Positions 1-64,000 of a stretch of DNA of 64,000 nucleotides are shown here, piece by piece. The notes below the pieces were generated by a model, which had not been told where the DNA came from, ran no database searches, and worked only from the letters and a program-made list of their open reading frames with translations. Each line of letters opens with the position of its first letter. Positions within the stretch are counted from its first letter, which is position 1. The position numbers were made by a program, and so were the translations under genes. This DNA comes from Actinomycetota bacterium (lineage in GTDB: Bacteria; Actinomycetota; Acidimicrobiia; Acidimicrobiales; Ilumatobacteraceae), in the NCBI GenBank assembly GCA_026393475.1, contig JAPLAA010000008.1, forward strand, positions 37,689-101,688. The letters are read 5' to 3'.

Positions 1-290
1 CTCTGGAACGTCATCGCCACGTCGCGGCCGCGAGGATCGATGTCGTTGACGGCGACGCCGTCGATCAGCACGTCCCCCGTGGTGGGCGGCTCGATCCCGG
101 CGATCAGGCGGAGCAGGGTGCTCTTCCCGCACCCCGACGGCCCGATGAGCACGAAGAACTCACCGTCGGCGAGATGCAGGTCGGTCCGCGCGACCGCCAC
201 GACGTCGCTGCCGTCGGACGCGCCGGTGCCGGTATCGCGCCGCTCTGCGCGGTGGACCTTGCTCACCCCTCGCAGCTCGACCGTCGACAT
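1..290 (-). CDS. ABC transporter ATP-binding protein, N-terminal part (runs off window start)
   Basis: Minus-strand reading gives [12 protein letters not shown]...[36 protein letters not shown] (Walker A). Confidence 0.85.
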
Positions 291-386
291 CAGCACCTCC
301 GGCCGTCCGATCGCCGCCGACCCGACGCGGTCGATGGCGGTGCAGCCGTGAGCGTACGCCCCGCAGCACCTCGACGATCACGGCAC

Positions 387-438
387 CCTGATCACCGTGC
401 CTGATCACCGTGCCTGATCACCGCACCCTGGTCACCGC
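387..438. repeat. 13-bp tandem repeat (about 4 copies) overlapping the stop codon of the M24 peptidase
   Basis: cctgatcaccgtg x2, cctgatcaccgca, ccctggtcaccgc; each copy contains CGGTGA on the coding strand. Confidence 0.9.
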
Positions 439-1649
439 AACAGCCGCTCCTCGAACGGGTAGTGGTTCATGACCTCCACCCCCGTCTCGGTGATCAGCAG
501 CTGGTCCTCGAGCTTCACGCCCTGACCGCTCTCCGACGAACCGATGTAGCTCTCCACGCAGAAGACCATGCCCGGCTCGAACGCGTCGTCGAGCGGGTAC
601 GGCTGCCCCTCGACGTGGAACGGGAGGTTCGGGTACTCACCGATCATGCCGAGCCCGTGGCCGACGCAGTAGTAGCGACTCGACCGGTGCTCCTCGGGCA
701 CCGGCCACGCGTTGCGAGCCACCTGCTCGAACGACACGCCCGGCCCGATCAGCGACACGTTGTGACGCAGCTGTTCGTGCGCGCGCCGGTACAGCTCGCG
801 TTGCTCCGGGCGCCCGGGCCCGCCGCCGGCGAGGAAGGTCCGCGAGAAGTCGACCGAGCAACTCTCGAACGCGATCGCGTCGGTGTCGAGACACACCAGG
901 TCGCCGTCGTCGATCACCCGCGTGCCGCACTCCTGGAAGTACGGGTACGTGTTCGGGCCGCTCTCGAGCAGGCGGGTGGAGACGAGTTCGCCGTGCCCTG
1001 CGACGAGTGCACCGATGAAGTGGCTCCACAGCTCGTTCTCGGTCATGCCGGGGCGCAGGGCCGTCTCCATCTGCCGCACCGCACCCACCGTGCGACGCAT
1101 CGCCTCGCGCATGTACGCGATCTCCAACGGCAGCTTCACCCGCCTCGCCCGGCTCATGAGCGCGTCGGCATCGGTGATGCGGAAGCCCGCAGTGCGGAGC
1201 GCGTCGACGGCGACGAACGGGAAGCTGTCGACGGCGAGCGTGTCGACAGCGCCGAGGTGATCGCGCACGAGCGAGGCCACCTCGCTCGCCATCGCCGCTG
1301 CCTCGCCGGCGAGGAAGCCGTTGGCGCTGACATGGCTGAGGCCGTGCGCCGTGCGCACCTCGTCGATCGTCGGCAGACCGGCCGCCAGATGCTCGCCGCC
1401 GAGGTAGTCGAACAGGATCACCGGACCGTCGGCGAGCACCAGCAGATAGCGCGCCGGGACGCAGAGGTTGAACACCGTCATGTTGGTCGCGCCGGTGATG
1501 TATCGGACGTTGAACGGGTCGCGCACCAGCATCACGGGGACACCGAGCGCCACCATCGTGCGCCGGGTGTTCGCCAACCGCTGCAGGTAGAGGTCGTGCC
1601 TCACGGCCGTGCTGTCGAGATCGAGGCCGGGTGGGAAGTCGAGCGTCAT
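432..1649 (-). CDS. M24 family Xaa-Pro peptidase/creatinase-like
   Basis: 405 aa ORF with M24 motifs (GHGLGMIGEYPNLP, FCVESYIG, KLEDQLLIT). Confidence 0.85.
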   Translation of the reverse strand: MTLDFPPGLDLDSTAVRHDLYLQRLANTRRTMVALGVPVMLVRDPFNVRYITGATNMTVFNLCVPARYLLVLADGPVILFDYLGGEHLAAGLPTIDEVRTAHGLSHVSANGFLAGEAAAMASEVASLVRDHLGAVDTLAVDSFPFVAVDALRTAGFRITDADALMSRARRVKLPLEIAYMREAMRRTVGAVRQMETALRPGMTENELWSHFIGALVAGHGELVSTRLLESGPNTYPYFQECGTRVIDDGDLVCLDTDAIAFESCSVDFSRTFLAGGGPGRPEQRELYRRAHEQLRHNVSLIGPGVSFEQVARNAWPVPEEHRSSRYYCVGHGLGMIGEYPNLPFHVEGQPYPLDDAFEPGMVFCVESYIGSSESGQGVKLEDQLLITETGVEVMNHYPFEERLLR

Positions 1650-1756
1650 GCATCGGAAGCTAGCCAGCCCGTGCTCGAGTCACCGGCTGATCGAGTTGAA
1701 CCGGCCTGCTCGAAGCCCGAGCCTCATCTGCTGAGCAGGCCTCTATCTTCCTGTCG

Positions 1757-2134
1757 ATGAACGATCTCATCGAGGACGACCCCGCGCGACTCGCGGTGTA
1801 CGGGACGCTCGCTCCCGGTCGACCCAATCACGGGCAACTCGAACACCTCGCGGGCCGGTGGTTCTCCGGTTCGGTCCGCGGCCGGCTCCACGAGGCCGGG
1901 TGGGGCGCAGATCTCGGGTTCCCCGGACTCGTCCTCGATGACACGGGAGACGTCATCGAGGTCCAGATCCTCGAATCGGACCACCTCAGGACCGAGTGGC
2001 CTCGACTCGACGAGTTCGAGGGACCCGGCTACCGGCGGGTCGTGGTGAGTGCCAACACCGCTGGTGGCTCGGTGTCCGCCTACATCTACGTACTCGCCGA
2101 CGGAGGGGAACTCAGCCCCGCTTCAGATCGGTGA
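1757..2134 (+). CDS. gamma-glutamylcyclotransferase (AIG2-like) family protein
   Basis: LAVYGTLAPGRPNHGQLEHL motif, DEFEGPGYRR. Confidence 0.8.
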   Translation: MNDLIEDDPARLAVYGTLAPGRPNHGQLEHLAGRWFSGSVRGRLHEAGWGADLGFPGLVLDDTGDVIEVQILESDHLRTEWPRLDEFEGPGYRRVVVSANTAGGSVSAYIYVLADGGELSPASDR

Positions 2135-2327
2135 CGATGCCCTGACCGGCCGACGAATCCTCGAGGTACGGCGCCGTGGCCTCGGCCAGGTTGCGCAACG
2201 CCTCCGCCTGCGTCTCGCCCTCCGACGTCGTACCCGTCTCGGGGTTCAAGGCGCTGAAACCCCCCTCGGGCGCGGCCCACAGGACGGCTGTCAGTTCGAC
2301 GGCGTCTTCGGGGGCGGGCATGGGCAC
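2112..2327 (-). CDS. HicB-like (orphan antitoxin-type) small protein
   Basis: 71 aa, EGGFSALNPETGTTSEGETQAEALRNLAEATAPYLE matches the HicB pattern; no HicA neighbour seen. Confidence 0.65.
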   Translation of the reverse strand: MPMPAPEDAVELTAVLWAAPEGGFSALNPETGTTSEGETQAEALRNLAEATAPYLEDSSAGQGIVTDLKRG

Positions 2328-2374
2328 ATCTCATCGCCCAACACCTTCGATCGCAAGGTTCGTAGGATCCGCCG

Positions 2375-2842
2375 GTGATCACCGTCGAACCCGCCACGAA
2401 CCATGACATCGCCAGGCTCGTCGAGCTCGAAGCACGGCTGTTCCGTGAGGACGCCGGCCGATACGAACGGTTCGCCGACGTCACGTGGCCAGGTCGAGAA
2501 GGCCACGAGGACTTCGTCCAGTTGCTCGGCAACCCGTCGGCACTCGTGCTTCGCGCGAGGACCGACCGGGCGACCGTCGGGTTCGCGGTCGGGTATCTCC
2601 AACACTCGTCACCGACCAGGCTGCCCGTCATGTACGGCGTGCTGCGCAGCCTCTACGTCGAGCCGTCGCACCGGAACGCAGGGGTCGGAAGCCAGCTCAT
2701 CGCGGCGTTCATCGAGTGGGCGAGGGCGAACGGCTGCGCGGAGGCCCACGTCGAGAGCTACGCCGCCAACGACGGCGCGCAGCGGTTCTACGCCCGCCAC
2801 GGATTCGAAGCCGTGAGCGTGTCGAGAGCGCTCACGCTCTAG
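2375..2842 (+). CDS. GNAT family N-acetyltransferase
   Basis: LYVEPSHRNAGVGSQLIAAFIEWARANGC acetyl-CoA binding motif. Confidence 0.9.
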   Translation: MITVEPATNHDIARLVELEARLFREDAGRYERFADVTWPGREGHEDFVQLLGNPSALVLRARTDRATVGFAVGYLQHSSPTRLPVMYGVLRSLYVEPSHRNAGVGSQLIAAFIEWARANGCAEAHVESYAANDGAQRFYARHGFEAVSVSRALTL

Positions 2843-3018
2843 CTGCGCTTCAGATCGGTGACGATGCCTTGGCTCGCCTCGACGAGTTTGTGGGGTTCGA
2901 TGCCGAACACGTCGTGCCATGTGCCGGCGGCCGCCCACACTTCGGGGTACTGCAGCAGGTCGCGGTCGATGAACACGCGCAGCGGGGTCCTGTGCCCGAA
3001 CGGCGGCACGCCACCGCT
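2839..3018 (-). pseudogene. 3'-terminal fragment of a YbaK/EbsC-type gene (paralogue of 4205-4684)
   Basis: Minus-strand GGVPPFGHRTPLRVFIDRDLLQYPEVWAAAGTWHDVFGIEPHKLVEASQGIVTDLKRS*, near identical to the C-terminus of 4205-4684; N-terminal part absent. Confidence 0.85.
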
Positions 3019-3038
3019 GTGATGTGAACTTCGTCGGC

Positions 3039-4151
3039 TCAGTCACCCCGGATGCGAGAGAACCACTCCTGCACGAGCGGAACTGCGTGGTACACCACCG
3101 AGCCGTGGTCGAACTCGCCGACGGCGACCGTCTCGACGTTCCCACCGCGTCGGCGCATCTCCTCGGCACCGAGCAGGGCGTCATCGGGACTGACGTCGAC
3201 GTCGGCGTCTCCGTAGAACAGACGAAGCGGAGCGCGAGGTGCCCACCCGACCGCTTCGTTCTCCTCCAACGCACCTCGGAACCACGAGTTGCCGCCTGCG
3301 AGGTAGTCGTCCACCCACCCCTCACGGAACATCGGGCGCGGGGTCGGAGGGAGCCGGCTCGCGATCTCGTCTCCCGAGTGCAGACCGTCGAAGAGCTCGT
3401 CGACCAACGTGGCCGCGTCGTCGGAGAGCAGCGACTCGAGGGGTCGGCCGTAGGCGCGGGCGTAGGAGTGCGCGACATACGCGAGGTACGTGCTGTGGCT
3501 CGGCGCTCGCCCCTCCAACGCCCACGGAAGTGTGACGTTGGCGAGGTCGAGAGGCGGTGCGATGCTCGCCACGGCCAGCACCTCTGCCTCGTCGATCGGA
3601 GCGGCCTCGAGTGCCCGCTGGAGGACCGCCACTCCGTGCGCCCCCTGCGAATAGCCCACCAACATCAACCGAGGGCTCCAGTCGATGCCCTCACGTTCGC
3701 AGTAGGACGCCACGGCGCGAACGAAATCGGTCGCCGCATCGACGGTGGACACCGTGTGCATGTACGGGTGATACGTGTCCGACGTGCCGAGACCGATGTA
3801 GTCGGGCGCAAGCAAGAGGTGGCCGCTGCCGGCGAAGACTGCGGAGACCAGAAGGCCCACGAGACCACCGGCCGACGGAGCTTCGGATCGTGTCGGATTG
3901 GTGCCGTTCAACCACATCACCGACGTGCGCGCCTGGTGGCGCCGCGGGATGCCGAGGAGCCCGGTCGCCAACTGCGGCTGCCCACCGAACTCGGTCCAGT
4001 ACGTGACCCGGTGGAGCACGACGCCGTGATGTACCGGGAACCGCCGCGGGATGCGGGCCACTCGTTGGGCGACCCGCAGCTTCAACGCCGAGTGGGCCCC
4101 CAGCCGCTCGACCGACACCAGAACCCCTCGTGCACGTTCGTCGGTCGTCAC
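3039..4151 (-). CDS. alpha/beta hydrolase / secretory lipase-like protein
   Basis: MLVGYSQGAHG nucleophile elbow, FYGDADVDVSPDDA, EFDHGSVV; GTG start at 4151 chosen because upstream ORF extension overlaps ybaK. Confidence 0.75.
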   Translation of the reverse strand: MTTDERARGVLVSVERLGAHSALKLRVAQRVARIPRRFPVHHGVVLHRVTYWTEFGGQPQLATGLLGIPRRHQARTSVMWLNGTNPTRSEAPSAGGLVGLLVSAVFAGSGHLLLAPDYIGLGTSDTYHPYMHTVSTVDAATDFVRAVASYCEREGIDWSPRLMLVGYSQGAHGVAVLQRALEAAPIDEAEVLAVASIAPPLDLANVTLPWALEGRAPSHSTYLAYVAHSYARAYGRPLESLLSDDAATLVDELFDGLHSGDEIASRLPPTPRPMFREGWVDDYLAGGNSWFRGALEENEAVGWAPRAPLRLFYGDADVDVSPDDALLGAEEMRRRGGNVETVAVGEFDHGSVVYHAVPLVQEWFSRIRGD

Positions 4152-4204
4152 GACCCAACCGTAGTGAATGGCGCGAGGCCTGGGCTCCGCCGACCGGCGG
4201 CGGG

Positions 4205-4684
4205 TCAGGCCTTTCTGAGCTCGGTGACGATGCCCTGGCTGGCCTCGACGAGTTTGTGGGGCTCGATGCCGAACACGTCGTGCCAGGTGCCGGCCGCGGC
4301 CCACACCTCGGGGTACTGCAACAGGTCGGGGTCGATGAACACGCGCAGCGGGGTCTTGTGGCCGAACGGCGGCACGCCACCGATCGGGTAGCCGGTGGTC
4401 TCGCGGACGATGTCGGCATCGACGCGGGCGCACTTCGTGCCGCCGGCGGCTGCGGCGAGCTTGCGCTCGTCGAGTTGGTTCGACCCGCTCACGTAGGCGA
4501 GCACGATCTCACCGTCGACACCGAAGATGAGGCTCTTCACGATCTGGCCGACGTCGACCCCGATCGCCGCGGCCGCGTCGGCGGCGGTCTTGGCTCCCTC
4601 GGCGTATCGCCTCGGTTCGATCGAGAGCCCGAGCGCCTCGGCGGCGCTGACGACCTTGACGACGTTGGGGTGCAGATCCGTCAC
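4205..4684 (-). CDS. YbaK/EbsC family aminoacyl-tRNA deacylase
   Basis: GVDVGQIVKSLIF..., GYPIGGVPPFGH motif. Confidence 0.9.
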   Translation of the reverse strand: MTDLHPNVVKVVSAAEALGLSIEPRRYAEGAKTAADAAAAIGVDVGQIVKSLIFGVDGEIVLAYVSGSNQLDERKLAAAAGGTKCARVDADIVRETTGYPIGGVPPFGHKTPLRVFIDPDLLQYPEVWAAAGTWHDVFGIEPHKLVEASQGIVTELRKA

Positions 4685-4799
4685 GACGTCCGAACCTATC
4701 GGGAGCTCCGAACGCGGCGCACGCTCCGGCGACGCATCCGGCCTCCAGACATGACACGTTCGCGTTGCGACACCGGAAATCCGCCTCTAGTCTTGCCGA

Positions 4800-4960
4800 C
4801 GAAGGGGAGTATCCCTCAGCACCGTGATCGTCAGTACGGCGTCCGGGTCTCACGACTCGAACACCCGGGCACGGTGGTTCGCCGAGCGCAACGAAGCGCC
4901 GGTCGAGCGGGAGAGACCTTCGGTATCGACACTCGAACGAGCACGACCGAAGGACAACCC
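4800..4960 (+). promoter_or_regulatory. yybP-ykoY-type (Mn2+-sensing) riboswitch with expression platform
   Basis: gaaGGGGAGTAtccc ... gatCGTCAGTACGGc ... gaGAGACCTTcgg; P1 cgaagg(4800-4805)/ccttcg(4917-4922); alternative hairpin ccttcggt(4917-4924)/accgaagg(4946-4953) masks the SD. Confidence 0.8.
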
Positions 4961-4967
4961 ACACGTG

Positions 4968-7778
4968 ATGACCCTGCCCTCTTCCGGCGCATCCGGAGCT
5001 CAGCTCCCCACCGACGCGCACCGCCACGACGGCTCCACCGTCGCCGAGCACCTCGGCGTCCAGCCCGATCGCGGGCTCGACGCGGCCGAAGTGCAGCGAC
5101 GGACCGAGCAGTACGGTGCCAACGTCCTCGCCGAAGCGGCTCGTACCCCGGCGTGGCGGCGCCTCGTCGCCCAGTTCACCGACCTGCTGATCCTCATCCT
5201 GATCGGCGCCGCGCTCGTCGCCTTCGCGGTCTCCGGTGAGCTGAAGACCCCGCTCGTGGTGCTCGTCGTGGTGGTGTTCAACGCGATCATCGGGTTCATC
5301 CAGGAGAACCGAGCCGAGAAGTCGCTCGAGGCGCTGAAGAAGATGTTGGTCATCCAGACGAGGGTGCGCCGCAACGGCGAGCTCGTGAACCTGCCGGCCG
5401 GCGAGTTGCTCCCGGGCGACATCGTGATGATCGAGGCGGGCGACCGTGTGCCGGCCGACGGTCGGTTGGTCTTCGCCAACAGCCTCGAGATCGAAGAGGC
5501 CGCACTCACCGGTGAGAGCCAGCCCTCCACGAAGGGCATCGAATCGATCGACCGCGACAGCGTTCCGCTCGGCGACCGCAAGAACATGGTCTACATGAAC
5601 ACCACGGTCACCCGCGGCCGTGGCGAGTACGTGGTCACCGCGACCGGCATGGCCACCGAGATCGGCCGCATCGCCGGCCTGCTGCGGGCCACCGAGACCG
5701 AGAAGACCCCGCTGCAGAAGCAGCTCGACGGTCTGGCACACAGCCTCGCCAAGCTCGCCGCGGCGATCGTGATCGCCGTGTTCGTGATCGGGCTCATCCG
5801 CGGCGAGAGCGCCAGCGACCTGCTGCTCACCGCCGTCGCCCTCGCCGTCGCCTCCATCCCGGAGGGCTTGCCCGCCGTCACCGCCGTCACCCTCGCCCTC
5901 GGCGTGTCGAAGATGGCCAAGCAGAACGCGATCGTGAAGCGGCTCGCCTCCGTCGAGACGCTCGGTTGCACCAGCGTGATCTGCAGCGACAAGACCGGCA
6001 CCCTCACGCTCAACCAGATGACCGCGGTCGAGCTGATCACTCAGCTGCGCCGTCACGAGGTGACCGGCGACGGTTACGCACCGGTCGGGACGATCGTCCA
6101 TCTCGACGGCGACGAGCCCGTCGCCCTCGATGCCGCCCTGCTCCCGATGGCGCTGTGCACCGACGCGGCGATCCGCAAGGTCGACGACCGTTGGGATCTC
6201 GTGGGCGACCCCACCGAGGGCGCGCTCGTCGTGCTCGCCGCCAAGGGTGGCCTCGTCATCGACGATGTCCGTGCCAACCACCCCCGCATCGCCGAGGTGC
6301 CGTTCGACTCCGCCAACAAGTTCATGGCGACCGCGCACCAGCTCGTCGACGGCAACGGGCGCCGCCAGGTCACCCTGTACGTGAAGGGTGCGCCCGACGT
6401 GCTGCTCGCCCGTTCGTCGCACGTCATCGGCACGGACGGCTCGGCCGAGCCGGTCGCCGGCCATCTCGACACCCTCCGCGACCACAACGATCGCCTCGCC
6501 TCGGCCGGCCTGCGCGTCCTCGCGGTCGCACAGCGCGAGTTCTCGGTGGACGACTGGACCGAGTTCACCGCCACCGGCGGCGAGCCGATCGAGCTCGTCC
6601 GCGACCTCACCCTCATCGCCCTCGCCGGCATCGTCGACCCGCCTCGCTCGGAGGCCAGGGTCGCGATCGCCGAGGCGCACGCCGCCGGCATCTCCGTCAA
6701 GATGATCACCGGCGATCACGCCTCCACCGCAGCGGCCATCGGCCGCGAGCTCGGCCTCACCGGCGAGGCGGTGACCGGCAACGACCTCGACCAGATGGAC
6801 GACCACGAGCTCGCCGAGCGGATCGACGACATCACCGTGTTCGCCCGCGTCGCCCCCGAGCACAAGATCCGGCTCGTGGCGGCGCTGCAGCGCAAGGGCA
6901 ACGTCGTCGCCATGACCGGCGACGGTGTGAACGACGCCCCGGCGCTCAAGAAGGCCGACATGGGCATCGCGATGGGCATCACCGGTACCGAGGTCACCAA
7001 GGAAGCCGCGACCATGGTGCTCGCCGACGACAACTTCGCCACGATCGTCAAGGCGGTCAAGCAGGGTCGCACGATCTACGACAACATCGTGAAGTTCGTG
7101 CGCTTCCAGCTGAGCACCACCCTCGGCTTCGCAGCGCTGTTCCTGCTGGCCGCCATCTTCGACATCGCGAGTGGCAAGCCGTTCACGGCGATCGCGATCC
7201 TGTGGGTGAACATCATCATGGACGGCCCGCCGGCCATGGCACTCGGTCTCGACCGGGCGGGCTCGGACGTGATGGCCCGCAAGCCCCGCCCGCTCACCGA
7301 GCGGATCCTCACCCGGAGCCGCTGGACCGCAGTCGCCTTCGCCGCCACCGTGATGGCGCTCGGCACGCTCGCCGTGCTGGCGCTCGCTCCCGGTGTGGAG
7401 GCCGAGGCCGGCACCGCCACCGTGGCCGGGACCATGGCGTTCAACACCTTCGTGCTGTTCCAGTTCTTCAACATCCTCAACGCCCGCAGCGATCGGCAGT
7501 CCGTCTTCACCCGGTTCACGTTCACCAACGGACCGCTGTGGCTCTCGCTCGCTGTCGTCGCACTCCTCCAGGTCGGCGTCACCCACGTCGGGTTCATGCA
7601 GTCGCTGTTCGACACCATGTCGATCTCGGCGACCCAGTGGCTCGTGTGCATCGCCGTCGCCTCCTCGGTGCTCTGGCTCGAGGAGCTGCGCAAGCTCGTC
7701 GTGCGCCGGCGTTACCCGCTCGACGGCTCCGCTGCCGACTCCCTCTCCCCCGACTCCCACCTGGAGGTCCCCGCATGA
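4968..7778 (+). CDS. cation-transporting P-type ATPase (PMCA/PMA-like, candidate Mn2+/Ca2+ exporter)
   Basis: CSDKTGTLTLNQM, TGES, MTGDGVNDAPALKKADMGIAMG; start at ATG 4968 (or GTG 4965) after the riboswitch, not the 4824 ORF start. Confidence 0.95.
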   Translation: MTLPSSGASGAQLPTDAHRHDGSTVAEHLGVQPDRGLDAAEVQRRTEQYGANVLAEAARTPAWRRLVAQFTDLLILILIGAALVAFAVSGELKTPLVVLVVVVFNAIIGFIQENRAEKSLEALKKMLVIQTRVRRNGELVNLPAGELLPGDIVMIEAGDRVPADGRLVFANSLEIEEAALTGESQPSTKGIESIDRDSVPLGDRKNMVYMNTTVTRGRGEYVVTATGMATEIGRIAGLLRATETEKTPLQKQLDGLAHSLAKLAAAIVIAVFVIGLIRGESASDLLLTAVALAVASIPEGLPAVTAVTLALGVSKMAKQNAIVKRLASVETLGCTSVICSDKTGTLTLNQMTAVELITQLRRHEVTGDGYAPVGTIVHLDGDEPVALDAALLPMALCTDAAIRKVDDRWDLVGDPTEGALVVLAAKGGLVIDDVRANHPRIAEVPFDSANKFMATAHQLVDGNGRRQVTLYVKGAPDVLLARSSHVIGTDGSAEPVAGHLDTLRDHNDRLASAGLRVLAVAQREFSVDDWTEFTATGGEPIELVRDLTLIALAGIVDPPRSEARVAIAEAHAAGISVKMITGDHASTAAAIGRELGLTGEAVTGNDLDQMDDHELAERIDDITVFARVAPEHKIRLVAALQRKGNVVAMTGDGVNDAPALKKADMGIAMGITGTEVTKEAATMVLADDNFATIVKAVKQGRTIYDNIVKFVRFQLSTTLGFAALFLLAAIFDIASGKPFTAIAILWVNIIMDGPPAMALGLDRAGSDVMARKPRPLTERILTRSRWTAVAFAATVMALGTLAVLALAPGVEAEAGTATVAGTMAFNTFVLFQFFNILNARSDRQSVFTRFTFTNGPLWLSLAVVALLQVGVTHVGFMQSLFDTMSISATQWLVCIAVASSVLWLEELRKLVVRRRYPLDGSAADSLSPDSHLEVPA

Positions 7779-8140
7779 AGTGCCCCATCGACACCACCGT
7801 CGATCTCGTGATGACCGATCGGCAGGGCATCGAGATCGACTACTGCCCCACCTGCCGCGGCGTCTGGCTCGACCGCGGTGAGCTCGACAAGCTGATCGAG
7901 CGATCCGCTGCCGTGCTCCCGCAGCCGGCCCCCCAACCGGTCGTCCAGCCCGCACCTGCGGCCGCCCCGCTGCCCGCAGCCGACTACCGACCCGACCAGC
8001 GGCCCGACCCCCGCTCCGACGATCGCCGGCCGCGATGGGACGACGACGACGATGACGACGATCGTGCCAAGTACCGCGACGGCTACGGCTACAAGAAGAA
8101 GAAGCGCTCCTCGATCCTCGGCGAGATCTTCGACTTCTGA
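7775..8140 (+). CDS. zf-TFIIB domain protein
   Basis: MKCPIDTTVDLV...DYCPTCRGVWLDRGELDKLIE ... C-terminal SILGEIFDF; ATGA overlap with the ATPase stop. Confidence 0.9.
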   Translation: MKCPIDTTVDLVMTDRQGIEIDYCPTCRGVWLDRGELDKLIERSAAVLPQPAPQPVVQPAPAAAPLPAADYRPDQRPDPRSDDRRPRWDDDDDDDDRAKYRDGYGYKKKKRSSILGEIFDF

Positions 8141-8147
8141 CCGGTCT

Positions 8148-8183
8148 CCGGCGCCCGGGAGGTCCTCCCCGACCGGGCGCCGG
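8148..8183. terminator. 11-bp stem hairpin terminator after zf-TFIIB gene
   Basis: ccggcgcccgg / ccgggcgccgg perfect inverted repeat. Confidence 0.7.
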
Positions 8184-8208
8184 CTCACACGAACTGTTCA
8201 CACGAACT

Positions 8209-8232
8209 GTTCACCATCGTCCGACGGTGAAC
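8209..8232. promoter_or_regulatory. palindromic operator/hairpin upstream of htpX, preceded by tandem cacacgaactgtt repeat
   Basis: gttcacc-atcgtccgac-ggtgaac. Confidence 0.5.
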
Positions 8233-8258
8233 ACACCTCCCGAAAGGAACCTGTCCCC

Positions 8259-9119
8259 ATGTTCAAGAACACGATGAAGACCGGGGTGCTGCTCGCATCG
8301 CTCGGCGGCCTCATCGTGGCCGTGGCCACCATGTTGGGCGGCCGAGGTGGCGCCACGATCGGCCTCGTCCTGGCGTTCGTCATGGTCGGCGGCTCGTACT
8401 GGTTCAGCGACAAGCTCGCCCTGAAGTCCGCCCGCGCCCGGGTGATCACCGAAGCCGACCATCCCGAGTTCTACGGCATGGTGCGCTCCCTCGCCGAGCG
8501 CGCCAACCTGCCGATGCCGACGGTGGCGATCGCGCCCAGCGATCAGCCCAACGCGTTCGCCACCGGCCGAGGCCCGAAGAAGGCCGTGGTCTGCGCGACC
8601 GAGGGCCTGCTCACCTCGATGCCCCGTGCCGAGGTCGAGGCCGTGATGGCGCACGAGCTCATGCACGTGAAGCACCGCGACATCCTCATCGGCTCCGTCG
8701 CCGCCGCCATCGCCACCGCGATCAGCTACGTCGCCCAGATGGCGATGTTCGCTTCGATGTTCGGCGGCAACAGCAACGACGAGGACCGTCCCAACCCGAT
8801 CGCCGTCATGGCCATGGCGCTCCTCGCGCCCATGGCGGCGGGCCTCATCCAGATGGCCGTCTCCCGCTCGCGTGAGTTCGAGGCCGACCGTGGTGCCGCC
8901 GAGCTGCTCGGTTCGGGGCGGGAACTGGCGAACGCGCTCGAACGGATCGAGCAGCTGGCCGTCCGGCGGCCGATGGCGGTCGCGCCGGCCCAGGCGCAGA
9001 TGTACATCCACAACCCGCTGGCCGAGGCCCACGGCGGCAAGAACGCCGCCACCATGGCCCGCCTCTTCTCGACCCACCCGGCCACCGAGGAGCGCATCCG
9101 CCGCCTCCGCGGCATGTGA
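8259..9119 (+). CDS. htpX: M48 zinc metalloprotease HtpX
   Basis: VMAHELMHVKHRD (HExxH), SREFEADRGAAEL. Confidence 0.93.
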   Translation: MFKNTMKTGVLLASLGGLIVAVATMLGGRGGATIGLVLAFVMVGGSYWFSDKLALKSARARVITEADHPEFYGMVRSLAERANLPMPTVAIAPSDQPNAFATGRGPKKAVVCATEGLLTSMPRAEVEAVMAHELMHVKHRDILIGSVAAAIATAISYVAQMAMFASMFGGNSNDEDRPNPIAVMAMALLAPMAAGLIQMAVSRSREFEADRGAAELLGSGRELANALERIEQLAVRRPMAVAPAQAQMYIHNPLAEAHGGKNAATMARLFSTHPATEERIRRLRGM

Positions 9120-9245
9120 GGTCCCGTTCGGTCGGCCCCACGCCGATCGGACGGAACACCCGGTTCGCACCGCCCACGGCAACGTCGCCGTCGGGCGGTG
9201 CGGCGCGTTTCGGGGCCGATCCGCGAGCGGATCGGTTCCGCTTCC

Positions 9246-9300
9246 GATCAGTTCAGGATCAGTTCAGGATCAGTTCAGGATCAGTTCAGGATCAGTTCAG
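9246..9300. repeat. 11-bp tandem repeat x5 just beyond the sufC stop
   Basis: gatcagttcag repeated five times. Confidence 0.95.
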
Positions 9301-9307
9301 GAGCGGA

Positions 9308-10105
9308 TCAGATCGCGAACAGGTCGTCGAGCGAGCCCGGGGCCGAGGCCTCGGGCTCGTCCGCGATGGCGTAGGCCGCGTAGCCGTCACGCTCGAGCTG
9401 GTCGGCCAGCTCGGGACCCCCGGTCGCGACGATACGGCCCTTGACGAGAATGTGGATCACGTCGGCACGCAGCGCTTCGAGCAGCCGGTTGTAGTGGGTG
9501 ATCACGAGCGCCCCGAGACGCTGGCCCTGCGGGCCGTCGTCGTTCGTGAGCGCCTCGACGCGACGGGCGCAGTCGCGCAACGCATCGATGTCGAGGCCGG
9601 AGTCGAGCTCGTCGAGGATCGCGATCCGCGGCTGGAGCACCGCCAGCTGCAGCGTCTCGTTGCGCTTCTTCTCGCCACCGGACAGGTCGACGTTGAGCGC
9701 ACGGTGCAGCAGCTCGGGGGCGAAGCCGATACGGGCCGCCTCGGCCTCGAGGAGCTCGTCGAGGCCGTCGGTGGAGCGGCCGCGGGCGATGAGCGCCTGT
9801 TCCATCACATGGTCGAGCGACACGCCCGGCACCTCGCTCGGGTACTGCATCACGAGGTGCAGGCCGGCCTGGGCGCGCTGCCACGCGGGCAGCGCGAGCA
9901 TGTCGACGCCGTCGAGGGTGACCGAGCCGCCGAGCACCTCGTAGCCGGGCTTGCCCATCACGACCGCCGAGAGCGTGCTCTTGCCGGCGCCGTTCGGGCC
10001 CATCACCACGTGGACCTCGCCGCTCGAGATGGTGAGGTTCACCCCGTGGAGGATCTGCTTGCCCGCGACCGAGGCGCGGAGGTCGGTGATCTGCAGCGTG
10101 CTCAT
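9308..10105 (-). CDS. sufC: Fe-S cluster assembly ATPase SufC
   Basis: MSTLQITDLRASVAGKQILHGVNLTISSGEVHVVMGPNGAGKSTLSAVVMG, LSGGEKKRNE. Confidence 0.95.
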   Translation of the reverse strand: MSTLQITDLRASVAGKQILHGVNLTISSGEVHVVMGPNGAGKSTLSAVVMGKPGYEVLGGSVTLDGVDMLALPAWQRAQAGLHLVMQYPSEVPGVSLDHVMEQALIARGRSTDGLDELLEAEAARIGFAPELLHRALNVDLSGGEKKRNETLQLAVLQPRIAILDELDSGLDIDALRDCARRVEALTNDDGPQGQRLGALVITHYNRLLEALRADVIHILVKGRIVATGGPELADQLERDGYAAYAIADEPEASAPGSLDDLFAI

Positions 10106-10106
10106 C

Positions 10107-10505
10107 TCAGGAAGCTCCTCCGGGCGTGTTGGCGGCCGTGTTGGCGGCCTCATCGGCCTCGATGTCGACGACCACGTCGCCGTCGACGTTGCGCACGACG
10201 AACACCGGCACCGGTTGGGTGGCCGGGAAGGTCTGCGGTTCGCCCGTCTCGAGGCTGAACGCGCTGCCGTGCTTCCAGCACTCGATCTCTCGCGAGTCGC
10301 ACAGGATCTCGCCCTCACTGAGCGAGACGTCGGCATGGCTGCACGTGTCGCCGATCGCGTACAGGTCGTCGCCGATGCGCACGACGGCGACCGGACGACC
10401 GCCGACGACGAAGCGCTGGGCCGTGTTCGGCGCGATGTCGTCGAAGCGGCACACGACCGTGCCGACACTGCCGGAGCTGCCGGAGCTGCCCGAGGCGCCG
10501 CTCAT
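10107..10505 (-). CDS. Rieske [2Fe-2S] (non-heme iron oxygenase) ferredoxin
   Basis: CSHADVSLSEGEILCDSREIECWKHGSAF. Confidence 0.9.
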   Translation of the reverse strand: MSGASGSSGSSGSVGTVVCRFDDIAPNTAQRFVVGGRPVAVVRIGDDLYAIGDTCSHADVSLSEGEILCDSREIECWKHGSAFSLETGEPQTFPATQPVPVFVVRNVDGDVVVDIEADEAANTAANTPGGAS

Positions 10506-11647
10506 GACGACTTCCGCTGGAGCTTGGCGCTGACCAGCTCGCGCAGCTGCGCGGCGAGCGGGCCCACGGGGAGCTGTTCGAGCACCTCGTCGAAGAACCC
10601 GAGCACCACCAGGCGCTCGGCGATCTCGGGCGGGATGCCACGACTCTCGAGGTAGAAGCGCTGCTCCTCGTCGATCGGTCCGACCGTGCTGGCGTGGCTG
10701 CACTTCACGTCGTTGGTCTCGATGTCGAGGTTCGGCACGCTCTCGGCCCAGGCGCCCGAGCTGAGCGTGAGGTTGCGGTTGGTCTGGAACGCCTGCGAGC
10801 CCTTGGCGTCGTGGCGGATCTTGATCAACCCCGTGTACACGCTCTTGGCGTGGTCCTGCACGGCCCCCTTGAACAGCAGGTCGCTGTGCGTCTTCGGCGC
10901 GGCGTGGTCCTGCAGGGTGCGGAAGTCGTGCATCTGGTTGGCGTCGGCGTAGTACAGCGCGATCTGACGGGTGCTCGCGCCCTGGCCGGTGACCCGGGCC
11001 TCGGTGCGCACACGGGCGTAGTCGCCGCCGAGAGCCACCGTGGCGAGCAACGTGTTCGAGTCGCGGGCGCCGAACGCCTGCTGGTGCGCGAGGTGCCAGG
11101 TGGACGACCCGAGCATGTTCACACCCAGGTACTTCAGACGTCCCGCTGCCGCGACGTCGACCTCGAGTCGGGGGACGCACAGGGCGACGAGACCGTCGGG
11201 CGAGACGAACTGCTCGACCACGGTGATCTCGCTGTCCTCGGCGGCGTCGATGATGAGTCGCGGGAACACTGCGACGCCTGCGGCGTCGAGACGGTGGGTG
11301 ATCACGACCGGCTGCTCGATCGCTCGGCCACGCGGGACCGAGACGACCACCGCGTCCATGAAGGCCCGGTTCAGCTCGTGGAAGAGGTCGACCGCGTCGG
11401 CGTCGTCGGCACGATCGCCGAGCTCGGCGCCCTGCACCACGTGCACGCCGTCGGGGGCGTCGACCGTGGTGATCGCACGGCCCGGGGTGAACGCCGAGAG
11501 GTCGAGCTCACCGATGCGGCTGTAGCGCCACACCTCCTCCTCGGCGGAGGGGAAGGCGGCGGCAGCAGCGCGCTCGGCAGCGGCGATGCGGCGATCGAGA
11601 TCGGGAGGTGCGGACGCGCGAACGGCGTCGGGGGAGAACGCAGGCAC
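10502..11647 (-). CDS. sufD: Fe-S cluster assembly protein SufD
   Basis: C-terminal SufBD domain (KCSHASTVGPIDEEQRFYLESRGIP); ATGA overlap with Rieske gene. Confidence 0.93.
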   Translation of the reverse strand: MPAFSPDAVRASAPPDLDRRIAAAERAAAAAFPSAEEEVWRYSRIGELDLSAFTPGRAITTVDAPDGVHVVQGAELGDRADDADAVDLFHELNRAFMDAVVVSVPRGRAIEQPVVITHRLDAAGVAVFPRLIIDAAEDSEITVVEQFVSPDGLVALCVPRLEVDVAAAGRLKYLGVNMLGSSTWHLAHQQAFGARDSNTLLATVALGGDYARVRTEARVTGQGASTRQIALYYADANQMHDFRTLQDHAAPKTHSDLLFKGAVQDHAKSVYTGLIKIRHDAKGSQAFQTNRNLTLSSGAWAESVPNLDIETNDVKCSHASTVGPIDEEQRFYLESRGIPPEIAERLVVLGFFDEVLEQLPVGPLAAQLRELVSAKLQRKSS

Positions 11648-11683
11648 GGGGAAATACTACTGTCTGGATAGGAGAAATTCCCC
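11648..11683 (-). promoter_or_regulatory. AT-rich promoter/operator abutting sufD start (possible leaderless transcript)
   Basis: GGGGAA...TTCCCC arms; minus-strand TAGTAT ends 6 nt before GTG. Confidence 0.5.
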
Positions 11684-11720
11684 AGTCCTCCACCTCGGCG
11701 AGGTGCGATCTCCGACCGCG

Positions 11721-11764
11721 GATCAGTCGCGGATCAGTCGCGGATCAGTCGCGGATCAGTCGCG
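11721..11764. repeat. 11-bp tandem repeat x4 spanning the stop codon of 11756-12103
   Basis: gatcagtcgcg x4; coding strand CGCGACTGATC repeated. Confidence 0.95.
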
Positions 11765-12103
11765 ACGGCGGAAGAAGCGCTTCAGGCCCTTGCGCTGGGC
11801 GGCCAACCGCTCGGCCTCGAGCTCGGCCCGCACCTGGGCGCCGATCGCGTTGAGATGGTCCTCGGCCTCGTCCAACACTGCCGCGGCCGTGCCGTCGTCG
11901 AGGCCGGGCGGCTCCACGGGCGTCTTCGGCGGCACCACGGTGCCGTAGGTCCAGCCGGCATCCATGCGCCGCTCGTACTTCGGACAGTTGTCCGGGCAGC
12001 GCCACGGCGCATCCGGGGCCAGGTCGAGGTTGCACTTCCGGACGGTGTCACCGTTCGGGTACGTGCGGCTCTCGTAGTTCTTGCACTCCTGGCGCATCGG
12101 CAT
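11756..12103 (-). CDS. small Cys-rich hypothetical protein within suf locus
   Basis: MPMRQECKNYESRTYPNGDTVRKCNLDLAPDAPWRCPDNCPKYERR... Confidence 0.7.
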   Translation of the reverse strand: MPMRQECKNYESRTYPNGDTVRKCNLDLAPDAPWRCPDNCPKYERRMDAGWTYGTVVPPKTPVEPPGLDDGTAAAVLDEAEDHLNAIGAQVRAELEAERLAAQRKGLKRFFRRRD

Positions 12104-12157
12104 CCGCCAAGTCTGCCAAGCGGACCGGGCTCGCGCAGGTCAGAGTTCGGTGAGAAC

Positions 12158-12188
12158 CCGTTCGCCCACATCGGGCTGGGGCGAACGG
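12158..12188. terminator. 10-bp stem hairpin terminator downstream of MBL gene
   Basis: ccgttcgccc / gggcgaacgg. Confidence 0.6.
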
Positions 12189-12194
12189 CCGGGG

Positions 12195-12821
12195 TCAGAC
12201 GCCGAGCTCGGCGGCGCGGGCCAGCACGCGCTCGCGCTCGGCACCGATCGTCGTCGAGTCGCCGTGGCCGGTGTGCACGACCGTCTCGTCGGGCAGCCGC
12301 AGCAGGGTGTCGCGGATGCTGCGCAGGATCGTCGGCTCGTCGCTGTAGCTGCGACCGGTGGCACCGGGCCCGCCGCAGAACAGCGTGTCGCCGCTGAACA
12401 GCACACCCGATGCGACGTCGTGGAAGCAGCAGCAACCGGGCGAGTGGCCGGGGGTGTGCAGCACGCCGAGCTCGTGGCCGCCCACGCCGATGACCGCACC
12501 GGGCTCGAGGTCGCGATCGGGCGACTGCCCCGGCCACACGACGTCCCACAGCATGCGGTCGGACGGGTGCAGCACGATCGGGGCATCGACCGCGTCGCGC
12601 AGCGGCACCGCCGCGTTGATGTGGTCGTTGTGGCCGTGGGTGAGCACGATCGAACGCACCCGGCGTCCGTTGACCGCCGCGGTGATCGCGGCCGCATCGT
12701 GGGCTGCGTCGAACACGATCACCTCGCGGTCGTCACCCACCAACCAGATGTTGTTGGTGACCTGCCATTCGCCCCCGTCGAGGGCGAAGATTCCGTCCGT
12801 CGTGACCAGCTCGATCGTCAT
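12195..12821 (-). CDS. MBL-fold metallo-hydrolase (glyoxalase II-like)
   Basis: VLTHGHNDHINAAVPL, HTPGHSPGCCCFH, SGDTLF. Confidence 0.9.
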   Translation of the reverse strand: MTIELVTTDGIFALDGGEWQVTNNIWLVGDDREVIVFDAAHDAAAITAAVNGRRVRSIVLTHGHNDHINAAVPLRDAVDAPIVLHPSDRMLWDVVWPGQSPDRDLEPGAVIGVGGHELGVLHTPGHSPGCCCFHDVASGVLFSGDTLFCGGPGATGRSYSDEPTILRSIRDTLLRLPDETVVHTGHGDSTTIGAERERVLARAAELGV

Positions 12822-12857
12822 GCGCGTGACGCTACCGGGCGACGGCTCAGGAGGCGA

Positions 12858-14258
12858 TCAGCCGACGCTGCCTTCCATCTGCAGCTCGATCAGACGGCTC
12901 CACTCGACGGCGTACTCCATCGGCAGGGTGCGGGTGATCGGCTCGATGAAGCCGTTGACGACCATGCTCATCGCCTGCTCCTGGCTGAGGCCGCGGCTCA
13001 TGAGGTAGAAGAGCTGCTCGTCGGCGATCTTCGACACGGTGGCCTCGTGGCCGATCTGCGCGTCGCGCTCGCCCACCTCCATGTACGGCAGGGTGCGGCT
13101 CTCGCTCTGCTCGTCGAGGATGAGGGCGTCGCACTGCACATGGCTCTTGCAGCCGTATGCACCTTCGTCGACGCGCACCAGGCCGCGGTAGGTGGTGATG
13201 CCACCGTCCTTGCTGATGCTCTTCGAGACGATCTTCGAGGTGGTCTCGGGTGCGGCGTGCACCATCTTGGCGCCGGCGTCCTGGTGCTGGCCGGGGCCCG
13301 CATAGGCGACCGACAGCACCTCGCCCGTGGCCTTCGGGCCGACGAGGTACACCGACGGGTACTTCATGGTGAGCTTCGAGCCGATGTTGCCGTCGATCCA
13401 CTCCATGTGACCGCACTCCTCGACCCGGGCACGCTTGGTGACGAGGTTGTACACGTTCGGCGACCAGTTCTGGATCGTGGTGTAGGTGACGCGAGCATGC
13501 GGCTTGACGACGATCTCGACGACCGCCGAGTGCAGCGAGTCGTTGGTGTACACGGGGGCCGAGCACCCTTCGATGTAGTGCACCTGCGAGCCCTCGTCGG
13601 CGATGATGAGCGTGCGCTCGAACTGGCCGGCGTTCTCGCTGTTGATGCGGAAGTACGCCTGCAGCGGCATCTCGCACTCGACGCCCGGCGGGACGTAGAT
13701 GAACGAGCCACCGCTCCACACGGCGGTGTTCAGCGCGGCGAACTTGTTGTCACCCGCGGGGATGACCGAACCGAAGTACTGCTTCACGAGTTCGGGGTAC
13801 TCGCGCAGCGCCGTGTCCATGTCGCAGAACAGGATCCCCTGCGCCTCGAGGTCTTCACGGTTGCGGTGGAACACCACTTCGCTCTCGTACTGCGCCGTGA
13901 CGCCGGCGAGGTACTTGCGCTCGGCCTCGGGGATGCCGAGCTTCTCGTACGTGGCCTTCATCTGCTCGGGCAGGTCGTCCCACTCGCTGACCTGATCGGT
14001 CGCCGGCTTCAGGTAGTAGAAGATGTCCTGGAAGTCGATGTCGGGCATGTTGGTGGCGAACCACGGTGCCATCGGCTTGCGGTCGAACATGCGCAGGCTG
14101 CGCTGGCGCTGCGCCGTCATCCACTTCGGCTCGCCCTTCCACCACGAGATCTGATCGACGACGTCGGGGTTCAGGCCCTTCTTCGGCGTGAACGCGTACT
14201 CGACGTCGTCACTCCATCCGAGGTTGTACTTGCTGAGGTCGAGGTCGAACGAGGTCAC
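12858..14258 (-). CDS. sufB: Fe-S cluster assembly protein SufB
   Basis: [48 protein letters not shown]. Confidence 0.96.
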
Positions 14259-14310
14259 GAGTTGCTCCCTGGGTGTCCGGGTGTGCGAGCGGGGGTGTTC
14301 GCGGTCGGTG

Positions 14311-14344
14311 CCGAATTAGCACTACGGCCATAGTAACAATTCGG
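14311..14344. promoter_or_regulatory. inverted repeat in sufB upstream region
   Basis: ccgaatt-agcactacggccatagtaac-aattcgg. Confidence 0.5.
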
Positions 14345-14406
14345 ACGGCCGCGTCCACCCCGGACCTCGAAGCGCACGGCACCGGCCGTCCGATCCGCCA
14401 TAGCCT

Positions 14407-15186
14407 GTGGCCGTGGACCTCGACCGGGACGCCGTCGATCGCGTGCTCCGACGCGCGAGCGAGATGACCGCAGCGCATCCGGGCGTCCCCGGGTCGACGG
14501 GCCGGATGAGCGAGCAGGTGCTGCTCGAGGCCGCCGACGAGGCCGGCCTCGATCTCGACGCCGTGCGGATCTCCCTCGCGATCGAGCGGCTGGGACCGAT
14601 GCCGCCGCCCGTTCGGCTCGACCGCACGGTCGGCCCGCGGCGAGTGGCGGTCGAGCGGATCATGGCGCTCGACGTCGACACGTTGCTCGGCCGCCTCGAC
14701 GACCACCTGCAACGCCGCCACGGGATGCGGCGCGCCCGCAGTGCCGGCGATCGTGGCGAGTGGCGCAAGCGCACCGACGCGATGGCGACCGTGCAGCGAC
14801 TGGCGCGCACCGGGTCGGTCTCGGTCCATCTCCGCAAACTCGGCGGGATCGAGGCGCGCACCAGCGTGGTCGAACCGGGCCGCACCCTCGTCCGGCTCGT
14901 GGCCGACCGCACCCCGCAACGCGCCGAAGCGGTCGCCGGGGCGACGGCGGTCGGCGGCTTCGGTCTCGTCGCGACCGGTGTGATCGCCGTGATCACGACC
15001 CCGGTGGTCGTCGCCGCGGCGCCGGTCGCGCTCGGTGCCGGGTACGCGACCGCGCTCATGGGCCGCAGTCGACACGCCGGCCTCGTCGACGACCTGGAAG
15101 GTCTGCTCGACGATGTCGAGCGCGGCACGCGACCGGTGTCGCTCAGCGACGACGTCCGCCGCGTGCTGCGTCAGCTCAGGTCCTGA
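14407..15186 (+). CDS. hypothetical protein with hydrophobic Gly/Ala-rich segment
   Basis: 259 aa ORF, plausible actinobacterial codon usage, TM-like VGGFGLVATGVIAVITTPVVVAAAPVALG. Confidence 0.7.
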   Translation: MAVDLDRDAVDRVLRRASEMTAAHPGVPGSTGRMSEQVLLEAADEAGLDLDAVRISLAIERLGPMPPPVRLDRTVGPRRVAVERIMALDVDTLLGRLDDHLQRRHGMRRARSAGDRGEWRKRTDAMATVQRLARTGSVSVHLRKLGGIEARTSVVEPGRTLVRLVADRTPQRAEAVAGATAVGGFGLVATGVIAVITTPVVVAAAPVALGAGYATALMGRSRHAGLVDDLEGLLDDVERGTRPVSLSDDVRRVLRQLRS

Positions 15187-15249
15187 CGAGCACCATCGAG
15201 TGGGCGACCCTCGAGTGACCGTCGGGCGACCGTCGGGCGACCGTCGAGG

Positions 15250-17574
15250 TCAGGAGACCGGTTCGAGGCGGGCCGGCACGCTCTTGTGCCACGGTGTCCC
15301 CGCGATCGGGTCGCGGAGCCGGTTGTCGGTGAGCTCGTTCGGCGCCACGCCGGTGCGGTGCAGACCACCTGCCTCGTCCTGGTCGAGCCCGAGACCGTTC
15401 GGCAGCGAGATGTGCCCCGGTTGCATGCCGTCGTACACCTCGACCACCACCTCTGCCGCGCCACGGGTCGTGACCACCCGAACCGTGCCACCGGTGATCA
15501 CGCCGAGCGCCTCGGCGTCGGCGGGGCTCAGCCGCAGCGCACCCTCGGCGTCACGCTTGCGCCAGCCCGCATCGCGGATGATCGTGTTCGCGGTGAACGA
15601 ACGGCGCTCGCCGGCCGACAGCACGAACGGGAACTCGTCCGTGGCGATGGGCGCATCGTCGGGCAGCGCCGCCAACTCGTCGAGCAGCTCCGGGAGCGCG
15701 AGTTGGATGCGCTGGTCGGCCGTCTGCACGCGCGGCCACACGGCGTCCCACTCGTCGTTGGTGAAGGTGACGCCGTGGTGGCCGGCGAGGATCGCGTCGA
15801 ACAGCGCCTCGCCGAGTTCGAGCCCCTCGCCGGTGAACCCGGCGCCACGCACCGACGTCTCGTAGCCGAGGGCGCACCGGTGAGCGGCGCCCCACAACAG
15901 CGCCGCGGACGCCGCACCGTCGGGGAGCGTGGGCCCGAGCGTGCGGTACAGCACCACGGGCGCCATCGCACCGAGCCGGGGATCGGCCGACGTCGCCTCG
16001 AAGAACGCCGTGGCGAACTCGGCGCGACCGCGCTCGGCCGCGGCGCGCAGCGGCGCGAGCTGCTCGGAGGTGATGGCCCCCAGCGCCTCGCACAGACGAG
16101 CGTGGATCTCGGGCTCGGGCAGCACGCCGTCCGGCGCCGGCAGCACCGGCTTGCGGAGGTGGAAGACGTTGTGCGGGAAGTCGAAGTTGAAGAACGTGGC
16201 CTCCCACTTCTCGTACTGCGTCGGTGCGGGCAGCACGTAGTCCGCGAGCCGGGCGGTCTCGGTCATCGCCACGTCGATCACCACCACCAGTTCGAGCGAC
16301 TCGAGCGACTCGCGCATGCGGCCGCTGTCGGCCAACGAATGGGCGGGGTTGCCGCTCTCGACGAGCATCGCCCGGTAGCGGCGCGGGTGGTCGGTGAGGA
16401 TCTCGTCGGGCACCACGTTGCACGGCACCAGACCACTGATGATCTTGGCGCCCACCACGGGCGACACGTTCTCGGGCGTGCCCGCCGGCTTGGGCCCACC
16501 CGCACGGATCAGGCTGACGAGCGAGGTGCCCATGTACTGGCCACCGGGGATCGCGAAGTTGCCCGTGAGGATCCACAGCAGCTTCTCGAGCCAGCTGTTC
16601 ATCGTGCTGTGCCGGTTCATCTGGATGCCCAGGTCCTCGAACACCGCCACGCTCGCCGCACCGGCGATCCGGCGGGCCGCGCTGCGGAGCAGTTCGGCAT
16701 CGACACCGCACCGCGCCGCGTAGGCGTCGACGTCGATCGACGAGAACGCCTCGGCGATCTGCTCGAAGCCGGTGGTGTGCTCGTCGACCCACGACCGCTT
16801 CACGAGGCGTTCCTGCACCAGCACCGCGACCATCGCCGCCAGACAGAACGCGTCGGTGCCCGGCTTCACGGCGAGGTGGAACTCGGCCAGTTCGGCGGTC
16901 TCGCTCCGCTTGGGGTCGATCACGATCATCGCCCGCGCCGGATCGTTGGCGATCTCCTTGAGCAGGGTGCGCGCGCGGGGCAGGCCGTGGCTCTGCCACG
17001 GGTTCTTGCCGACGAACACCGCCACCTCGGTGTGCTCGAAGTCGGCGCGCACCCCGCCGCCGAACATCTTGCCGTTCACCCAGAACTCGCCGGTCTTCTC
17101 CTGCGAGAGCGCGTTCGCCTTGTAGCGGGCGCCGAGTGCGCGCAGCGTGGCGCCGCTGTAGCCGCCGCCGAGGTGGTTCCCCTGCCCGCCGCCGCCGTAG
17201 TAGAAGATCGACTCGCCACCGTGGGCGTCGCGGACCGCGGCGAAGCGTGCGGCCACCTCGCTGATCGCGGTGTCCCAGTCGATCTCCTCGAACGTGCCGT
17301 CGGCACGGCGGCGCAGCGGCGACGTGAGCCGCGGCTGGTGCTGGTAATGGTCGAGGCGGAGCGCCTTCTCGCACGTGTAGCCCTGCGACGCGGGGTGGGC
17401 CTTGTCGCCGCGGATGCGCTCGAACCGGGTGCCGGTGTCACCGCCGAGCCGGATCTCGATCCCGCAGTTGCACTCGCACAGGATGCACGCCGTGGGGTGC
17501 CACTCGACGGTGGCGGCCGCCGCCGCCGGGGACGCCTGGGAGTCGGGGCGGTGCTGGCTCGTCTCGTCGCTCAT
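15250..17574 (-). CDS. molybdopterin-dependent oxidoreductase (FDH/nitrate-reductase superfamily)
   Basis: CILCECNCGIEI 4Fe-4S motif, GDKAHPASQGYTCEKALRLDHYQHQPRLTSPLRR, GKNPWQSHGLPRAR. Confidence 0.9.
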   Translation of the reverse strand: MSDETSQHRPDSQASPAAAAATVEWHPTACILCECNCGIEIRLGGDTGTRFERIRGDKAHPASQGYTCEKALRLDHYQHQPRLTSPLRRRADGTFEEIDWDTAISEVAARFAAVRDAHGGESIFYYGGGGQGNHLGGGYSGATLRALGARYKANALSQEKTGEFWVNGKMFGGGVRADFEHTEVAVFVGKNPWQSHGLPRARTLLKEIANDPARAMIVIDPKRSETAELAEFHLAVKPGTDAFCLAAMVAVLVQERLVKRSWVDEHTTGFEQIAEAFSSIDVDAYAARCGVDAELLRSAARRIAGAASVAVFEDLGIQMNRHSTMNSWLEKLLWILTGNFAIPGGQYMGTSLVSLIRAGGPKPAGTPENVSPVVGAKIISGLVPCNVVPDEILTDHPRRYRAMLVESGNPAHSLADSGRMRESLESLELVVVIDVAMTETARLADYVLPAPTQYEKWEATFFNFDFPHNVFHLRKPVLPAPDGVLPEPEIHARLCEALGAITSEQLAPLRAAAERGRAEFATAFFEATSADPRLGAMAPVVLYRTLGPTLPDGAASAALLWGAAHRCALGYETSVRGAGFTGEGLELGEALFDAILAGHHGVTFTNDEWDAVWPRVQTADQRIQLALPELLDELAALPDDAPIATDEFPFVLSAGERRSFTANTIIRDAGWRKRDAEGALRLSPADAEALGVITGGTVRVVTTRGAAEVVVEVYDGMQPGHISLPNGLGLDQDEAGGLHRTGVAPNELTDNRLRDPIAGTPWHKSVPARLEPVS

Positions 17575-17663
17575 GGAGCGATGGTAGACCACTCCGTTTC
17601 ATCACGCAACGGAGTATGGCAGGAGTGCCGCCGGAGTGTGGTCTGGAAGTGGTCGGGTAGTGG

Positions 17664-18137
17664 TCAGGTGGCGGGCAGGTCGCCGCCGGCCCGAGTCCAG
17701 CCGGGACCGCCGGTCGCCTTCACCGAACGCAGTTCGAGGGCGCCACCACAGTGATCGCACACGACCGTCGGCGTGGCCACGTGCCCGCAGGAGTGCACCA
17801 GATCGATCGGCTTGCCGAGCGGGGCCGCCCACTTGTCGCCCCACGCCATCAGCGCCGCGACGACGGGGAAGAGATCGCGCCCTTTGTCGGTGAGGCGGTA
17901 CTCGAACCGCTCGGGATGGTCCTGGTACTTGACCCGGTCGACGATGCCGTGCTCGACGAGCGTGCCGAGCCGGTCGCTCAGGATGTTGCGGGCGATCCCG
18001 AGGTCTCCCTGGATCGCCTCGAACCGACGCTGGCCGAACATGAGGTTGCGAACGACGAGCAACGTCCACCACTCGCCGACGACGTCGAGCGTCTGCGCGA
18101 CCGAGCAGTTCAGGTGCGCCACGCTGGTCCGTTTCAT
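17664..18137 (-). CDS. HxlR family transcriptional regulator
   Basis: CSVAQTLDVVGEWWTLLVVRNLMFGQRRFEAIQGDLGIARNILSDRLGTLVEHGIV. Confidence 0.92.
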   Translation of the reverse strand: MKRTSVAHLNCSVAQTLDVVGEWWTLLVVRNLMFGQRRFEAIQGDLGIARNILSDRLGTLVEHGIVDRVKYQDHPERFEYRLTDKGRDLFPVVAALMAWGDKWAAPLGKPIDLVHSCGHVATPTVVCDHCGGALELRSVKATGGPGWTRAGGDLPAT

Positions 18138-18187
18138 CACGCTCAGGCTACCGCGGCGGCTCGGTCGGACGAGCGTCCGCGCACGGA

Positions 18188-18448
18188 CTACGCCGCGTCG
18201 GCCTCGCCCGCCCGCCCCATCTCGATGAAGATGCACTCGCCGGGACACGCGAGCGCGGCATCGATCACCGACTGCTCGGCTCGCGCCGGCACCCAGGCCA
18301 GGCTGCCCGAGCCACCCGGGTCGTTGAGCGGCGAGCCCTCCTCGGCCACGTACGCGATGCCGTCCTCGAGCTGGACGAACACGTCGGGCGCATGGTCGAG
18401 GCACAGACCGTCACCCGTACACAGGTCCTGATCGATCCATACGCGCAC
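18188..18448 (-). CDS. ferredoxin (3Fe-4S/4Fe-4S type)
   Basis: VWIDQDLCTGDGLCLDHAPDVF...ALACPGECIFIE. Confidence 0.88.
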   Translation of the reverse strand: MRVWIDQDLCTGDGLCLDHAPDVFVQLEDGIAYVAEEGSPLNDPGGSGSLAWVPARAEQSVIDAALACPGECIFIEMGRAGEADAA

Positions 18449-18618
18449 AGGCGGCGACAGTACCCAAGCCCGACCGCGAACTCGCCCCGGAACGACAAGC
18501 GACACACACACCGCCACGGGAGCCGCGCCGGGCGGACCTCGACCGGACTCCCACCCGCATCCTCGCTCGGGTCCGACCTCGGGGCGCACGTCGCAGCGCA
18601 CCTCGTTAGCCTCGGAGC

Positions 18619-20739
18619 GTGCCCGACGCCGTGCCGACCCCCGCCGAATCCTCCCCCGTCTTCCCCGTCTCCCCCGACGCCTCGTCCGACGCCTCGTCCA
18701 TTGGGCCCGCCGCGGCCGTGCCGCCGGTCGCGAAGCAGGTGCCGCACATCTGGCACCGCATCACGGGTGACGTCGCCGATCCCTGGGCCTGGCTGCGCGA
18801 CCGGGACGATCCCGACACCGTCGCGTACCTCGCCGCGGAGAACGACTACGCGCAGCAGTGGCTCGCCCCGCACGAGGCGCTCGTGCAGACGGTGTTCGAG
18901 GAGATCAAGTCCCGGGTGCAGGAGACCGACACCGCCGTCCCCGTCCGCAAGGGCGAGTGGTGGTACACCGCCCGGACGGTCGAAGGCCTCGACTACGCCA
19001 TCCACTGCCGAGGCGCGAGCCGCGACACCGCTGAGTCACAGGTGCTGATCGACGAGAACATCGAGGCGGCCGGCCACGACTACTTCTCGTTGGGCCTGCT
19101 CGAGATGTCGGTCGACCACTCGACCGCGGCATGGAGCTGCGACGTCGACGGCAGCGAGATGTACACGCTGCGCTTCCGCGACCTCGCCATCGGTGCCGAC
19201 CTGCCCGACGTGCTGGAGGGCACCTCGGCGTGGGGCGGCTCGGCCTGGTCGAGCGACGGCACGCAGTTCTTCTACATGCTGCCCGACGACCAGATGCGGC
19301 CGTTCCAGGTGTGGCGCCACACGCTCGGCACCCCGCAGTCCGACGACGTGCTCGTCCTCCACGAACCCGACGAGCGTTTCTACCTCGGCATCGACCTCAG
19401 CCGCAGCGAGCGCTGGATCGTGTTCGAGGCAGCCAGCAAGACGTCCTCCGAGGCGTGGCTGCTGCCCGCCGACCGGCCGACGGACGCACCCGTCAGCGTG
19501 CGTCCGCGCACCGAGGGGCTCGAGTACTCCCTCGACCACTGGGGCGACCGGTTCGTGGTCCTCACCAACCTCGAGGCCGAGGACTTCCGCGTGATGAGCG
19601 CGCCCGAGGACGCGCCGGCCGACTGGAGCGAGCTGCTCCCTCACGTCCCGGGTCAGCGGATCGTCGGCATCGAGCCGTTCGCCGATCACCTCGCGGTACA
19701 CGAGTGGTCGCAGGCCCAGCAGCGGGTGCGCATCCTGCGCCGCGACGGCGCCATCGAGGCGCTCGACCTCGGCAGCGAACCGCACGAACTCGAGCTCGAC
19801 GCGAATCCCGAGTGGCACGCGACCACCCTGCGGTACGGCTACCAGTCGTTCACCACGCCGGCGTCGGTGTACGAGCTCGACCTCACCACGGGCGAGCGCA
19901 CCCTGCTGAAGCAGACCCCCACCCCGAACGTCGACCTCACCGCGTACGAAGCGAGTCGCGAATGGGCCACCGCGCCCGACGGCACGCTCGTGCCGGTCGA
20001 CATCGTGCGCCGTCGTGGCACCGCGCCCGACGGCACCGCCCCGTGTCTGGTGTACGGGTACGGCAGTTATGAGGCCTCGATGCCGCCGTGGTTCAGCGTC
20101 GGCCGCATCTCGATGCTCGACCGCGGGTGGACCTGGGCCCTCGTGCACCCGCGCGGTGGCGGCGAGCTCGGTCGCCGCTGGTACACCGACGGCAAGCTGC
20201 TCGCCAAACGAAACACCTTCACCGACACCATCGCCTGCGTCGAGCACGTCCGCGACCTCGGCTGGGCCCACCCCGACCGCATCACCCTGCGCGGTGGCAG
20301 CGCCGGCGGTCTGCTCGTGGGCGCGTGCATGACGCTGCGACCCGACCTGTTCAACGCGGTGGTCGCCGAGGTGCCCTTCGTCGACGTCGTCACCACCATG
20401 AGCGACCCGACGCTGCCACTCACGATCACGGAGTGGGAGGAGTGGGGCGACCCGCGCGACGAGCCCTTCGCGTCGTACATGCTCGGCTACTCGCCGTACG
20501 ACAACGTCGTCGGGCGCGACTATCCCGCGCTGCTGATCACCGCCGGCCTCAACGACCCACGGGTCAGCTACCACGAGCCGGCGAAGTGGTGCGCCAAGCT
20601 CCGCGCCGTGCGTACCGACACGGCTCCGCAACTGCTGCGCACCGAGATGGGCGCCGGACACGGCGGCCCGAGCGGGCGGTACGAACGGTGGCGCGACGAG
20701 GCGATCGTGATCACCTTCGCCTTCGCCGTCACGGCCTGA
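18619..20739 (+). CDS. prolyl oligopeptidase family serine peptidase (oligopeptidase B-like)
   Basis: RGGGELGRRWYTDGKLLAKRNTFTDTIAC, GGSAGGLLVG, AGHGGPSGRYE. Confidence 0.93.
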   Translation: MPDAVPTPAESSPVFPVSPDASSDASSIGPAAAVPPVAKQVPHIWHRITGDVADPWAWLRDRDDPDTVAYLAAENDYAQQWLAPHEALVQTVFEEIKSRVQETDTAVPVRKGEWWYTARTVEGLDYAIHCRGASRDTAESQVLIDENIEAAGHDYFSLGLLEMSVDHSTAAWSCDVDGSEMYTLRFRDLAIGADLPDVLEGTSAWGGSAWSSDGTQFFYMLPDDQMRPFQVWRHTLGTPQSDDVLVLHEPDERFYLGIDLSRSERWIVFEAASKTSSEAWLLPADRPTDAPVSVRPRTEGLEYSLDHWGDRFVVLTNLEAEDFRVMSAPEDAPADWSELLPHVPGQRIVGIEPFADHLAVHEWSQAQQRVRILRRDGAIEALDLGSEPHELELDANPEWHATTLRYGYQSFTTPASVYELDLTTGERTLLKQTPTPNVDLTAYEASREWATAPDGTLVPVDIVRRRGTAPDGTAPCLVYGYGSYEASMPPWFSVGRISMLDRGWTWALVHPRGGGELGRRWYTDGKLLAKRNTFTDTIACVEHVRDLGWAHPDRITLRGGSAGGLLVGACMTLRPDLFNAVVAEVPFVDVVTTMSDPTLPLTITEWEEWGDPRDEPFASYMLGYSPYDNVVGRDYPALLITAGLNDPRVSYHEPAKWCAKLRAVRTDTAPQLLRTEMGAGHGGPSGRYERWRDEAIVITFAFAVTA

Positions 20740-20744
20740 TCCTC

Positions 20745-20844
20745 GTCACCCAACCGCGACGTCACCCGACCGCGACGTCACCCGACCGCGACGTCACCCG
20801 ACCGCGACGTCACCCGACCGCGACGTCACCCGACCGCGACGTCA
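20745..20844. repeat. 16-bp tandem repeat x6 running into the stop of 20842-21225
   Basis: gtcacccgaccgcgac repeated (first copy one mismatch). Confidence 0.95.
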
Positions 20845-21225
20845 CCCGAACAGGGCGGCGAGGACGGCGAGGGCAGCGAACCCGGCGTTGCGAGCGACGT
20901 GCCTGCCGCCGAGCGGCGCCGTGCTCCACGCCCCGAAGCACGCGCACTGGGGATGACGGCCGCGACGGAGCTGTACGACGATCGCCGCCGTGAACCCGAT
21001 CAGCGTGACGAGTGCGGCGATCGCTGCCCAAGGCGAACCCAACCCCGCGACCAGCAGCGCACCGACGGTCATCTCCCACCACGGCACCACGAGCGCCACG
21101 GGACGAGGAGCACCGAGTTCGGCTGCCTGCACCGGCCATTCGCGACCGCGTGCGACCTTGCTCGCGCCGGCGACGACGAACACGATGCCGAGCGCCATCT
21201 CGGCGATGAATCCCAGCACGTCCAT
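20842..21225 (-). CDS. MauE/DoxX-like membrane protein
   Basis: LGIVFVVAGASKVARGREWPVQAAELGAP..., RGRHPQCACFG. Confidence 0.8.
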   Translation of the reverse strand: MDVLGFIAEMALGIVFVVAGASKVARGREWPVQAAELGAPRPVALVVPWWEMTVGALLVAGLGSPWAAIAALVTLIGFTAAIVVQLRRGRHPQCACFGAWSTAPLGGRHVARNAGFAALAVLAALFG

Positions 21226-21259
21226 CGGCCATCGATCCCGGCGACCCGTCGACCCGACG

Positions 21260-22147
21260 TCAGTCGAGCCGGACGGTGAGACCCTCGCGGGCAGCGAGGA
21301 CCTCGACGCCCATCAGCGAGCCCGCCGTCGACGCACAATCGCGGATCGCGTCGATCGCGTCGTCGTGACGCGTGGGGTCGTGGTGGAACAGCGCCAGCCG
21401 CTTCGCCCCGGCCTCGTGCGCGAACCAGACGGCATAGTCGACCGTGCAGTGACCCCAGTTGAACTTCATCTCGAACTCGTCCTGCGTGTACTGCGAGTCG
21501 TGGATGAGCAGGTCGACACCGCGAGCGAGTTCGAGCGCACCGTCGCTGGCGCGCATCGATCCGTCGTAGGGCTGCTGGTGGTCGCTCAGGTAGGCGACGC
21601 TGATGCCGTTCCATTCGATGCGGTACCCGAGCGTGTTACCGACGTGCGGCACGAGCCTCGCCGTGACGTGCACGGGGCCGAGGTCGAACTCCTCATCGGC
21701 GACGTCGTGGAAGCGGAAGTCGCCCGGGAACTGCGAGACGCTGATCGGGAACAGCGGCGGATGGATCGTCGACTCGAAGACCTCGGCCACCGAGCGGCCG
21801 TCCTCCTGCACGGGCGCATACACGTCGAACTGGGCGCCGGGCTTCAACATCGGCGTGAAGAACGGCAACCCCTGCGTGTGATCCCAGTGCAGATGGGTGA
21901 GCAGACAGGCCCCGCGGAAACTGCCGTCCTGCGGCTGCGTGGCCCCGAAGTACCTGAGGCCGGTGCCGAGGTCGAACACGATGGGGTCTGCGCCGGGGAT
22001 CGCCACGGAGACGCACGACGTGTTGCCGCCGTACCGTGCGATGTCATCGCCATGGCACGGGGTGGAACCCCGCACGCCGTGGAACGTGACCTCGACCCCT
22101 CGTTGACCCCCGATGAGCCTCACGATAGGACCAGTGGCACCCGTCAC
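21260..22147 (-). CDS. MBL-fold metallo-hydrolase
   Basis: VRGSTPCHGDDIARYGGNTSCV, LLTHLHWDHTQGLPFF. Confidence 0.9.
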   Translation of the reverse strand: MTGATGPIVRLIGGQRGVEVTFHGVRGSTPCHGDDIARYGGNTSCVSVAIPGADPIVFDLGTGLRYFGATQPQDGSFRGACLLTHLHWDHTQGLPFFTPMLKPGAQFDVYAPVQEDGRSVAEVFESTIHPPLFPISVSQFPGDFRFHDVADEEFDLGPVHVTARLVPHVGNTLGYRIEWNGISVAYLSDHQQPYDGSMRASDGALELARGVDLLIHDSQYTQDEFEMKFNWGHCTVDYAVWFAHEAGAKRLALFHHDPTRHDDAIDAIRDCASTAGSLMGVEVLAAREGLTVRLD

Positions 22148-22220
22148 TCAACAACGGAGCACACGGCGGGGTGGTGACGTGCGTCGCAGGGTGCGGGTCG
22201 GCGCTCGCTACGGTTCGCTC

Positions 22221-23099
22221 ATGTCGTCATCGATCGAGACCCGCCAGGCCACCGTCAACGACGTGGACTTCACGTACCTCGCCTGCGGCGACGAGGGACC
22301 GCTCGCCCTCTGCCTGCACGGCTTCCCCGACAGCGCCCACTCGTGGCGACACCTGCTGCCCGAACTCGCCGCTGCCGGATACCGCGCGGTGGCGCCGTTC
22401 CAGCGCGGCTACGCGCCGACGGCGGTGCCCGCCGACGGCCGCTACCAGACCGGGGTGCTGTCGCTCGATGCGATCGGGTTCCACGAGCTGCTCGGCAACG
22501 GCGAGCCGGGGGTGATCATCGGCCACGACTGGGGTGCGCCGGCGACCCACGGTGCCGCGGTGCACGAACCCGATCGATGGCGCACGGTCGTCAGCATGGC
22601 GGTACCCCCCGGCGCAGCGATCGCCATGGCCTTCCTCACGAACTTCGATCAGCTCAAGCGCAGCTGGTACATGTTCTTCTTCCAGCACCCACTGGCGGAC
22701 ATGGTCGTTCCCGCCAACGACCTCGCGTTCATCGACCGGATCTGGCAGGACTGGTCACCCGGCCACGACGGCGCGGTCGACGCCGCCCACGTGAAGGACT
22801 GCCTGCGCGACCCGGCACACCTCGCGGCAGCGCTCGGCTACTACCGGGCATCGCTCGGCGACGGCTACAAGGACCCTGCGCTCGATGCGATCCAGGCCGC
22901 TGCCCAGGCGGTGCCCACGCAGCCGATGCTCTATCTCCACGGCGCCGACGACGGCTGCATCGGTGTCGAGGTCGCCGAGAGCGCACGGGCGATGGTCACC
23001 CCCAACGTCACGATCGAGATCGTCGAAGGCGCCGGCCACTTCCTGCAGCTCGAACGTCCCGACGTCGTCAACGCCCGAGTGATCGAGTTCCTCGCATGA
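22221..23099 (+). CDS. alpha/beta fold hydrolase (epoxide/haloalkane hydrolase-like)
   Basis: LCLHGFPDSAHSWRHLLPELAAAGYR, VIIGHDWGAPATH. Confidence 0.9.
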   Translation: MSSSIETRQATVNDVDFTYLACGDEGPLALCLHGFPDSAHSWRHLLPELAAAGYRAVAPFQRGYAPTAVPADGRYQTGVLSLDAIGFHELLGNGEPGVIIGHDWGAPATHGAAVHEPDRWRTVVSMAVPPGAAIAMAFLTNFDQLKRSWYMFFFQHPLADMVVPANDLAFIDRIWQDWSPGHDGAVDAAHVKDCLRDPAHLAAALGYYRASLGDGYKDPALDAIQAAAQAVPTQPMLYLHGADDGCIGVEVAESARAMVTPNVTIEIVEGAGHFLQLERPDVVNARVIEFLA

Positions 23100-24547
23100 G
23101 CACCTCGCCCGGACCCATCGCCCCCGGTCGACCGGTCCTGCCCGACGGCCTCGTCGTGATCGTGAAGGAGGAATGCGAGACCTGCCGGATGGTGGCGCCG
23201 CTGCTCGCCCGGTTCGAGTGCACCGTCTACACCCAGGACGACCCGACGTTCCCGCACTCGGTCTCGCCCGTGTACGACGAAGACCTCTCGGTCAGCTGGC
23301 ATCACGACATCGAGACCGTCCCCACCGTGATCAAGGTGATGAACGGGATCGAGATCGATCGCACCGTCGGCTGGTCGCGAGCCGAGTGGCAGCGGATCAC
23401 CGGCATCGAGCACCTCGGCGACGACCTGCCCGTGATGCGACCCGGGTGCGGCTCGAAGAGCGTCGACCCCGACCTGGTCGACTCGTTGCGCGCCCGGTTC
23501 GACGGCCACGCGCTGAAGGCGCGACGCATCGAACTCGCCGACCTCGACGACGAGATGGAGTCGATGTTCGACCGAGGGTTCACCGACGGTCTGCCCGTCG
23601 TGCCGCCCACCGAGGAGCGGGTGCTGCGGATGCTCACCGGCACAACGCGCGCGCCCGACGAGGTCGTCACCATCGTGCCGCCCGACCTCGTCGAGGTGAC
23701 GGTCGAGAAGATCGCGATCAACGCCGTGATGGCGGGCTGCAAGCCCGAGTACCTGCCGTGGGTGATCGCCGCACTCGAGGCGATCTGCACCGACGAGTTC
23801 AACATCCACGGCGTCCTCGCGACGACGATGCCCGTCGGCCCCGTGATCGTGTGCAACGGGCCGGGCACGAAGGCGATCGGGATGAACGCCGCCGGCAACG
23901 CCCTCGGCCAGGGCAATCGGGCCAATCTCACCATCGGCCGCGCCGTCCAACTCGTGGTGCGCAACGTCGGCGGCGGACGCCCCGGCGAGGTCGACCGGGC
24001 CACCCACGGCAACCCCGGCAAGATCAGCTTCTGCTTCGCCGAACTCGAGGACGGTTCGCCGTTCACGCCGCTCGCCACCAGCCTCGGTGCACCGGCCGGA
24101 GCGAACGCCGTCACCGTGTTCGCCGGCGAGGGACCGAGGTGCATCGTCGACCAGCTCGCCCGCGATCCGGAGAGCCTCGCGAACTCGTTCGCCTCGTGCC
24201 TCCGCACGCTGCACAACCCGAAGCTCGTCCTCGGCTTCGACGTCGTCCTCGTCGTCGGACCCGAGCACGCACGCGTCTTCGCCGAAGCCGGATGGGATCG
24301 CGAACGGTTGCTCGACGAGCTCCACGCCCGCCTGCAGCTCGCCGGTGCCGACATCGTCCGCGGCGCGCACGGCATCGCCGAGGGCGTGCCGACGCATCTC
24401 CGCGACGCCACCCTGCCGAAGTTCCGTCAGGGCGGCATCCTGATCGTCCACGCCGGCGGTGGTGCCGGTCTGTTCTCGGCGATGATCGGCGGCTGGGCCA
24501 ACGGCGACATCGGCTCCAAGCCGGTCACCCGCCTGGTCGGGAACTAG
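23096..24547 (+). CDS. thioredoxin-fold domain fused to a large conserved domain, probable partner of the UGSC selenoprotein
   Basis: KEECETCRMVAPLL Trx-like N-terminus; PGCGSKSVDP; MFDRGFTDGLPVVPPTEERV; ATGA overlap with upstream gene; 9 nt from the next gene. Confidence 0.75.
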   Translation: MSTSPGPIAPGRPVLPDGLVVIVKEECETCRMVAPLLARFECTVYTQDDPTFPHSVSPVYDEDLSVSWHHDIETVPTVIKVMNGIEIDRTVGWSRAEWQRITGIEHLGDDLPVMRPGCGSKSVDPDLVDSLRARFDGHALKARRIELADLDDEMESMFDRGFTDGLPVVPPTEERVLRMLTGTTRAPDEVVTIVPPDLVEVTVEKIAINAVMAGCKPEYLPWVIAALEAICTDEFNIHGVLATTMPVGPVIVCNGPGTKAIGMNAAGNALGQGNRANLTIGRAVQLVVRNVGGGRPGEVDRATHGNPGKISFCFAELEDGSPFTPLATSLGAPAGANAVTVFAGEGPRCIVDQLARDPESLANSFASCLRTLHNPKLVLGFDVVLVVGPEHARVFAEAGWDRERLLDELHARLQLAGADIVRGAHGIAEGVPTHLRDATLPKFRQGGILIVHAGGGAGLFSAMIGGWANGDIGSKPVTRLVGN

Positions 24548-24556
24548 GGTCGCGCC

Positions 24557-25075
24557 ATGAGCAAGCTGCTCCTCGATCCCACCAGCGAACGTCGCGTCAG
24601 CGAGCGCACCCGGCTCACCCGGCCCGCGTCGCTCCACGACCAGGTGATCGGACTGCTCGACATCTCCAAACCGCGCGGCGACGTGTTCCTCGACCGGCTC
24701 GAACAGCGCCTCGTCGAGGCCGGCGCCACGGTGAAGCGGTACAAGAAGCCGACCTTCACCAAGCCGGCCCCGGTCGATCTGCGCCAAGAGATCGCCACCC
24801 ACTGCACGTTGGTGATCGAGGCGCTCGCCGATTGAGGCAGTTGCACGTCGTGCAGTGTGCACGACATCGTGGATCTGGAGAGCCGAGGCATTCCGGGCGT
24901 GTTCGTCGCGTCCGCCGAATTCGTGACGGCAGCCATCGCCCAGAGCGCATCGCTCGGGTTCCCGTCGGTCGCGCGTGTCTTCACGCCGCACCCCATCCAG
25001 GACCGCACCGACGACGAGATGCGCGCCTACGCCGACGCTGCCTTCGACGAGATCCTGCAGCAGATCATCGGCTGA
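24557..25075 (+). CDS. UGSC-motif selenoprotein; TGA at 24833-24835 read as selenocysteine
   Basis: ...THCTLVIEALAD-U-GSCTSCSVHDIVDLESRGIPGVFVASAEF...; both ORF-track pieces (24557-24835, 24857-25075) are in one frame; SECIS-like hairpin at 24847-24865. Confidence 0.9.
24847..24865 (+). promoter_or_regulatory. candidate bacterial SECIS hairpin
   Basis: gtcgtgca-gtg-tgcacgac, perfect 8-bp stem, loop 19 nt after TGA. Confidence 0.75.
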
Positions 25076-25112
25076 CCCGCGGCTGACCCTCGGTCCGCGT
25101 GACCGCCCTCCA

Positions 25113-25139
25113 GGCCGGTCAGGCCGGTCAGGCCGGTCA
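25113..25139. repeat. 9-bp tandem repeat ending at the mutY stop
   Basis: ggccggtca repeated. Confidence 0.85.
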
Positions 25140-26072
25140 GGGCAGTCGATAGCCCGTGTCGGTGCCGACGAGCAGTCCTTCGGCGACGAGCGCATCGGCC
25201 AGACGCCGCGCCTGCACCTCGTCGCGGCCGGCGACCGCCGCCAGATCCGTCGATCGCACGACCCCGGCGCCGGCAGCGCGCAGCAGTGCGCCACGGGCCT
25301 GGCGGTCGCTGCCGTCGAAGCGGGCCTGCGCCACGCTCACCCCGGCCGAACCGATGGCGGGGTCGACCGCGTCGCTCCCCTGCCAGGTGCACCAGGCACG
25401 GACGGGGCACACCTCGCATGCCGGTGCCGGCCGGCAGACGATGGCGCCCAACTCCATGATCGACTGGTTCCACGCCCACGACTCGCCTCGAGGTGCGTGC
25501 CGGTCGGCGATCGCCTGCACCTCGCGCGCTCGCAGGGTGCGTCCGGCGACGCGCGCGTAGATGCGAGCGATGTTGGTGTCGACGGCCGCGGCATCGATCT
25601 CGTACGCGAACGCGAGGACCGCCCGGGCTGTGTACGGGCCGACACCGGGCAACGCGAGCAGGTCGACGAGGGTGTCGGGGAACCCACCGCGTTCGCCGAC
25701 GGCGGTCGCGGCGGCATGCAGGTTGCGCGCCCGCCGCGGATAGCCGAGGCCCTGCCAGAGTCGGAGCACGTCGCCGAGCGAGGACGCAGCGCACGCCTGC
25801 GGTGTCGGGAACGCCTCGAGGAACGCGAGGTACTTGGGGATCACCCGCGGCACCTGCGTCTGCTGCAACATCACCTCGCTGACGAGGATCGCCCACGGAT
25901 CGCGTGTACGCCGCCACGGGAGATCCCGCAGGCGCGGCTCGCCCCAGGCGAGCACGGCCTCCGCGAACGCAGCGTCGGCAGGGGCCGGATCGACCGATGT
26001 CGGCTGCGTCAGTCCCAGACCTCGACGCCGTCGTACGGGCGCTTGCGGTCGGGGGCGAACTCGCGCTTCCAC
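25137..26072 (-). CDS. mutY: A/G-specific adenine glycosylase MutY (short form; start uncertain)
   Basis: VSEVMLQQTQVPRVIPKYLAFLEAFPT, LPGVGPYTARAVLAFAY, C-X6-C-X2-C-X5-C iron-sulfur loop. Confidence 0.9.
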   Translation of the reverse strand: MEARVRPRPQAPVRRRRGLGLTQPTSVDPAPADAAFAEAVLAWGEPRLRDLPWRRTRDPWAILVSEVMLQQTQVPRVIPKYLAFLEAFPTPQACAASSLGDVLRLWQGLGYPRRARNLHAAATAVGERGGFPDTLVDLLALPGVGPYTARAVLAFAYEIDAAAVDTNIARIYARVAGRTLRAREVQAIADRHAPRGESWAWNQSIMELGAIVCRPAPACEVCPVRAWCTWQGSDAVDPAIGSAGVSVAQARFDGSDRQARGALLRAAGAGVVRSTDLAAVAGRDEVQARRLADALVAEGLLVGTDTGYRLP

Positions 26073-26527
26073 ACCATCACCCGGCGCCGGAAGTAGCAGA
26101 CCTCCTTGCCGTCCTGGTTGAAGCCCTTGCTCTCCACCAGGACGGTGCCACGGTCGTGCTTGCTCTTCGACTCCGTCACCTCGAGCACACGGGTCTCGGC
26201 GTGGATCGTGTCACCGTGGAACGTCGGGAACTTGTGCTGCAGCGTCTCGACCTCGAGGTTGGCGATGGCGGCACCGCTCACGTCGGGCACGCTCATCCCG
26301 AGCACCAACGAGTAGACGAGGTTGCCCACCACGACGTTGCGACCCTGCACGCTCTCGCTCGCGAACCAGTCGTTGGTGTGCAGCGGGTGATGGTTCATCG
26401 TGATCATGCAGAACAGATGATCGTCGTACTCGGTGATGGTCTTGCCCGGCCAGTGGCGGTAGACGTCGCCGGGGACGAAGTCTTCGAGATACCGGCCGAA
26501 GGGGCGCTCGTGAACGGTCATGGCCAA
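26009..26527 (-). CDS. MaoC family dehydratase (mesaconyl-CoA hydratase-like)
   Basis: HWPGKTITEYDDHLFCMITMNHHPLHTN, HGDTIHAETRVLEV. Confidence 0.85.
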   Translation of the reverse strand: MAMTVHERPFGRYLEDFVPGDVYRHWPGKTITEYDDHLFCMITMNHHPLHTNDWFASESVQGRNVVVGNLVYSLVLGMSVPDVSGAAIANLEVETLQHKFPTFHGDTIHAETRVLEVTESKSKHDRGTVLVESKGFNQDGKEVCYFRRRVMVWKREFAPDRKRPYDGVEVWD

Positions 26528-26532
26528 CGACG

Positions 26533-27837
26533 TTAGCGGTCGGACTTCGGACGGTCCTTTTCCAGCCAGTCGTCGTCGAGACGCGGGGGCCGAGGTTCCG
26601 GCTGGTCACCCGAGCGCTGCTGCGGCGGCCGCACCATCGAACCGGTGCTCGGATCACCCGGGTGCCGCGGCCGACTGCCGAACCGCGCGGCGAAGTCCAA
26701 CGCGCTCTCGGGGTTGCTCGATTGTTCGGCAGCGATGTCGCGCAGGCGTTGGAGCCGCTCGCGCCGATGGATGCTCCACGGGCCGACGCGCAAGGTGGCG
26801 TAGAGCACACCGCCCAGCACGATCGGGAAGAACAGTTGTGCGAGACGCCAGGCAGCGACGCCGAGGAGCACGGCGTCGGCGGGCGCGCCGAAGCCGATGA
26901 GCGCCGACGACAGCGCGACGTCGATGACCCCGAGGCCGCCCGGCATGATCGGGACGACGGCGAGCACGTTCGCGAGGCCGAACGCCACGAGCAGCGCGTC
27001 GATGTCGGTCCGTAGACCGAAGGCGTAGAGGAACACCCACAATGCCGCCGCATCGAGCAACCAGTTGGCCGTCGCCCACCCGATCGTGCGACCGAGCAAC
27101 TGGCGGTCGGAGGCCAGGTCCTCGAGCCGGGTGGCGACATGCTTGACGCCGGCGGCCGCACGGTTCTCATCGAGCCGGAGGCGGCGAGCGATCCAACGGA
27201 AGACCCGTTCGGCCCTGCCCTGGCCTTCGAGGAGGCCGAACACGAGCGCAGCGATGAACCCCATGATGAGCACGCCCGCGATGGCGGCAGAGGCGTACCC
27301 GCCGTTCACGCCGCGGATCGGGATCGACACGATCAGGGCGATCCAGAACAGCACGTTCAGCACGACGGCCGAGCCGAGGCCGGCCGTCGCCAGCGCGAAC
27401 CCCGCGTCGGGGCCGGGCACCCCGGACAGGGTCATGAGGCGGTACCCGAGCGCCGAACCCGCCGCGCTCCCGCCGGGCACGATGCTCGACAACGCCTTGG
27501 TGCTCATCTGGATGCGGAACAGCCGCCACGTACTCACGAGGTGTCCGGCGTCGCCCAGCGCTGCCTTGGTGAGCAAGGAATACGAGAGCAGCGCAGCGAT
27601 CTCGAGGCCGAACCCGACCACGATGAAGGCCGGATTGAGCCGGTCGAACTCGCCGGCCGCCTTGCGCACCTCGGGCACGACGGTGACGACGGCGAAGTAC
27701 ACGACGCCGACGAAGGCCAGCACCTTCAGCGGGAAGCGGAACCGGCGGAAGCGGCCCGGCCGCGGCGGACCACCCGTGTCGTCGAGGCTGACGCGCGGGA
27801 GTTCCCCTGTCGCGGTCACATCGAACGGTTCGTGCAC
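26533..27837 (-). CDS. lysylphosphatidylglycerol synthase-like/flippase TM family protein
   Basis: Multi-TM protein; GGSAAGSALGYRLM, MPGGLGVIDVALSSALIGFGAP. Confidence 0.85.
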   Translation of the reverse strand: MHEPFDVTATGELPRVSLDDTGGPPRPGRFRRFRFPLKVLAFVGVVYFAVVTVVPEVRKAAGEFDRLNPAFIVVGFGLEIAALLSYSLLTKAALGDAGHLVSTWRLFRIQMSTKALSSIVPGGSAAGSALGYRLMTLSGVPGPDAGFALATAGLGSAVVLNVLFWIALIVSIPIRGVNGGYASAAIAGVLIMGFIAALVFGLLEGQGRAERVFRWIARRLRLDENRAAAGVKHVATRLEDLASDRQLLGRTIGWATANWLLDAAALWVFLYAFGLRTDIDALLVAFGLANVLAVVPIMPGGLGVIDVALSSALIGFGAPADAVLLGVAAWRLAQLFFPIVLGGVLYATLRVGPWSIHRRERLQRLRDIAAEQSSNPESALDFAARFGSRPRHPGDPSTGSMVRPPQQRSGDQPEPRPPRLDDDWLEKDRPKSDR

Positions 27838-27934
27838 CCCTCTTTGTTAGCCGATCGCACGGTGTCGTGCCGACCACCCGGCGTCGGCGCGCGGCTCGAA
27901 CGGGCGCAGCGCCGCCCTGTCGATCGGTCGTCGA

Positions 27935-28936
27935 TCAGTCGTCGAATGCCTCGACGACGGCCCGCAGCGCGGCGCGCACGATCGCCCGATCGTCGGCGGG
28001 CACCTTGCCCAGGTGCACCACGACGAGGTCGCGGTCGGGCACCACGAGCGTGTACTGACCCTCGTAGCCGTGACACGCGAGCGCACCGGGGAACTCCGGC
28101 CACAACCACCACTGCCGTCCGTACCCGAAGCCGCCCTCGTCGTCGAACGCGATCTGCGTGCGGGCGACGTCACGCCATCCTTCCGGCAGGATCCGCTCGT
28201 CGCCGACCATGCCGTCGTCGAGGTAGAGCTGGCCGAACCGGGCGAAGTCGCGGGCGGTGGCGTACACGTACGACGAGCCGACGAACGTGCCGGCGGTGTC
28301 GAACTTGGGGATCGCGCTCGCCATGCCCGTGGGGTGGAACAGGCGGTCGCGGAGGAACGACTCCATCGCCTCGCCCGTGCCGCCGATCGCATCGGTGACG
28401 ATCCGCGACACGATGTTCGTCGTCCCGCTCGCGTAGTTCCACACCGTGCCGGGCGTGTGCAGCAGCGGCAGCCCGGCCGCGTAGGCGGCCATGTCGTCCT
28501 TGCCGTCGCCGTACAGCATCTCGAGGCAGTGGCTGACGCTGTCGTCGACGTAGTCCTCGACGAACTCGAGCCCCGAACGCATCTCGAGCAGGTCGAGCAA
28601 CGTGATCGATTCCTTCTCGGTGCCGCGCCACGCCGGCACCGGTGCCGGCGCATCGAGGCGCAGGAGCCCGTCGCCGATCGCGATGCCGACCGCCGCCTGG
28701 GTGATGCTCTTCGCCATGCTCCACGAGATCAGCGTCGAGTCGGGCGTGACCGGCCCGCCGGGGCCGAAGAGCGTGTCGGGTTGGTGCCCGTAGCGCTCGT
28801 ACACCACCTCGCCGTGGCGCTGCACCACGAGCGCCAGCGTGATCCCGTGCGCAGCGCCCTCGGCGAACAGTTCGTCGCCGATCGCTCCGACGGCGGCGGG
28901 CGCTGCGGGTGATGGCGGTGAGGGCTCCGTCGACAT
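27935..28936 (-). CDS. serine hydrolase (beta-lactamase class C family)
   Basis: LISWSMAKSITQAAVGIAI (SxxK), YASGTTNIVSRI. Confidence 0.92.
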   Translation of the reverse strand: MSTEPSPPSPAAPAAVGAIGDELFAEGAAHGITLALVVQRHGEVVYERYGHQPDTLFGPGGPVTPDSTLISWSMAKSITQAAVGIAIGDGLLRLDAPAPVPAWRGTEKESITLLDLLEMRSGLEFVEDYVDDSVSHCLEMLYGDGKDDMAAYAAGLPLLHTPGTVWNYASGTTNIVSRIVTDAIGGTGEAMESFLRDRLFHPTGMASAIPKFDTAGTFVGSSYVYATARDFARFGQLYLDDGMVGDERILPEGWRDVARTQIAFDDEGGFGYGRQWWLWPEFPGALACHGYEGQYTLVVPDRDLVVVHLGKVPADDRAIVRAALRAVVEAFDD

Positions 28937-28980
28937 GTTCGTGAACGTACACCGCCCGGGACGCGCGCCAGACTGAGCCC

Positions 28981-29814
28981 GTGGAGCATCCCGAGCAGCG
29001 GCCCGCCGATCGACCCCTCGACGTCGCGACCGCGCTCGGCACGTATCTCGAGATCGTCGACTCCTGCGCTCCCGGCCTCGTCGAAGGCCTCTACGTGGTC
29101 GGATCGTTCGCGCTCGACGACTGGCGACCCGGACACAGCGACATCGACATCGTCGCGGTGACGGCGGAACCGGCGACCGACGAGGACGCGGCCAATCTCG
29201 TCACGGCCCATGCCCTCCTCGCGGAGCACCAGCCGCGTCCGTTCATCGACGGGCCGTACCTCGCGTGGGGCGACCTGATCACCCCGCCGATGTCGCTGCA
29301 CCGTCCCTGGAGTCTCGATGGTCGGCTGCACCACGACGGCGACTGCTTCGAGCTGAACCCGGTCAGCTGGTACGTCCTCGCCAGCCACGGCGTCACCGTT
29401 CGCGGACCGTCGGTCGAGAGGCTCGGCATCTACGTCGACGTCGACGCCCGGGTGCGTTTCGTGGTCGACAACCTCGCCTCGTACTGGGCACCGCTCGCCG
29501 ACGACGTGCACAAGGCGTGCAACGCCGACCCGACCCGCGCCTTCGACCCGGACAGCTTCGAGTGGTGCGCGCTCGGCGCGCTCCGACTGCACCACACCGC
29601 ATTCCGTGGCGGTGTGGTCTCCAAGCGGGGCGCCGGCGAGTACGGCCTCGAGGTGGCACCCGAGCGATACGGCGAGGTGCTCCGCGAGGCGATGGCGGTG
29701 CGCGCCGGGACGTCGAGGCTCACCTCGGTCGGCACCGAATGGATGCACGTCGCGGCCGACCTGATCCAGTGGTGCACCCGCTCGGTGGCTGCCGCGGCGG
29801 CGCCCGGCATCTAG
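28981..29814 (+). CDS. nucleotidyltransferase-fold (aminoglycoside adenylyltransferase-like) protein
   Basis: LYVVGSFALDDWRPGHSDIDIVAVT. Confidence 0.8.
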   Translation: MEHPEQRPADRPLDVATALGTYLEIVDSCAPGLVEGLYVVGSFALDDWRPGHSDIDIVAVTAEPATDEDAANLVTAHALLAEHQPRPFIDGPYLAWGDLITPPMSLHRPWSLDGRLHHDGDCFELNPVSWYVLASHGVTVRGPSVERLGIYVDVDARVRFVVDNLASYWAPLADDVHKACNADPTRAFDPDSFEWCALGALRLHHTAFRGGVVSKRGAGEYGLEVAPERYGEVLREAMAVRAGTSRLTSVGTEWMHVAADLIQWCTRSVAAAAAPGI

Positions 29815-31220
29815 GTGTGCGGCGTCGGCCGCTCGTCGGGGGATCTGAAGATCGCCGAGGCGATCGTGCCGCCACCGTCGCGAGCGCTCAGCTCGACGGA
29901 TCCGCCCGTTGCCTCCACCAGCCGTTGCACGATCGCGAGGCCCAGACCCGAGCCGCCGCTCCGGGCATCGGGCGCCCGCCAGAAGCGGTCGAAGGCGTGG
30001 GCCCGCTGCTCGTCGGTCATCCCCGGGCCGCGATCGAGGACACGCACGGCGACGCCACCGCCGGCACGGTGCACCACCACCTCGAGCGCCGAACCCGGCG
30101 GTGCGACCCGGAGCGCGTTGTCGAGGAAGTTGTCGATCACCTGCTCGGCCGCCTCCGGCGCGGTGAGCACCCGTGCCGCCGGGATCGACGAACAGGTCAC
30201 GCGGACACCGGACTCCTCCGCGAGGGGCTGCCACATCTCGACACGCTCACGGGCGACGACCGCGAGATCGACGACCACCGGTTCCACCGTGCGACCTTCG
30301 GTGCGAGCGAGCATGAGGAGTTGGTCGACCAGGTGCTGGAGTCGTTCGGTCTCGGCGCTCGCCGCCTCGATCCGCAACTTGGCCTCCTCGGGATGGTCGT
30401 CGACGGCATCCGCGGCCTGCTCGAGCCGCACCCGGAGCGCGGTGAGCGGGGTGCGGAGCTGATGCGACGCATCGCCGGCGAACGATCGCTGGGCCGCCAG
30501 CAGCGACGACAGCCGGGCCGACATCGTGTTGAACGAGCGCGCCAACGAGCGCACCTCGGGCGGCCCTTCGTCGTCCGGCGCGCGCACGCCGTCCTCACCG
30601 GTCGCGAGACGCTCGGTGGCGAGGCGGAGCCGCCGGAGCGGACGGGTGACGGTGTTGGCGAGCGCCCACGCGGCGACGAGCGCCATCAGGACGGAGATGA
30701 CCGCCACCACGAGCAGACCGCGCACGCGCCGTTCGACCCGTTCGTCCACGACCGATGCCGGATAGGTGAGCCGGACGACGCCCTCGACGTCGTTGCCCGA
30801 CAGCACGGGCACCGAGACGAACAGCAACTCGGTGCCGAGGGTGCGCGACGGTCGTCGGCCCCTCTGCGGCGTGCCCGCCGCGGCCGCGGCGATCTCGGGA
30901 CGCGTGGAGTAGTCGGCTCCGGCGGCGGCCTCCTCGTCGGAGATCACCATCGCGATGCCGAGGTGGTCGGTGACGATCACCCGCGCGCCCGTCGAGGTGC
31001 GGTACTCGTCGACGAGCGCCTGCAGCGCCGGGTTGGCGCGGGCGGTGCCCAGTTCGAGTGCCTCCTCCGACCTGCCCGCGATCACGAACGCGTCGCGCTC
31101 GAGGCCCGTGATGATCCGATCGCGCTCGACCCTGCGGAGGTGTCCGGCGAGCGGGAGGTCGTGGGCCAGCAGCACGGCCACCGTGATGCCGACCAGGACG
31201 GCGACCAGGCGCCACCTCAT
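29811..31220 (-). CDS. sensor histidine kinase
   Basis: HAMP, FAGDASHQLRTPLTALRVRLE, GSGLGLAIVQRLVEATGG. Confidence 0.95.
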   Translation of the reverse strand: MRWRLVAVLVGITVAVLLAHDLPLAGHLRRVERDRIITGLERDAFVIAGRSEEALELGTARANPALQALVDEYRTSTGARVIVTDHLGIAMVISDEEAAAGADYSTRPEIAAAAAGTPQRGRRPSRTLGTELLFVSVPVLSGNDVEGVVRLTYPASVVDERVERRVRGLLVVAVISVLMALVAAWALANTVTRPLRRLRLATERLATGEDGVRAPDDEGPPEVRSLARSFNTMSARLSSLLAAQRSFAGDASHQLRTPLTALRVRLEQAADAVDDHPEEAKLRIEAASAETERLQHLVDQLLMLARTEGRTVEPVVVDLAVVARERVEMWQPLAEESGVRVTCSSIPAARVLTAPEAAEQVIDNFLDNALRVAPPGSALEVVVHRAGGGVAVRVLDRGPGMTDEQRAHAFDRFWRAPDARSGGSGLGLAIVQRLVEATGGSVELSARDGGGTIASAIFRSPDERPTPHT

Positions 31221-31230
31221 GGCGCGACGG

Positions 31231-31959
31231 TCATGCGGGGACCTCGAGCCGGAAGCCGACACCGCGGACCGCCTCGATCCACCGATGGTCGCCGAGTTTC
31301 TTGCGCAGGGCGGCGACGTGGGCGTCGACGGTCTTGGTCGGCCCGTACCAGTGGGCGTCCCACACGTTCTCGAGGATCTCGGTCCGCGTCGAGACCGCCC
31401 CGGGATCGCGGGCGAGGTGGGCCAGCAGGTCGAACTCCTTCGCCGTCAGCTGGATCTCCACGCCGGACACGAACACCCGCCGGGTGCGCCGGTCGATCTC
31501 CAGCGGTCCGATCTGCTGACCGGTGGGCGCGGCGGAGCCATCGGGCCCGCTCGGCTGCTCCCCCGCGTCGGCCCCACTGGCCGCGTCGGGGACCCCGTCG
31601 AGCTCGACCCGGCGCGCCAGCGCACGGATGCGGGCCACCAACTCGCGGAAGCTGAACGGCTTGGTGACGTAGTCGTCGGCACCCAGCTCGAGACCGAGCA
31701 CGCGGTCGAACTCGTCGGACCGGGCGGTCAGCATGATGATCGGCACTCGGCTGCGGCCGCGCAGCACACGGCACACGTCGCGACCATCCATGTCGGGCAA
31801 CCCCAGGTCGAGCAGCACGACATCGGGGGTCTCGGCCGCCTCCAACTCGATCGCCGCGACGCCGGTGGCGGCACGGATCACGGCGTACCCGGCGTCGGTG
31901 AGACCGTCGACGAGCGACACCGCGATCGAGTTGTCGTCCTCGACGAGCAGGATCTTCAC
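31231..31959 (-). CDS. OmpR/PhoB-family response regulator
   Basis: VKILLVEDDNSIAVSL..., DLGLPDMDG, winged-helix C-terminus. Confidence 0.95.
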   Translation of the reverse strand: MKILLVEDDNSIAVSLVDGLTDAGYAVIRAATGVAAIELEAAETPDVVLLDLGLPDMDGRDVCRVLRGRSRVPIIMLTARSDEFDRVLGLELGADDYVTKPFSFRELVARIRALARRVELDGVPDAASGADAGEQPSGPDGSAAPTGQQIGPLEIDRRTRRVFVSGVEIQLTAKEFDLLAHLARDPGAVSTRTEILENVWDAHWYGPTKTVDAHVAALRKKLGDHRWIEAVRGVGFRLEVPA

Positions 31960-32008
31960 GGCTGCATTCTGCCCGTCACGGCTGCCGCCACGCTGGTCGC
32001 CGCCGCGT

Positions 32009-32076
32009 CTTGCACCAGCCTTGCACCAGTCTCGACCCAGTCTCGCCCCAGTCTCGGACGTTTCTTGGACGTTCCC
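32009..32076. promoter_or_regulatory. 11-bp direct-repeat array in response-regulator promoter (candidate operator)
   Basis: cttgcaccagc, cttgcaccagt, ctcgacccagt, ctcgccccagt; then ggacgtttctt, ggacgttcccg. Confidence 0.55.
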
Positions 32077-32115
32077 GGCACCGGCGGCGGACGTCCGATC
32101 CCTAACGTGGCACGG

Positions 32116-32631
32116 GTGAAGACCCGGACCGCGACGCTCCTGTCGATCGCGGGCGTGCTCGCGGCGAGCTCGGTGGCCGCGATCGTGAACGCCCAGGTGC
32201 TCGACACGTCCGACGACTCGCGCACCCCGGTGCCGGTCGCGGTGACCACCACGATCGCCGTCGCCGACACCGGCGGCGCACCGGAGTCGTCCGTCGCGGT
32301 CGGCACGGACGTCTCGGCCGCTCCCACCGTCTCGATCGACCCGCTCGCGACGACGAGCATCCAGCCGCCTGCGGCCGCCGACCCCTCGGTCCCTGCCGGC
32401 AGCGCGCCGCTCGACCCCTCGCCGATCGCACCGCTCGCCACGACCGCCTCGGGTCAGACCGAATCGCCGGCCACCGGACCTGGCGCACCGGCGACCACCG
32501 GCGCACCGGCGACCACCGGCACCACCGGCACCACTGCGGCGACGGCCACGCTCCCTTCGGGCACGGCGGGCGGCAGCGACGACGATTCGCACGACGATTC
32601 GAGCGACGACCGCAGCGACGACGACGACTGA
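32116..32631 (+). CDS. secreted/anchored Thr-Pro-Ala-rich protein with acidic Asp/Ser/His tail
   Basis: TM near N-terminus, low-complexity TTGTTGTT, ending SDDDSHDDSSDDRSDDDD. Confidence 0.65.
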   Translation: MKTRTATLLSIAGVLAASSVAAIVNAQVLDTSDDSRTPVPVAVTTTIAVADTGGAPESSVAVGTDVSAAPTVSIDPLATTSIQPPAAADPSVPAGSAPLDPSPIAPLATTASGQTESPATGPGAPATTGAPATTGTTGTTAATATLPSGTAGGSDDDSHDDSSDDRSDDDD

Positions 32632-32666
32632 GCGACGACTGAACGACGACTGAACGACGACCGACT
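32623..32666. repeat. 11-bp tandem repeat x4 beginning at the stop of 32116-32631
   Basis: gacgactgagc, gacgactgaac x2, gacgaccgact. Confidence 0.9.
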
Positions 32667-32710
32667 CGCCCTGCGTGGGCGCAGCAGGTCAGCAGTGGAT
32701 CAGCAGTGGA

Positions 32711-33355
32711 TCAGCGAGGGGTCACCGGACCCGGCGTGATCGGCACCTGGCCGGTGTCGCGATCGATCCATTTGTTCGGGGTCTCGGGCGCGGGCGCCAG
32801 GGCCAGCGCGAGCGCCTCGTCGATCGTGTGTGCACGCTGCGCCAGCATCCGGTGCGACCGGCGGACGAACCCGGCGTCGACGGCGTGATCCATCCAGTCG
32901 AACAGCGAGCTCCAGTACCGCTCGACATCGAGCATCACGACCGGCTTGCGCACCAGACCGAGCTGGTTCCACGTGAGCTGCTCGAACACCTCCTCGACGG
33001 TCCCGAAGCCACCCGGCAGGGCGATGAACCCGTCGCTCAGCTGTTCGAAACGCGCCTTGCGCTGGTGCATGTCGGGCACGACCTCGAGCGCGGACAACCC
33101 TCGGTGCGCCACTTCGGCCGACACCAGCTGATCGGTGATCACGCCGATCACCTCGCCACCCGCCGCCAGCGCAGCGTCGGCGACGACGCCCATCAACCCC
33201 ACGTGACCGCCGCCGTAGACGAGCGTGATGCCGCGGCGGGCCATCGCCTCGCCCAGCGCCTGGGCTGCATCGCGGAACGCGGGGGCCGCCCCGGCGTTGG
33301 AGCCGCAGTAGACGCACAAGCGCGCCGGACGAACAGAGGTCCCGGACATCGACAT
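32711..33355 (-). CDS. LOG family protein (TIGR00730-type)
   Basis: VYCGSNAGAAPAFRDAA, VYGGGHVGLMG, ALPGGFGTVEEVFEQLTWNQLG. Confidence 0.93.
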   Translation of the reverse strand: MSMSGTSVRPARLCVYCGSNAGAAPAFRDAAQALGEAMARRGITLVYGGGHVGLMGVVADAALAAGGEVIGVITDQLVSAEVAHRGLSALEVVPDMHQRKARFEQLSDGFIALPGGFGTVEEVFEQLTWNQLGLVRKPVVMLDVERYWSSLFDWMDHAVDAGFVRRSHRMLAQRAHTIDEALALALAPAPETPNKWIDRDTGQVPITPGPVTPR

Positions 33356-33446
33356 CCGACCAGCCTGGCACAGCTCGATGTGACTGTTGCAACGGCTTCG
33401 GGGCGGAGGAGGCCCTCAGCAGGGGTGATCACTACAGTTTCGACCC

Positions 33447-35060
33447 GTGACTGCACCTGATCTCCACGCCGCTGCCGATGTCATCGAACTCGCCCAGGGG
33501 GTCGTGGGCAAGGCGATCCGCCACCTCGCCGCCAACGGTGGTCCCGACCGGCACCAGACCCTCGCCTACGACCTCGCCCACGCCGCGGCACAGGTCGAGA
33601 CGGCCCGGTCGCTGCTCGACTACGGCGGCAAGGGTGAGGTCGAGGCCAAGATCACCTGTGCCTTCACGGCCGACATGGTGCACGACCTGATCTCGCGGCT
33701 CGCCGGCCGGGAAGCGCTGTGGGGACTCGAGGTCGCGCCGCTCACGGACGCACACACGTTCCTCGCCGCGTACCGCGACCCCGCGTTCATCGCGTCGCTC
33801 GCGAACACCGCAGGTCCCCGCCACCTCGACAGCGAGTTCGAGATGGTGCAGGACACCTTCCGCTCGTTCGCCGACAACGAGATCAAGCCCCGGGCCGAGC
33901 ACGTCCACCGGTACAACGAGGACGTGCCCGAGGAGATCATCGCCGGCCTGGCCGAGATGGGCGTGTTCGGACTCAGCGTGCCTGCCGAGTACGGCGGGTA
34001 CAGCGAGGGCGGCGACGGCGAGTACATCGGCATGGTCGTCGCCACCGAAGAGCTGAGCCGCGGCTCGCTCGGCATCGGCGGCTCGCTCATCACCCGCCCG
34101 GAGATCCTCACCCGCGCACTCGTGCACGGCGGCACCGAGGAGCAGAAGCAGCAGTGGCTGCCGAAGCTCGCGACCGCCGAGGTGATGGCGGCCGTCGCCG
34201 TCACCGAGCCCGACTACGGCAGCGACGTCGCCGGGCTGAAGGTCACCGCCACACGGGCGACCGGCCCGGGCGGCGCCGAGGGCTGGGTCATCAACGGGGT
34301 CAAGACCTGGTGCACCTTCGGCGGTCGCGCCGACGTGTTGATGCTCCTCGCCCGCACCGATCCCGATCGGTCGAAGACCCACCGCGGCCTGAGCATGTTC
34401 ATCGTGCCCAAGCCCCGCGGCACCGGCCACGGCTTCGAGTTCACCCAGGACGCCGACGGCGCCTTCGCCGGCGGCAAGCTCGAGGGTCGGGCGATCGACA
34501 CCATCGGCTACCGCGGCATGCACAGCTACGAGATCGCACTCGACAACTGGTGGGTCCCCGCCGAGAACCTGATCGGCGGCGACGCCGGACTCGGCAAGGG
34601 CTTCTACTACCAGATGCAGGGATTCGAGAACGGCCGGTTGCAGACCGCGGCGCGCGCCGTCTGGGTGATGCAGGCCGCGTACGAGGCCGCGCTCGACTAC
34701 GCCCAGAACCGCACCGTGTTCGGATCGTCGATCATCGACTACGAACTCACCCAGGTGAAGCTCGGCCGCATGGCCGTGCTCATCCAGGCGGGCCGCCAGT
34801 TCTCGTACTCCGTCGCCCGGCTGATGGCCAAGGGCGAGGGAGCCATGGAGGCCAGCATGGTCAAGGCATACGTCTGCAAGGCCGCCGAATGGGTGGCCCG
34901 TGAAGCGATGCAGATCCACGGTGGGTTCGGCTATGCCGAGGAGTACTCGGTGAGCCGGTTGTACGTCGACGCCCGCGTGCTCAGCATCTTCGAGGGTGCC
35001 GACGAGACCCTGTGTCTCAAGGTGATCGCCCGCCGGCTCTGCGACACCGCGAACGCCTGA
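33447..35060 (+). CDS. acyl-CoA dehydrogenase with N-terminal extension ((2S)-methylsuccinyl-CoA dehydrogenase-like)
   Basis: 537 aa; about 120 aa helical extension before the ACAD fold; EPDYGSDVAGLK, QIHGGFGYAEEYSVSRLYVDARVLSIFEGADE. Confidence 0.88.
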   Translation: MTAPDLHAAADVIELAQGVVGKAIRHLAANGGPDRHQTLAYDLAHAAAQVETARSLLDYGGKGEVEAKITCAFTADMVHDLISRLAGREALWGLEVAPLTDAHTFLAAYRDPAFIASLANTAGPRHLDSEFEMVQDTFRSFADNEIKPRAEHVHRYNEDVPEEIIAGLAEMGVFGLSVPAEYGGYSEGGDGEYIGMVVATEELSRGSLGIGGSLITRPEILTRALVHGGTEEQKQQWLPKLATAEVMAAVAVTEPDYGSDVAGLKVTATRATGPGGAEGWVINGVKTWCTFGGRADVLMLLARTDPDRSKTHRGLSMFIVPKPRGTGHGFEFTQDADGAFAGGKLEGRAIDTIGYRGMHSYEIALDNWWVPAENLIGGDAGLGKGFYYQMQGFENGRLQTAARAVWVMQAAYEAALDYAQNRTVFGSSIIDYELTQVKLGRMAVLIQAGRQFSYSVARLMAKGEGAMEASMVKAYVCKAAEWVAREAMQIHGGFGYAEEYSVSRLYVDARVLSIFEGADETLCLKVIARRLCDTANA

Positions 35061-35087
35061 CGCTGGGTTCCTCGCCCGGTCCGGTCC

Positions 35088-36329
35088 TCAGGGCAACGAG
35101 CGCAGCCCGTCCGCCCGCCAGAGCGCGGTCAACACGCAGCAGAGTCCCAGCAGACCGAACACGCTCAGGGCCTCCTGCGCGCCGATCACCGAGGCGAGCA
35201 GCGCCGCGGCCAGACCCCCGAGCGGGAGGAGGCCGGCGCTCACCATGGAGTTCAACGCCATCACCCGACCCATCCGATCCGGTGGCGTGAGTTCCTGGAT
35301 CAGCGCCTGGTTGAGGTTCATGTACATGCCACCGGTGAGCCCCCAGAGCAGCAGCAGCATCTCGAGCGCGAAGAACGACGGAGCGAACCCCTGCAGCACC
35401 TGATCGGTCGTGCCGACCACCATGAAGCACATGAAGACCAGCCCCCGACGGCGGATGCGCGACCGGTAGCGCATCAGCAGCAACGAGGTGGTGACCATGC
35501 CGACGCCCATCAGGGCGAACAGCCGGGCCGCCTCTGCTGCGTCACGGCCGAACTCGTCGCGAGCGATGCGTGGCAGCAGGGTGAACGCGCTCCCGCCCAT
35601 GAGGCCACCGCCCACCGCCAGCAGGAGGAACAGGGCCCGCAGGACGTCGTGGTGCCAGACGAAACGGAGCGCTTCGGCGATCTCGACCCGCAGGTGACGT
35701 CGTACGGCGACGGGCGGGTGCGGCGGCGGATGGATCTGCGTCGCCGCGGCGAACCCGAGCAGGAAACATGCGGCCTGCACCGCGAACGCCCAACCGACAC
35801 CGAACGACTCGATGACGTTGCCGACGAGCAGCGGTCCGACGATCATGGCCACGTTCGCCCCGATCGTCATCAGCACGACCGCCTGCATCACACGTTCGGT
35901 CCCCACCAGCGCCGGCACCAGCGACGAGCGCACGGGCATCGCGAAGGCCACGACCGTGCCGAACGCGGCGGCGAGGACGACCGCCAGGGCGAGCGTGATC
36001 ACCCCCGTCCACACGAGCACCGCGCCGACACCGACCACGACCGTGCCGCTGGTCTGGGTGATCAGCATCATCCGACGCCGATCGTGGCGGTCGGCGAGAG
36101 CGCCGGCGGTGAGCACGAAGGCACAGACGGGCGCGCCGAGCGCGAACACGATCAACCCGCTCGCCCACGTCGGCGAGCCGAGGGTGTCCTCGACGAGCCA
36201 CAGGAACGTGAATCGATCAGCCGAGACGATCAGGGCCAGAGAGACCGCGTTGACCCACAGGTACCAGAACCCCGTCCCGGCGAGCGACGTCGCGGCACGA
36301 GACGGCACGGCCGTCAGCTGGTCCCCCAT
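35088..36329 (-). CDS. MFS transporter
   Basis: 12-TM-like; GALADRHDRRRMMLITQ loop motif. Confidence 0.9.
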   Translation of the reverse strand: MGDQLTAVPSRAATSLAGTGFWYLWVNAVSLALIVSADRFTFLWLVEDTLGSPTWASGLIVFALGAPVCAFVLTAGALADRHDRRRMMLITQTSGTVVVGVGAVLVWTGVITLALAVVLAAAFGTVVAFAMPVRSSLVPALVGTERVMQAVVLMTIGANVAMIVGPLLVGNVIESFGVGWAFAVQAACFLLGFAAATQIHPPPHPPVAVRRHLRVEIAEALRFVWHHDVLRALFLLLAVGGGLMGGSAFTLLPRIARDEFGRDAAEAARLFALMGVGMVTTSLLLMRYRSRIRRRGLVFMCFMVVGTTDQVLQGFAPSFFALEMLLLLWGLTGGMYMNLNQALIQELTPPDRMGRVMALNSMVSAGLLPLGGLAAALLASVIGAQEALSVFGLLGLCCVLTALWRADGLRSLP

Positions 36330-36381
36330 GGCGGGAACGGTACGGGACCCCTTGTCGTGGGGACGAGACGAACGCCGGGTG

Positions 36382-37941
36382 TCAGGCCGAACGCAAGGCA
36401 CCGGCTGCGCCGGTGTCGTCGGTGACGACCGGCACCGGCGTCATCGAGTCGTCGCCACCGCTCGGGTCGAGCGTGGTGACCGCTGCCATGCTCTCCGACG
36501 GGCTCGACCGGCGGAACAGGGTGCGCACCGCCTTCGACAGCACCTGCTCGATGGTGGCGACGAGGATGACCAGATCGAGGTTGAGCGACCAGTTGTCGAC
36601 GTAGAACAGATCGAGGCGCCGGTACGCACCGAAGTGCGGGTTGTCGCGGGCCTCGACCTGCCACAGGCCGGTGATGCCCGGGGGCATCTGCAAGCGGTCG
36701 AGCAGGCGATCGTCGAACTGGGCGACCTCGGACGGCAGCGCCGGCCGGGGGCCGACGATGCTCATGTCGCCGCGCAGCACGTTGAGCAACTGGGGCAGCT
36801 CGTCGAGCGAGGTGGCGCGGATGAACTGGCCGATGCGGGTGACCCGCGGATCGCTCTCGAGCTTGAAGAGCGGTCCGTGGCGTTCGTTGCCGCTGTGCGC
36901 CTTGAGCTCGGCGAGGCGGGCCTCGGCGTCGACGACCATCGACCGGAACTTCAACATGTGGAACAGTTCGCCGTTGAGGCCGACGCGCTTCTGGCGGAAC
37001 AGCACCGGTCCACCGTCGGTGAGCTTGATCCCGATCGCGATCGCGATCATCGGGATCGCGGCGAGCAGCAGCGTGAGAGAGGCGAGGACGATGTCGATCC
37101 ACCGCTTGACCAGCAGTTGCGGGCTGCCGGAGTCGGCCGGCTCGAGGTAGTAGAGCGACTGGTAGGCGACCGGGGTGGCCCGGAGCCGGCGGTGGCTCAT
37201 GCCGTGGAGGCCGTTCGAGACCTGGATGTGGATGCCCTCGTCCTCGAGCATCTGGATGAGCGGCGTGAGCTCGCGAGCCGGAAGGGCGCCCACCACGGTG
37301 ATGACGCCGCGGATGTCGTGGTCGTGCAGCAGGTCGATGATGTCGTCGGTGTGGCCCAGGTGCAGCGACGACAGCCCGTGGACCGCAGCCAGGGTGGGAT
37401 CGCCCACGACGCCGCGCACCCGGAAGCCGGCCTCGGGGTGTTCGCGCATCATCGCGACCAGGTCGGATGCATCGGCGTTCACGCCGATGACGATGACGTC
37501 ACGCAGGTGATGGCCCGAGGCACGAGCGGCGCTCAGCCAGGCTCGGTAGCCACCCCGGAACCACAGCAGCAGCACCACCAGCAGCAACGGGCCGGCGATC
37601 AGCCAGCGAGTCTGGATCTCCACGCTCATGGCCGCCAGCAACAGCGCCTGGACGATGCCGAGGACCACCGACGCACGCACGATGCGACGGATCTCCTCGG
37701 TGCGACTGGAGGCGACACGTGCCAGGTAGAGCCCCTGGAACTGGAACAGGGCCAGACCGCTCGCGACGAGGACGGCCTCGGTCAGGAGCCACTTCCAGAC
37801 CTCCATGCCCGCGGAGTACTTCCATACCTGTGCGGGCATCCATGCGATGACGAGGGCGATGCTGTCGAGCACCACCAGCCGCCGCCGGAGGTTGCGAACT
37901 TCGAGTTTCTTGGTGCGGTGGTGGATCACGAGGCCACTCAC
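36382..37941 (-). CDS. polyprenyl glycosylphosphotransferase (exopolysaccharide sugar transferase)
   Basis: RQKRVGLNGELFHMLKFRSM, GQFIRATSLDELPQLLNVLRGDMSIVGPRPALP, PGITGLWQV. Confidence 0.93.
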   Translation of the reverse strand: MSGLVIHHRTKKLEVRNLRRRLVVLDSIALVIAWMPAQVWKYSAGMEVWKWLLTEAVLVASGLALFQFQGLYLARVASSRTEEIRRIVRASVVLGIVQALLLAAMSVEIQTRWLIAGPLLLVVLLLWFRGGYRAWLSAARASGHHLRDVIVIGVNADASDLVAMMREHPEAGFRVRGVVGDPTLAAVHGLSSLHLGHTDDIIDLLHDHDIRGVITVVGALPARELTPLIQMLEDEGIHIQVSNGLHGMSHRRLRATPVAYQSLYYLEPADSGSPQLLVKRWIDIVLASLTLLLAAIPMIAIAIGIKLTDGGPVLFRQKRVGLNGELFHMLKFRSMVVDAEARLAELKAHSGNERHGPLFKLESDPRVTRIGQFIRATSLDELPQLLNVLRGDMSIVGPRPALPSEVAQFDDRLLDRLQMPPGITGLWQVEARDNPHFGAYRRLDLFYVDNWSLNLDLVILVATIEQVLSKAVRTLFRRSSPSESMAAVTTLDPSGGDDSMTPVPVVTDDTGAAGALRSA

Positions 37942-38122
37942 TTTGCAGTTGTTTGAGGGGGGGTGTCGGCGATCTTACGACGGGGGTGTTCGCCACATCA
38001 GGCATTGGGTTTGACGGTTCGATGACGAAGTGGGTCGTTTTCTTGACCTCGGCTTGATGATCTCCCGACGAGTGGTCGAGCGGTCCCGGAGGGCGTGCGC
38101 ACGCTCTGACGTGAAGGAAGCT

Positions 38123-38728
38123 TCAGGTCGCTGCGCCGTGCACGGAGACGGCGTAGTCGCCTCCCGCAAACGGCGTGCGCTCCCACGTCGCCCACCGCTG
38201 CACGAGGGTGAGCCCCGCGGCGGTCGCCGCAGCGTCGTACTCGTCGAGGGTGAGCTCGCCGGCCACCCCGCGCAGCGAGAAGCCGGCCACGAGCAGGCCG
38301 TCCGGATCGAGGTGGGCGGCGCACGAGGCGACGACGGCGGGCCGATCCGCCGGGCGACAGAAGAGCATCACGTTGCCCGGCATCGCGACGACGTGGAACG
38401 TCCGCCCCAGGCGCATGGTCGCGAGATCGGCGTGCACCCACGTGACGCCCGGCGCCTTGCGGCGCGCGTACTGCAGGAGGTCGTCGTCGAGGTCGGCGCC
38501 GACGACGTCGATGCCGCGGCGGTGCAGTTCGACCGCCACCCGACCCGTGCCGCAGCCGGCGTCGAGCACGCTCCGGGGGTGCAGCGACGCCAGGCAGTCG
38601 GCTTCCCCGTGCGCGGTGTCGTGCGTGAAGCGGGCCTCGTACTCGGCGAGGTCGATCGCGGCGCGCCAACCGGCCCACTGCTCGCTCACGTGGGCGCCGG
38701 GCCGCGCCTGCTCCGATTCGTCGCCCAT
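38123..38728 (-). CDS. class I SAM-dependent methyltransferase
   Basis: [29 protein letters not shown]. Confidence 0.9.
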
Positions 38729-38730
38729 GC

Positions 38731-39420
38731 TCAGGGCTCGAGCATCGAGAGGAGCTCGCCGAGGGTGGCGATGCGATCGAAGTCGGCCTCTGGATGATCG
38801 TCGTACGGGTCGAGCAACACCGGGTGGAGCCCTGCCGCGCGGGCGCCGCCGACGTCCATCGTCACCGAATCGCCGACGTATGCGATGCGCTCGGGGGCGA
38901 CATCGGGGAAGTGTGCGAGCGCCGGCTCGAAGATCCGCGGATCGGGCTTGGCGATGCCCACGACATGGCTGTCGATCACGACTCGCACCGACGCGCCCGC
39001 GCCGCCGCCCACCTGGCACACCTCGCTGCGGCGGAGCACCTCCTCGATCTGTCCGCTGGCGTTCGACACGACGCCCATCGGCACACCGGCGGACGCGAGG
39101 CCGCGCAGCGCGTCGACGCTCTCCGGGATCGGCCAGCGCCACAGATGGGCGTTGCGCGTGTGCTCGAGCACGAGCGCTGCGGTCTCCACGTCGTGATCGG
39201 CGACGCCGACGGCGCGCACGTAGGCGCCGTTGTACTCGCCCCACACGCCCTCGCTGCTCCCGGCCGTGCTCTTCGCTGCCATCGCCGCGTAGTGCGCCCG
39301 ACGGTGGGCCGCGACGGACGGATCGCCGCCGTAGTACGCGAGCAGCGGGCCGAGCACGTGGGGATCGGGCAGCACCAGGATCCCGCCCGCGTCGAACAGG
39401 ATTGCATCGAATCGGGACAC
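38731..39420 (-). CDS. HAD family hydrolase
   Basis: [41 protein letters not shown]. Confidence 0.88.
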
Positions 39421-39441
39421 GGCTCCTACCCTTGCAGATCG

Positions 39442-40503
39442 ATGCGCAGCCCCCGTGACTTCTTCAAGCCGCTCGCCGTCGGAGCCCCCGAGCCGGTCCG
39501 CGAGATCCCCTTCCGCCCGAGCCGGGTGATCCACTTCTTCCCGCCGCAGAACGAGAAGCTGGTGTCGAAGCTGCCGGAGATCATCCCGACGGTCGACATC
39601 CTCCTCGGCAACCTCGAGGACGCCATCCCGATGGCCGACAAGGAGGCCGCTCGCGCCGGACTCGTCAACGTGGCCCGCACGGTCGACATGGGCACCACGC
39701 AGCTGTGGACCCGCGTCAACAGCCTCGATTCCCCGTGGGGTCTCGACGACCTCACCACGCTGGTCACCGAGGTCGGCGACAAGCTCGACGTCGTGATGAT
39801 CCCGAAGGTCGAGGGACCCGAGGACATCCACTACGTCGACCGGCTGCTCGCCCAGCTCGAGGCGAAGGCGAAGCTGCAGCGGCCGATCCTCGTGCACGCG
39901 ATCCTCGAGACCGCCCGTGGTGTCGCCAACATCGAGGAGATCTGTGCCGCGTCGCCGCGCATGCAGGGCCTCTCGCTCGGTCCGGCCGACCTCGCGGCCA
40001 ATCGCCGCATGAAGACCACCCGCGTGGGTGGCGGCCATCCCGACTACGTCGTGCGCGTCGACCCGCCGGCCGGCGACGACGGCCCGCAGTACACCGCACC
40101 TCGAGCCACCTTCCAGCAGGACCTGTGGCACTACACGATCGCCCGCATGGTCGACGCCTGCGTCACGTTCGGGCTGCTGCCGTTCTACGGCCCGTTCGGC
40201 GACATCAAGGACACCGTCGCCTGCGAGGACCAGTTCCGCAACGCCTACCTGCTCGGCTGCGTCGGCGCGTGGAGCCTGCACCCGGCGCAGGTGGAGATCG
40301 CGAAGCGCGTCTTCAGCCCGCGTCCCGAGGACGTACGCCAGGCCCAGCGCGTCATCGATGCGATGGGCGACGGCACCGGGGCGATCATGCTCGACGGGAA
40401 GATGGAGGACGACGCCTCGGTGAAGCAGTGCCACGTGGTGGTCGAGCTCGCCCGTCAGCTCGCCGCCCGCGATCCCGAGCTCGCCGCCTCGTACGGCTTC
40501 TGA
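39442..40503 (+). CDS. HpcH/HpaI aldolase / CoA ester lyase (malyl-/methylmalyl-CoA lyase-like)
   Basis: [37 protein letters not shown]. Confidence 0.85.
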
Positions 40504-40544
40504 ACACTCCCTCCTCTGCCCTCCCACACACTCCGGAGCACCCC

Positions 40545-41414
40545 ATGAGCGACCTGCGTCCCCGCCGATCCGTGCTGTACATGCCCGCTGCCAACGAGCG
40601 GGCGCTCGAGAAGGCGAAGACGATCGCGGCCGACGCGATCATCTTCGACCTCGAGGACGCCGTCGCTCCCGATGCCAAGGAGTCGGCCCGACCGAACGCG
40701 GTCGCCGCTGCGTCGTCGGGCGAGTACGGCAACCGTGAGCTCACGATCCGCTGCAACGGCCTCGACACGCCGTGGGGCGCCGACGACCTGCGCGCCGCCG
40801 CCGGCAGCGGTGCCTCCGCCGTCGTGGTGCCCAAGGTCGGTTCGGTCGCCTACCTCGACGAGATCTCGGCGATCCTCGACGGCGCTGGTGCGCCCGAGTC
40901 GCTGACGATCTGGGCGATGATCGAGACGCCGACCGCGATCTTCGACGTGCGCGCCATCGCCGCCCATCCCCGGGTGGCCGTGCTCGTGATGGGCACCAAC
41001 GACCTCGCCCGCGAGATCCGGTCGCGTCTCGGCGCCGCCGATCGGCATCCGCTGGTGCCGCACCTCGCGACCGCGCTGCTGGCTGCCCGCGAGGCCGGCA
41101 AGGTCATCCTCGACGGCGTCTACAACGACGTGAAGGACCTCGACGGCTTCCGCACCGAGTGCGTGCAGGGCATGGAGCTGGGCTTCGACGGCAAGACGCT
41201 CATCCACCCCGGCCAGGTCGACATCACCAACGAGGTGTGGGCGCCCACCGAGGCCGAGGTCGAGCACGCCCGCAAGGTGATCGCCGCGTTCGACGAGGGC
41301 CTGCGCGAAGGCAAGGGTGTCGTCACCGTCGACGGACGGATGATCGAGAACCTGCACGTGGCCAACGCCCAGCGCGTGATCGCCGTCGCCGACGCCATCG
41401 CCGCCCTCGGCTGA
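40545..41414 (+). CDS. HpcH/HpaI aldolase / CitE-like CoA lyase or thioesterase
   Basis: RRSVLYMPAANERALEKAKTIAADAIIFDLEDAVAPDAK, GKTLIHPGQVDI. Confidence 0.9.
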   Translation: MSDLRPRRSVLYMPAANERALEKAKTIAADAIIFDLEDAVAPDAKESARPNAVAAASSGEYGNRELTIRCNGLDTPWGADDLRAAAGSGASAVVVPKVGSVAYLDEISAILDGAGAPESLTIWAMIETPTAIFDVRAIAAHPRVAVLVMGTNDLAREIRSRLGAADRHPLVPHLATALLAAREAGKVILDGVYNDVKDLDGFRTECVQGMELGFDGKTLIHPGQVDITNEVWAPTEAEVEHARKVIAAFDEGLREGKGVVTVDGRMIENLHVANAQRVIAVADAIAALG

Positions 41415-41420
41415 TCCTTC

Positions 41421-41458
41421 CGTGAGCCAGACGCCGCGTCTGGCGGCGTTTCGCTCAC
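41421..41458. terminator. CGTGAGC...GCTCACG two-tier hairpin, copy 1
   Basis: cgtgagc cag acgccgc gtctg gcggcgt ttc gctcacg. Confidence 0.75.
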
Positions 41459-42780
41459 GAAGCGGTCGGCGCGGGTGACCGTTCCCAGGGGCGCGACTCC
41501 CAACGACGCCAGTTCACGACGGCGCGCATCGTCATCCAGGTGAACTGGGCGCCCCAGAGGCCGGCGAGACCCAGGCGCGGCCAGACCAGCGTGGCGATCG
41601 CGAGCGGCGCGAAGCCGAGCAGGTTGATCACGGCCTGACGGCCGAGCCAGCGCTCGTCGTGCGCACCGATGAGCGCACCGTCGAACGCGAACGCGATCGC
41701 GCCGGGGAACTGCATGACGGCCAGGATCAGCAGACCCATCGTCAGCCGCTCGTGCACGGCCGGGTCGCCCGAGAACACGTGCGGCAGGAACGGGCTCGCA
41801 GCCGCGAGCACGACGGCCAGCAGACCGGCGCACCACAGCGACAGACGGTTGCTGGTGCGGCCGACGAGCAGCGCGGTCGCCGTGTCATGACTGCCGAGCG
41901 CCCCGGCGACCAGCGACTGCGCCGGGATCGCCAGCGCGTCGAGCACGAGCGCGAGGAACATGAACAGCTGTGTGAGCACCTGGTGCGCCGCCAGCGTCGG
42001 CGTGTCGACCCGTGCCGCCACCGCGGTCGCGGTGTTCCACACCGCGAACATCGCCAGGGAGCGCACCGCGAAGTGCACGCCGCTGCGCAGCATCCGGACC
42101 ATCCGATCGAGGCTCGCCCGACCCTGCGTGGTGTGCGGGAGGAGCAGACGGCGAAACGCGAGCGCCGCTCCGATCTGCACCATCACGGTGCTGGCCGCGG
42201 AGCCCGCGACACCCCAGTCGAGGCCGAAGACGAACACGAGCTCGAACACGACGTTGAAGCTGTTGGCCACGAGCACGATCACGAGCGGCCGGCGCAGGTC
42301 GTTCAGGCCGCGCATCACCCCGTGACCGACATACGCGGTGAGCACCGCCGGCAGTCCGATCGTGCTGATGCGGAGGTACGTGGTCGCGTGCTCGAGCACC
42401 GCTCCCCTGCCGCCCAGCAACCAGCACAGCGGCTCGGCCAGTGCCGCCACCGCGGCGCCCATCAACGTGCCGACGATCAGCGCGAGCCGCAGCGCCGAGG
42501 CGGCGGTGTCGTGCGCGTCGCGGACCCGATCGGCGCCATGGGCGAAGGCCACGTCGGGCGTGACGCCGTACTCGAGCGCCGCGGCGAGCGAGATGGCGGT
42601 GAGCAGGATCGTGGACGCGATCGCCACACCGGCGAGTTGGTCGGTGCCGAGCTGGCCGACGATCGCGGTGTCGACGAGCACGTACAGCGGCTCGATCGCC
42701 AGCGTGCCGAGCGCTGGAATCGCCAGCCGGATGATCCGCCGATCGAGGCTGCGATCACGACCTCCCGACCCGACGAACAC
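41455..42780 (-). CDS. MATE family efflux transporter
   Basis: RLAIPALGTLAIEPLYVLVDTAIVGQLGTDQLAGVAIASTIL. Confidence 0.92.
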   Translation of the reverse strand: MFVGSGGRDRSLDRRIIRLAIPALGTLAIEPLYVLVDTAIVGQLGTDQLAGVAIASTILLTAISLAAALEYGVTPDVAFAHGADRVRDAHDTAASALRLALIVGTLMGAAVAALAEPLCWLLGGRGAVLEHATTYLRISTIGLPAVLTAYVGHGVMRGLNDLRRPLVIVLVANSFNVVFELVFVFGLDWGVAGSAASTVMVQIGAALAFRRLLLPHTTQGRASLDRMVRMLRSGVHFAVRSLAMFAVWNTATAVAARVDTPTLAAHQVLTQLFMFLALVLDALAIPAQSLVAGALGSHDTATALLVGRTSNRLSLWCAGLLAVVLAAASPFLPHVFSGDPAVHERLTMGLLILAVMQFPGAIAFAFDGALIGAHDERWLGRQAVINLLGFAPLAIATLVWPRLGLAGLWGAQFTWMTMRAVVNWRRWESRPWERSPAPTAS

Positions 42781-42944
42781 CTCCGGAGGCTACGCGAGCG
42801 ACACGCCGCATCGCTCTGGTCACGCCGCGCGGCCGCGGGAACAGGCGAGGTCCGACGGCGCTCGCCCAGGCGCAGCGGGCGGCGGATCGAGAACCACCCT
42901 CGTGGGGCGCTCCAGCGCGACGTCGGATCTGCCGATGCACCTGT

Positions 42945-43232
42945 GTGGAACCAGCGATCGATCCGCCCGAGGCCGATGTGCCGGCCGTCGCTCCTCCGGC
43001 GTGGTACCCGGATCCGAGCCACCCGGCCGTGCTGCGCTACTGGGACGGTGAGGCCTGGACGACGTACACGAGGCCCGACGTCGACGAGGCAGGGCCACCT
43101 CCTGCGAAGCGTCCGGTGTGGGAAACCGTGGCGATCGTCGTGGCCGTGACGCTCGGAGCGATCGGGCTCATCGGGCTGGTGTTCATCCTGATGATCGTGA
43201 ATGCGTTGAACAACTGGGGCGAGAACAAGTGA
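42945..43232 (+). CDS. DUF2510-type domain membrane protein
   Basis: PPAWYPDPSHPAVLRYWDGEAWTTYTRP. Confidence 0.8.
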   Translation: MEPAIDPPEADVPAVAPPAWYPDPSHPAVLRYWDGEAWTTYTRPDVDEAGPPPAKRPVWETVAIVVAVTLGAIGLIGLVFILMIVNALNNWGENK

Positions 43233-44245
43233 ACCGGTCGATGCTCCTCACCGCGGTCCGCGACCTCGTGCGGCCGGCGTTCGTGTTCCTGGTGCTCACG
43301 GTGGGCTCGATCGGCATCGCCCGAGCCGACGCGTCGGGCACCGTCGACGAGTTCGCCGTGATCGCCTCCGTCGCCGCGTGGGCGATCGCCGCAGCGGCCG
43401 TCAACGACCTGGCCGACCGCCGGATCGATCGGGTCAACCTCGGGCACCGACCCGGGCGCTCGTTGGCGACGGGACGCCTCACGCCCGAGATCGTCGTCGC
43501 TGTCGCGGCCACGGCAGCGGTCACGTCCCTCGTGTGCGCCGCACTCGCATCGTGGCCCACTGCTGCCGTCATGGCTGTCGGCATGGTGCTGGCCGCCCTG
43601 TACTCGGCGCCGGGTCTGGGCATGAGCGGTCGCGGTCTGGCGACCTCGGTGCTGCTGCCGCTCGTGTACGTCGCGGTGCCGTACGCGGCCGGACGTCTGT
43701 CGGCCGGCTGGTCGGTCGATGCGGTCGACGCGCTGCTCGTCGGCGGGCTGTACGTCTCGTTCGTCGGGCGACTGATGTTGAAGGACTTCCGCGACGAGCA
43801 CGGCGACCGCCTGTTCGGCAAGCGCACGTTCCTCGTGCGGCACGGACGCGCCACCACGTGCGCGGTGAGCGGCGTGCTCTGGTGGGTCGGCGCCCTGCTG
43901 CTCGTGATCCCGCGCGACTCGTTCACCATCGCCGCCCAGTGGGCGATGTTCGGGACGATCGTGGTGCTGCAGCTCCGGCGGATCTCCGTCGACGAGCGCG
44001 GGGTCGACGACGTGTACTGGGTGGCGATCGTGGCGATCTGCGGACGGGCGACGTTGGTGAGCCTGTTGATCGACGCGGTGACGGAGATGCGGGGGACACC
44101 GTGGTGGGCCTGGTGGCTGGCCCAGGGCATCGTGACGGCCTCGACGCTGCACGCGGTGCATCGCTGGACGAACGCCTGCGCCACCAACCCGGCACGCGAC
44201 GCCGCCCGGGCGCCGCTGCCGACCACCGCACCCCTTCCTACGTGA
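43229..44245 (+). CDS. UbiA-like prenyltransferase family membrane protein
   Basis: VNDLADRRIDRVNLGHRPGRSLATG; overlaps upstream gene by 4 nt. Confidence 0.85.
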   Translation: MNRSMLLTAVRDLVRPAFVFLVLTVGSIGIARADASGTVDEFAVIASVAAWAIAAAAVNDLADRRIDRVNLGHRPGRSLATGRLTPEIVVAVAATAAVTSLVCAALASWPTAAVMAVGMVLAALYSAPGLGMSGRGLATSVLLPLVYVAVPYAAGRLSAGWSVDAVDALLVGGLYVSFVGRLMLKDFRDEHGDRLFGKRTFLVRHGRATTCAVSGVLWWVGALLLVIPRDSFTIAAQWAMFGTIVVLQLRRISVDERGVDDVYWVAIVAICGRATLVSLLIDAVTEMRGTPWWAWWLAQGIVTASTLHAVHRWTNACATNPARDAARAPLPTTAPLPT

Positions 44246-44279
44246 GCGAGATGCGCCGCATGTGCGCACTCGGCTCACG
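44241..44279. terminator. CGTGAGC...GCTCACG hairpin, copy 2
   Basis: cgtgagc gaga tgcgc cgcatgt gcgca ctcg gctcacg. Confidence 0.7.
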
Positions 44280-44292
44280 AAACAGGTTCGTT

Positions 44293-44331
44293 CGTGAGCG
44301 AAACGCCGCGTGACGCGGCGTTTGGCTCACG
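44293..44331. terminator. CGTGAGC...GCTCACG hairpin, copy 3
   Basis: cgtgagc gaa acgccgcg tga cgcggcgt ttg gctcacg. Confidence 0.75.
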
Positions 44332-44338
44332 GACCTCG

Positions 44339-45010
44339 TCAGAGGGTGTCGCGGAAGAGGGCGACGGTGCGGTCGAACGCGGTCGCCGACGCCGCGGCGT
44401 CGTAGACCTCGGGACGGGCGTCGTTGAAGAACGCGTGATCGGCGCCGGCGTGCACGTGCATCGTGGCGTCCTTGCCGAGCTCGCGCAGCTGGGTCTCGAG
44501 CGCCTGTGCGGCTTCGGGGCTGGCCCAGCCGTCGAGCTCGGCGTACTCGCCGACGACCTTCGCGGTGAGCGCCGACCAGTCGGGCTGCACCGACGCCCAC
44601 GGGATCGCGCCGTAGTACGGAGCTGCCGCGGCGATGGCGTCGGGACGCTGCGTGGCGAGCACGAGGGCCAGGCCGCCACCCATGCAGTAGCCCACGACGC
44701 CGACCTTGTCGCGGCCGGTCTTCTGCTGGAGCAGGGCCACGGCACCGGAGAGGTCCTTGGCGGCGTTCTCGAGGTTGAGCGCCATCATCAGCTTGCCGGC
44801 GCCGTCGGGCTCGGTGCTCGACTCGCCGTGGTACAGATCGGGTGCCAGCGCGGTGAAGCCCGCCGCCGCGAAGCGATCGGCCACGTCCTTGATGTGCGGC
44901 ACGAGGCCCCACCACTCCTGGATCACGATCACGCCGGGGCCGGTGCCGTCGCCGGCGAGATACCCGTCGCACGTGTGGCCGTTGGAAGGAAACGTCGTCA
45001 TCTCACCCAT
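44339..45010 (-). CDS. dienelactone hydrolase family protein
   Basis: VIVIQEWWGLVPHIKDVADRFAAAGF, VGVVGYCMGGGLAL. Confidence 0.92.
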   Translation of the reverse strand: MGEMTTFPSNGHTCDGYLAGDGTGPGVIVIQEWWGLVPHIKDVADRFAAAGFTALAPDLYHGESSTEPDGAGKLMMALNLENAAKDLSGAVALLQQKTGRDKVGVVGYCMGGGLALVLATQRPDAIAAAAPYYGAIPWASVQPDWSALTAKVVGEYAELDGWASPEAAQALETQLRELGKDATMHVHAGADHAFFNDARPEVYDAAASATAFDRTVALFRDTL

Positions 45011-45139
45011 GGCGCGCACGCTACCGCGACGGTACGGACCACGGCGTCGTGGGACGAGCGGTGACCGCTCGATGAACACTTTGTACAGGCACAGAACCCA
45101 CTCTGTACGCCACCTGGTGTAGCGAATACGATTGGGCGC

Positions 45140-46513
45140 ATGAGCCTGGAGACCCACCCCGAGAACGCCTTCGCCAACGACCGAGCCCATGTCTTCCACT
45201 CGTGGAGCGCACAGGCATCGCTCAACCCGCTGGTGATCGAAGGCGGCCAGGGCAGCTGGATCTGGGATCAGAACGGCAAGAAGTACCTCGACTTCTCGAG
45301 CCAGCTCGTGAACGTCAACATCGGCCACCAGCACCCCAAGCTCGTCGCCGGCATCCAGGAGTACGCGGGCAAGCTGTGCACGATCGCCCCGTTCCACGCG
45401 AACGACGCCCGCAGCGAGGCCGCCAGGCTCATCGTCGAGGCAGCGAACGGCGGCGAGGGCAACGACAAGGGTCATGGCATGTCGATGGTGTTCTTCACCA
45501 ACGGCGGCGCCGAGGGCAACGAGAACGCGATCCGCATGGCCCGCCTGCACACCGGTCGGCACAAGATCCTCACCACCTACCGCAGCTACCACGGTGGCAC
45601 CGCAGCCGCGATCCAGATGACGGGCGATCCCCGCCGTTGGCCGAGCGAGCCGAGCACGCCGGGCATCATCAAGTTCTGGGGCCCGTACCCGTACCGCAGC
45701 GCCTTCCACAGCACCACCGAGGCCGAGGAGGGCCAGCGTTCGCTGCAGCACCTCGCCGACACGCTGATGGTCGAGGGCCCGCACACCGTGGCCGCGATCG
45801 TGCTCGAGACCGTCGTGGGCACCAACGGCATCCTCGTGCCGCCGCCCGGCTACCTCGCCGGCGTCCGCGAGCTCTGCGACCGTCACGGCATCCTGCTCGT
45901 CCTCGACGAGGTGATGGCCGGCTTCGCCCGCTGCGGCGAATGGTTCGCGTTCCACGCGTTCGACGTGCGGCCCGACCTGATCGTGTTCGCCAAGGGCGTC
46001 AACAGCGGCTACCTGCCCCTCGGCGGTGTGGTGCTCGGCCAGCACGTGGCCGCGTCGTTCATGGACAAGGCCTACCCCGGCGGCCTCACCTACTCGGGCC
46101 ACCCGCTGGCCTGCGCGTCGGCCGTCGCGAGCATCAACATCTTCAAGGAGGAGGGCATCGTCGAGCACTCGCGCATGCTCGGCACCGACGTCATCGGGCC
46201 CGAACTCGAGAAGCTCAAGGCGAAGCACCCCAGCATCGGCGACGTCCGCGGCCTGGGAACGTTCTGGGCGATCGAGCTCGTGAAGAACCGCGAGACCCGT
46301 GAGCAGCTGGTGCCGTTCAACGCCGCCGGTGCCGATGCCAAGCCGATGGTCGAACTGGGCAACGCGTGCAAGGCCGCCGGTCTGTGGCCGTTCACCCACT
46401 TCAACCGCCTCCACGTGGTGCCGCCCTGCAACACGCCGGTCGACGAGGTGCACCAGGGCCTCGCGATCATCGACGAGGCACTGAACATCGCCGACAGCTA
46501 CGTCACGGCCTGA
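45140..46513 (+). CDS. class III PLP-dependent aminotransferase
   Basis: FFTNGGAEGNENAIRMAR, LVLDEVMAGFARCGEWFAF, FAKGVNSGYLPLGGVVL. Confidence 0.93.
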   Translation: MSLETHPENAFANDRAHVFHSWSAQASLNPLVIEGGQGSWIWDQNGKKYLDFSSQLVNVNIGHQHPKLVAGIQEYAGKLCTIAPFHANDARSEAARLIVEAANGGEGNDKGHGMSMVFFTNGGAEGNENAIRMARLHTGRHKILTTYRSYHGGTAAAIQMTGDPRRWPSEPSTPGIIKFWGPYPYRSAFHSTTEAEEGQRSLQHLADTLMVEGPHTVAAIVLETVVGTNGILVPPPGYLAGVRELCDRHGILLVLDEVMAGFARCGEWFAFHAFDVRPDLIVFAKGVNSGYLPLGGVVLGQHVAASFMDKAYPGGLTYSGHPLACASAVASINIFKEEGIVEHSRMLGTDVIGPELEKLKAKHPSIGDVRGLGTFWAIELVKNRETREQLVPFNAAGADAKPMVELGNACKAAGLWPFTHFNRLHVVPPCNTPVDEVHQGLAIIDEALNIADSYVTA

Positions 46514-46544
46514 CCCGGATGGTCGGGGCCGCCATGGTCTCGCG

Positions 46545-47150
46545 ATGACCCACGTCCGGCTCGCGACCGACGCCGACCTCGACGCGGCCGCCGACACCCT
46601 CGCCCTCGCCCAGGTCGACTACGCGTGGGCCGAGTGGGCGTTCCCGTACCCCGACCGTCTCGACCGGTTGCGGCGGTCGTTCGCGCTCGACCTGCAGCTC
46701 GGGATGGCCTGGCACTCGGTGTGGGTCACCGACGACGTCGCGGCGGCGGCGATCTGGGTGCCGCCGGCAGATCGACGACAGCCCGCCGACGCGGCGCTCG
46801 TCGCCGACGTCCAGGCGGCCCAGGGCGCGCTGATCGACGTCGAGCGGATGCGGGTGAGCCACGAGCTGACGCACCCGTTCCAGCCGCTCGTGCCGAGCTG
46901 GTACCTCGGCACCGTCGGCACCCGTCCGGACCGGCGCGGCGAAGGGCTCGCGTCGGCGCTGTTGCAGCCGATCCTCGACGAGTGCGACCGCACCCGCACG
47001 CTCGCGTGGTTGGAGACCTCCAGCGACGACAACGTGCGCCTGTACGAACGGCTCGGCTTCGTCGAGGTGGTGCGCCTCCACACGCCCGACGAGGTCGGGC
47101 TCCCGCTGATCGTGATGGAGCGGCAGCCCGTCGCCGCGACTGCGGTCTAG
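46545..47150 (+). CDS. GNAT family N-acetyltransferase
   Basis: WYLGTVGTRPDRRGEGLASALLQPIL. Confidence 0.88.
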   Translation: MTHVRLATDADLDAAADTLALAQVDYAWAEWAFPYPDRLDRLRRSFALDLQLGMAWHSVWVTDDVAAAAIWVPPADRRQPADAALVADVQAAQGALIDVERMRVSHELTHPFQPLVPSWYLGTVGTRPDRRGEGLASALLQPILDECDRTRTLAWLETSSDDNVRLYERLGFVEVVRLHTPDEVGLPLIVMERQPVAATAV

Positions 47151-47159
47151 GGTCGGCGC

Positions 47160-47927
47160 ATGTCATCCGGCTGGCGTCATCCCGGTCGATCCGGCGCGAT
47201 CGTCTATGCCCTGCTCGCCGCGGTCGTCGGCTCGCTGATCGGCGTGTTCAGCCGGCTGCAGGTCGCCAAGCAGCGCAGCCGGTCGAAGGCAGCAGAGGCG
47301 TTGCCCGACGGCGCCATCATCGTGATCTCCAACCACACGAGCTACGCCGACGGCGTGCTGCTCGCGCTGGCGTGCCGGCGTCTCGGTCGTGAGCTCCGAC
47401 TGCTCGCGACGGCCGGCGTGTTCAAGGTGCCCGTGATCGGTTCGCTCGCCCGCAGGCTCGGCTTCATCCGCGTGCAGCGCGGGTCGAGCGAGGCGTCCGC
47501 GGCGCTCGACGAGGCGGCCACCGCGCTCGCCGCCGGTGAGGCCGTCGGCCTGTACCCGGAGGGACGACTCACCCGCGACCCGATGATGTGGCCCGAGCGG
47601 GCCAAGACCGGTGCCGTGCGGCTCGCGCTGCGGTCGGGCGCTCCGATCGTGCCGGTCGCGATGCTCGGCGCCCACGAGGTGGTGGGTCGGCGACGGCTCC
47701 TGCTCACGCTGGCTCGCAACGTGATCCGCCGGCCGAAGGTGACCACCAAGGTCGGCACGCCGATCGATGTTCGCGACCTGATGCGGATCGATGCCGCGAC
47801 CGAGCCGACGCCCGACGAGGTACGGATCGCAGCCGACCTCGTGATGGGCCGGTTGGTCGACCTCGTCGAGGACCTCCGCGGCGAGGTCGCGCCACATCCT
47901 CACGGCGCACCGCGTCTCGACAGCTGA
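47160..47927 (+). CDS. 1-acyl-sn-glycerol-3-phosphate acyltransferase family protein
   Basis: ISNHTSYADGVLL (HX4D-type), GLYPEGRLTRD. Confidence 0.9.
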   Translation: MSSGWRHPGRSGAIVYALLAAVVGSLIGVFSRLQVAKQRSRSKAAEALPDGAIIVISNHTSYADGVLLALACRRLGRELRLLATAGVFKVPVIGSLARRLGFIRVQRGSSEASAALDEAATALAAGEAVGLYPEGRLTRDPMMWPERAKTGAVRLALRSGAPIVPVAMLGAHEVVGRRRLLLTLARNVIRRPKVTTKVGTPIDVRDLMRIDAATEPTPDEVRIAADLVMGRLVDLVEDLRGEVAPHPHGAPRLDS

Positions 47928-47939
47928 CACAATCGAGCA

Positions 47940-48413
47940 ATGCTCCTCCCCGGCACGACGGCACCCGACTTCGACCTGCCCGATCAGCAGGGTGCCCGCA
48001 TCCGCCTCGCCGATCTCGGCGGCAGTTGGGTGCTGCTGTGGTGGTACCCCAAAGCCTCCACCCCAGGTTGAACCCTCCAGGGTCAGGGCCTGCGTGACAG
48101 CGCCCCCCGGTTCGCCGCCGCCGGCACGATCGTGCTCGGCGCCTCGTTCGACACCCCCGCCGAGAACCTCGCCTTCGCCACTGCGCAGGGCTTCACCTAC
48201 TCGCTGCTGAGCGACGTCGATCGCTCGGTCGGCGGCGCCTACGACGCGGTCCGCCGACCCGGCGAGCAGTACGAGCAGTTCCCTCGGCGCATCGCCTACC
48301 TCATCGATCCCGCGGGGATCGTCCGTGCGAGCTACGACGTGAGCGACGTCGCCGGATTCGCCGATCACGTCCTCGCCGACCTCGAGCGCCTGCAGACGGG
48401 CTCGCACACGTGA
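47940..48413 (+). CDS. selenocysteine-containing peroxiredoxin (Bcp/AhpC-TSA family); TGA at 48069-48071 read as Sec
   Basis: MLLPGTTAPDFDLPDQQGARIRLADLGGSWVLLWWYPKASTPG-U-TLQGQGLRDSAPRFAAAGTIVLGASFDTPAENLAFA...; TGA replaces the peroxidatic Cys of the TPGCT motif; same frame as ORF 48132-48413. Confidence 0.92.
48086..48105 (+). promoter_or_regulatory. candidate bacterial SECIS hairpin in peroxiredoxin
   Basis: gggcctg-cgtga-cag(c)gccc; loop starts 21 nt after TGA. Confidence 0.65.
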
Positions 48414-49171
48414 GTCCCGGTCCGTTCGTCGATCCGATCGAACCGCGCGTCACCGACGACCGCAGCGATGCCGAGGAGCTGCAGCGACGGGTGGACAGCG
48501 CCAACCGAGGTGGCGCCCGTGCTGCCGTGCTGGGCGTGAACGACGGGCTCGTCACCAACGTGTGCCTCATCCTCGCGGTCGCCGGTGCCGACAGCTCCGC
48601 GAGCGCCGTCCGCATCGCAGGGTTCGCCAGCCTGGTGGCCGGCGCGTTCTCGATGGCCGCCGGCGAGTGGGTGAGCGTGCGGAGCCAGGTCGAGATCTAC
48701 GAGGGTCTGCTCGCCGAGCTGCGCCGGATGGTGCGCCGCAACCCGAAGCTGGTGCTCGACCGGATCACCGACAAGCTCGTCGACTCGGGCCTCGCCACCG
48801 ACACGGCCCAGCGCGCCGCGACGGAGTTGCCGCTCGACGAACACAAGTTCCTCGACTTCTCCGCCCGCCTCGTGTTCGGCCTCAACCCCGACGAGCTCGG
48901 ATCGCCCACCACGGCCGCGGTCAGCTCGCTCGGTCTGTTCGGCGTGGGCGCCGCGATCCCGCTGCTGCCGTGGTTCTTCGTCGACGGCACCACGGCCGTG
49001 GCGGTGAGCGTCGCGGCCACCGCTGCCGCGAGCGTCGCCGTCGGGGCGTGGGTGAGTCGTTCGGCGGAACGCCCCGTCGTGCGCGGCGCACTGCGCCAAC
49101 TCGTGATCGTGGTGGCGGCCTCGGCCGTCACCTACGGCATCGGCTCCCTCTTCGGCACCGCCATCGCCTGA
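48410..49171 (+). CDS. VIT1/CCC1 family iron/manganese transporter-like protein
   Basis: RAAVLGVNDGLVTNVCLILAVAGAD, GAFSMAAGEWVSVRSQ. Confidence 0.92.
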   Translation: MSPGPFVDPIEPRVTDDRSDAEELQRRVDSANRGGARAAVLGVNDGLVTNVCLILAVAGADSSASAVRIAGFASLVAGAFSMAAGEWVSVRSQVEIYEGLLAELRRMVRRNPKLVLDRITDKLVDSGLATDTAQRAATELPLDEHKFLDFSARLVFGLNPDELGSPTTAAVSSLGLFGVGAAIPLLPWFFVDGTTAVAVSVAATAAASVAVGAWVSRSAERPVVRGALRQLVIVVAASAVTYGIGSLFGTAIA

Positions 49172-49201
49172 GCCCACCGGGGGCCGCCTGGACGAGCGGG
49201 G

Positions 49202-49591
49202 TCAGCCCATCGCGGCTGGCGTCACCGCGGCGAGGAACCTGGCGAGGTCGTCGGCATCGAGCGAATCGACGTCGAAGGACTCGAACGGAGGAAGACCTCG
49301 GCGGGCGAGTTCGGTGTCGAGCAGCTCCGACCACAACCCCGACTGCGGCAACGAGGATGCACCGATCACGACCACCCGGTAGCCCTGCTTCGCGTAGTCG
49401 GCGAGGTCGTCGACGATGTACTCCATCGTGCTGGCGATCGTTCGGAGGGTGAACTCCGAGGGGGGTGGCACGATCATGCCGAACGTGGCCGCCTCCAACG
49501 CGCTGACCACGTCGTACTCGGCAGCGCCCTCGTTCACGATCGCGTCGGCCACGAGCGCGACCCGGTATCCGCGTGGGTCAGGGAAGAGCAT
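49202..49591 (-). CDS. conserved protein paralogous to 49578-50261
   Basis: YRVALVADAIVNEGAA, GYRVVVIGASSLPQSGLW parallels neighbour. Confidence 0.65.
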   Translation of the reverse strand: MLFPDPRGYRVALVADAIVNEGAAEYDVVSALEAATFGMIVPPPSEFTLRTIASTMEYIVDDLADYAKQGYRVVVIGASSLPQSGLWSELLDTELARRGLPPFESFDVDSLDADDLARFLAAVTPAAMG

Positions 49592-50261
49592 CGGGCACCT
49601 CGGCACGAAGGCCGCCGCCGGCGAGGAACTCGTCGAGCTCATCGAGGCACCGCGGCAGGTCGCGCGCCTCGTCCCAGTCGGTGGTGTCGAGCAACATCCC
49701 GCTCGCCCGCGGCCACGGCACGCCTCGAGCTTCGAGGCCGCGCTTGAGTTCCTCCATCCACACGCCCATGCCCTCGACGACCTCGTAGTCGCCGTCGTCG
49801 AACTGCGGTCGCCCGCCCCACGACCTCGCCTTGCCCGTGTAGCGCACCCCGCTCGAGGGGCTGCCGTCGAGGCCGATCACGACGACCTCGTAGCCCCGCC
49901 GATAGAACTCCGCCATCGGCTCGGCCATGTTCGCCGCGAGCGTGCTGCAGTGGCGTCGGTAGTTCGCCTTGTCGTACAGCTCTCGACCCTGCCACCACCG
50001 GTTCACCCCGGCGAACGCCATCTCGGGACACGGGAGCTGCTGGATCCGATACCCGTGCCTGCGCAGGCGCTCGACCACGCCGGGCACGGCGCCGGCCGCC
50101 CTGGCGAACTCCTGCACCTTCGCGTTCTGGTTCACCAGGCAGTGCGCCACGTAGGCCACCCGCCGCGTGGTCGACAACGTCACCGGCGTCACCGGCGTCA
50201 CCGGCGCGACCGGCGCCTCGACAAGCGGATCGGCAGTCGGATCGGCAGTCGGATCAGCCAT
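49578..50261 (-). CDS. conserved protein (CLVNQNAK / VVIGLDGSPSSGVRYTGKA motifs; DUF523-like fold suspected)
   Basis: VAYVAHCLVNQNAKVQEFAR, YEVVVIGLDGSPSSG. Confidence 0.7.
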   Translation of the reverse strand: MADPTADPTADPLVEAPVAPVTPVTPVTLSTTRRVAYVAHCLVNQNAKVQEFARAAGAVPGVVERLRRHGYRIQQLPCPEMAFAGVNRWWQGRELYDKANYRRHCSTLAANMAEPMAEFYRRGYEVVVIGLDGSPSSGVRYTGKARSWGGRPQFDDGDYEVVEGMGVWMEELKRGLEARGVPWPRASGMLLDTTDWDEARDLPRCLDELDEFLAGGGLRAEVPDALP

Positions 50262-50273
50262 CGTGGTCGCCCG

Positions 50274-50663
50274 TCAGCGGAAGTGGTTGATGCGGAAGAC
50301 GTTGCCGTCGGGATCGGCGAGCACCGACTGCCATGCGCCGTAGTAGGTCTCGTACGGATCATGGAGCAGACGAGCACCGTTGGCCACTGCTCGATCGGTG
50401 GCCGCTGTGACGGCCTCGTCGGACTCGAGTTCGAAGGTGAGGTACTGGCTCGTGCCCGTGGGGTTCGCCCACTCCTCGATGTGGAGCATCTCGTACACCA
50501 CCGGCGCGGAGAACCCGAGGGTGAGGCCGCTCACGTCGGCGCCACGGAAGATGTCCGAATGGAGCTCGACCACCTCGGGCAGATCGAACGTCGAGGAGTA
50601 GAACTCGAACAGCGCGACGAAGTCTTCGCTGATGTAGCTCGCGAGCGAGATCGAGACGGCCAT
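50274..50663 (-). CDS. VOC family (glyoxalase/bleomycin-resistance-like) protein
   Basis: FYSSTFDLPEV..., WQSVLADPDGNVFRINHF. Confidence 0.85.
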   Translation of the reverse strand: MAVSISLASYISEDFVALFEFYSSTFDLPEVVELHSDIFRGADVSGLTLGFSAPVVYEMLHIEEWANPTGTSQYLTFELESDEAVTAATDRAVANGARLLHDPYETYYGAWQSVLADPDGNVFRINHFR

Positions 50664-51691
50664 CAGGAAGCCGTTCCCATCGAGGTCTGCTTCGTGAACT
50701 TGTTGTAGAGGTGGTCGCCGGAGCTGATCGGCTCGTACTTCGCGACGCCGTCGGCAGGCAGGCAGCTCGGCAGGCACTCGATCATCGCGTCGTAGTTCGG
50801 CTGGTGGAAGAGCACCAGCGAGATGCGGCGGGAATCGTGCGCGAGATCGCGAGGCGGATTGACCACGCGGTGCACGGTCGAGACCCATCGGTCGTTGGTC
50901 CATTCCGCCATCAGGTCGCCGATGTTGACGACGAGACCACCGGGGATCGACGGCACGTCGACCCACTCGCCGGCCTTGTTCATCACCTGCAGGCCGCCGG
51001 GCCGGCTCTCCTGACGGACGATGGTGAGGCTGCCGTAGTCGGAGTGCGCACCCGCCCGGAGCTGGCCCGGCAGCGGTTCCTCGACCTGGTCCGGGTAGTT
51101 CAGCACCCGGAACATCGAGATGTGCTTGTCGATCTTGTCCTCGAAGTAGTCGATGGGGAGATCGAGCCCGACGGCGAACATCCGCATGAGTTGACGGCTC
51201 AGCTCGCTCATGGTGAGGAAGTACTCGGTCCAGAGCTCCTGGAACCGCTCCGGGTGTGCCGGCCAGACGTTGGGGGCGAAGTGCGGCCCGGCGACGTCCA
51301 TCGAGTAGTAGGGCTCGTCCGGCGCGTTCGGCGGCCCCATGTCCATCTTCTCCTTCAGGTCCCCAGGGGCCGCTTCACCGAGCGAGTAGGAGAGCCCCTC
51401 CTTGCCGACGGCGGACCAGCCGCGGACCTGATCGGGAGACGGCTGCGACACCAGCGCCTTCTCCTCCTCGGGCAGGTCGAAGAATTCGCGGCTCACGTCG
51501 TAGACCGACTGGATGAAGTCGAGGTCGACGCCGTGACCGACGATCTGGAAGAAGCCGGTGTGCTCGCACGCGTGTGCGATCTCCCGGGCCACTCGTTCGA
51601 TGCCCTCGGGGGAACCCGACATGAACTCGGAAATGTCGATGACGGGGACGACGTCGCCCGCCGAGTTGGTGATGGATGCGCTGGTGTTCAT
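50663..51691 (-). CDS. 2-oxoglutarate/Fe(II)-dependent oxygenase (isopenicillin N synthase-like)
   Basis: PVIDISEFMSG, ACEHTGFFQIVGHGVD, AHSDYGSLTIV, STVHRVVNPP. Confidence 0.92.
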   Translation of the reverse strand: MNTSASITNSAGDVVPVIDISEFMSGSPEGIERVAREIAHACEHTGFFQIVGHGVDLDFIQSVYDVSREFFDLPEEEKALVSQPSPDQVRGWSAVGKEGLSYSLGEAAPGDLKEKMDMGPPNAPDEPYYSMDVAGPHFAPNVWPAHPERFQELWTEYFLTMSELSRQLMRMFAVGLDLPIDYFEDKIDKHISMFRVLNYPDQVEEPLPGQLRAGAHSDYGSLTIVRQESRPGGLQVMNKAGEWVDVPSIPGGLVVNIGDLMAEWTNDRWVSTVHRVVNPPRDLAHDSRRISLVLFHQPNYDAMIECLPSCLPADGVAKYEPISSGDHLYNKFTKQTSMGTAS

Positions 51692-51864
51692 TCGGTTTCC
51701 TCCGTGATTCCTGCGGGCGATCGCTGCGGTGATCGAACCTGCAGCCACTGTTCGGGGCACGGCGATCGCGGCCGTACCGACGGCGGAGCGTCCGCTCCGT
51801 CGAAGCATGATCCGAACCGACACGGTGGCGGCAGGGCCGTTGGGTCCTGCCGCCACCGGACCGA

Positions 51865-52974
51865 TCAGATGTCCTGGACCTTGTCCTTGTACTCGGTGAA
51901 GATGAACGGGTTCGCCGCCACGACTTCCTCGACGTTGTCGGCGGTGACGAGCAGCTGCTCGATCACGGTGCGGAACTCGACCGGCTTGCCGGCGAGTGCG
52001 TTGAGCACCGCGTTGGCGGCGATGAGGCCGGTCTGGGCCGAGCTGTAGTAGCGGGTCGCCGAGAGGTACGGCGTCCCGAACCAGGTGACCATCTCCTCGT
52101 CCGCATCGGAGGTGACGTGGAGGATGTTGTCCTTGCCCTCGTCCTTCAGCCACTGGCAGATGCCGTTGCTCATGGCGGCCGCGTAGTCGACGACCGCAAC
52201 GAGATCGGGGTTCGCCTGGAAGGCGGTCTGCACGACCTCGACGGCCTTGACCCGGTCGAAGAAACCCTGTTCACGGACGACGATCTCGATGCTCGAGCCG
52301 GCGAGCACCTCGTCGAGGCCCTCGTCGATGCGCTCCGAGAAGCCCTGGCCGATGACGCCCTGCACGACACAGATCTTGCCGCCATCGGGCAGCTGCTCGA
52401 GGAGGTAGCGGCCGATGATCCGGCCACCCTCGACCGAGTCGATCTCGGCCACACCGTTGAAGTACTGGTCGGCGTCGCTCGGACCCGGCCAGATGCAGTT
52501 GCCCACGGGCACGCCCTTGTCGAAGGCTGCCTTCGCGCCGGCGCCGGCGGACTCGGCCGTGTTCGGCTGGATGATCACGCCGACGGCGCCCTGGGCGAGG
52601 AAGTTCTCGATGTTGGCGAGCTCGGTCGCGGCGTCGTAGTTCGCCTGCACGACCGTGAGCTCGTACTCGGTGCCCTCGAGCGCCTTGTACACACCCGTGG
52701 CGACGCCACGCGTGTAGTCGTTGAGGCCGTTGAGCGTGAGGCCGATGAGGCCGCTCGTCGGACCGGCCGCCGTCGTGCCAGCGGGCGCTTCGGTGGCGGC
52801 GGGTGCCTCGGTGCCCGCGGGCGCTTCGGTGCCTGCGGGTGCCTCGGTGGTGGTCGACTCCTCCTCGTCGTCACCGCAGGCGGCGAGCAGGCCGCCGGTG
52901 ACGGCGACCCCACCGAGGATCGTCACACCCTGGAGGAAGCGGCGGCGGCTGAATGGATTCTCCGGAACGTTCAC
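51865..52974 (-). CDS. sugar-type ABC transporter substrate-binding protein (Tat/lipoprotein signal)
   Basis: RRRFLQGVTILGGVAVTGGLLAACG; periplasmic-binding fold; 12-bp-encoded GTEAPA repeats. Confidence 0.92.
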   Translation of the reverse strand: MNVPENPFSRRRFLQGVTILGGVAVTGGLLAACGDDEEESTTTEAPAGTEAPAGTEAPAATEAPAGTTAAGPTSGLIGLTLNGLNDYTRGVATGVYKALEGTEYELTVVQANYDAATELANIENFLAQGAVGVIIQPNTAESAGAGAKAAFDKGVPVGNCIWPGPSDADQYFNGVAEIDSVEGGRIIGRYLLEQLPDGGKICVVQGVIGQGFSERIDEGLDEVLAGSSIEIVVREQGFFDRVKAVEVVQTAFQANPDLVAVVDYAAAMSNGICQWLKDEGKDNILHVTSDADEEMVTWFGTPYLSATRYYSSAQTGLIAANAVLNALAGKPVEFRTVIEQLLVTADNVEEVVAANPFIFTEYKDKVQDI

Positions 52975-54038
52975 GTGTTCTCCTGTCGTTGCTGGATTGC
53001 TGTGTTCTCCGCAGGCTGCACCGGCGCCGTTGCCGCTCCCCGCATGCTGAAGATCTGTGCCAAGGGGCCCCGCTGGCCCTTGTTGTCTCGGCGAAGGTCG
53101 CTGATCGCCGTGATCAACACGGCGACGATGAGGACGCCGCCGAAGACGAAATCGCTCCACGAATCGTTGATGTTCAGGAACGTGAGGGCCGCCTGGACGA
53201 CCCCGAGGACGAACACGCCGAGGAAGCTGCCGACCGGCGTACCACGGCCTCCGGCGAGCGTGGCGCCGCCGAGGACGACGGCGGCGATCGCACGGAGCTC
53301 GAGGCCGCCGCCCGATCGGGGGTCGCCCGAACCGATACGTGCCATGAGGATGAGGCCGGCGACCGCGACCAGGGTGCTGCTGATCACGTACACGAGGATC
53401 TTCGTGCGGGTGGTGGGCAGGCCGGCGAGATAGGACGCCTCCTCGGCCGACCCGAGCGCGTACACCTGCCGCCCGAACCTCGTGTAACGCATCACCACTG
53501 CGGCGACGATCAGCACGACGAAGAGGATGAAGATCGGTGTGCGCAGCCCGAGCACGTCGCCGGTGCGCAACCACTCGAACGAGTCTCGAACCGGCACGGG
53601 CGAGTTCTTGGCGCGGACCAGGGCGAGCGATTGGAACACGCTCAACCCGCCGAGGGTGAGGATGAACGGCGGGATCTTGAGTGCGGTGATCACCGCTCCC
53701 CAGATGAGTCCCACGAAGGCACCGACGAGCAGCACGATCAGGACCGCGAGGAACTCCGACCGCCCGTTCACCACCTGGGTCGCAGCGAGGACGGCGCAGT
53801 ACGCGGAGAACGTCCCGACCGAGAGGTCGAGCTGGCCGGCCGCGATCAGGAAGGTCTGCCCGATCGCGATGATCCCCAACACCGAGGTCTGCAACAGGAT
53901 GTTCTCCAGGTTGGCCCAGGCGACGAAGTTGTCCTTCTTGTACTCGGTGTAGAACGACAGCAGGACCACTGCCGACACGAGCGGGACGAACACCCGGACG
54001 AGCTCACCCCGGAACGCTCGCGGCAACCACTTCATCAC
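52971..54038 (-). CDS. ABC transporter permease (ribose/xylose type)
   Basis: GQTFLIAAGQLDLSVGTF, GTPVGSFLGVFVLGVVQAALTFLNI. Confidence 0.93.
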   Translation of the reverse strand: MMKWLPRAFRGELVRVFVPLVSAVVLLSFYTEYKKDNFVAWANLENILLQTSVLGIIAIGQTFLIAAGQLDLSVGTFSAYCAVLAATQVVNGRSEFLAVLIVLLVGAFVGLIWGAVITALKIPPFILTLGGLSVFQSLALVRAKNSPVPVRDSFEWLRTGDVLGLRTPIFILFVVLIVAAVVMRYTRFGRQVYALGSAEEASYLAGLPTTRTKILVYVISSTLVAVAGLILMARIGSGDPRSGGGLELRAIAAVVLGGATLAGGRGTPVGSFLGVFVLGVVQAALTFLNINDSWSDFVFGGVLIVAVLITAISDLRRDNKGQRGPLAQIFSMRGAATAPVQPAENTAIQQRQENT

Positions 54039-55516
54039 GCACTCATCTCCATCTCGATCAATCGCTGCTCGGAGGCGAGCGCACCGGCCACCTCGCCGAC
54101 GATTCGGCCGTCTCGCATCACGAACACCCTGTCGGTCACGAGGCCGACCTCCTGGAAGTCAGTGGAGCACACGACGATCGCAGCGCCTTCATTCGCCAAT
54201 CGCCGCAGGGTTGCGTAGATCTCCATCTTCGACGGGATGTCGATGCCGGCGGTGGGTTCGTCGAACACGAGGACGGGAGTGCCGACCTCCATCCACCTGC
54301 CGATGATGACCTTCTGCTGATTGCCACCGGACAAGGTTCGAACGCCGCGGTCGGCGCTGTCGGACTTGACGTTGGCCGCCTTCATCAGCATCGTCGCGAC
54401 CTTGCGCTGACGTCGCGGCATCACCACGGGCGGGCCGGGCACCGCCAGGCGGCCGAGCAACAGGTTGTCCGCGATCGTCTTGTCGAGCAGCAGTCCGCGA
54501 CGCTTGCGGTCCGACGGCAGGAAGGCCACGGCACTCGCAGCACCGGTGCGTGACCGGAGACGTCTTCCGCCTCCCAGTACCACCGATCCCGACGACGGGC
54601 GCCTCGCTCCCACCAACAACGCTGCCAGCTCGGTGGTGCCGGAGCCGGTTCCGCCGGTGAACCCCACCACTTCGCCCGGGTAGATCTCGCAGCTCACGCC
54701 GCGCACACGGGTGCCAGCGTGGACGTCGACGAGCGAGATCGCCGGCCCGCCGTCGCGGTTGCAGCTGTCCGTGCGGTCGACCGTGTGGGACACCTCGCCG
54801 AACATCTCGTTGACGAGCTGGTCCGGGGTCAGGCCGGCGACGGCACCGTTGAACACCTGGCGACCGTCGCGCAACACCGTGACCGTGTCGGCAAGATGGA
54901 AGATCTCGTCGAGGTGGTGCGAGATGTACAGCACCGCGACGCCACGAGCGCGCAGCGCGTTGACCACGTCGAACAGGCGCTCGACCTCCACACGGCTGAG
55001 CGACGCGGTGGGCTCGTCCATGATGATCGCTCGCGCGCCGTAGTCGACGGCACGGGCGATCTCGATCAGCTGCCACTGGGCCACGGAGAGTCCGCGCACG
55101 CTGGATCGTGGATCGAGTTCGAGGCCGAGCACGGCGAGACGCTCCGATGCTTCCGACATCGTGCGACGCCACGACACCAACCCCGTTCCGGGAAGGCGGT
55201 CGAGCATGACGTTCTCGCCGACCGACAGGTCTCGGGCGATCTGACGCTCCTGGTAGATCACGCGGATCCCCAACGCCTGGAACGCCCGGCGGGAGGCGTT
55301 CGCGACGACCGATCCATCGACGCTGACGGTGCCGCTGTCGGCCTGGATCGCACCGCTCGCGATCTTGATGAGCGTCGACTTCCCGGCACCGTTCTCGCCG
55401 ACGAGGGCGTGGACCTCGCCCGGCATCAACCGCAGCGACACGTCGTCCAGCGCGCGGGCTCCCGGGTACGACTTGCTGATACCGCTCAGATCGAGTGCAG
55501 GAGCCTGGAGGTTCAT
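54035..55516 (-). CDS. sugar-type ABC transporter ATP-binding protein (double ABC, RbsA-like)
   Basis: VGENGAGKSTLIKIASGAIQ, LSGGNQQKVIIGRWMEVGTPVLVFDEPTAGIDI. Confidence 0.95.
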   Translation of the reverse strand: MNLQAPALDLSGISKSYPGARALDDVSLRLMPGEVHALVGENGAGKSTLIKIASGAIQADSGTVSVDGSVVANASRRAFQALGIRVIYQERQIARDLSVGENVMLDRLPGTGLVSWRRTMSEASERLAVLGLELDPRSSVRGLSVAQWQLIEIARAVDYGARAIIMDEPTASLSRVEVERLFDVVNALRARGVAVLYISHHLDEIFHLADTVTVLRDGRQVFNGAVAGLTPDQLVNEMFGEVSHTVDRTDSCNRDGGPAISLVDVHAGTRVRGVSCEIYPGEVVGFTGGTGSGTTELAALLVGARRPSSGSVVLGGGRRLRSRTGAASAVAFLPSDRKRRGLLLDKTIADNLLLGRLAVPGPPVVMPRRQRKVATMLMKAANVKSDSADRGVRTLSGGNQQKVIIGRWMEVGTPVLVFDEPTAGIDIPSKMEIYATLRRLANEGAAIVVCSTDFQEVGLVTDRVFVMRDGRIVGEVAGALASEQRLIEMEMSA

Positions 55517-55586
55517 GGGGCGGGTCGACGATACGACAATGTGTGCGTCGGACGTGTGAACGCTCGGTGACGAGGACCGGCGTCCA

Positions 55587-56615
55587 TCAGTTCTTGGCCC
55601 GCACGTGGTCGGCGATGGCCGGCATGACCTTCTCGCCGTAGGCGGCGAGGGTGTGATCCTTGTCGTCGTGCTGGAGGTAGATCGAGAACTGGTCGACGCC
55701 GAGGTCCTTCAGTTGACGCATCCGCTCGATGTGCACCTCGGGCGGGCCGACGATGCAGAAGCGGTCGACGATCTCGTCGGGCACGAACGAGGTGTGGCTG
55801 TTGCCCGCCTGGCCGTGCTCGTTGTAGTCGTACCCCTGGCGGCCGGCGATGTAGTCGGTGAGCGCCTTCGGCACCGGTGCGTCGTCGCCGTAGCGGGAGA
55901 CGATGTCGGCGACGTGGTTGCCCACCATGCCACCGAACCACCGGCACTGCTCGCGGCCGTGGGCGAGCCCGGCCTCGGTGCCATCGGTGACGTAGGCGGG
56001 AGCGGCGATGCAGATCGTGATGTCGTCCGGGTTGCGGCCTGCGGCCTCGGCGGCCGAGCGCACCGCGCCGATCGTCCACTCGGCGATCGACAGGTCGGCG
56101 AGCTGGAGGATGAACCCGTCGCCCACCTCACCGGTGAGCGCGAGCGCCTTCGGTCCGTAGGCGGCGACCCACACCTCGAGCTCGCTCTTGGCGGCCCACG
56201 GCAGGCGCAGCTCGCTGCCCTTGTAGTCGACCGCACGACCGTTGCCGAGCTCGCGGATGACGTGGATGCTGTCGCGCAACGTCGCGAGCGTGGTGGGCGC
56301 TCCGTTGGTGACGCGCACGGCGGAGTCGCCACGGCCGATGCCGCACACGGTGCGGTTGCCGTACATCTCGTTGAGCGTGGCGTACACGCTCGCGGTGACG
56401 GTCCAGTCACGGGTGGCCGGGTTGGTGACCATCGGGCCGACCACCACGTTGCGCGTCTCGGCCAGGATCTGGCTGTAGATGACGTACGGCTCCTGCCACA
56501 GGATGTGGCTGTCGAAGGTCCACACGTAGGTGAACCCGTACGTCTCGGCCCGCTTGGCGAGATCGATCACGCGCGCCGACGGCGGCGTGGTCTGGAGGAC
56601 GACTCCGAAGTCCAT
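55587..56615 (-). CDS. LLM-class F420/flavin-dependent oxidoreductase
   Basis: MDFGVVLQTTPPSARVIDLAKRAETYGFTYVWTFDSH..., GIGRGDSAVRV. Confidence 0.92.
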   Translation of the reverse strand: MDFGVVLQTTPPSARVIDLAKRAETYGFTYVWTFDSHILWQEPYVIYSQILAETRNVVVGPMVTNPATRDWTVTASVYATLNEMYGNRTVCGIGRGDSAVRVTNGAPTTLATLRDSIHVIRELGNGRAVDYKGSELRLPWAAKSELEVWVAAYGPKALALTGEVGDGFILQLADLSIAEWTIGAVRSAAEAAGRNPDDITICIAAPAYVTDGTEAGLAHGREQCRWFGGMVGNHVADIVSRYGDDAPVPKALTDYIAGRQGYDYNEHGQAGNSHTSFVPDEIVDRFCIVGPPEVHIERMRQLKDLGVDQFSIYLQHDDKDHTLAAYGEKVMPAIADHVRAKN

Positions 56616-56632
56616 GTGCGTCGTGGCTCCTG

Positions 56633-58120
56633 TCAGCGGTTCTGCGGGAAGCCGAGGTCGACGGTCGACGTGCGCGGGTCGGGCCAGCGGCTGGTGACCA
56701 CCTTGGTACGGGTGAAGAAGTTGATGCCGTCGGGGCCGTACATGTGCTGATCGCCGAACAGCGACGCCTTCCAGCCGCCGAAGCTGTAGTAGCTGACCGG
56801 CACCGGGATCGGCACGTTGACGCCGACCATGCCGACCTGCACGTCGAACTCGAACTGGCGGGCGACGCCGCCGTCGCGGGTGAAGATCGCCGTGCCGTTG
56901 CCGTACAGGTTGTCGTTGATGAGCTGCAGGCCCTCGTCGTAGCTGCCGATGCGGGTGACCGTGAGCACGGGGCCGAAGATCTCGTCGTCGTAGCACTTCA
57001 TGCCGGGCTTGGCGTGGTCGATGAGGCTCGGGTTGAGGAAGAAGCCGCCGTTGTCGGGAGCGCCCTGACGGCCGTCGACGACCACCGTCGCACCTTCCTC
57101 CGCAGCGCCGGCGACGTAGCCGGCGACCTTGTCCCGGTGCTCGCCGGTGATGAGCGGGCCCATCTCGTTGCCGGGCTCGCTCGCGGGGCCGACCTTGATG
57201 TCGGGGATGCGCGCCTGGATCCGCTCGATGAGGGCATCGGCCACGGAGTCGACCGCGAGCACGACGCTGATCGCCATGCACCGCTCGCCGGCCGACCCGT
57301 ACGCCGCGCTGACCGCTGCGTCGGCGGCCATGTCGAGATCGGCGTCGGGCAGCACGAGCATGTGGTTCTTCGCACCGCCGAGCGCCTGCACGCGCTTGCC
57401 GTTCTTCGTGCCGGTCTCGTAGATGTACTTCGCGATCGGGGTCGACCCGACGAAGCTGACGGCGGCGATGTCGGGATGCGTGAGGATCGTGTCGACGGCC
57501 TCCTTGTCGCCGTTGACGACGTTGAAGCAGCCGTCGGGCAGACCCGCCTGCTTCAGCAGCTCGGCGAGGAACATCGACGCCGACGGGTCCTTCTCGCTCG
57601 GCTTCAGCACGAACGTGTTGCCGCAGGCGAGGGCGTTGGCGAACATCCACATCGGCACCATCGCCGGGAAGTTGAACGGCGTGATGCCGGCCACCACGCC
57701 GAGCGGCTGCTTGATCGAGTACACGTCGACGCCCGTCGACGCCTGCTCGCTGTAGCCGCCCTTCAGCAGGTTGGGCACGCCGCACGCGAACTCGACGTTC
57801 TCGAGGCCGCGGGCCACCTCGCCGAGCGCATCGCTGAGCACCTTGCCGTGCTCGGCCGACAACAGCGAGGCGATCTCCTTGCGGTTGGCGGAGATGAGCT
57901 CGCGCATGTTGAACATCACCTCGGCCCGGCGCGACAGGTTGGTGGCGCGCCAAGCGGGGAACGCCGCCTTGGCGACGGCGATGACCGCCGACACCTCGTC
58001 GGCCGAGGCGAGGTCGACCGACGCGGCCTGCTCACCCGTCGCCGGGTTCCAGACGACGCCCGAACGGCCCGACGTTCCTTCGACGACCTTGCCGTCGATC
58101 CAATGGCTGATGCGTTGCAT
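56633..58120 (-). CDS. mmsA: CoA-acylating methylmalonate-semialdehyde dehydrogenase
   Basis: ITPFNFPAMVPMWMFANALACGNTFVLKPSEKDPS, GERCMAISVVLAV. Confidence 0.95.
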   Translation of the reverse strand: MQRISHWIDGKVVEGTSGRSGVVWNPATGEQAASVDLASADEVSAVIAVAKAAFPAWRATNLSRRAEVMFNMRELISANRKEIASLLSAEHGKVLSDALGEVARGLENVEFACGVPNLLKGGYSEQASTGVDVYSIKQPLGVVAGITPFNFPAMVPMWMFANALACGNTFVLKPSEKDPSASMFLAELLKQAGLPDGCFNVVNGDKEAVDTILTHPDIAAVSFVGSTPIAKYIYETGTKNGKRVQALGGAKNHMLVLPDADLDMAADAAVSAAYGSAGERCMAISVVLAVDSVADALIERIQARIPDIKVGPASEPGNEMGPLITGEHRDKVAGYVAGAAEEGATVVVDGRQGAPDNGGFFLNPSLIDHAKPGMKCYDDEIFGPVLTVTRIGSYDEGLQLINDNLYGNGTAIFTRDGGVARQFEFDVQVGMVGVNVPIPVPVSYYSFGGWKASLFGDQHMYGPDGINFFTRTKVVTSRWPDPRTSTVDLGFPQNR

Positions 58121-58186
58121 GTGAGTGCTCCTGTGCGCTCGAGTGGAAACCCGGGAGGGGACGCCCCGGGGCGTGGTCCGGAGGGG

Positions 58187-59629
58187 TCAGACCAGGTACT
58201 GCGACAGCCCGCGACGGACGTACTGGCCGTGGCCCTTGCGTCCGAGGTAGGTGTCGTTCTGGACCACGACGGTGCCGCGGCTGAGCACGGTGTCGACCTT
58301 GCCGTCGATCACCCAGCCCTCCCAGGCGCTGTGGTCCATGTTCATGTGGTGCTTGTCGTTGATGCCGATCTTGGTCTTGGTGTTGGGATCCCACACCACG
58401 ACGTCGGCGTCGCTGCCGGGCGCGATGACGCCCTTCTTCGGGTACATGCCGAACATGCGCGCCGGCGTGGTGCAGCAGGTCTCGACCCAGCGCTCGAGGC
58501 TGAGCTCGCCGGCGACGACACCCTGGTAGATCAGCTCCATGCGATGCTCGACGCCGCCGATGCCGTTCGGGATCTTCGAGAAGTCGCCCAGGCCGAGCTC
58601 CTTCTGGTCCTTGAAGCAGAACGGGCAGTGGTCGGTGCTGACCACCGCGAGCTCGTTCATGCGCAGGCCCTTCCACAGGTCGCCCTGGTGGCCGTGGCCC
58701 ATCTGACCGATGTAGTGCGGGTCGTGGTCCTTCGAGCGCACCGGCGTGGAGCACACCCACTTCGACCCCTCGAAGCCGGGCTGGCCGAGGGTCTCCTCGA
58801 GGGTGAGCCACAGGTACTGCGGGCACGTCTCGGCGAAGACGTTGCGGCCGTGGTGGCGGGCGGCGGCGACCTCGTTGAGCGCGTCGCCGGCCGACATGTG
58901 GACGATGTACAGCGGCACGTTGCCGGCCACGTGGCTGAGCACGATCGCCCGGTGCGTGGCCTCGGCCTCGAGCGGCGAGGGCCGGGTGTAGCTGTGGTAG
59001 CGCGGGTCGGTCTCGCCGCGGGCGAGCGCCTGCTGCACGAGCACGTCGATCGCGATGCCGTTCTCGGCGTGCATCATGATGACCGCGCCGCAGTCGGCGG
59101 CGGTCTGCATCGCCTTCAGGATCTGGCCGTCGTCGCTGTAGAAGACGCCCGGGTAGGCCATGAACAGCTTGAAGCTGCTGATGCCCTCGTGCTCGGTGAG
59201 GTACCGCAGCGCCTTGAGCGACTCGTCGTCGACACCGCCGATGATCTGGTGGAAGGCGTAGTCGATGGCGCACTCGCCGTCGGCCTTGCGGTGCCACTCG
59301 GCCAGGCCGTCGAACACGTTCTCGCCGGCGCGCTGCACGGCCATGTCGACGATGGTGGTGACGCCACCCCACGCCGCCGCCCGGGTGCCGGTCTCGAACG
59401 TGTCGCTCGCGAACGTGCCGCCGAAGGGCAACTCCATGTGCGTGTGCACGTCGACGCCGCCGGGGATGACGTACTTGCCCGCCGCGTCGATGACGGTGTC
59501 CATGCCCTCGTCGGTGAAGTACCCGGTCGAGCCGAGCGCCGTGATCGTCTCACCGTCGATGAGCACGTCCTGCGCGATCACCCCGGTCGTCGAGATGACC
59601 TTGCCGTTCTTGATGAGCGTCCTTGCCAT
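58187..59629 (-). CDS. hydA: dihydropyrimidinase / D-hydantoinase
   Basis: GGVDVHTHMELPFGG, IMMHAENG, STDHCPFCFKDQKELG, GSDADVVVWDP. Confidence 0.95.
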   Translation of the reverse strand: MARTLIKNGKVISTTGVIAQDVLIDGETITALGSTGYFTDEGMDTVIDAAGKYVIPGGVDVHTHMELPFGGTFASDTFETGTRAAAWGGVTTIVDMAVQRAGENVFDGLAEWHRKADGECAIDYAFHQIIGGVDDESLKALRYLTEHEGISSFKLFMAYPGVFYSDDGQILKAMQTAADCGAVIMMHAENGIAIDVLVQQALARGETDPRYHSYTRPSPLEAEATHRAIVLSHVAGNVPLYIVHMSAGDALNEVAAARHHGRNVFAETCPQYLWLTLEETLGQPGFEGSKWVCSTPVRSKDHDPHYIGQMGHGHQGDLWKGLRMNELAVVSTDHCPFCFKDQKELGLGDFSKIPNGIGGVEHRMELIYQGVVAGELSLERWVETCCTTPARMFGMYPKKGVIAPGSDADVVVWDPNTKTKIGINDKHHMNMDHSAWEGWVIDGKVDTVLSRGTVVVQNDTYLGRKGHGQYVRRGLSQYLV

Positions 59630-59668
59630 GTGGGTTCCCCTTCCCTCGTTCCGTCTGTCCGTCGGTGT

Positions 59669-59730
59669 GTTCGTCGGTGTTCGTCGGTGTTCGTCGGTGG
59701 TTCGTCGGTGGTTCGTCGGTGTTCGTCGTG
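59669..59730. repeat. 10-11 bp tandem repeat x6 in the spacer between hydantoinase and carbamoyl hydrolase genes
   Basis: gttcgtcggt(g) repeated. Confidence 0.9.
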
Positions 59731-59738
59731 GCGTGTGA

Positions 59739-60599
59739 TCAGTGCTCGACGAGCTCGTCGTACGCGTCCGGACGACGGTCACGGTAGAACGCCCAGCGGT
59801 CGCGGACCTGCTTGATCTTGTCCATGTCGAGGTCGCGCACGATCAGCTCGGGCTGGTACGCGTCGCCGACCTCGCCGACGAACTTGCCCTCGGGATCGAC
59901 GAAGTAGCTCTGCCCGTAGAAGTCGTTCTCGCCGAGCGGCTCGATGCCCACCCGGTTGATCGCACCGACGTAGTAGATGTTGGCGACGGCCGATGCCGGC
60001 TGCTCGAGGCGCCACAGGTACTCGCTGAGCCCGCGGTGCGTGGCCGACGGGTTGAACACGATCTCCGCGCCGTTGAGGCCGAGCGCACGCCAGCCCTCGG
60101 GGAAGTGGCGGTCGTAGCAGATGTACACGCCGACCTTGCCGACGGCGGTGTCGAACACGGGATACCCGCCGGTGCCGGGCTTGAAGTAGAACTTCTCCCA
60201 GAACCCCTTGGTCTGCGGGATGTGCTGCTTGCGGTACTTGCCGAGGTAGCTGCCGTCGGCGTCGATCACCGCAGCGGTGTTGTAGTAGATGCCCGGCTGG
60301 ACGATCTCGTACATCGGCAGCACCATCACCATGCCGAGCTCCTTGGCGAGCGCCATGAACCGCTGGGTGGTGGGACCGTCGGGGATGTACTCGGTGTACT
60401 CGTAGTACTCGGTGTCCTGCACCTGGCAGAAGTACGGGCCGTAGAACAGCTCCTGGAAGCAGATGACCTGCGCACCCTGGGCAGCAGCCTCGCGGGCGTA
60501 CTGCTCGTGCTTGTCGATCATCTCGGCCTTCGTGCCCGGCCAATCGGTCTGCACCAGTGCCGCGCGAACGGTGCGGCCCCCCGTCGACGTGTCGCTCAT
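59739..60599 (-). CDS. beta-ureidopropionase / N-carbamoyl amidohydrolase (nitrilase superfamily)
   Basis: VRAALVQTDWPGTK, ICFQELFYGPYFCQ, YRKQHIPQTKGFWEKFYF, VGVYICYDRHFPEG. Confidence 0.94.
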   Translation of the reverse strand: MSDTSTGGRTVRAALVQTDWPGTKAEMIDKHEQYAREAAAQGAQVICFQELFYGPYFCQVQDTEYYEYTEYIPDGPTTQRFMALAKELGMVMVLPMYEIVQPGIYYNTAAVIDADGSYLGKYRKQHIPQTKGFWEKFYFKPGTGGYPVFDTAVGKVGVYICYDRHFPEGWRALGLNGAEIVFNPSATHRGLSEYLWRLEQPASAVANIYYVGAINRVGIEPLGENDFYGQSYFVDPEGKFVGEVGDAYQPELIVRDLDMDKIKQVRDRWAFYRDRRPDAYDELVEH

Positions 60600-60699
60600 G
60601 CGGCGGATCGTAATGTTCCACCCTGGTGCTGACAATGGCGATATTGTGCCCGCACAAACCGTTACACGCCGTTCACAGGGACCGGCGGGAAAGGCCCGA

Positions 60700-62052
60700 G
60701 TGGACCTCGCATCGGTGATCTCGAACGGCATCGACGATCGCAGCGCGAAGGGCATCGCCGCGGCCATCGGACGGCTGGTGTCCTCCGGCGAGCTGCAGCC
60801 CGGGAACCGGCTCCCCACGGTCCGCGAACTCTCGCGGGCCCTCGGCGTGTCGCCCACCACCGTCAGCGAGGCGTGGCAGACCCTGGCCCTCGTCGGGGCG
60901 ATCGACGCCCGCGGCCGACAGGGCACCTTCGTCCGACAGCCCACCGGACCGGGCTCGCCCCGCCGCTACCGCCGGGTCACCGAGGGGCCCGGCCACTTCG
61001 CGCTCGACCTCTCCACCGGCACCCCCGATCCGGCACTGCTGCCCGACCTCGGCCCGGTCATCGCCCGGGTGAGCGGCCAGGCGCTCACGTCCAGCTACCT
61101 CGACCAACCGGTGCTGCCCGCCCTCGACGAACGCCTGCGCGCCGGATGGCCGTTCCGCCCCGAAGAACTCACCGTGGTCGACGGCGCGATGGACGCGCTC
61201 GACCGGGTGGCGCAGGTGATCGTGAGGCTCGGCGACCGTGTCGTCGTCGAGCACCCTGCGTTCCCGCCGGTACTCGACCTGCTCGAGCAACTCGGCGCCG
61301 TCACGATCGGCGTCGACGTCGACGACGAGGGCATGGTGCCCGAACAGCTGGCCGCCGCGCTCGATCAGCGACCCGTCGCGGTGTTCTGCCAGCCGAGGGC
61401 CCACAACCCCACCGGCGTCACGATGAGCCGCCGCCGCGCCAAGGTGCTCGCCGATCTGCTGCAGCACCACGACGCCCGGCCGATCGTCGTCGAGGACGAC
61501 CACTCCGGCGACATCGCCAGCGGCAAGCTCGTCAGCTTCGGTCAGCGCCTGCCCGCCCGCACGGTCCACGTCCGCAGCTACTCCAAGAGCCACGGACCCG
61601 ACCTCCGACTCGCAGCGGTCGGGGGCGCGGGCGACGTGATCACTGCGGTCGCGAACCGGCGCCTGCTCGGCCCCGGGTGGAGCAGCCGCATCCTGCAGGC
61701 CGTGCTGCTCGAGATGCTCGACGACCCCGCCACGCTCGACGCGGTCGCGGCGGCCCGCGACGAGTACGCCGCCCGGCGCAGTGCGATCACCTCCGTGCTC
61801 GACACCCACGGCGTGCCCTTCACCGGCACCGACGGCATCAACCTGTGGATGCGCGTGCGCGACGAGCGCTCGGCACTGCTCACGCTCGCGGCCCAGGGCG
61901 TCGGCGCCGCGCCGGGCGAGCCGTTCCAGGTGCGCGACGACGACCCGCACATCCGCGTCACCGTCGGACTCGTGCCCACGACGGAACAACGGCTGGCCGG
62001 CCGCCTGGCCGAGGCTGCCAACCTGCAGCCCAACCGCTCCGGTCAGCGCTGA
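60700..62052 (+). CDS. MocR-type GntR/aminotransferase-fold transcriptional regulator
   Basis: GELQPGNRLPTVRELSRALGVSPTTVSEAWQ plus PLP aminotransferase domain (SYSKSHGPDLRLAAVGG). Confidence 0.93.
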   Translation: MDLASVISNGIDDRSAKGIAAAIGRLVSSGELQPGNRLPTVRELSRALGVSPTTVSEAWQTLALVGAIDARGRQGTFVRQPTGPGSPRRYRRVTEGPGHFALDLSTGTPDPALLPDLGPVIARVSGQALTSSYLDQPVLPALDERLRAGWPFRPEELTVVDGAMDALDRVAQVIVRLGDRVVVEHPAFPPVLDLLEQLGAVTIGVDVDDEGMVPEQLAAALDQRPVAVFCQPRAHNPTGVTMSRRRAKVLADLLQHHDARPIVVEDDHSGDIASGKLVSFGQRLPARTVHVRSYSKSHGPDLRLAAVGGAGDVITAVANRRLLGPGWSSRILQAVLLEMLDDPATLDAVAAARDEYAARRSAITSVLDTHGVPFTGTDGINLWMRVRDERSALLTLAAQGVGAAPGEPFQVRDDDPHIRVTVGLVPTTEQRLAGRLAEAANLQPNRSGQR

Positions 62053-62074
62053 CCAGCGGGCCGACCGGCCCACG

Positions 62075-62881
62075 TCACATCGGGGACGACTTCACCAGCT
62101 CGTGGGCCATGGCGCACTCGGCGTCGAGCACGCCCGGCTCGGTCGCGTCGGCCGGGCCGTCCGGACCGATCACGCTGCCGAACAGGGCGAGCGGCAGCGG
62201 TTCCGCGTCGGCATCCCAGGGCTCGCGCACGTCGGCGATCCGGGTCGACATCGTCGTGAACAGCGGCTCGGGCAGGCGTCGGCCGCGCCCGGCCACGAGC
62301 CAGGTGGGCACCTCGCTGCAATAGGCCACGCTCGCCAACGCCCGCGAGCCGGGGGACGCGAGGACCTCGCCCGCTCCGGCCGCCATCGCCTCCACCAGCA
62401 CGACGTCGGCTGCCACGGCTGCGGCAGCGATGCCGGCTGCCGGCACGACCTCGGCCTCGATGTCGGCCCGCTGGAGTCGGCGGACGAACGAGCTGCCCTC
62501 GTCGTCGGCGTCGACCGCGAGCACCCGGATGTCGCCTCGCCGCATCACGGCGTCACCGATGAGATCGGGCCACCCCACCACGCAGACGGTGGCGTCGTCG
62601 GGCAGGAGATCGAAGAGGTGGTCGGGCGTGCGGTCGTGCTCGACCTCGCTCGCGAGCTGGTGAGCCGCGTCGAACGGGCGCGCCGAGGTGAGCAACGACG
62701 AGCAGAACCACCACAGCGGGCCGCTGGTGGGATGGCGTTCGACGATCCGCCGGCAGGCGATCACCAGACCGGCCGGCTCGAACTGGAGACCGCGCAACGC
62801 GCCGGCGGTCTCGCGCACGAGCATCCGCTGGTCGCCACCCGACGCCCTGGCCACGTAGCGGAGACGTTCGATGGGATGCAC
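62075..62881 (-). CDS. hypothetical protein, eIF-2B alpha/beta/delta-like fold suspected
   Basis: DVVLVEAMAAGAGEVLASPGSRALASVAYCSEVPTWLVAGRGRRL. Confidence 0.6.
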   Translation of the reverse strand: MHPIERLRYVARASGGDQRMLVRETAGALRGLQFEPAGLVIACRRIVERHPTSGPLWWFCSSLLTSARPFDAAHQLASEVEHDRTPDHLFDLLPDDATVCVVGWPDLIGDAVMRRGDIRVLAVDADDEGSSFVRRLQRADIEAEVVPAAGIAAAAVAADVVLVEAMAAGAGEVLASPGSRALASVAYCSEVPTWLVAGRGRRLPEPLFTTMSTRIADVREPWDADAEPLPLALFGSVIGPDGPADATEPGVLDAECAMAHELVKSSPM

Positions 62882-62969
62882 GCCGCGAACCTAGTGGCGA
62901 TCCCCCGCCGGTGCACCGCCGCGGTCGGGGTCCGAGTTCCAGCTGCGGGTCGGAGGACCCGCGGGCGGG

Positions 62970-63347
62970 TCATTCCACGACGAGGGTGAACACCACCTGT
63001 TCGGTGTCGTGGGTCTCGACCTCGAACTCGCCGGCCTCGTCGGCGACGAAGGTGATCGTGACGTCCGTGCCCTCGCTCTCGATGTCGTAGCCGTGCACGT
63101 GGAACTCGTGCTCCTCGGCGGCGGTGATGTGGAGCGACACGGTCGAGCCCTTGGCGACGGTCTGAGTGGTCGGCTCGGCGGCGTCAGCGTCGACGTCGAT
63201 CACGATCGCGTCCGCGGATGCGGATGCGGCGATCGTGCTGCCGGTCGAGTCGTGGTGATCGGCCGATTCGTCGTCCCCGCCGCACGCCGCGAGCAGGAGG
63301 ATGGGGAGGGCACCGAGTGCCAGGGCGCGACGAAGAACGAGGCTCAT
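62970..63347 (-). CDS. cupredoxin-like lipoprotein
   Basis: LPILLLAACGGDDES lipobox; KGSTVSLHITAAEEHEFHVHGYDIE. Confidence 0.75.
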   Translation of the reverse strand: MSLVLRRALALGALPILLLAACGGDDESADHHDSTGSTIAASASADAIVIDVDADAAEPTTQTVAKGSTVSLHITAAEEHEFHVHGYDIESEGTDVTITFVADEAGEFEVETHDTEQVVFTLVVE

Positions 63348-63501
63348 GGCAGTCAGGTCGTCGGTCGGGAGCATCCGGTTCCCGGCGACATGGTGCGAGT
63401 GCCACATGCCAGGCGGGTGGCACCTGGGACTCGGACCGGCGGCTGGGACTCGGACCGCATGAGCTGGGGGCGCGACCGGTCGGCTTGGTAGCTTGTCGCC
63501 C

Positions 63502-63993
63502 GTGGCCATGAATCCTTCGCCCGACGTCGTCCTCACCTCGCTCGACGGTGACGCCCGCCCGCTCGAGGAGTGGCTCACCACGTTCCACCTCGCCAGCGTG
63601 ATCCTCGACCCGTTCACCAACGAGAGCGCCTGGATCCTGAAGACGGCGGTCCGCATCCTCGACGGCTTCCGCGGGTCCGACGCTCGGGTCAACTTCGTGC
63701 TCACCTGCACCCGCGCCGAGGCACGCGACTTCCTCGGACCGCTCACCGACGACTTCCTCGTCTACTGCGACGCCGACCGGTCCTTCGTGAAGTCCCTCGG
63801 CCTGGCCGAGCTGCCGGCGTTCGTGTTCCTCCGTACCGATGGCACCGTTCCGGCCGCCGCAGAGGGCTGGAACGCCGCCGAGTGGCGTGGCGTCGCCGAC
63901 GCGATCGCCGAGTCGTGCGCCTGGTCGCGGCCGAACATGCCGGTCGCCGGCGACCCCGGCCCGTTCCACGGCACGCCCGCGCTCGCGGGCTGA
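63502..63993 (+). CDS. thioredoxin-fold hypothetical protein
   Basis: Trx-like LPAFVFLRTDGTV; LTCTRAEARDFLG. Confidence 0.65.
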   Translation: MAMNPSPDVVLTSLDGDARPLEEWLTTFHLASVILDPFTNESAWILKTAVRILDGFRGSDARVNFVLTCTRAEARDFLGPLTDDFLVYCDADRSFVKSLGLAELPAFVFLRTDGTVPAAAEGWNAAEWRGVADAIAESCAWSRPNMPVAGDPGPFHGTPALAG

Positions 63994-64000
63994 CCCGAAC

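Follow-up and report, generated by a model that had tools for sequence, protein, structure and literature searches.

Here, we report that the leader of a P-type ATPase gene in the window (the whole 64,000-nucleotide stretch of DNA that was analyzed, from an acidimicrobial actinobacterium) is very probably a Mn2+-sensing yybP-ykoY riboswitch with a translational ON expression platform. Synthesis of the pump is probably confined to conditions of ample manganese. The leader (4800–4970) lies between a divergent gene for a YbaK-like Cys-tRNA(Pro) deacylase (4205–4684, minus strand) and the ATPase gene. All sequence blocks on which the original prediction was built occur where it had placed them (GAAGGGGAGTA at 4801–4811, GATCGTCAGTACGG at 4826–4839, and GAGAGACCTTCGG at 4911–4923), as do cgaagg (4800–4805), ccttcg (4917–4922), ACCGAAGG (4946–4953), GTG 4965, and ATG 4968. 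The features are as follows.

4765–4793, plus strand: putative promoter, with a −35-like TTGCGA (4765–4770), a 17-nt spacer, and a −10-like TAGTCT (4788–4793)
4800–4922, plus strand: yybP-ykoY-type (Mn2+) aptamer, from structure, covariation, and a match of covariance model R1 that spans 4797–4923
4800–4805, plus strand: 5′ strand CGAAGG of P1, the switch helix, with its partner at 4917–4922; from covariation and folding
4806–4811, plus strand: 5′ side of L1, GGAGUA (3′ side: GAGA, 4913–4916), invariant in 66 of 66 readable sequences
4812–4815 with 4909–4912, plus strand: second helix of the P1 leg, UCCC/GGGA, 97.3% of cells paired
4820–4876, plus strand: P3 hairpin, CACCGUG (4820–4826) with CACGGUG (4870–4876), two-sided changes in 8 of 8 pairs
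4828–4837, plus strand: L3, UCGUCAGUAC, part of the P3 hairpin; A4833 is the predicted Mn2+-contacting adenosine
4838–4839 (GG) with 4864–4865 (CC), and 4866–4868 (CGG), plus strand: further parts of the P3 hairpin
4877–4908, plus strand: P4 hairpin, variable
4917–4924, plus strand: shared switching strand CCUUCGGU, pairing with 4800–4805 (ON) or 4946–4953 (OFF)
4946–4954, plus strand: partner ACCGAAGGA that sequesters the Shine-Dalgarno sequence (SD), containing the SD GAAGGA (4949–4954)
4965–7778, plus strand: P-type cation ATPase of class IIA (PMR1/SERCA-like), 936–937 aa, starting at GTG 4965 or ATG 4968
7775–8140, plus strand: TFIIB-type zinc-ribbon protein gene (PF13453), overlapping the ATPase stop by 4 nt
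8259–9119, plus strand: HtpX-like M48 membrane metalloprotease gene (PF01435)

Class membership, fold, and ligand

The original prediction assigned the leader to the yybP-ykoY class, suggested a search with RF00080 as a check, and named the absence of a significant Rfam hit, together with the lack of a Mn2+-dependent structural change, as what would refute it. RF00080 (Rfam 15) was run on the window, its own genome (4.5 Mb, 136 contigs), the order, and the phylum, and nothing was found at this locus; the window was unmatched at the gathering threshold, a curated-model criterion rather than a biological defining feature, and likewise at E = 10. The hit was indeed absent, but this does not refute the assignment, because RF00080 is insensitive in Actinomycetota, and the suggested search would have misled. 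At E-values that are rough owing to a short calibration, a second covariance model, R2, matched 71 of the 298 genomes searched in the phylum (E ≤ 0.001), versus 13 for RF00080 in the same genomes (E ≤ 0.01), with 1 over its cut-off. In the printed alignment of RF00080 (177 positions), the P1/L1 5′ region is unpaired, and low-information sequence is placed after P3. This arrangement and the missing P2 probably explain the blindness of the model, and the construction of the current RF00080 model (Manganese) looks poor around P1/L1 and on its 3′ side. The terC leader of Corynebacterium glutamicum was listed in an older Rfam release with a score of 49 bits (PMC3890552); here, C. glutamicum was matched by RF00080 at the loosest threshold only and not in stricter scans.

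Class membership was instead borne out by R1, a covariance model trained on 22 relatives from this clade alone and including no known yybP-ykoY member. Its top two matches in 14.5 kb were E. coli alx (29.1 bits) and mntP (28.5 bits), with the next best at 8.0 bits. The window aptamer itself scored 77 bits, which is high by construction because the window was a training sequence. Elsewhere, RF00080 and R1/R2 marked the same RNA in G161:C168 (RF00080, 31.9 bits), G079:C180, G506:C82, and G526:C98, and in G451:C77 an R2 match overlapped an RF00080 match that was over the cut-off (49.1 bits). The recovery of alx and mntP, these overlaps, and the gene context place the leader in the known class, with statistical homology to accepted members. 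A new riboswitch class had also been considered and was dropped once R1 recovered alx and mntP and RF00080 matches overlapped those of R2.

In ~20 genomes, orthologous ATPase genes are likewise preceded by the three sequence blocks, which is far beyond chance, and in this family of genomes the orthologous leaders keep the order GAAGGGGAGTATCCC, TCGTCANNACGG, CCCGG, GGGAGAGACCTTCGG, CCGAAGGA, and start codon. The core elements GGGAGUA, CGUCA, CCCGG, and AGAC are essentially invariant among relatives. Covariation in 67 model-aligned copies was 0.498 versus 0.156 in shuffled alignments (none of 500 shuffles reached it), and sliding the partner strand by 1–3 columns gave no more than 0.104; this alignment was fitted to the structure. 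An unfitted MAFFT alignment of 22 sequences gave 0.275 versus 0.138 in shuffles (slid partners, ≤0.083), and 90.0% of its cells paired versus 81.0% in shuffles. The pattern by which the seed sequences were chosen covered just L1 with its 3′ partner strand; P3, L3, and the SD pairing thus played no part in the selection. Both P1 and P3 are backed by covariation.

The window shares with RF00080 the L1 sequence (GGGGAGUA...GAGACC), the L3 motif CGUCA with the Mn2+-contacting adenosine, a P3 whose 3′ strand carries CGG, and P1 as the switch helix. It differs in falling below the cut-off of that model and in P2, which is absent from the window aptamer, where the gap from the P1 leg to P3 is just 4 nt (4816–4819). 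Whereas crystallized members have a four-way junction (P1, P2, P3, and P4), the predicted junction in the window is three-way; it is a structural variant of yybP-ykoY and gives no ground for exclusion from the class. P4 without P2 characterized the window and 55 of the 67 copies, and both helices were present in 3 of the 67. Similarly, only a few nucleotides separate the P1 leg from P3 in E. coli alx, without room for P2 when aligned.

From homology, gene context, and pairing, we infer Mn2+ as the ligand. L1 and L3 are conserved, and the column of the adenosine known from yybP-ykoY crystal structures to contact Mn2+ (PMC6754395) is A in 66 of 66 readable sequences. An order-wide search for copies not tied to ATPase genes found R1 matches in 44 of 199 genomes. 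The genes after the 48 order-wide copies included 15 for P-type ATPases, 13 for TerC, and 7 for GDT1 (together 35 of 48), as well as 1 for a CDF transporter; the aptamer thus stands before Mn2+/cation homeostasis genes.

It is unlikely that the same fold is tuned to Ca2+, Cd2+, or Mg2+, with the pump being a Ca2+-type P-ATPase. The ATPase does score best to Ca2+-ATPase models: its best NCBIfam match is TIGR01522 (PMR1-type Ca2+ model), at 720.7 bits, under the cut-off of 798.3. PMR1-type pumps transport Ca2+ as well as Mn2+, which counts against such tuning. Structures of yybP-ykoY crystallized with Cd2+ exist (PMC6754395), but L1, L3, and the Mn2+-contacting adenosine are unchanged here, and this aptamer is also found before genes of the Mn2+-linked TerC and GDT1 families. 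For the Mn2+-sensing riboswitch that we favor, we also infer the metal specificity of the pump, i.e., Mn2+ export, and the direction and size of the response.

Switching strand and expression platform

Two competing, mutually exclusive pairings exist as originally predicted: P1 comprises 6 bp, and the SD helix comprises 8 bp. When growing transcripts were folded with energies that ignore Mg2+/Mn2+ tertiary contacts (no tertiary contacts were modeled), the probability of P1 was 0.95–0.98 until 4945, 0.71 at 4950, and 0.0 from 4953, where that of the SD helix was 0.93. The unconstrained minimum-energy fold of the full leader was OFF-like rather than the aptamer, as expected without tertiary contacts. 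The ligand-free SD-helix state was ~8 kcal/mol better, and freeing of the SD therefore requires that a ligand hold P1.

Among relatives, the shared strand varies in sequence (CUUUCG, CCUCCG, CCUUGU, CCGCAG, and others), usually with matching changes in both partners; at its most variable position, 11 of 14 changes were pairable in both helices. The switching strand found a mean of 7.93 bp in its own downstream complement versus 6.16 bp in those of others (0 of 10000 permutations as high; relatedness uncontrolled). Pairing of P1 or the SD was poor in L083, L097, and L102, and the switch of L083 may work differently given this poor pairing. A helix that sequesters the SD is exclusive with the ligand-stabilized helix, and a scan of the leader found no intrinsic terminator, which together argue for translational control that is ON with ligand. 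Comparative evidence thus upholds both the switching strand and the translational ON logic of the original prediction, the direction being drawn from homology, gene context, and pairing.

We propose that transcription would start at ~4800 and that the aptamer (4800–4922) would fold first. Mn2+ would bridge L1 and L3 (A4833) and stabilize P1 (4800–4805 with 4917–4922); with P1 intact, the SD (4949–4954) would be single-stranded and the ATPase translated. Without Mn2+, once 4953 has been transcribed, 4917–4924 would quit P1, pair with 4946–4953, and bury the SD. The ATPase, with the overlapping zinc-ribbon gene, would lower cytosolic Mn2+.

Rho-dependent or other attenuation in the leader, with the SD pairing as a side effect, is quite improbable. 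SD-hiding leaders can also expose Rho sites, which counts in its favor; against it stand the negative scan for intrinsic terminators in the leader and the overlap of the downstream complement with the SD, seen in the window and recurrently in relatives.

The translational ON switch proposed here resembles known systems. Work by Martin et al. in 2019 is said to show that a Mn-sensing riboswitch of Streptococcus pneumoniae activates a Mn2+/Ca2+ P-type ATPase, the same combination of a Mn riboswitch and a P-type ATPase as in the window, in a different phylum. Lactococcus lactis yoaB, which encodes a P-type ATPase, has a transcriptional (terminator) platform and a four-way junction, whereas the window combines SD sequestration with a three-way junction. 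As in the window, the switch helix of yoaB competes with the expression platform, and yoaB is a Mn2+ ON switch (PMC9190785). In Xanthomonas oryzae, Mn2+ stabilizes the switch helix (PMC6754395), which agrees with the proposed mechanism. In E. coli, translation initiation at mntP is switched on by its 5′ leader in response to Mn2+ (PMC9603457). Both mntP and alx of E. coli are under Mn2+-dependent ON control like that proposed here and were found by the clade model R1, although their aptamers score just ~29 bits with it and their genes (alx is a TerC family member) differ from the P-type ATPase in the window. A translational OFF switch, in which ligand binding hides the SD, is very improbable: one of the two states does have the SD base-paired inside the leader, but the strand that sequesters it also closes the aptamer, so that ligand binding must free the SD, and the known members that precede exporter genes act as ON switches (PMC9603457; PMC9190785).

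Gene neighborhood and start codon

The original prediction named a P-type ATPase as the regulated gene, and this holds on the basis of its Pfam domains (Cation_ATPase_N, E1-E2_ATPase, and Cation_ATPase_C) and comparative evidence. In start codon alignments, L016 agrees with GTG 4965 and L022 with ATG 4968. It is hardly credible that the conserved leader is coding, with translation of the ATPase beginning at GTG 4824 and adding an N-terminal extension: the window does have an open frame from 4824, but GTG 4824 lies inside helix P3, in-frame stops interrupt many orthologues within or beyond the aptamer, aptamer length ranges from 89 to 127 nt without varying by codons, and the changes preserve RNA pairs. 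The ORF-track start at 4824 is wrong, as had been predicted.

A strict scan for the sigma-70 consensus found no promoter. With a loose pattern, a TANNNT box was located 17–20 nt before GGGAGTA in 19 of 19 leaders examined. The position of this box places the predicted transcription start (~4799–4801) at the first base of the aptamer and P1.

In the window, the genes for the ATPase, the zinc-ribbon protein, and the HtpX-like protease are neighbors, and the zinc-ribbon gene is probably co-transcribed with the ATPase gene. No aptamer was found before the HtpX-like gene of the window (8259–9119). A GC-rich inverted repeat lies between the zinc-ribbon and HtpX-like genes. Perfect 11-bp tandem arrays, apparently intergenic, occur at 9246–9302 (GATCAGTTCAG, 5.2 copies) and 11717–11764 (CGCGGATCAGT, 4.4 copies), and the window contains further short arrays, e.g., at 20744–20849 (16 bp, 6.6 copies). 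A mir-3960 match on the minus strand (5023–5086) was far below its cut-off and was rejected.

Distribution of copies and a possible wider regulon

The genome of the window carries a second copy at C76:48667–48755 (L083), before an M50 protease gene, and a third at C20:8340–8492 (L084), before a gene for a PGPGW membrane protein. Across all 67 copies, other downstream genes encoded HtpX/M48 (3), M50 (3), PGPGW (4), and TFIIB-type zinc-ribbon (1) proteins. Homologues of the HtpX-like gene follow the riboswitch in L032, L033, and L068, and a homologue of the zinc-ribbon gene directly follows it in L050. In G247 (L017:4339–4435), the aptamer between the ATPase gene and its neighbor faces the other way, toward a PGPGW gene, and the ATPase gene keeps the SD-like GAAGGA without an aptamer. 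Genome G179 has five copies in all, among which L089 and L091 are single copies before unusual targets, a baeRF family 3 gene and a GreA/GreB-like gene (Pfam), respectively.

The copies before HtpX/M48, M50, PGPGW, and zinc-ribbon genes suggest a wider regulon. We tentatively propose, with somewhat less than even confidence, that the Mn2+ riboswitch in Acidimicrobiia governs genes beyond efflux pumps, these membrane proteases, PGPGW, and zinc-ribbon proteins forming a Mn2+-responsive membrane quality-control regulon. In Bacillus subtilis, HtpX and the Sec translocon were found to co-purify with TerC proteins (PMC10550928). A literature search, partial in coverage, returned no report linking HtpX, M50, PGPGW, or zinc-ribbon genes to a Mn2+ riboswitch.

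The mechanism is ordinary, and both it and the combination of this aptamer with a Mn2+ pump have precedents elsewhere; new are this member, its three-way junction in this lineage, and how widely the class occurs in Actinomycetota without being detected by RF00080. The public model overlooks most class members in the phylum (1 genome versus 71 with R2, of 298), and its misses leave a large Mn2+ regulon hidden and start codons misannotated. Genes for the ATPase, TerC, GDT1, HtpX, M50, and PGPGW offer candidates with which a link between Mn2+ and the quality control of membrane proteins can be tested.
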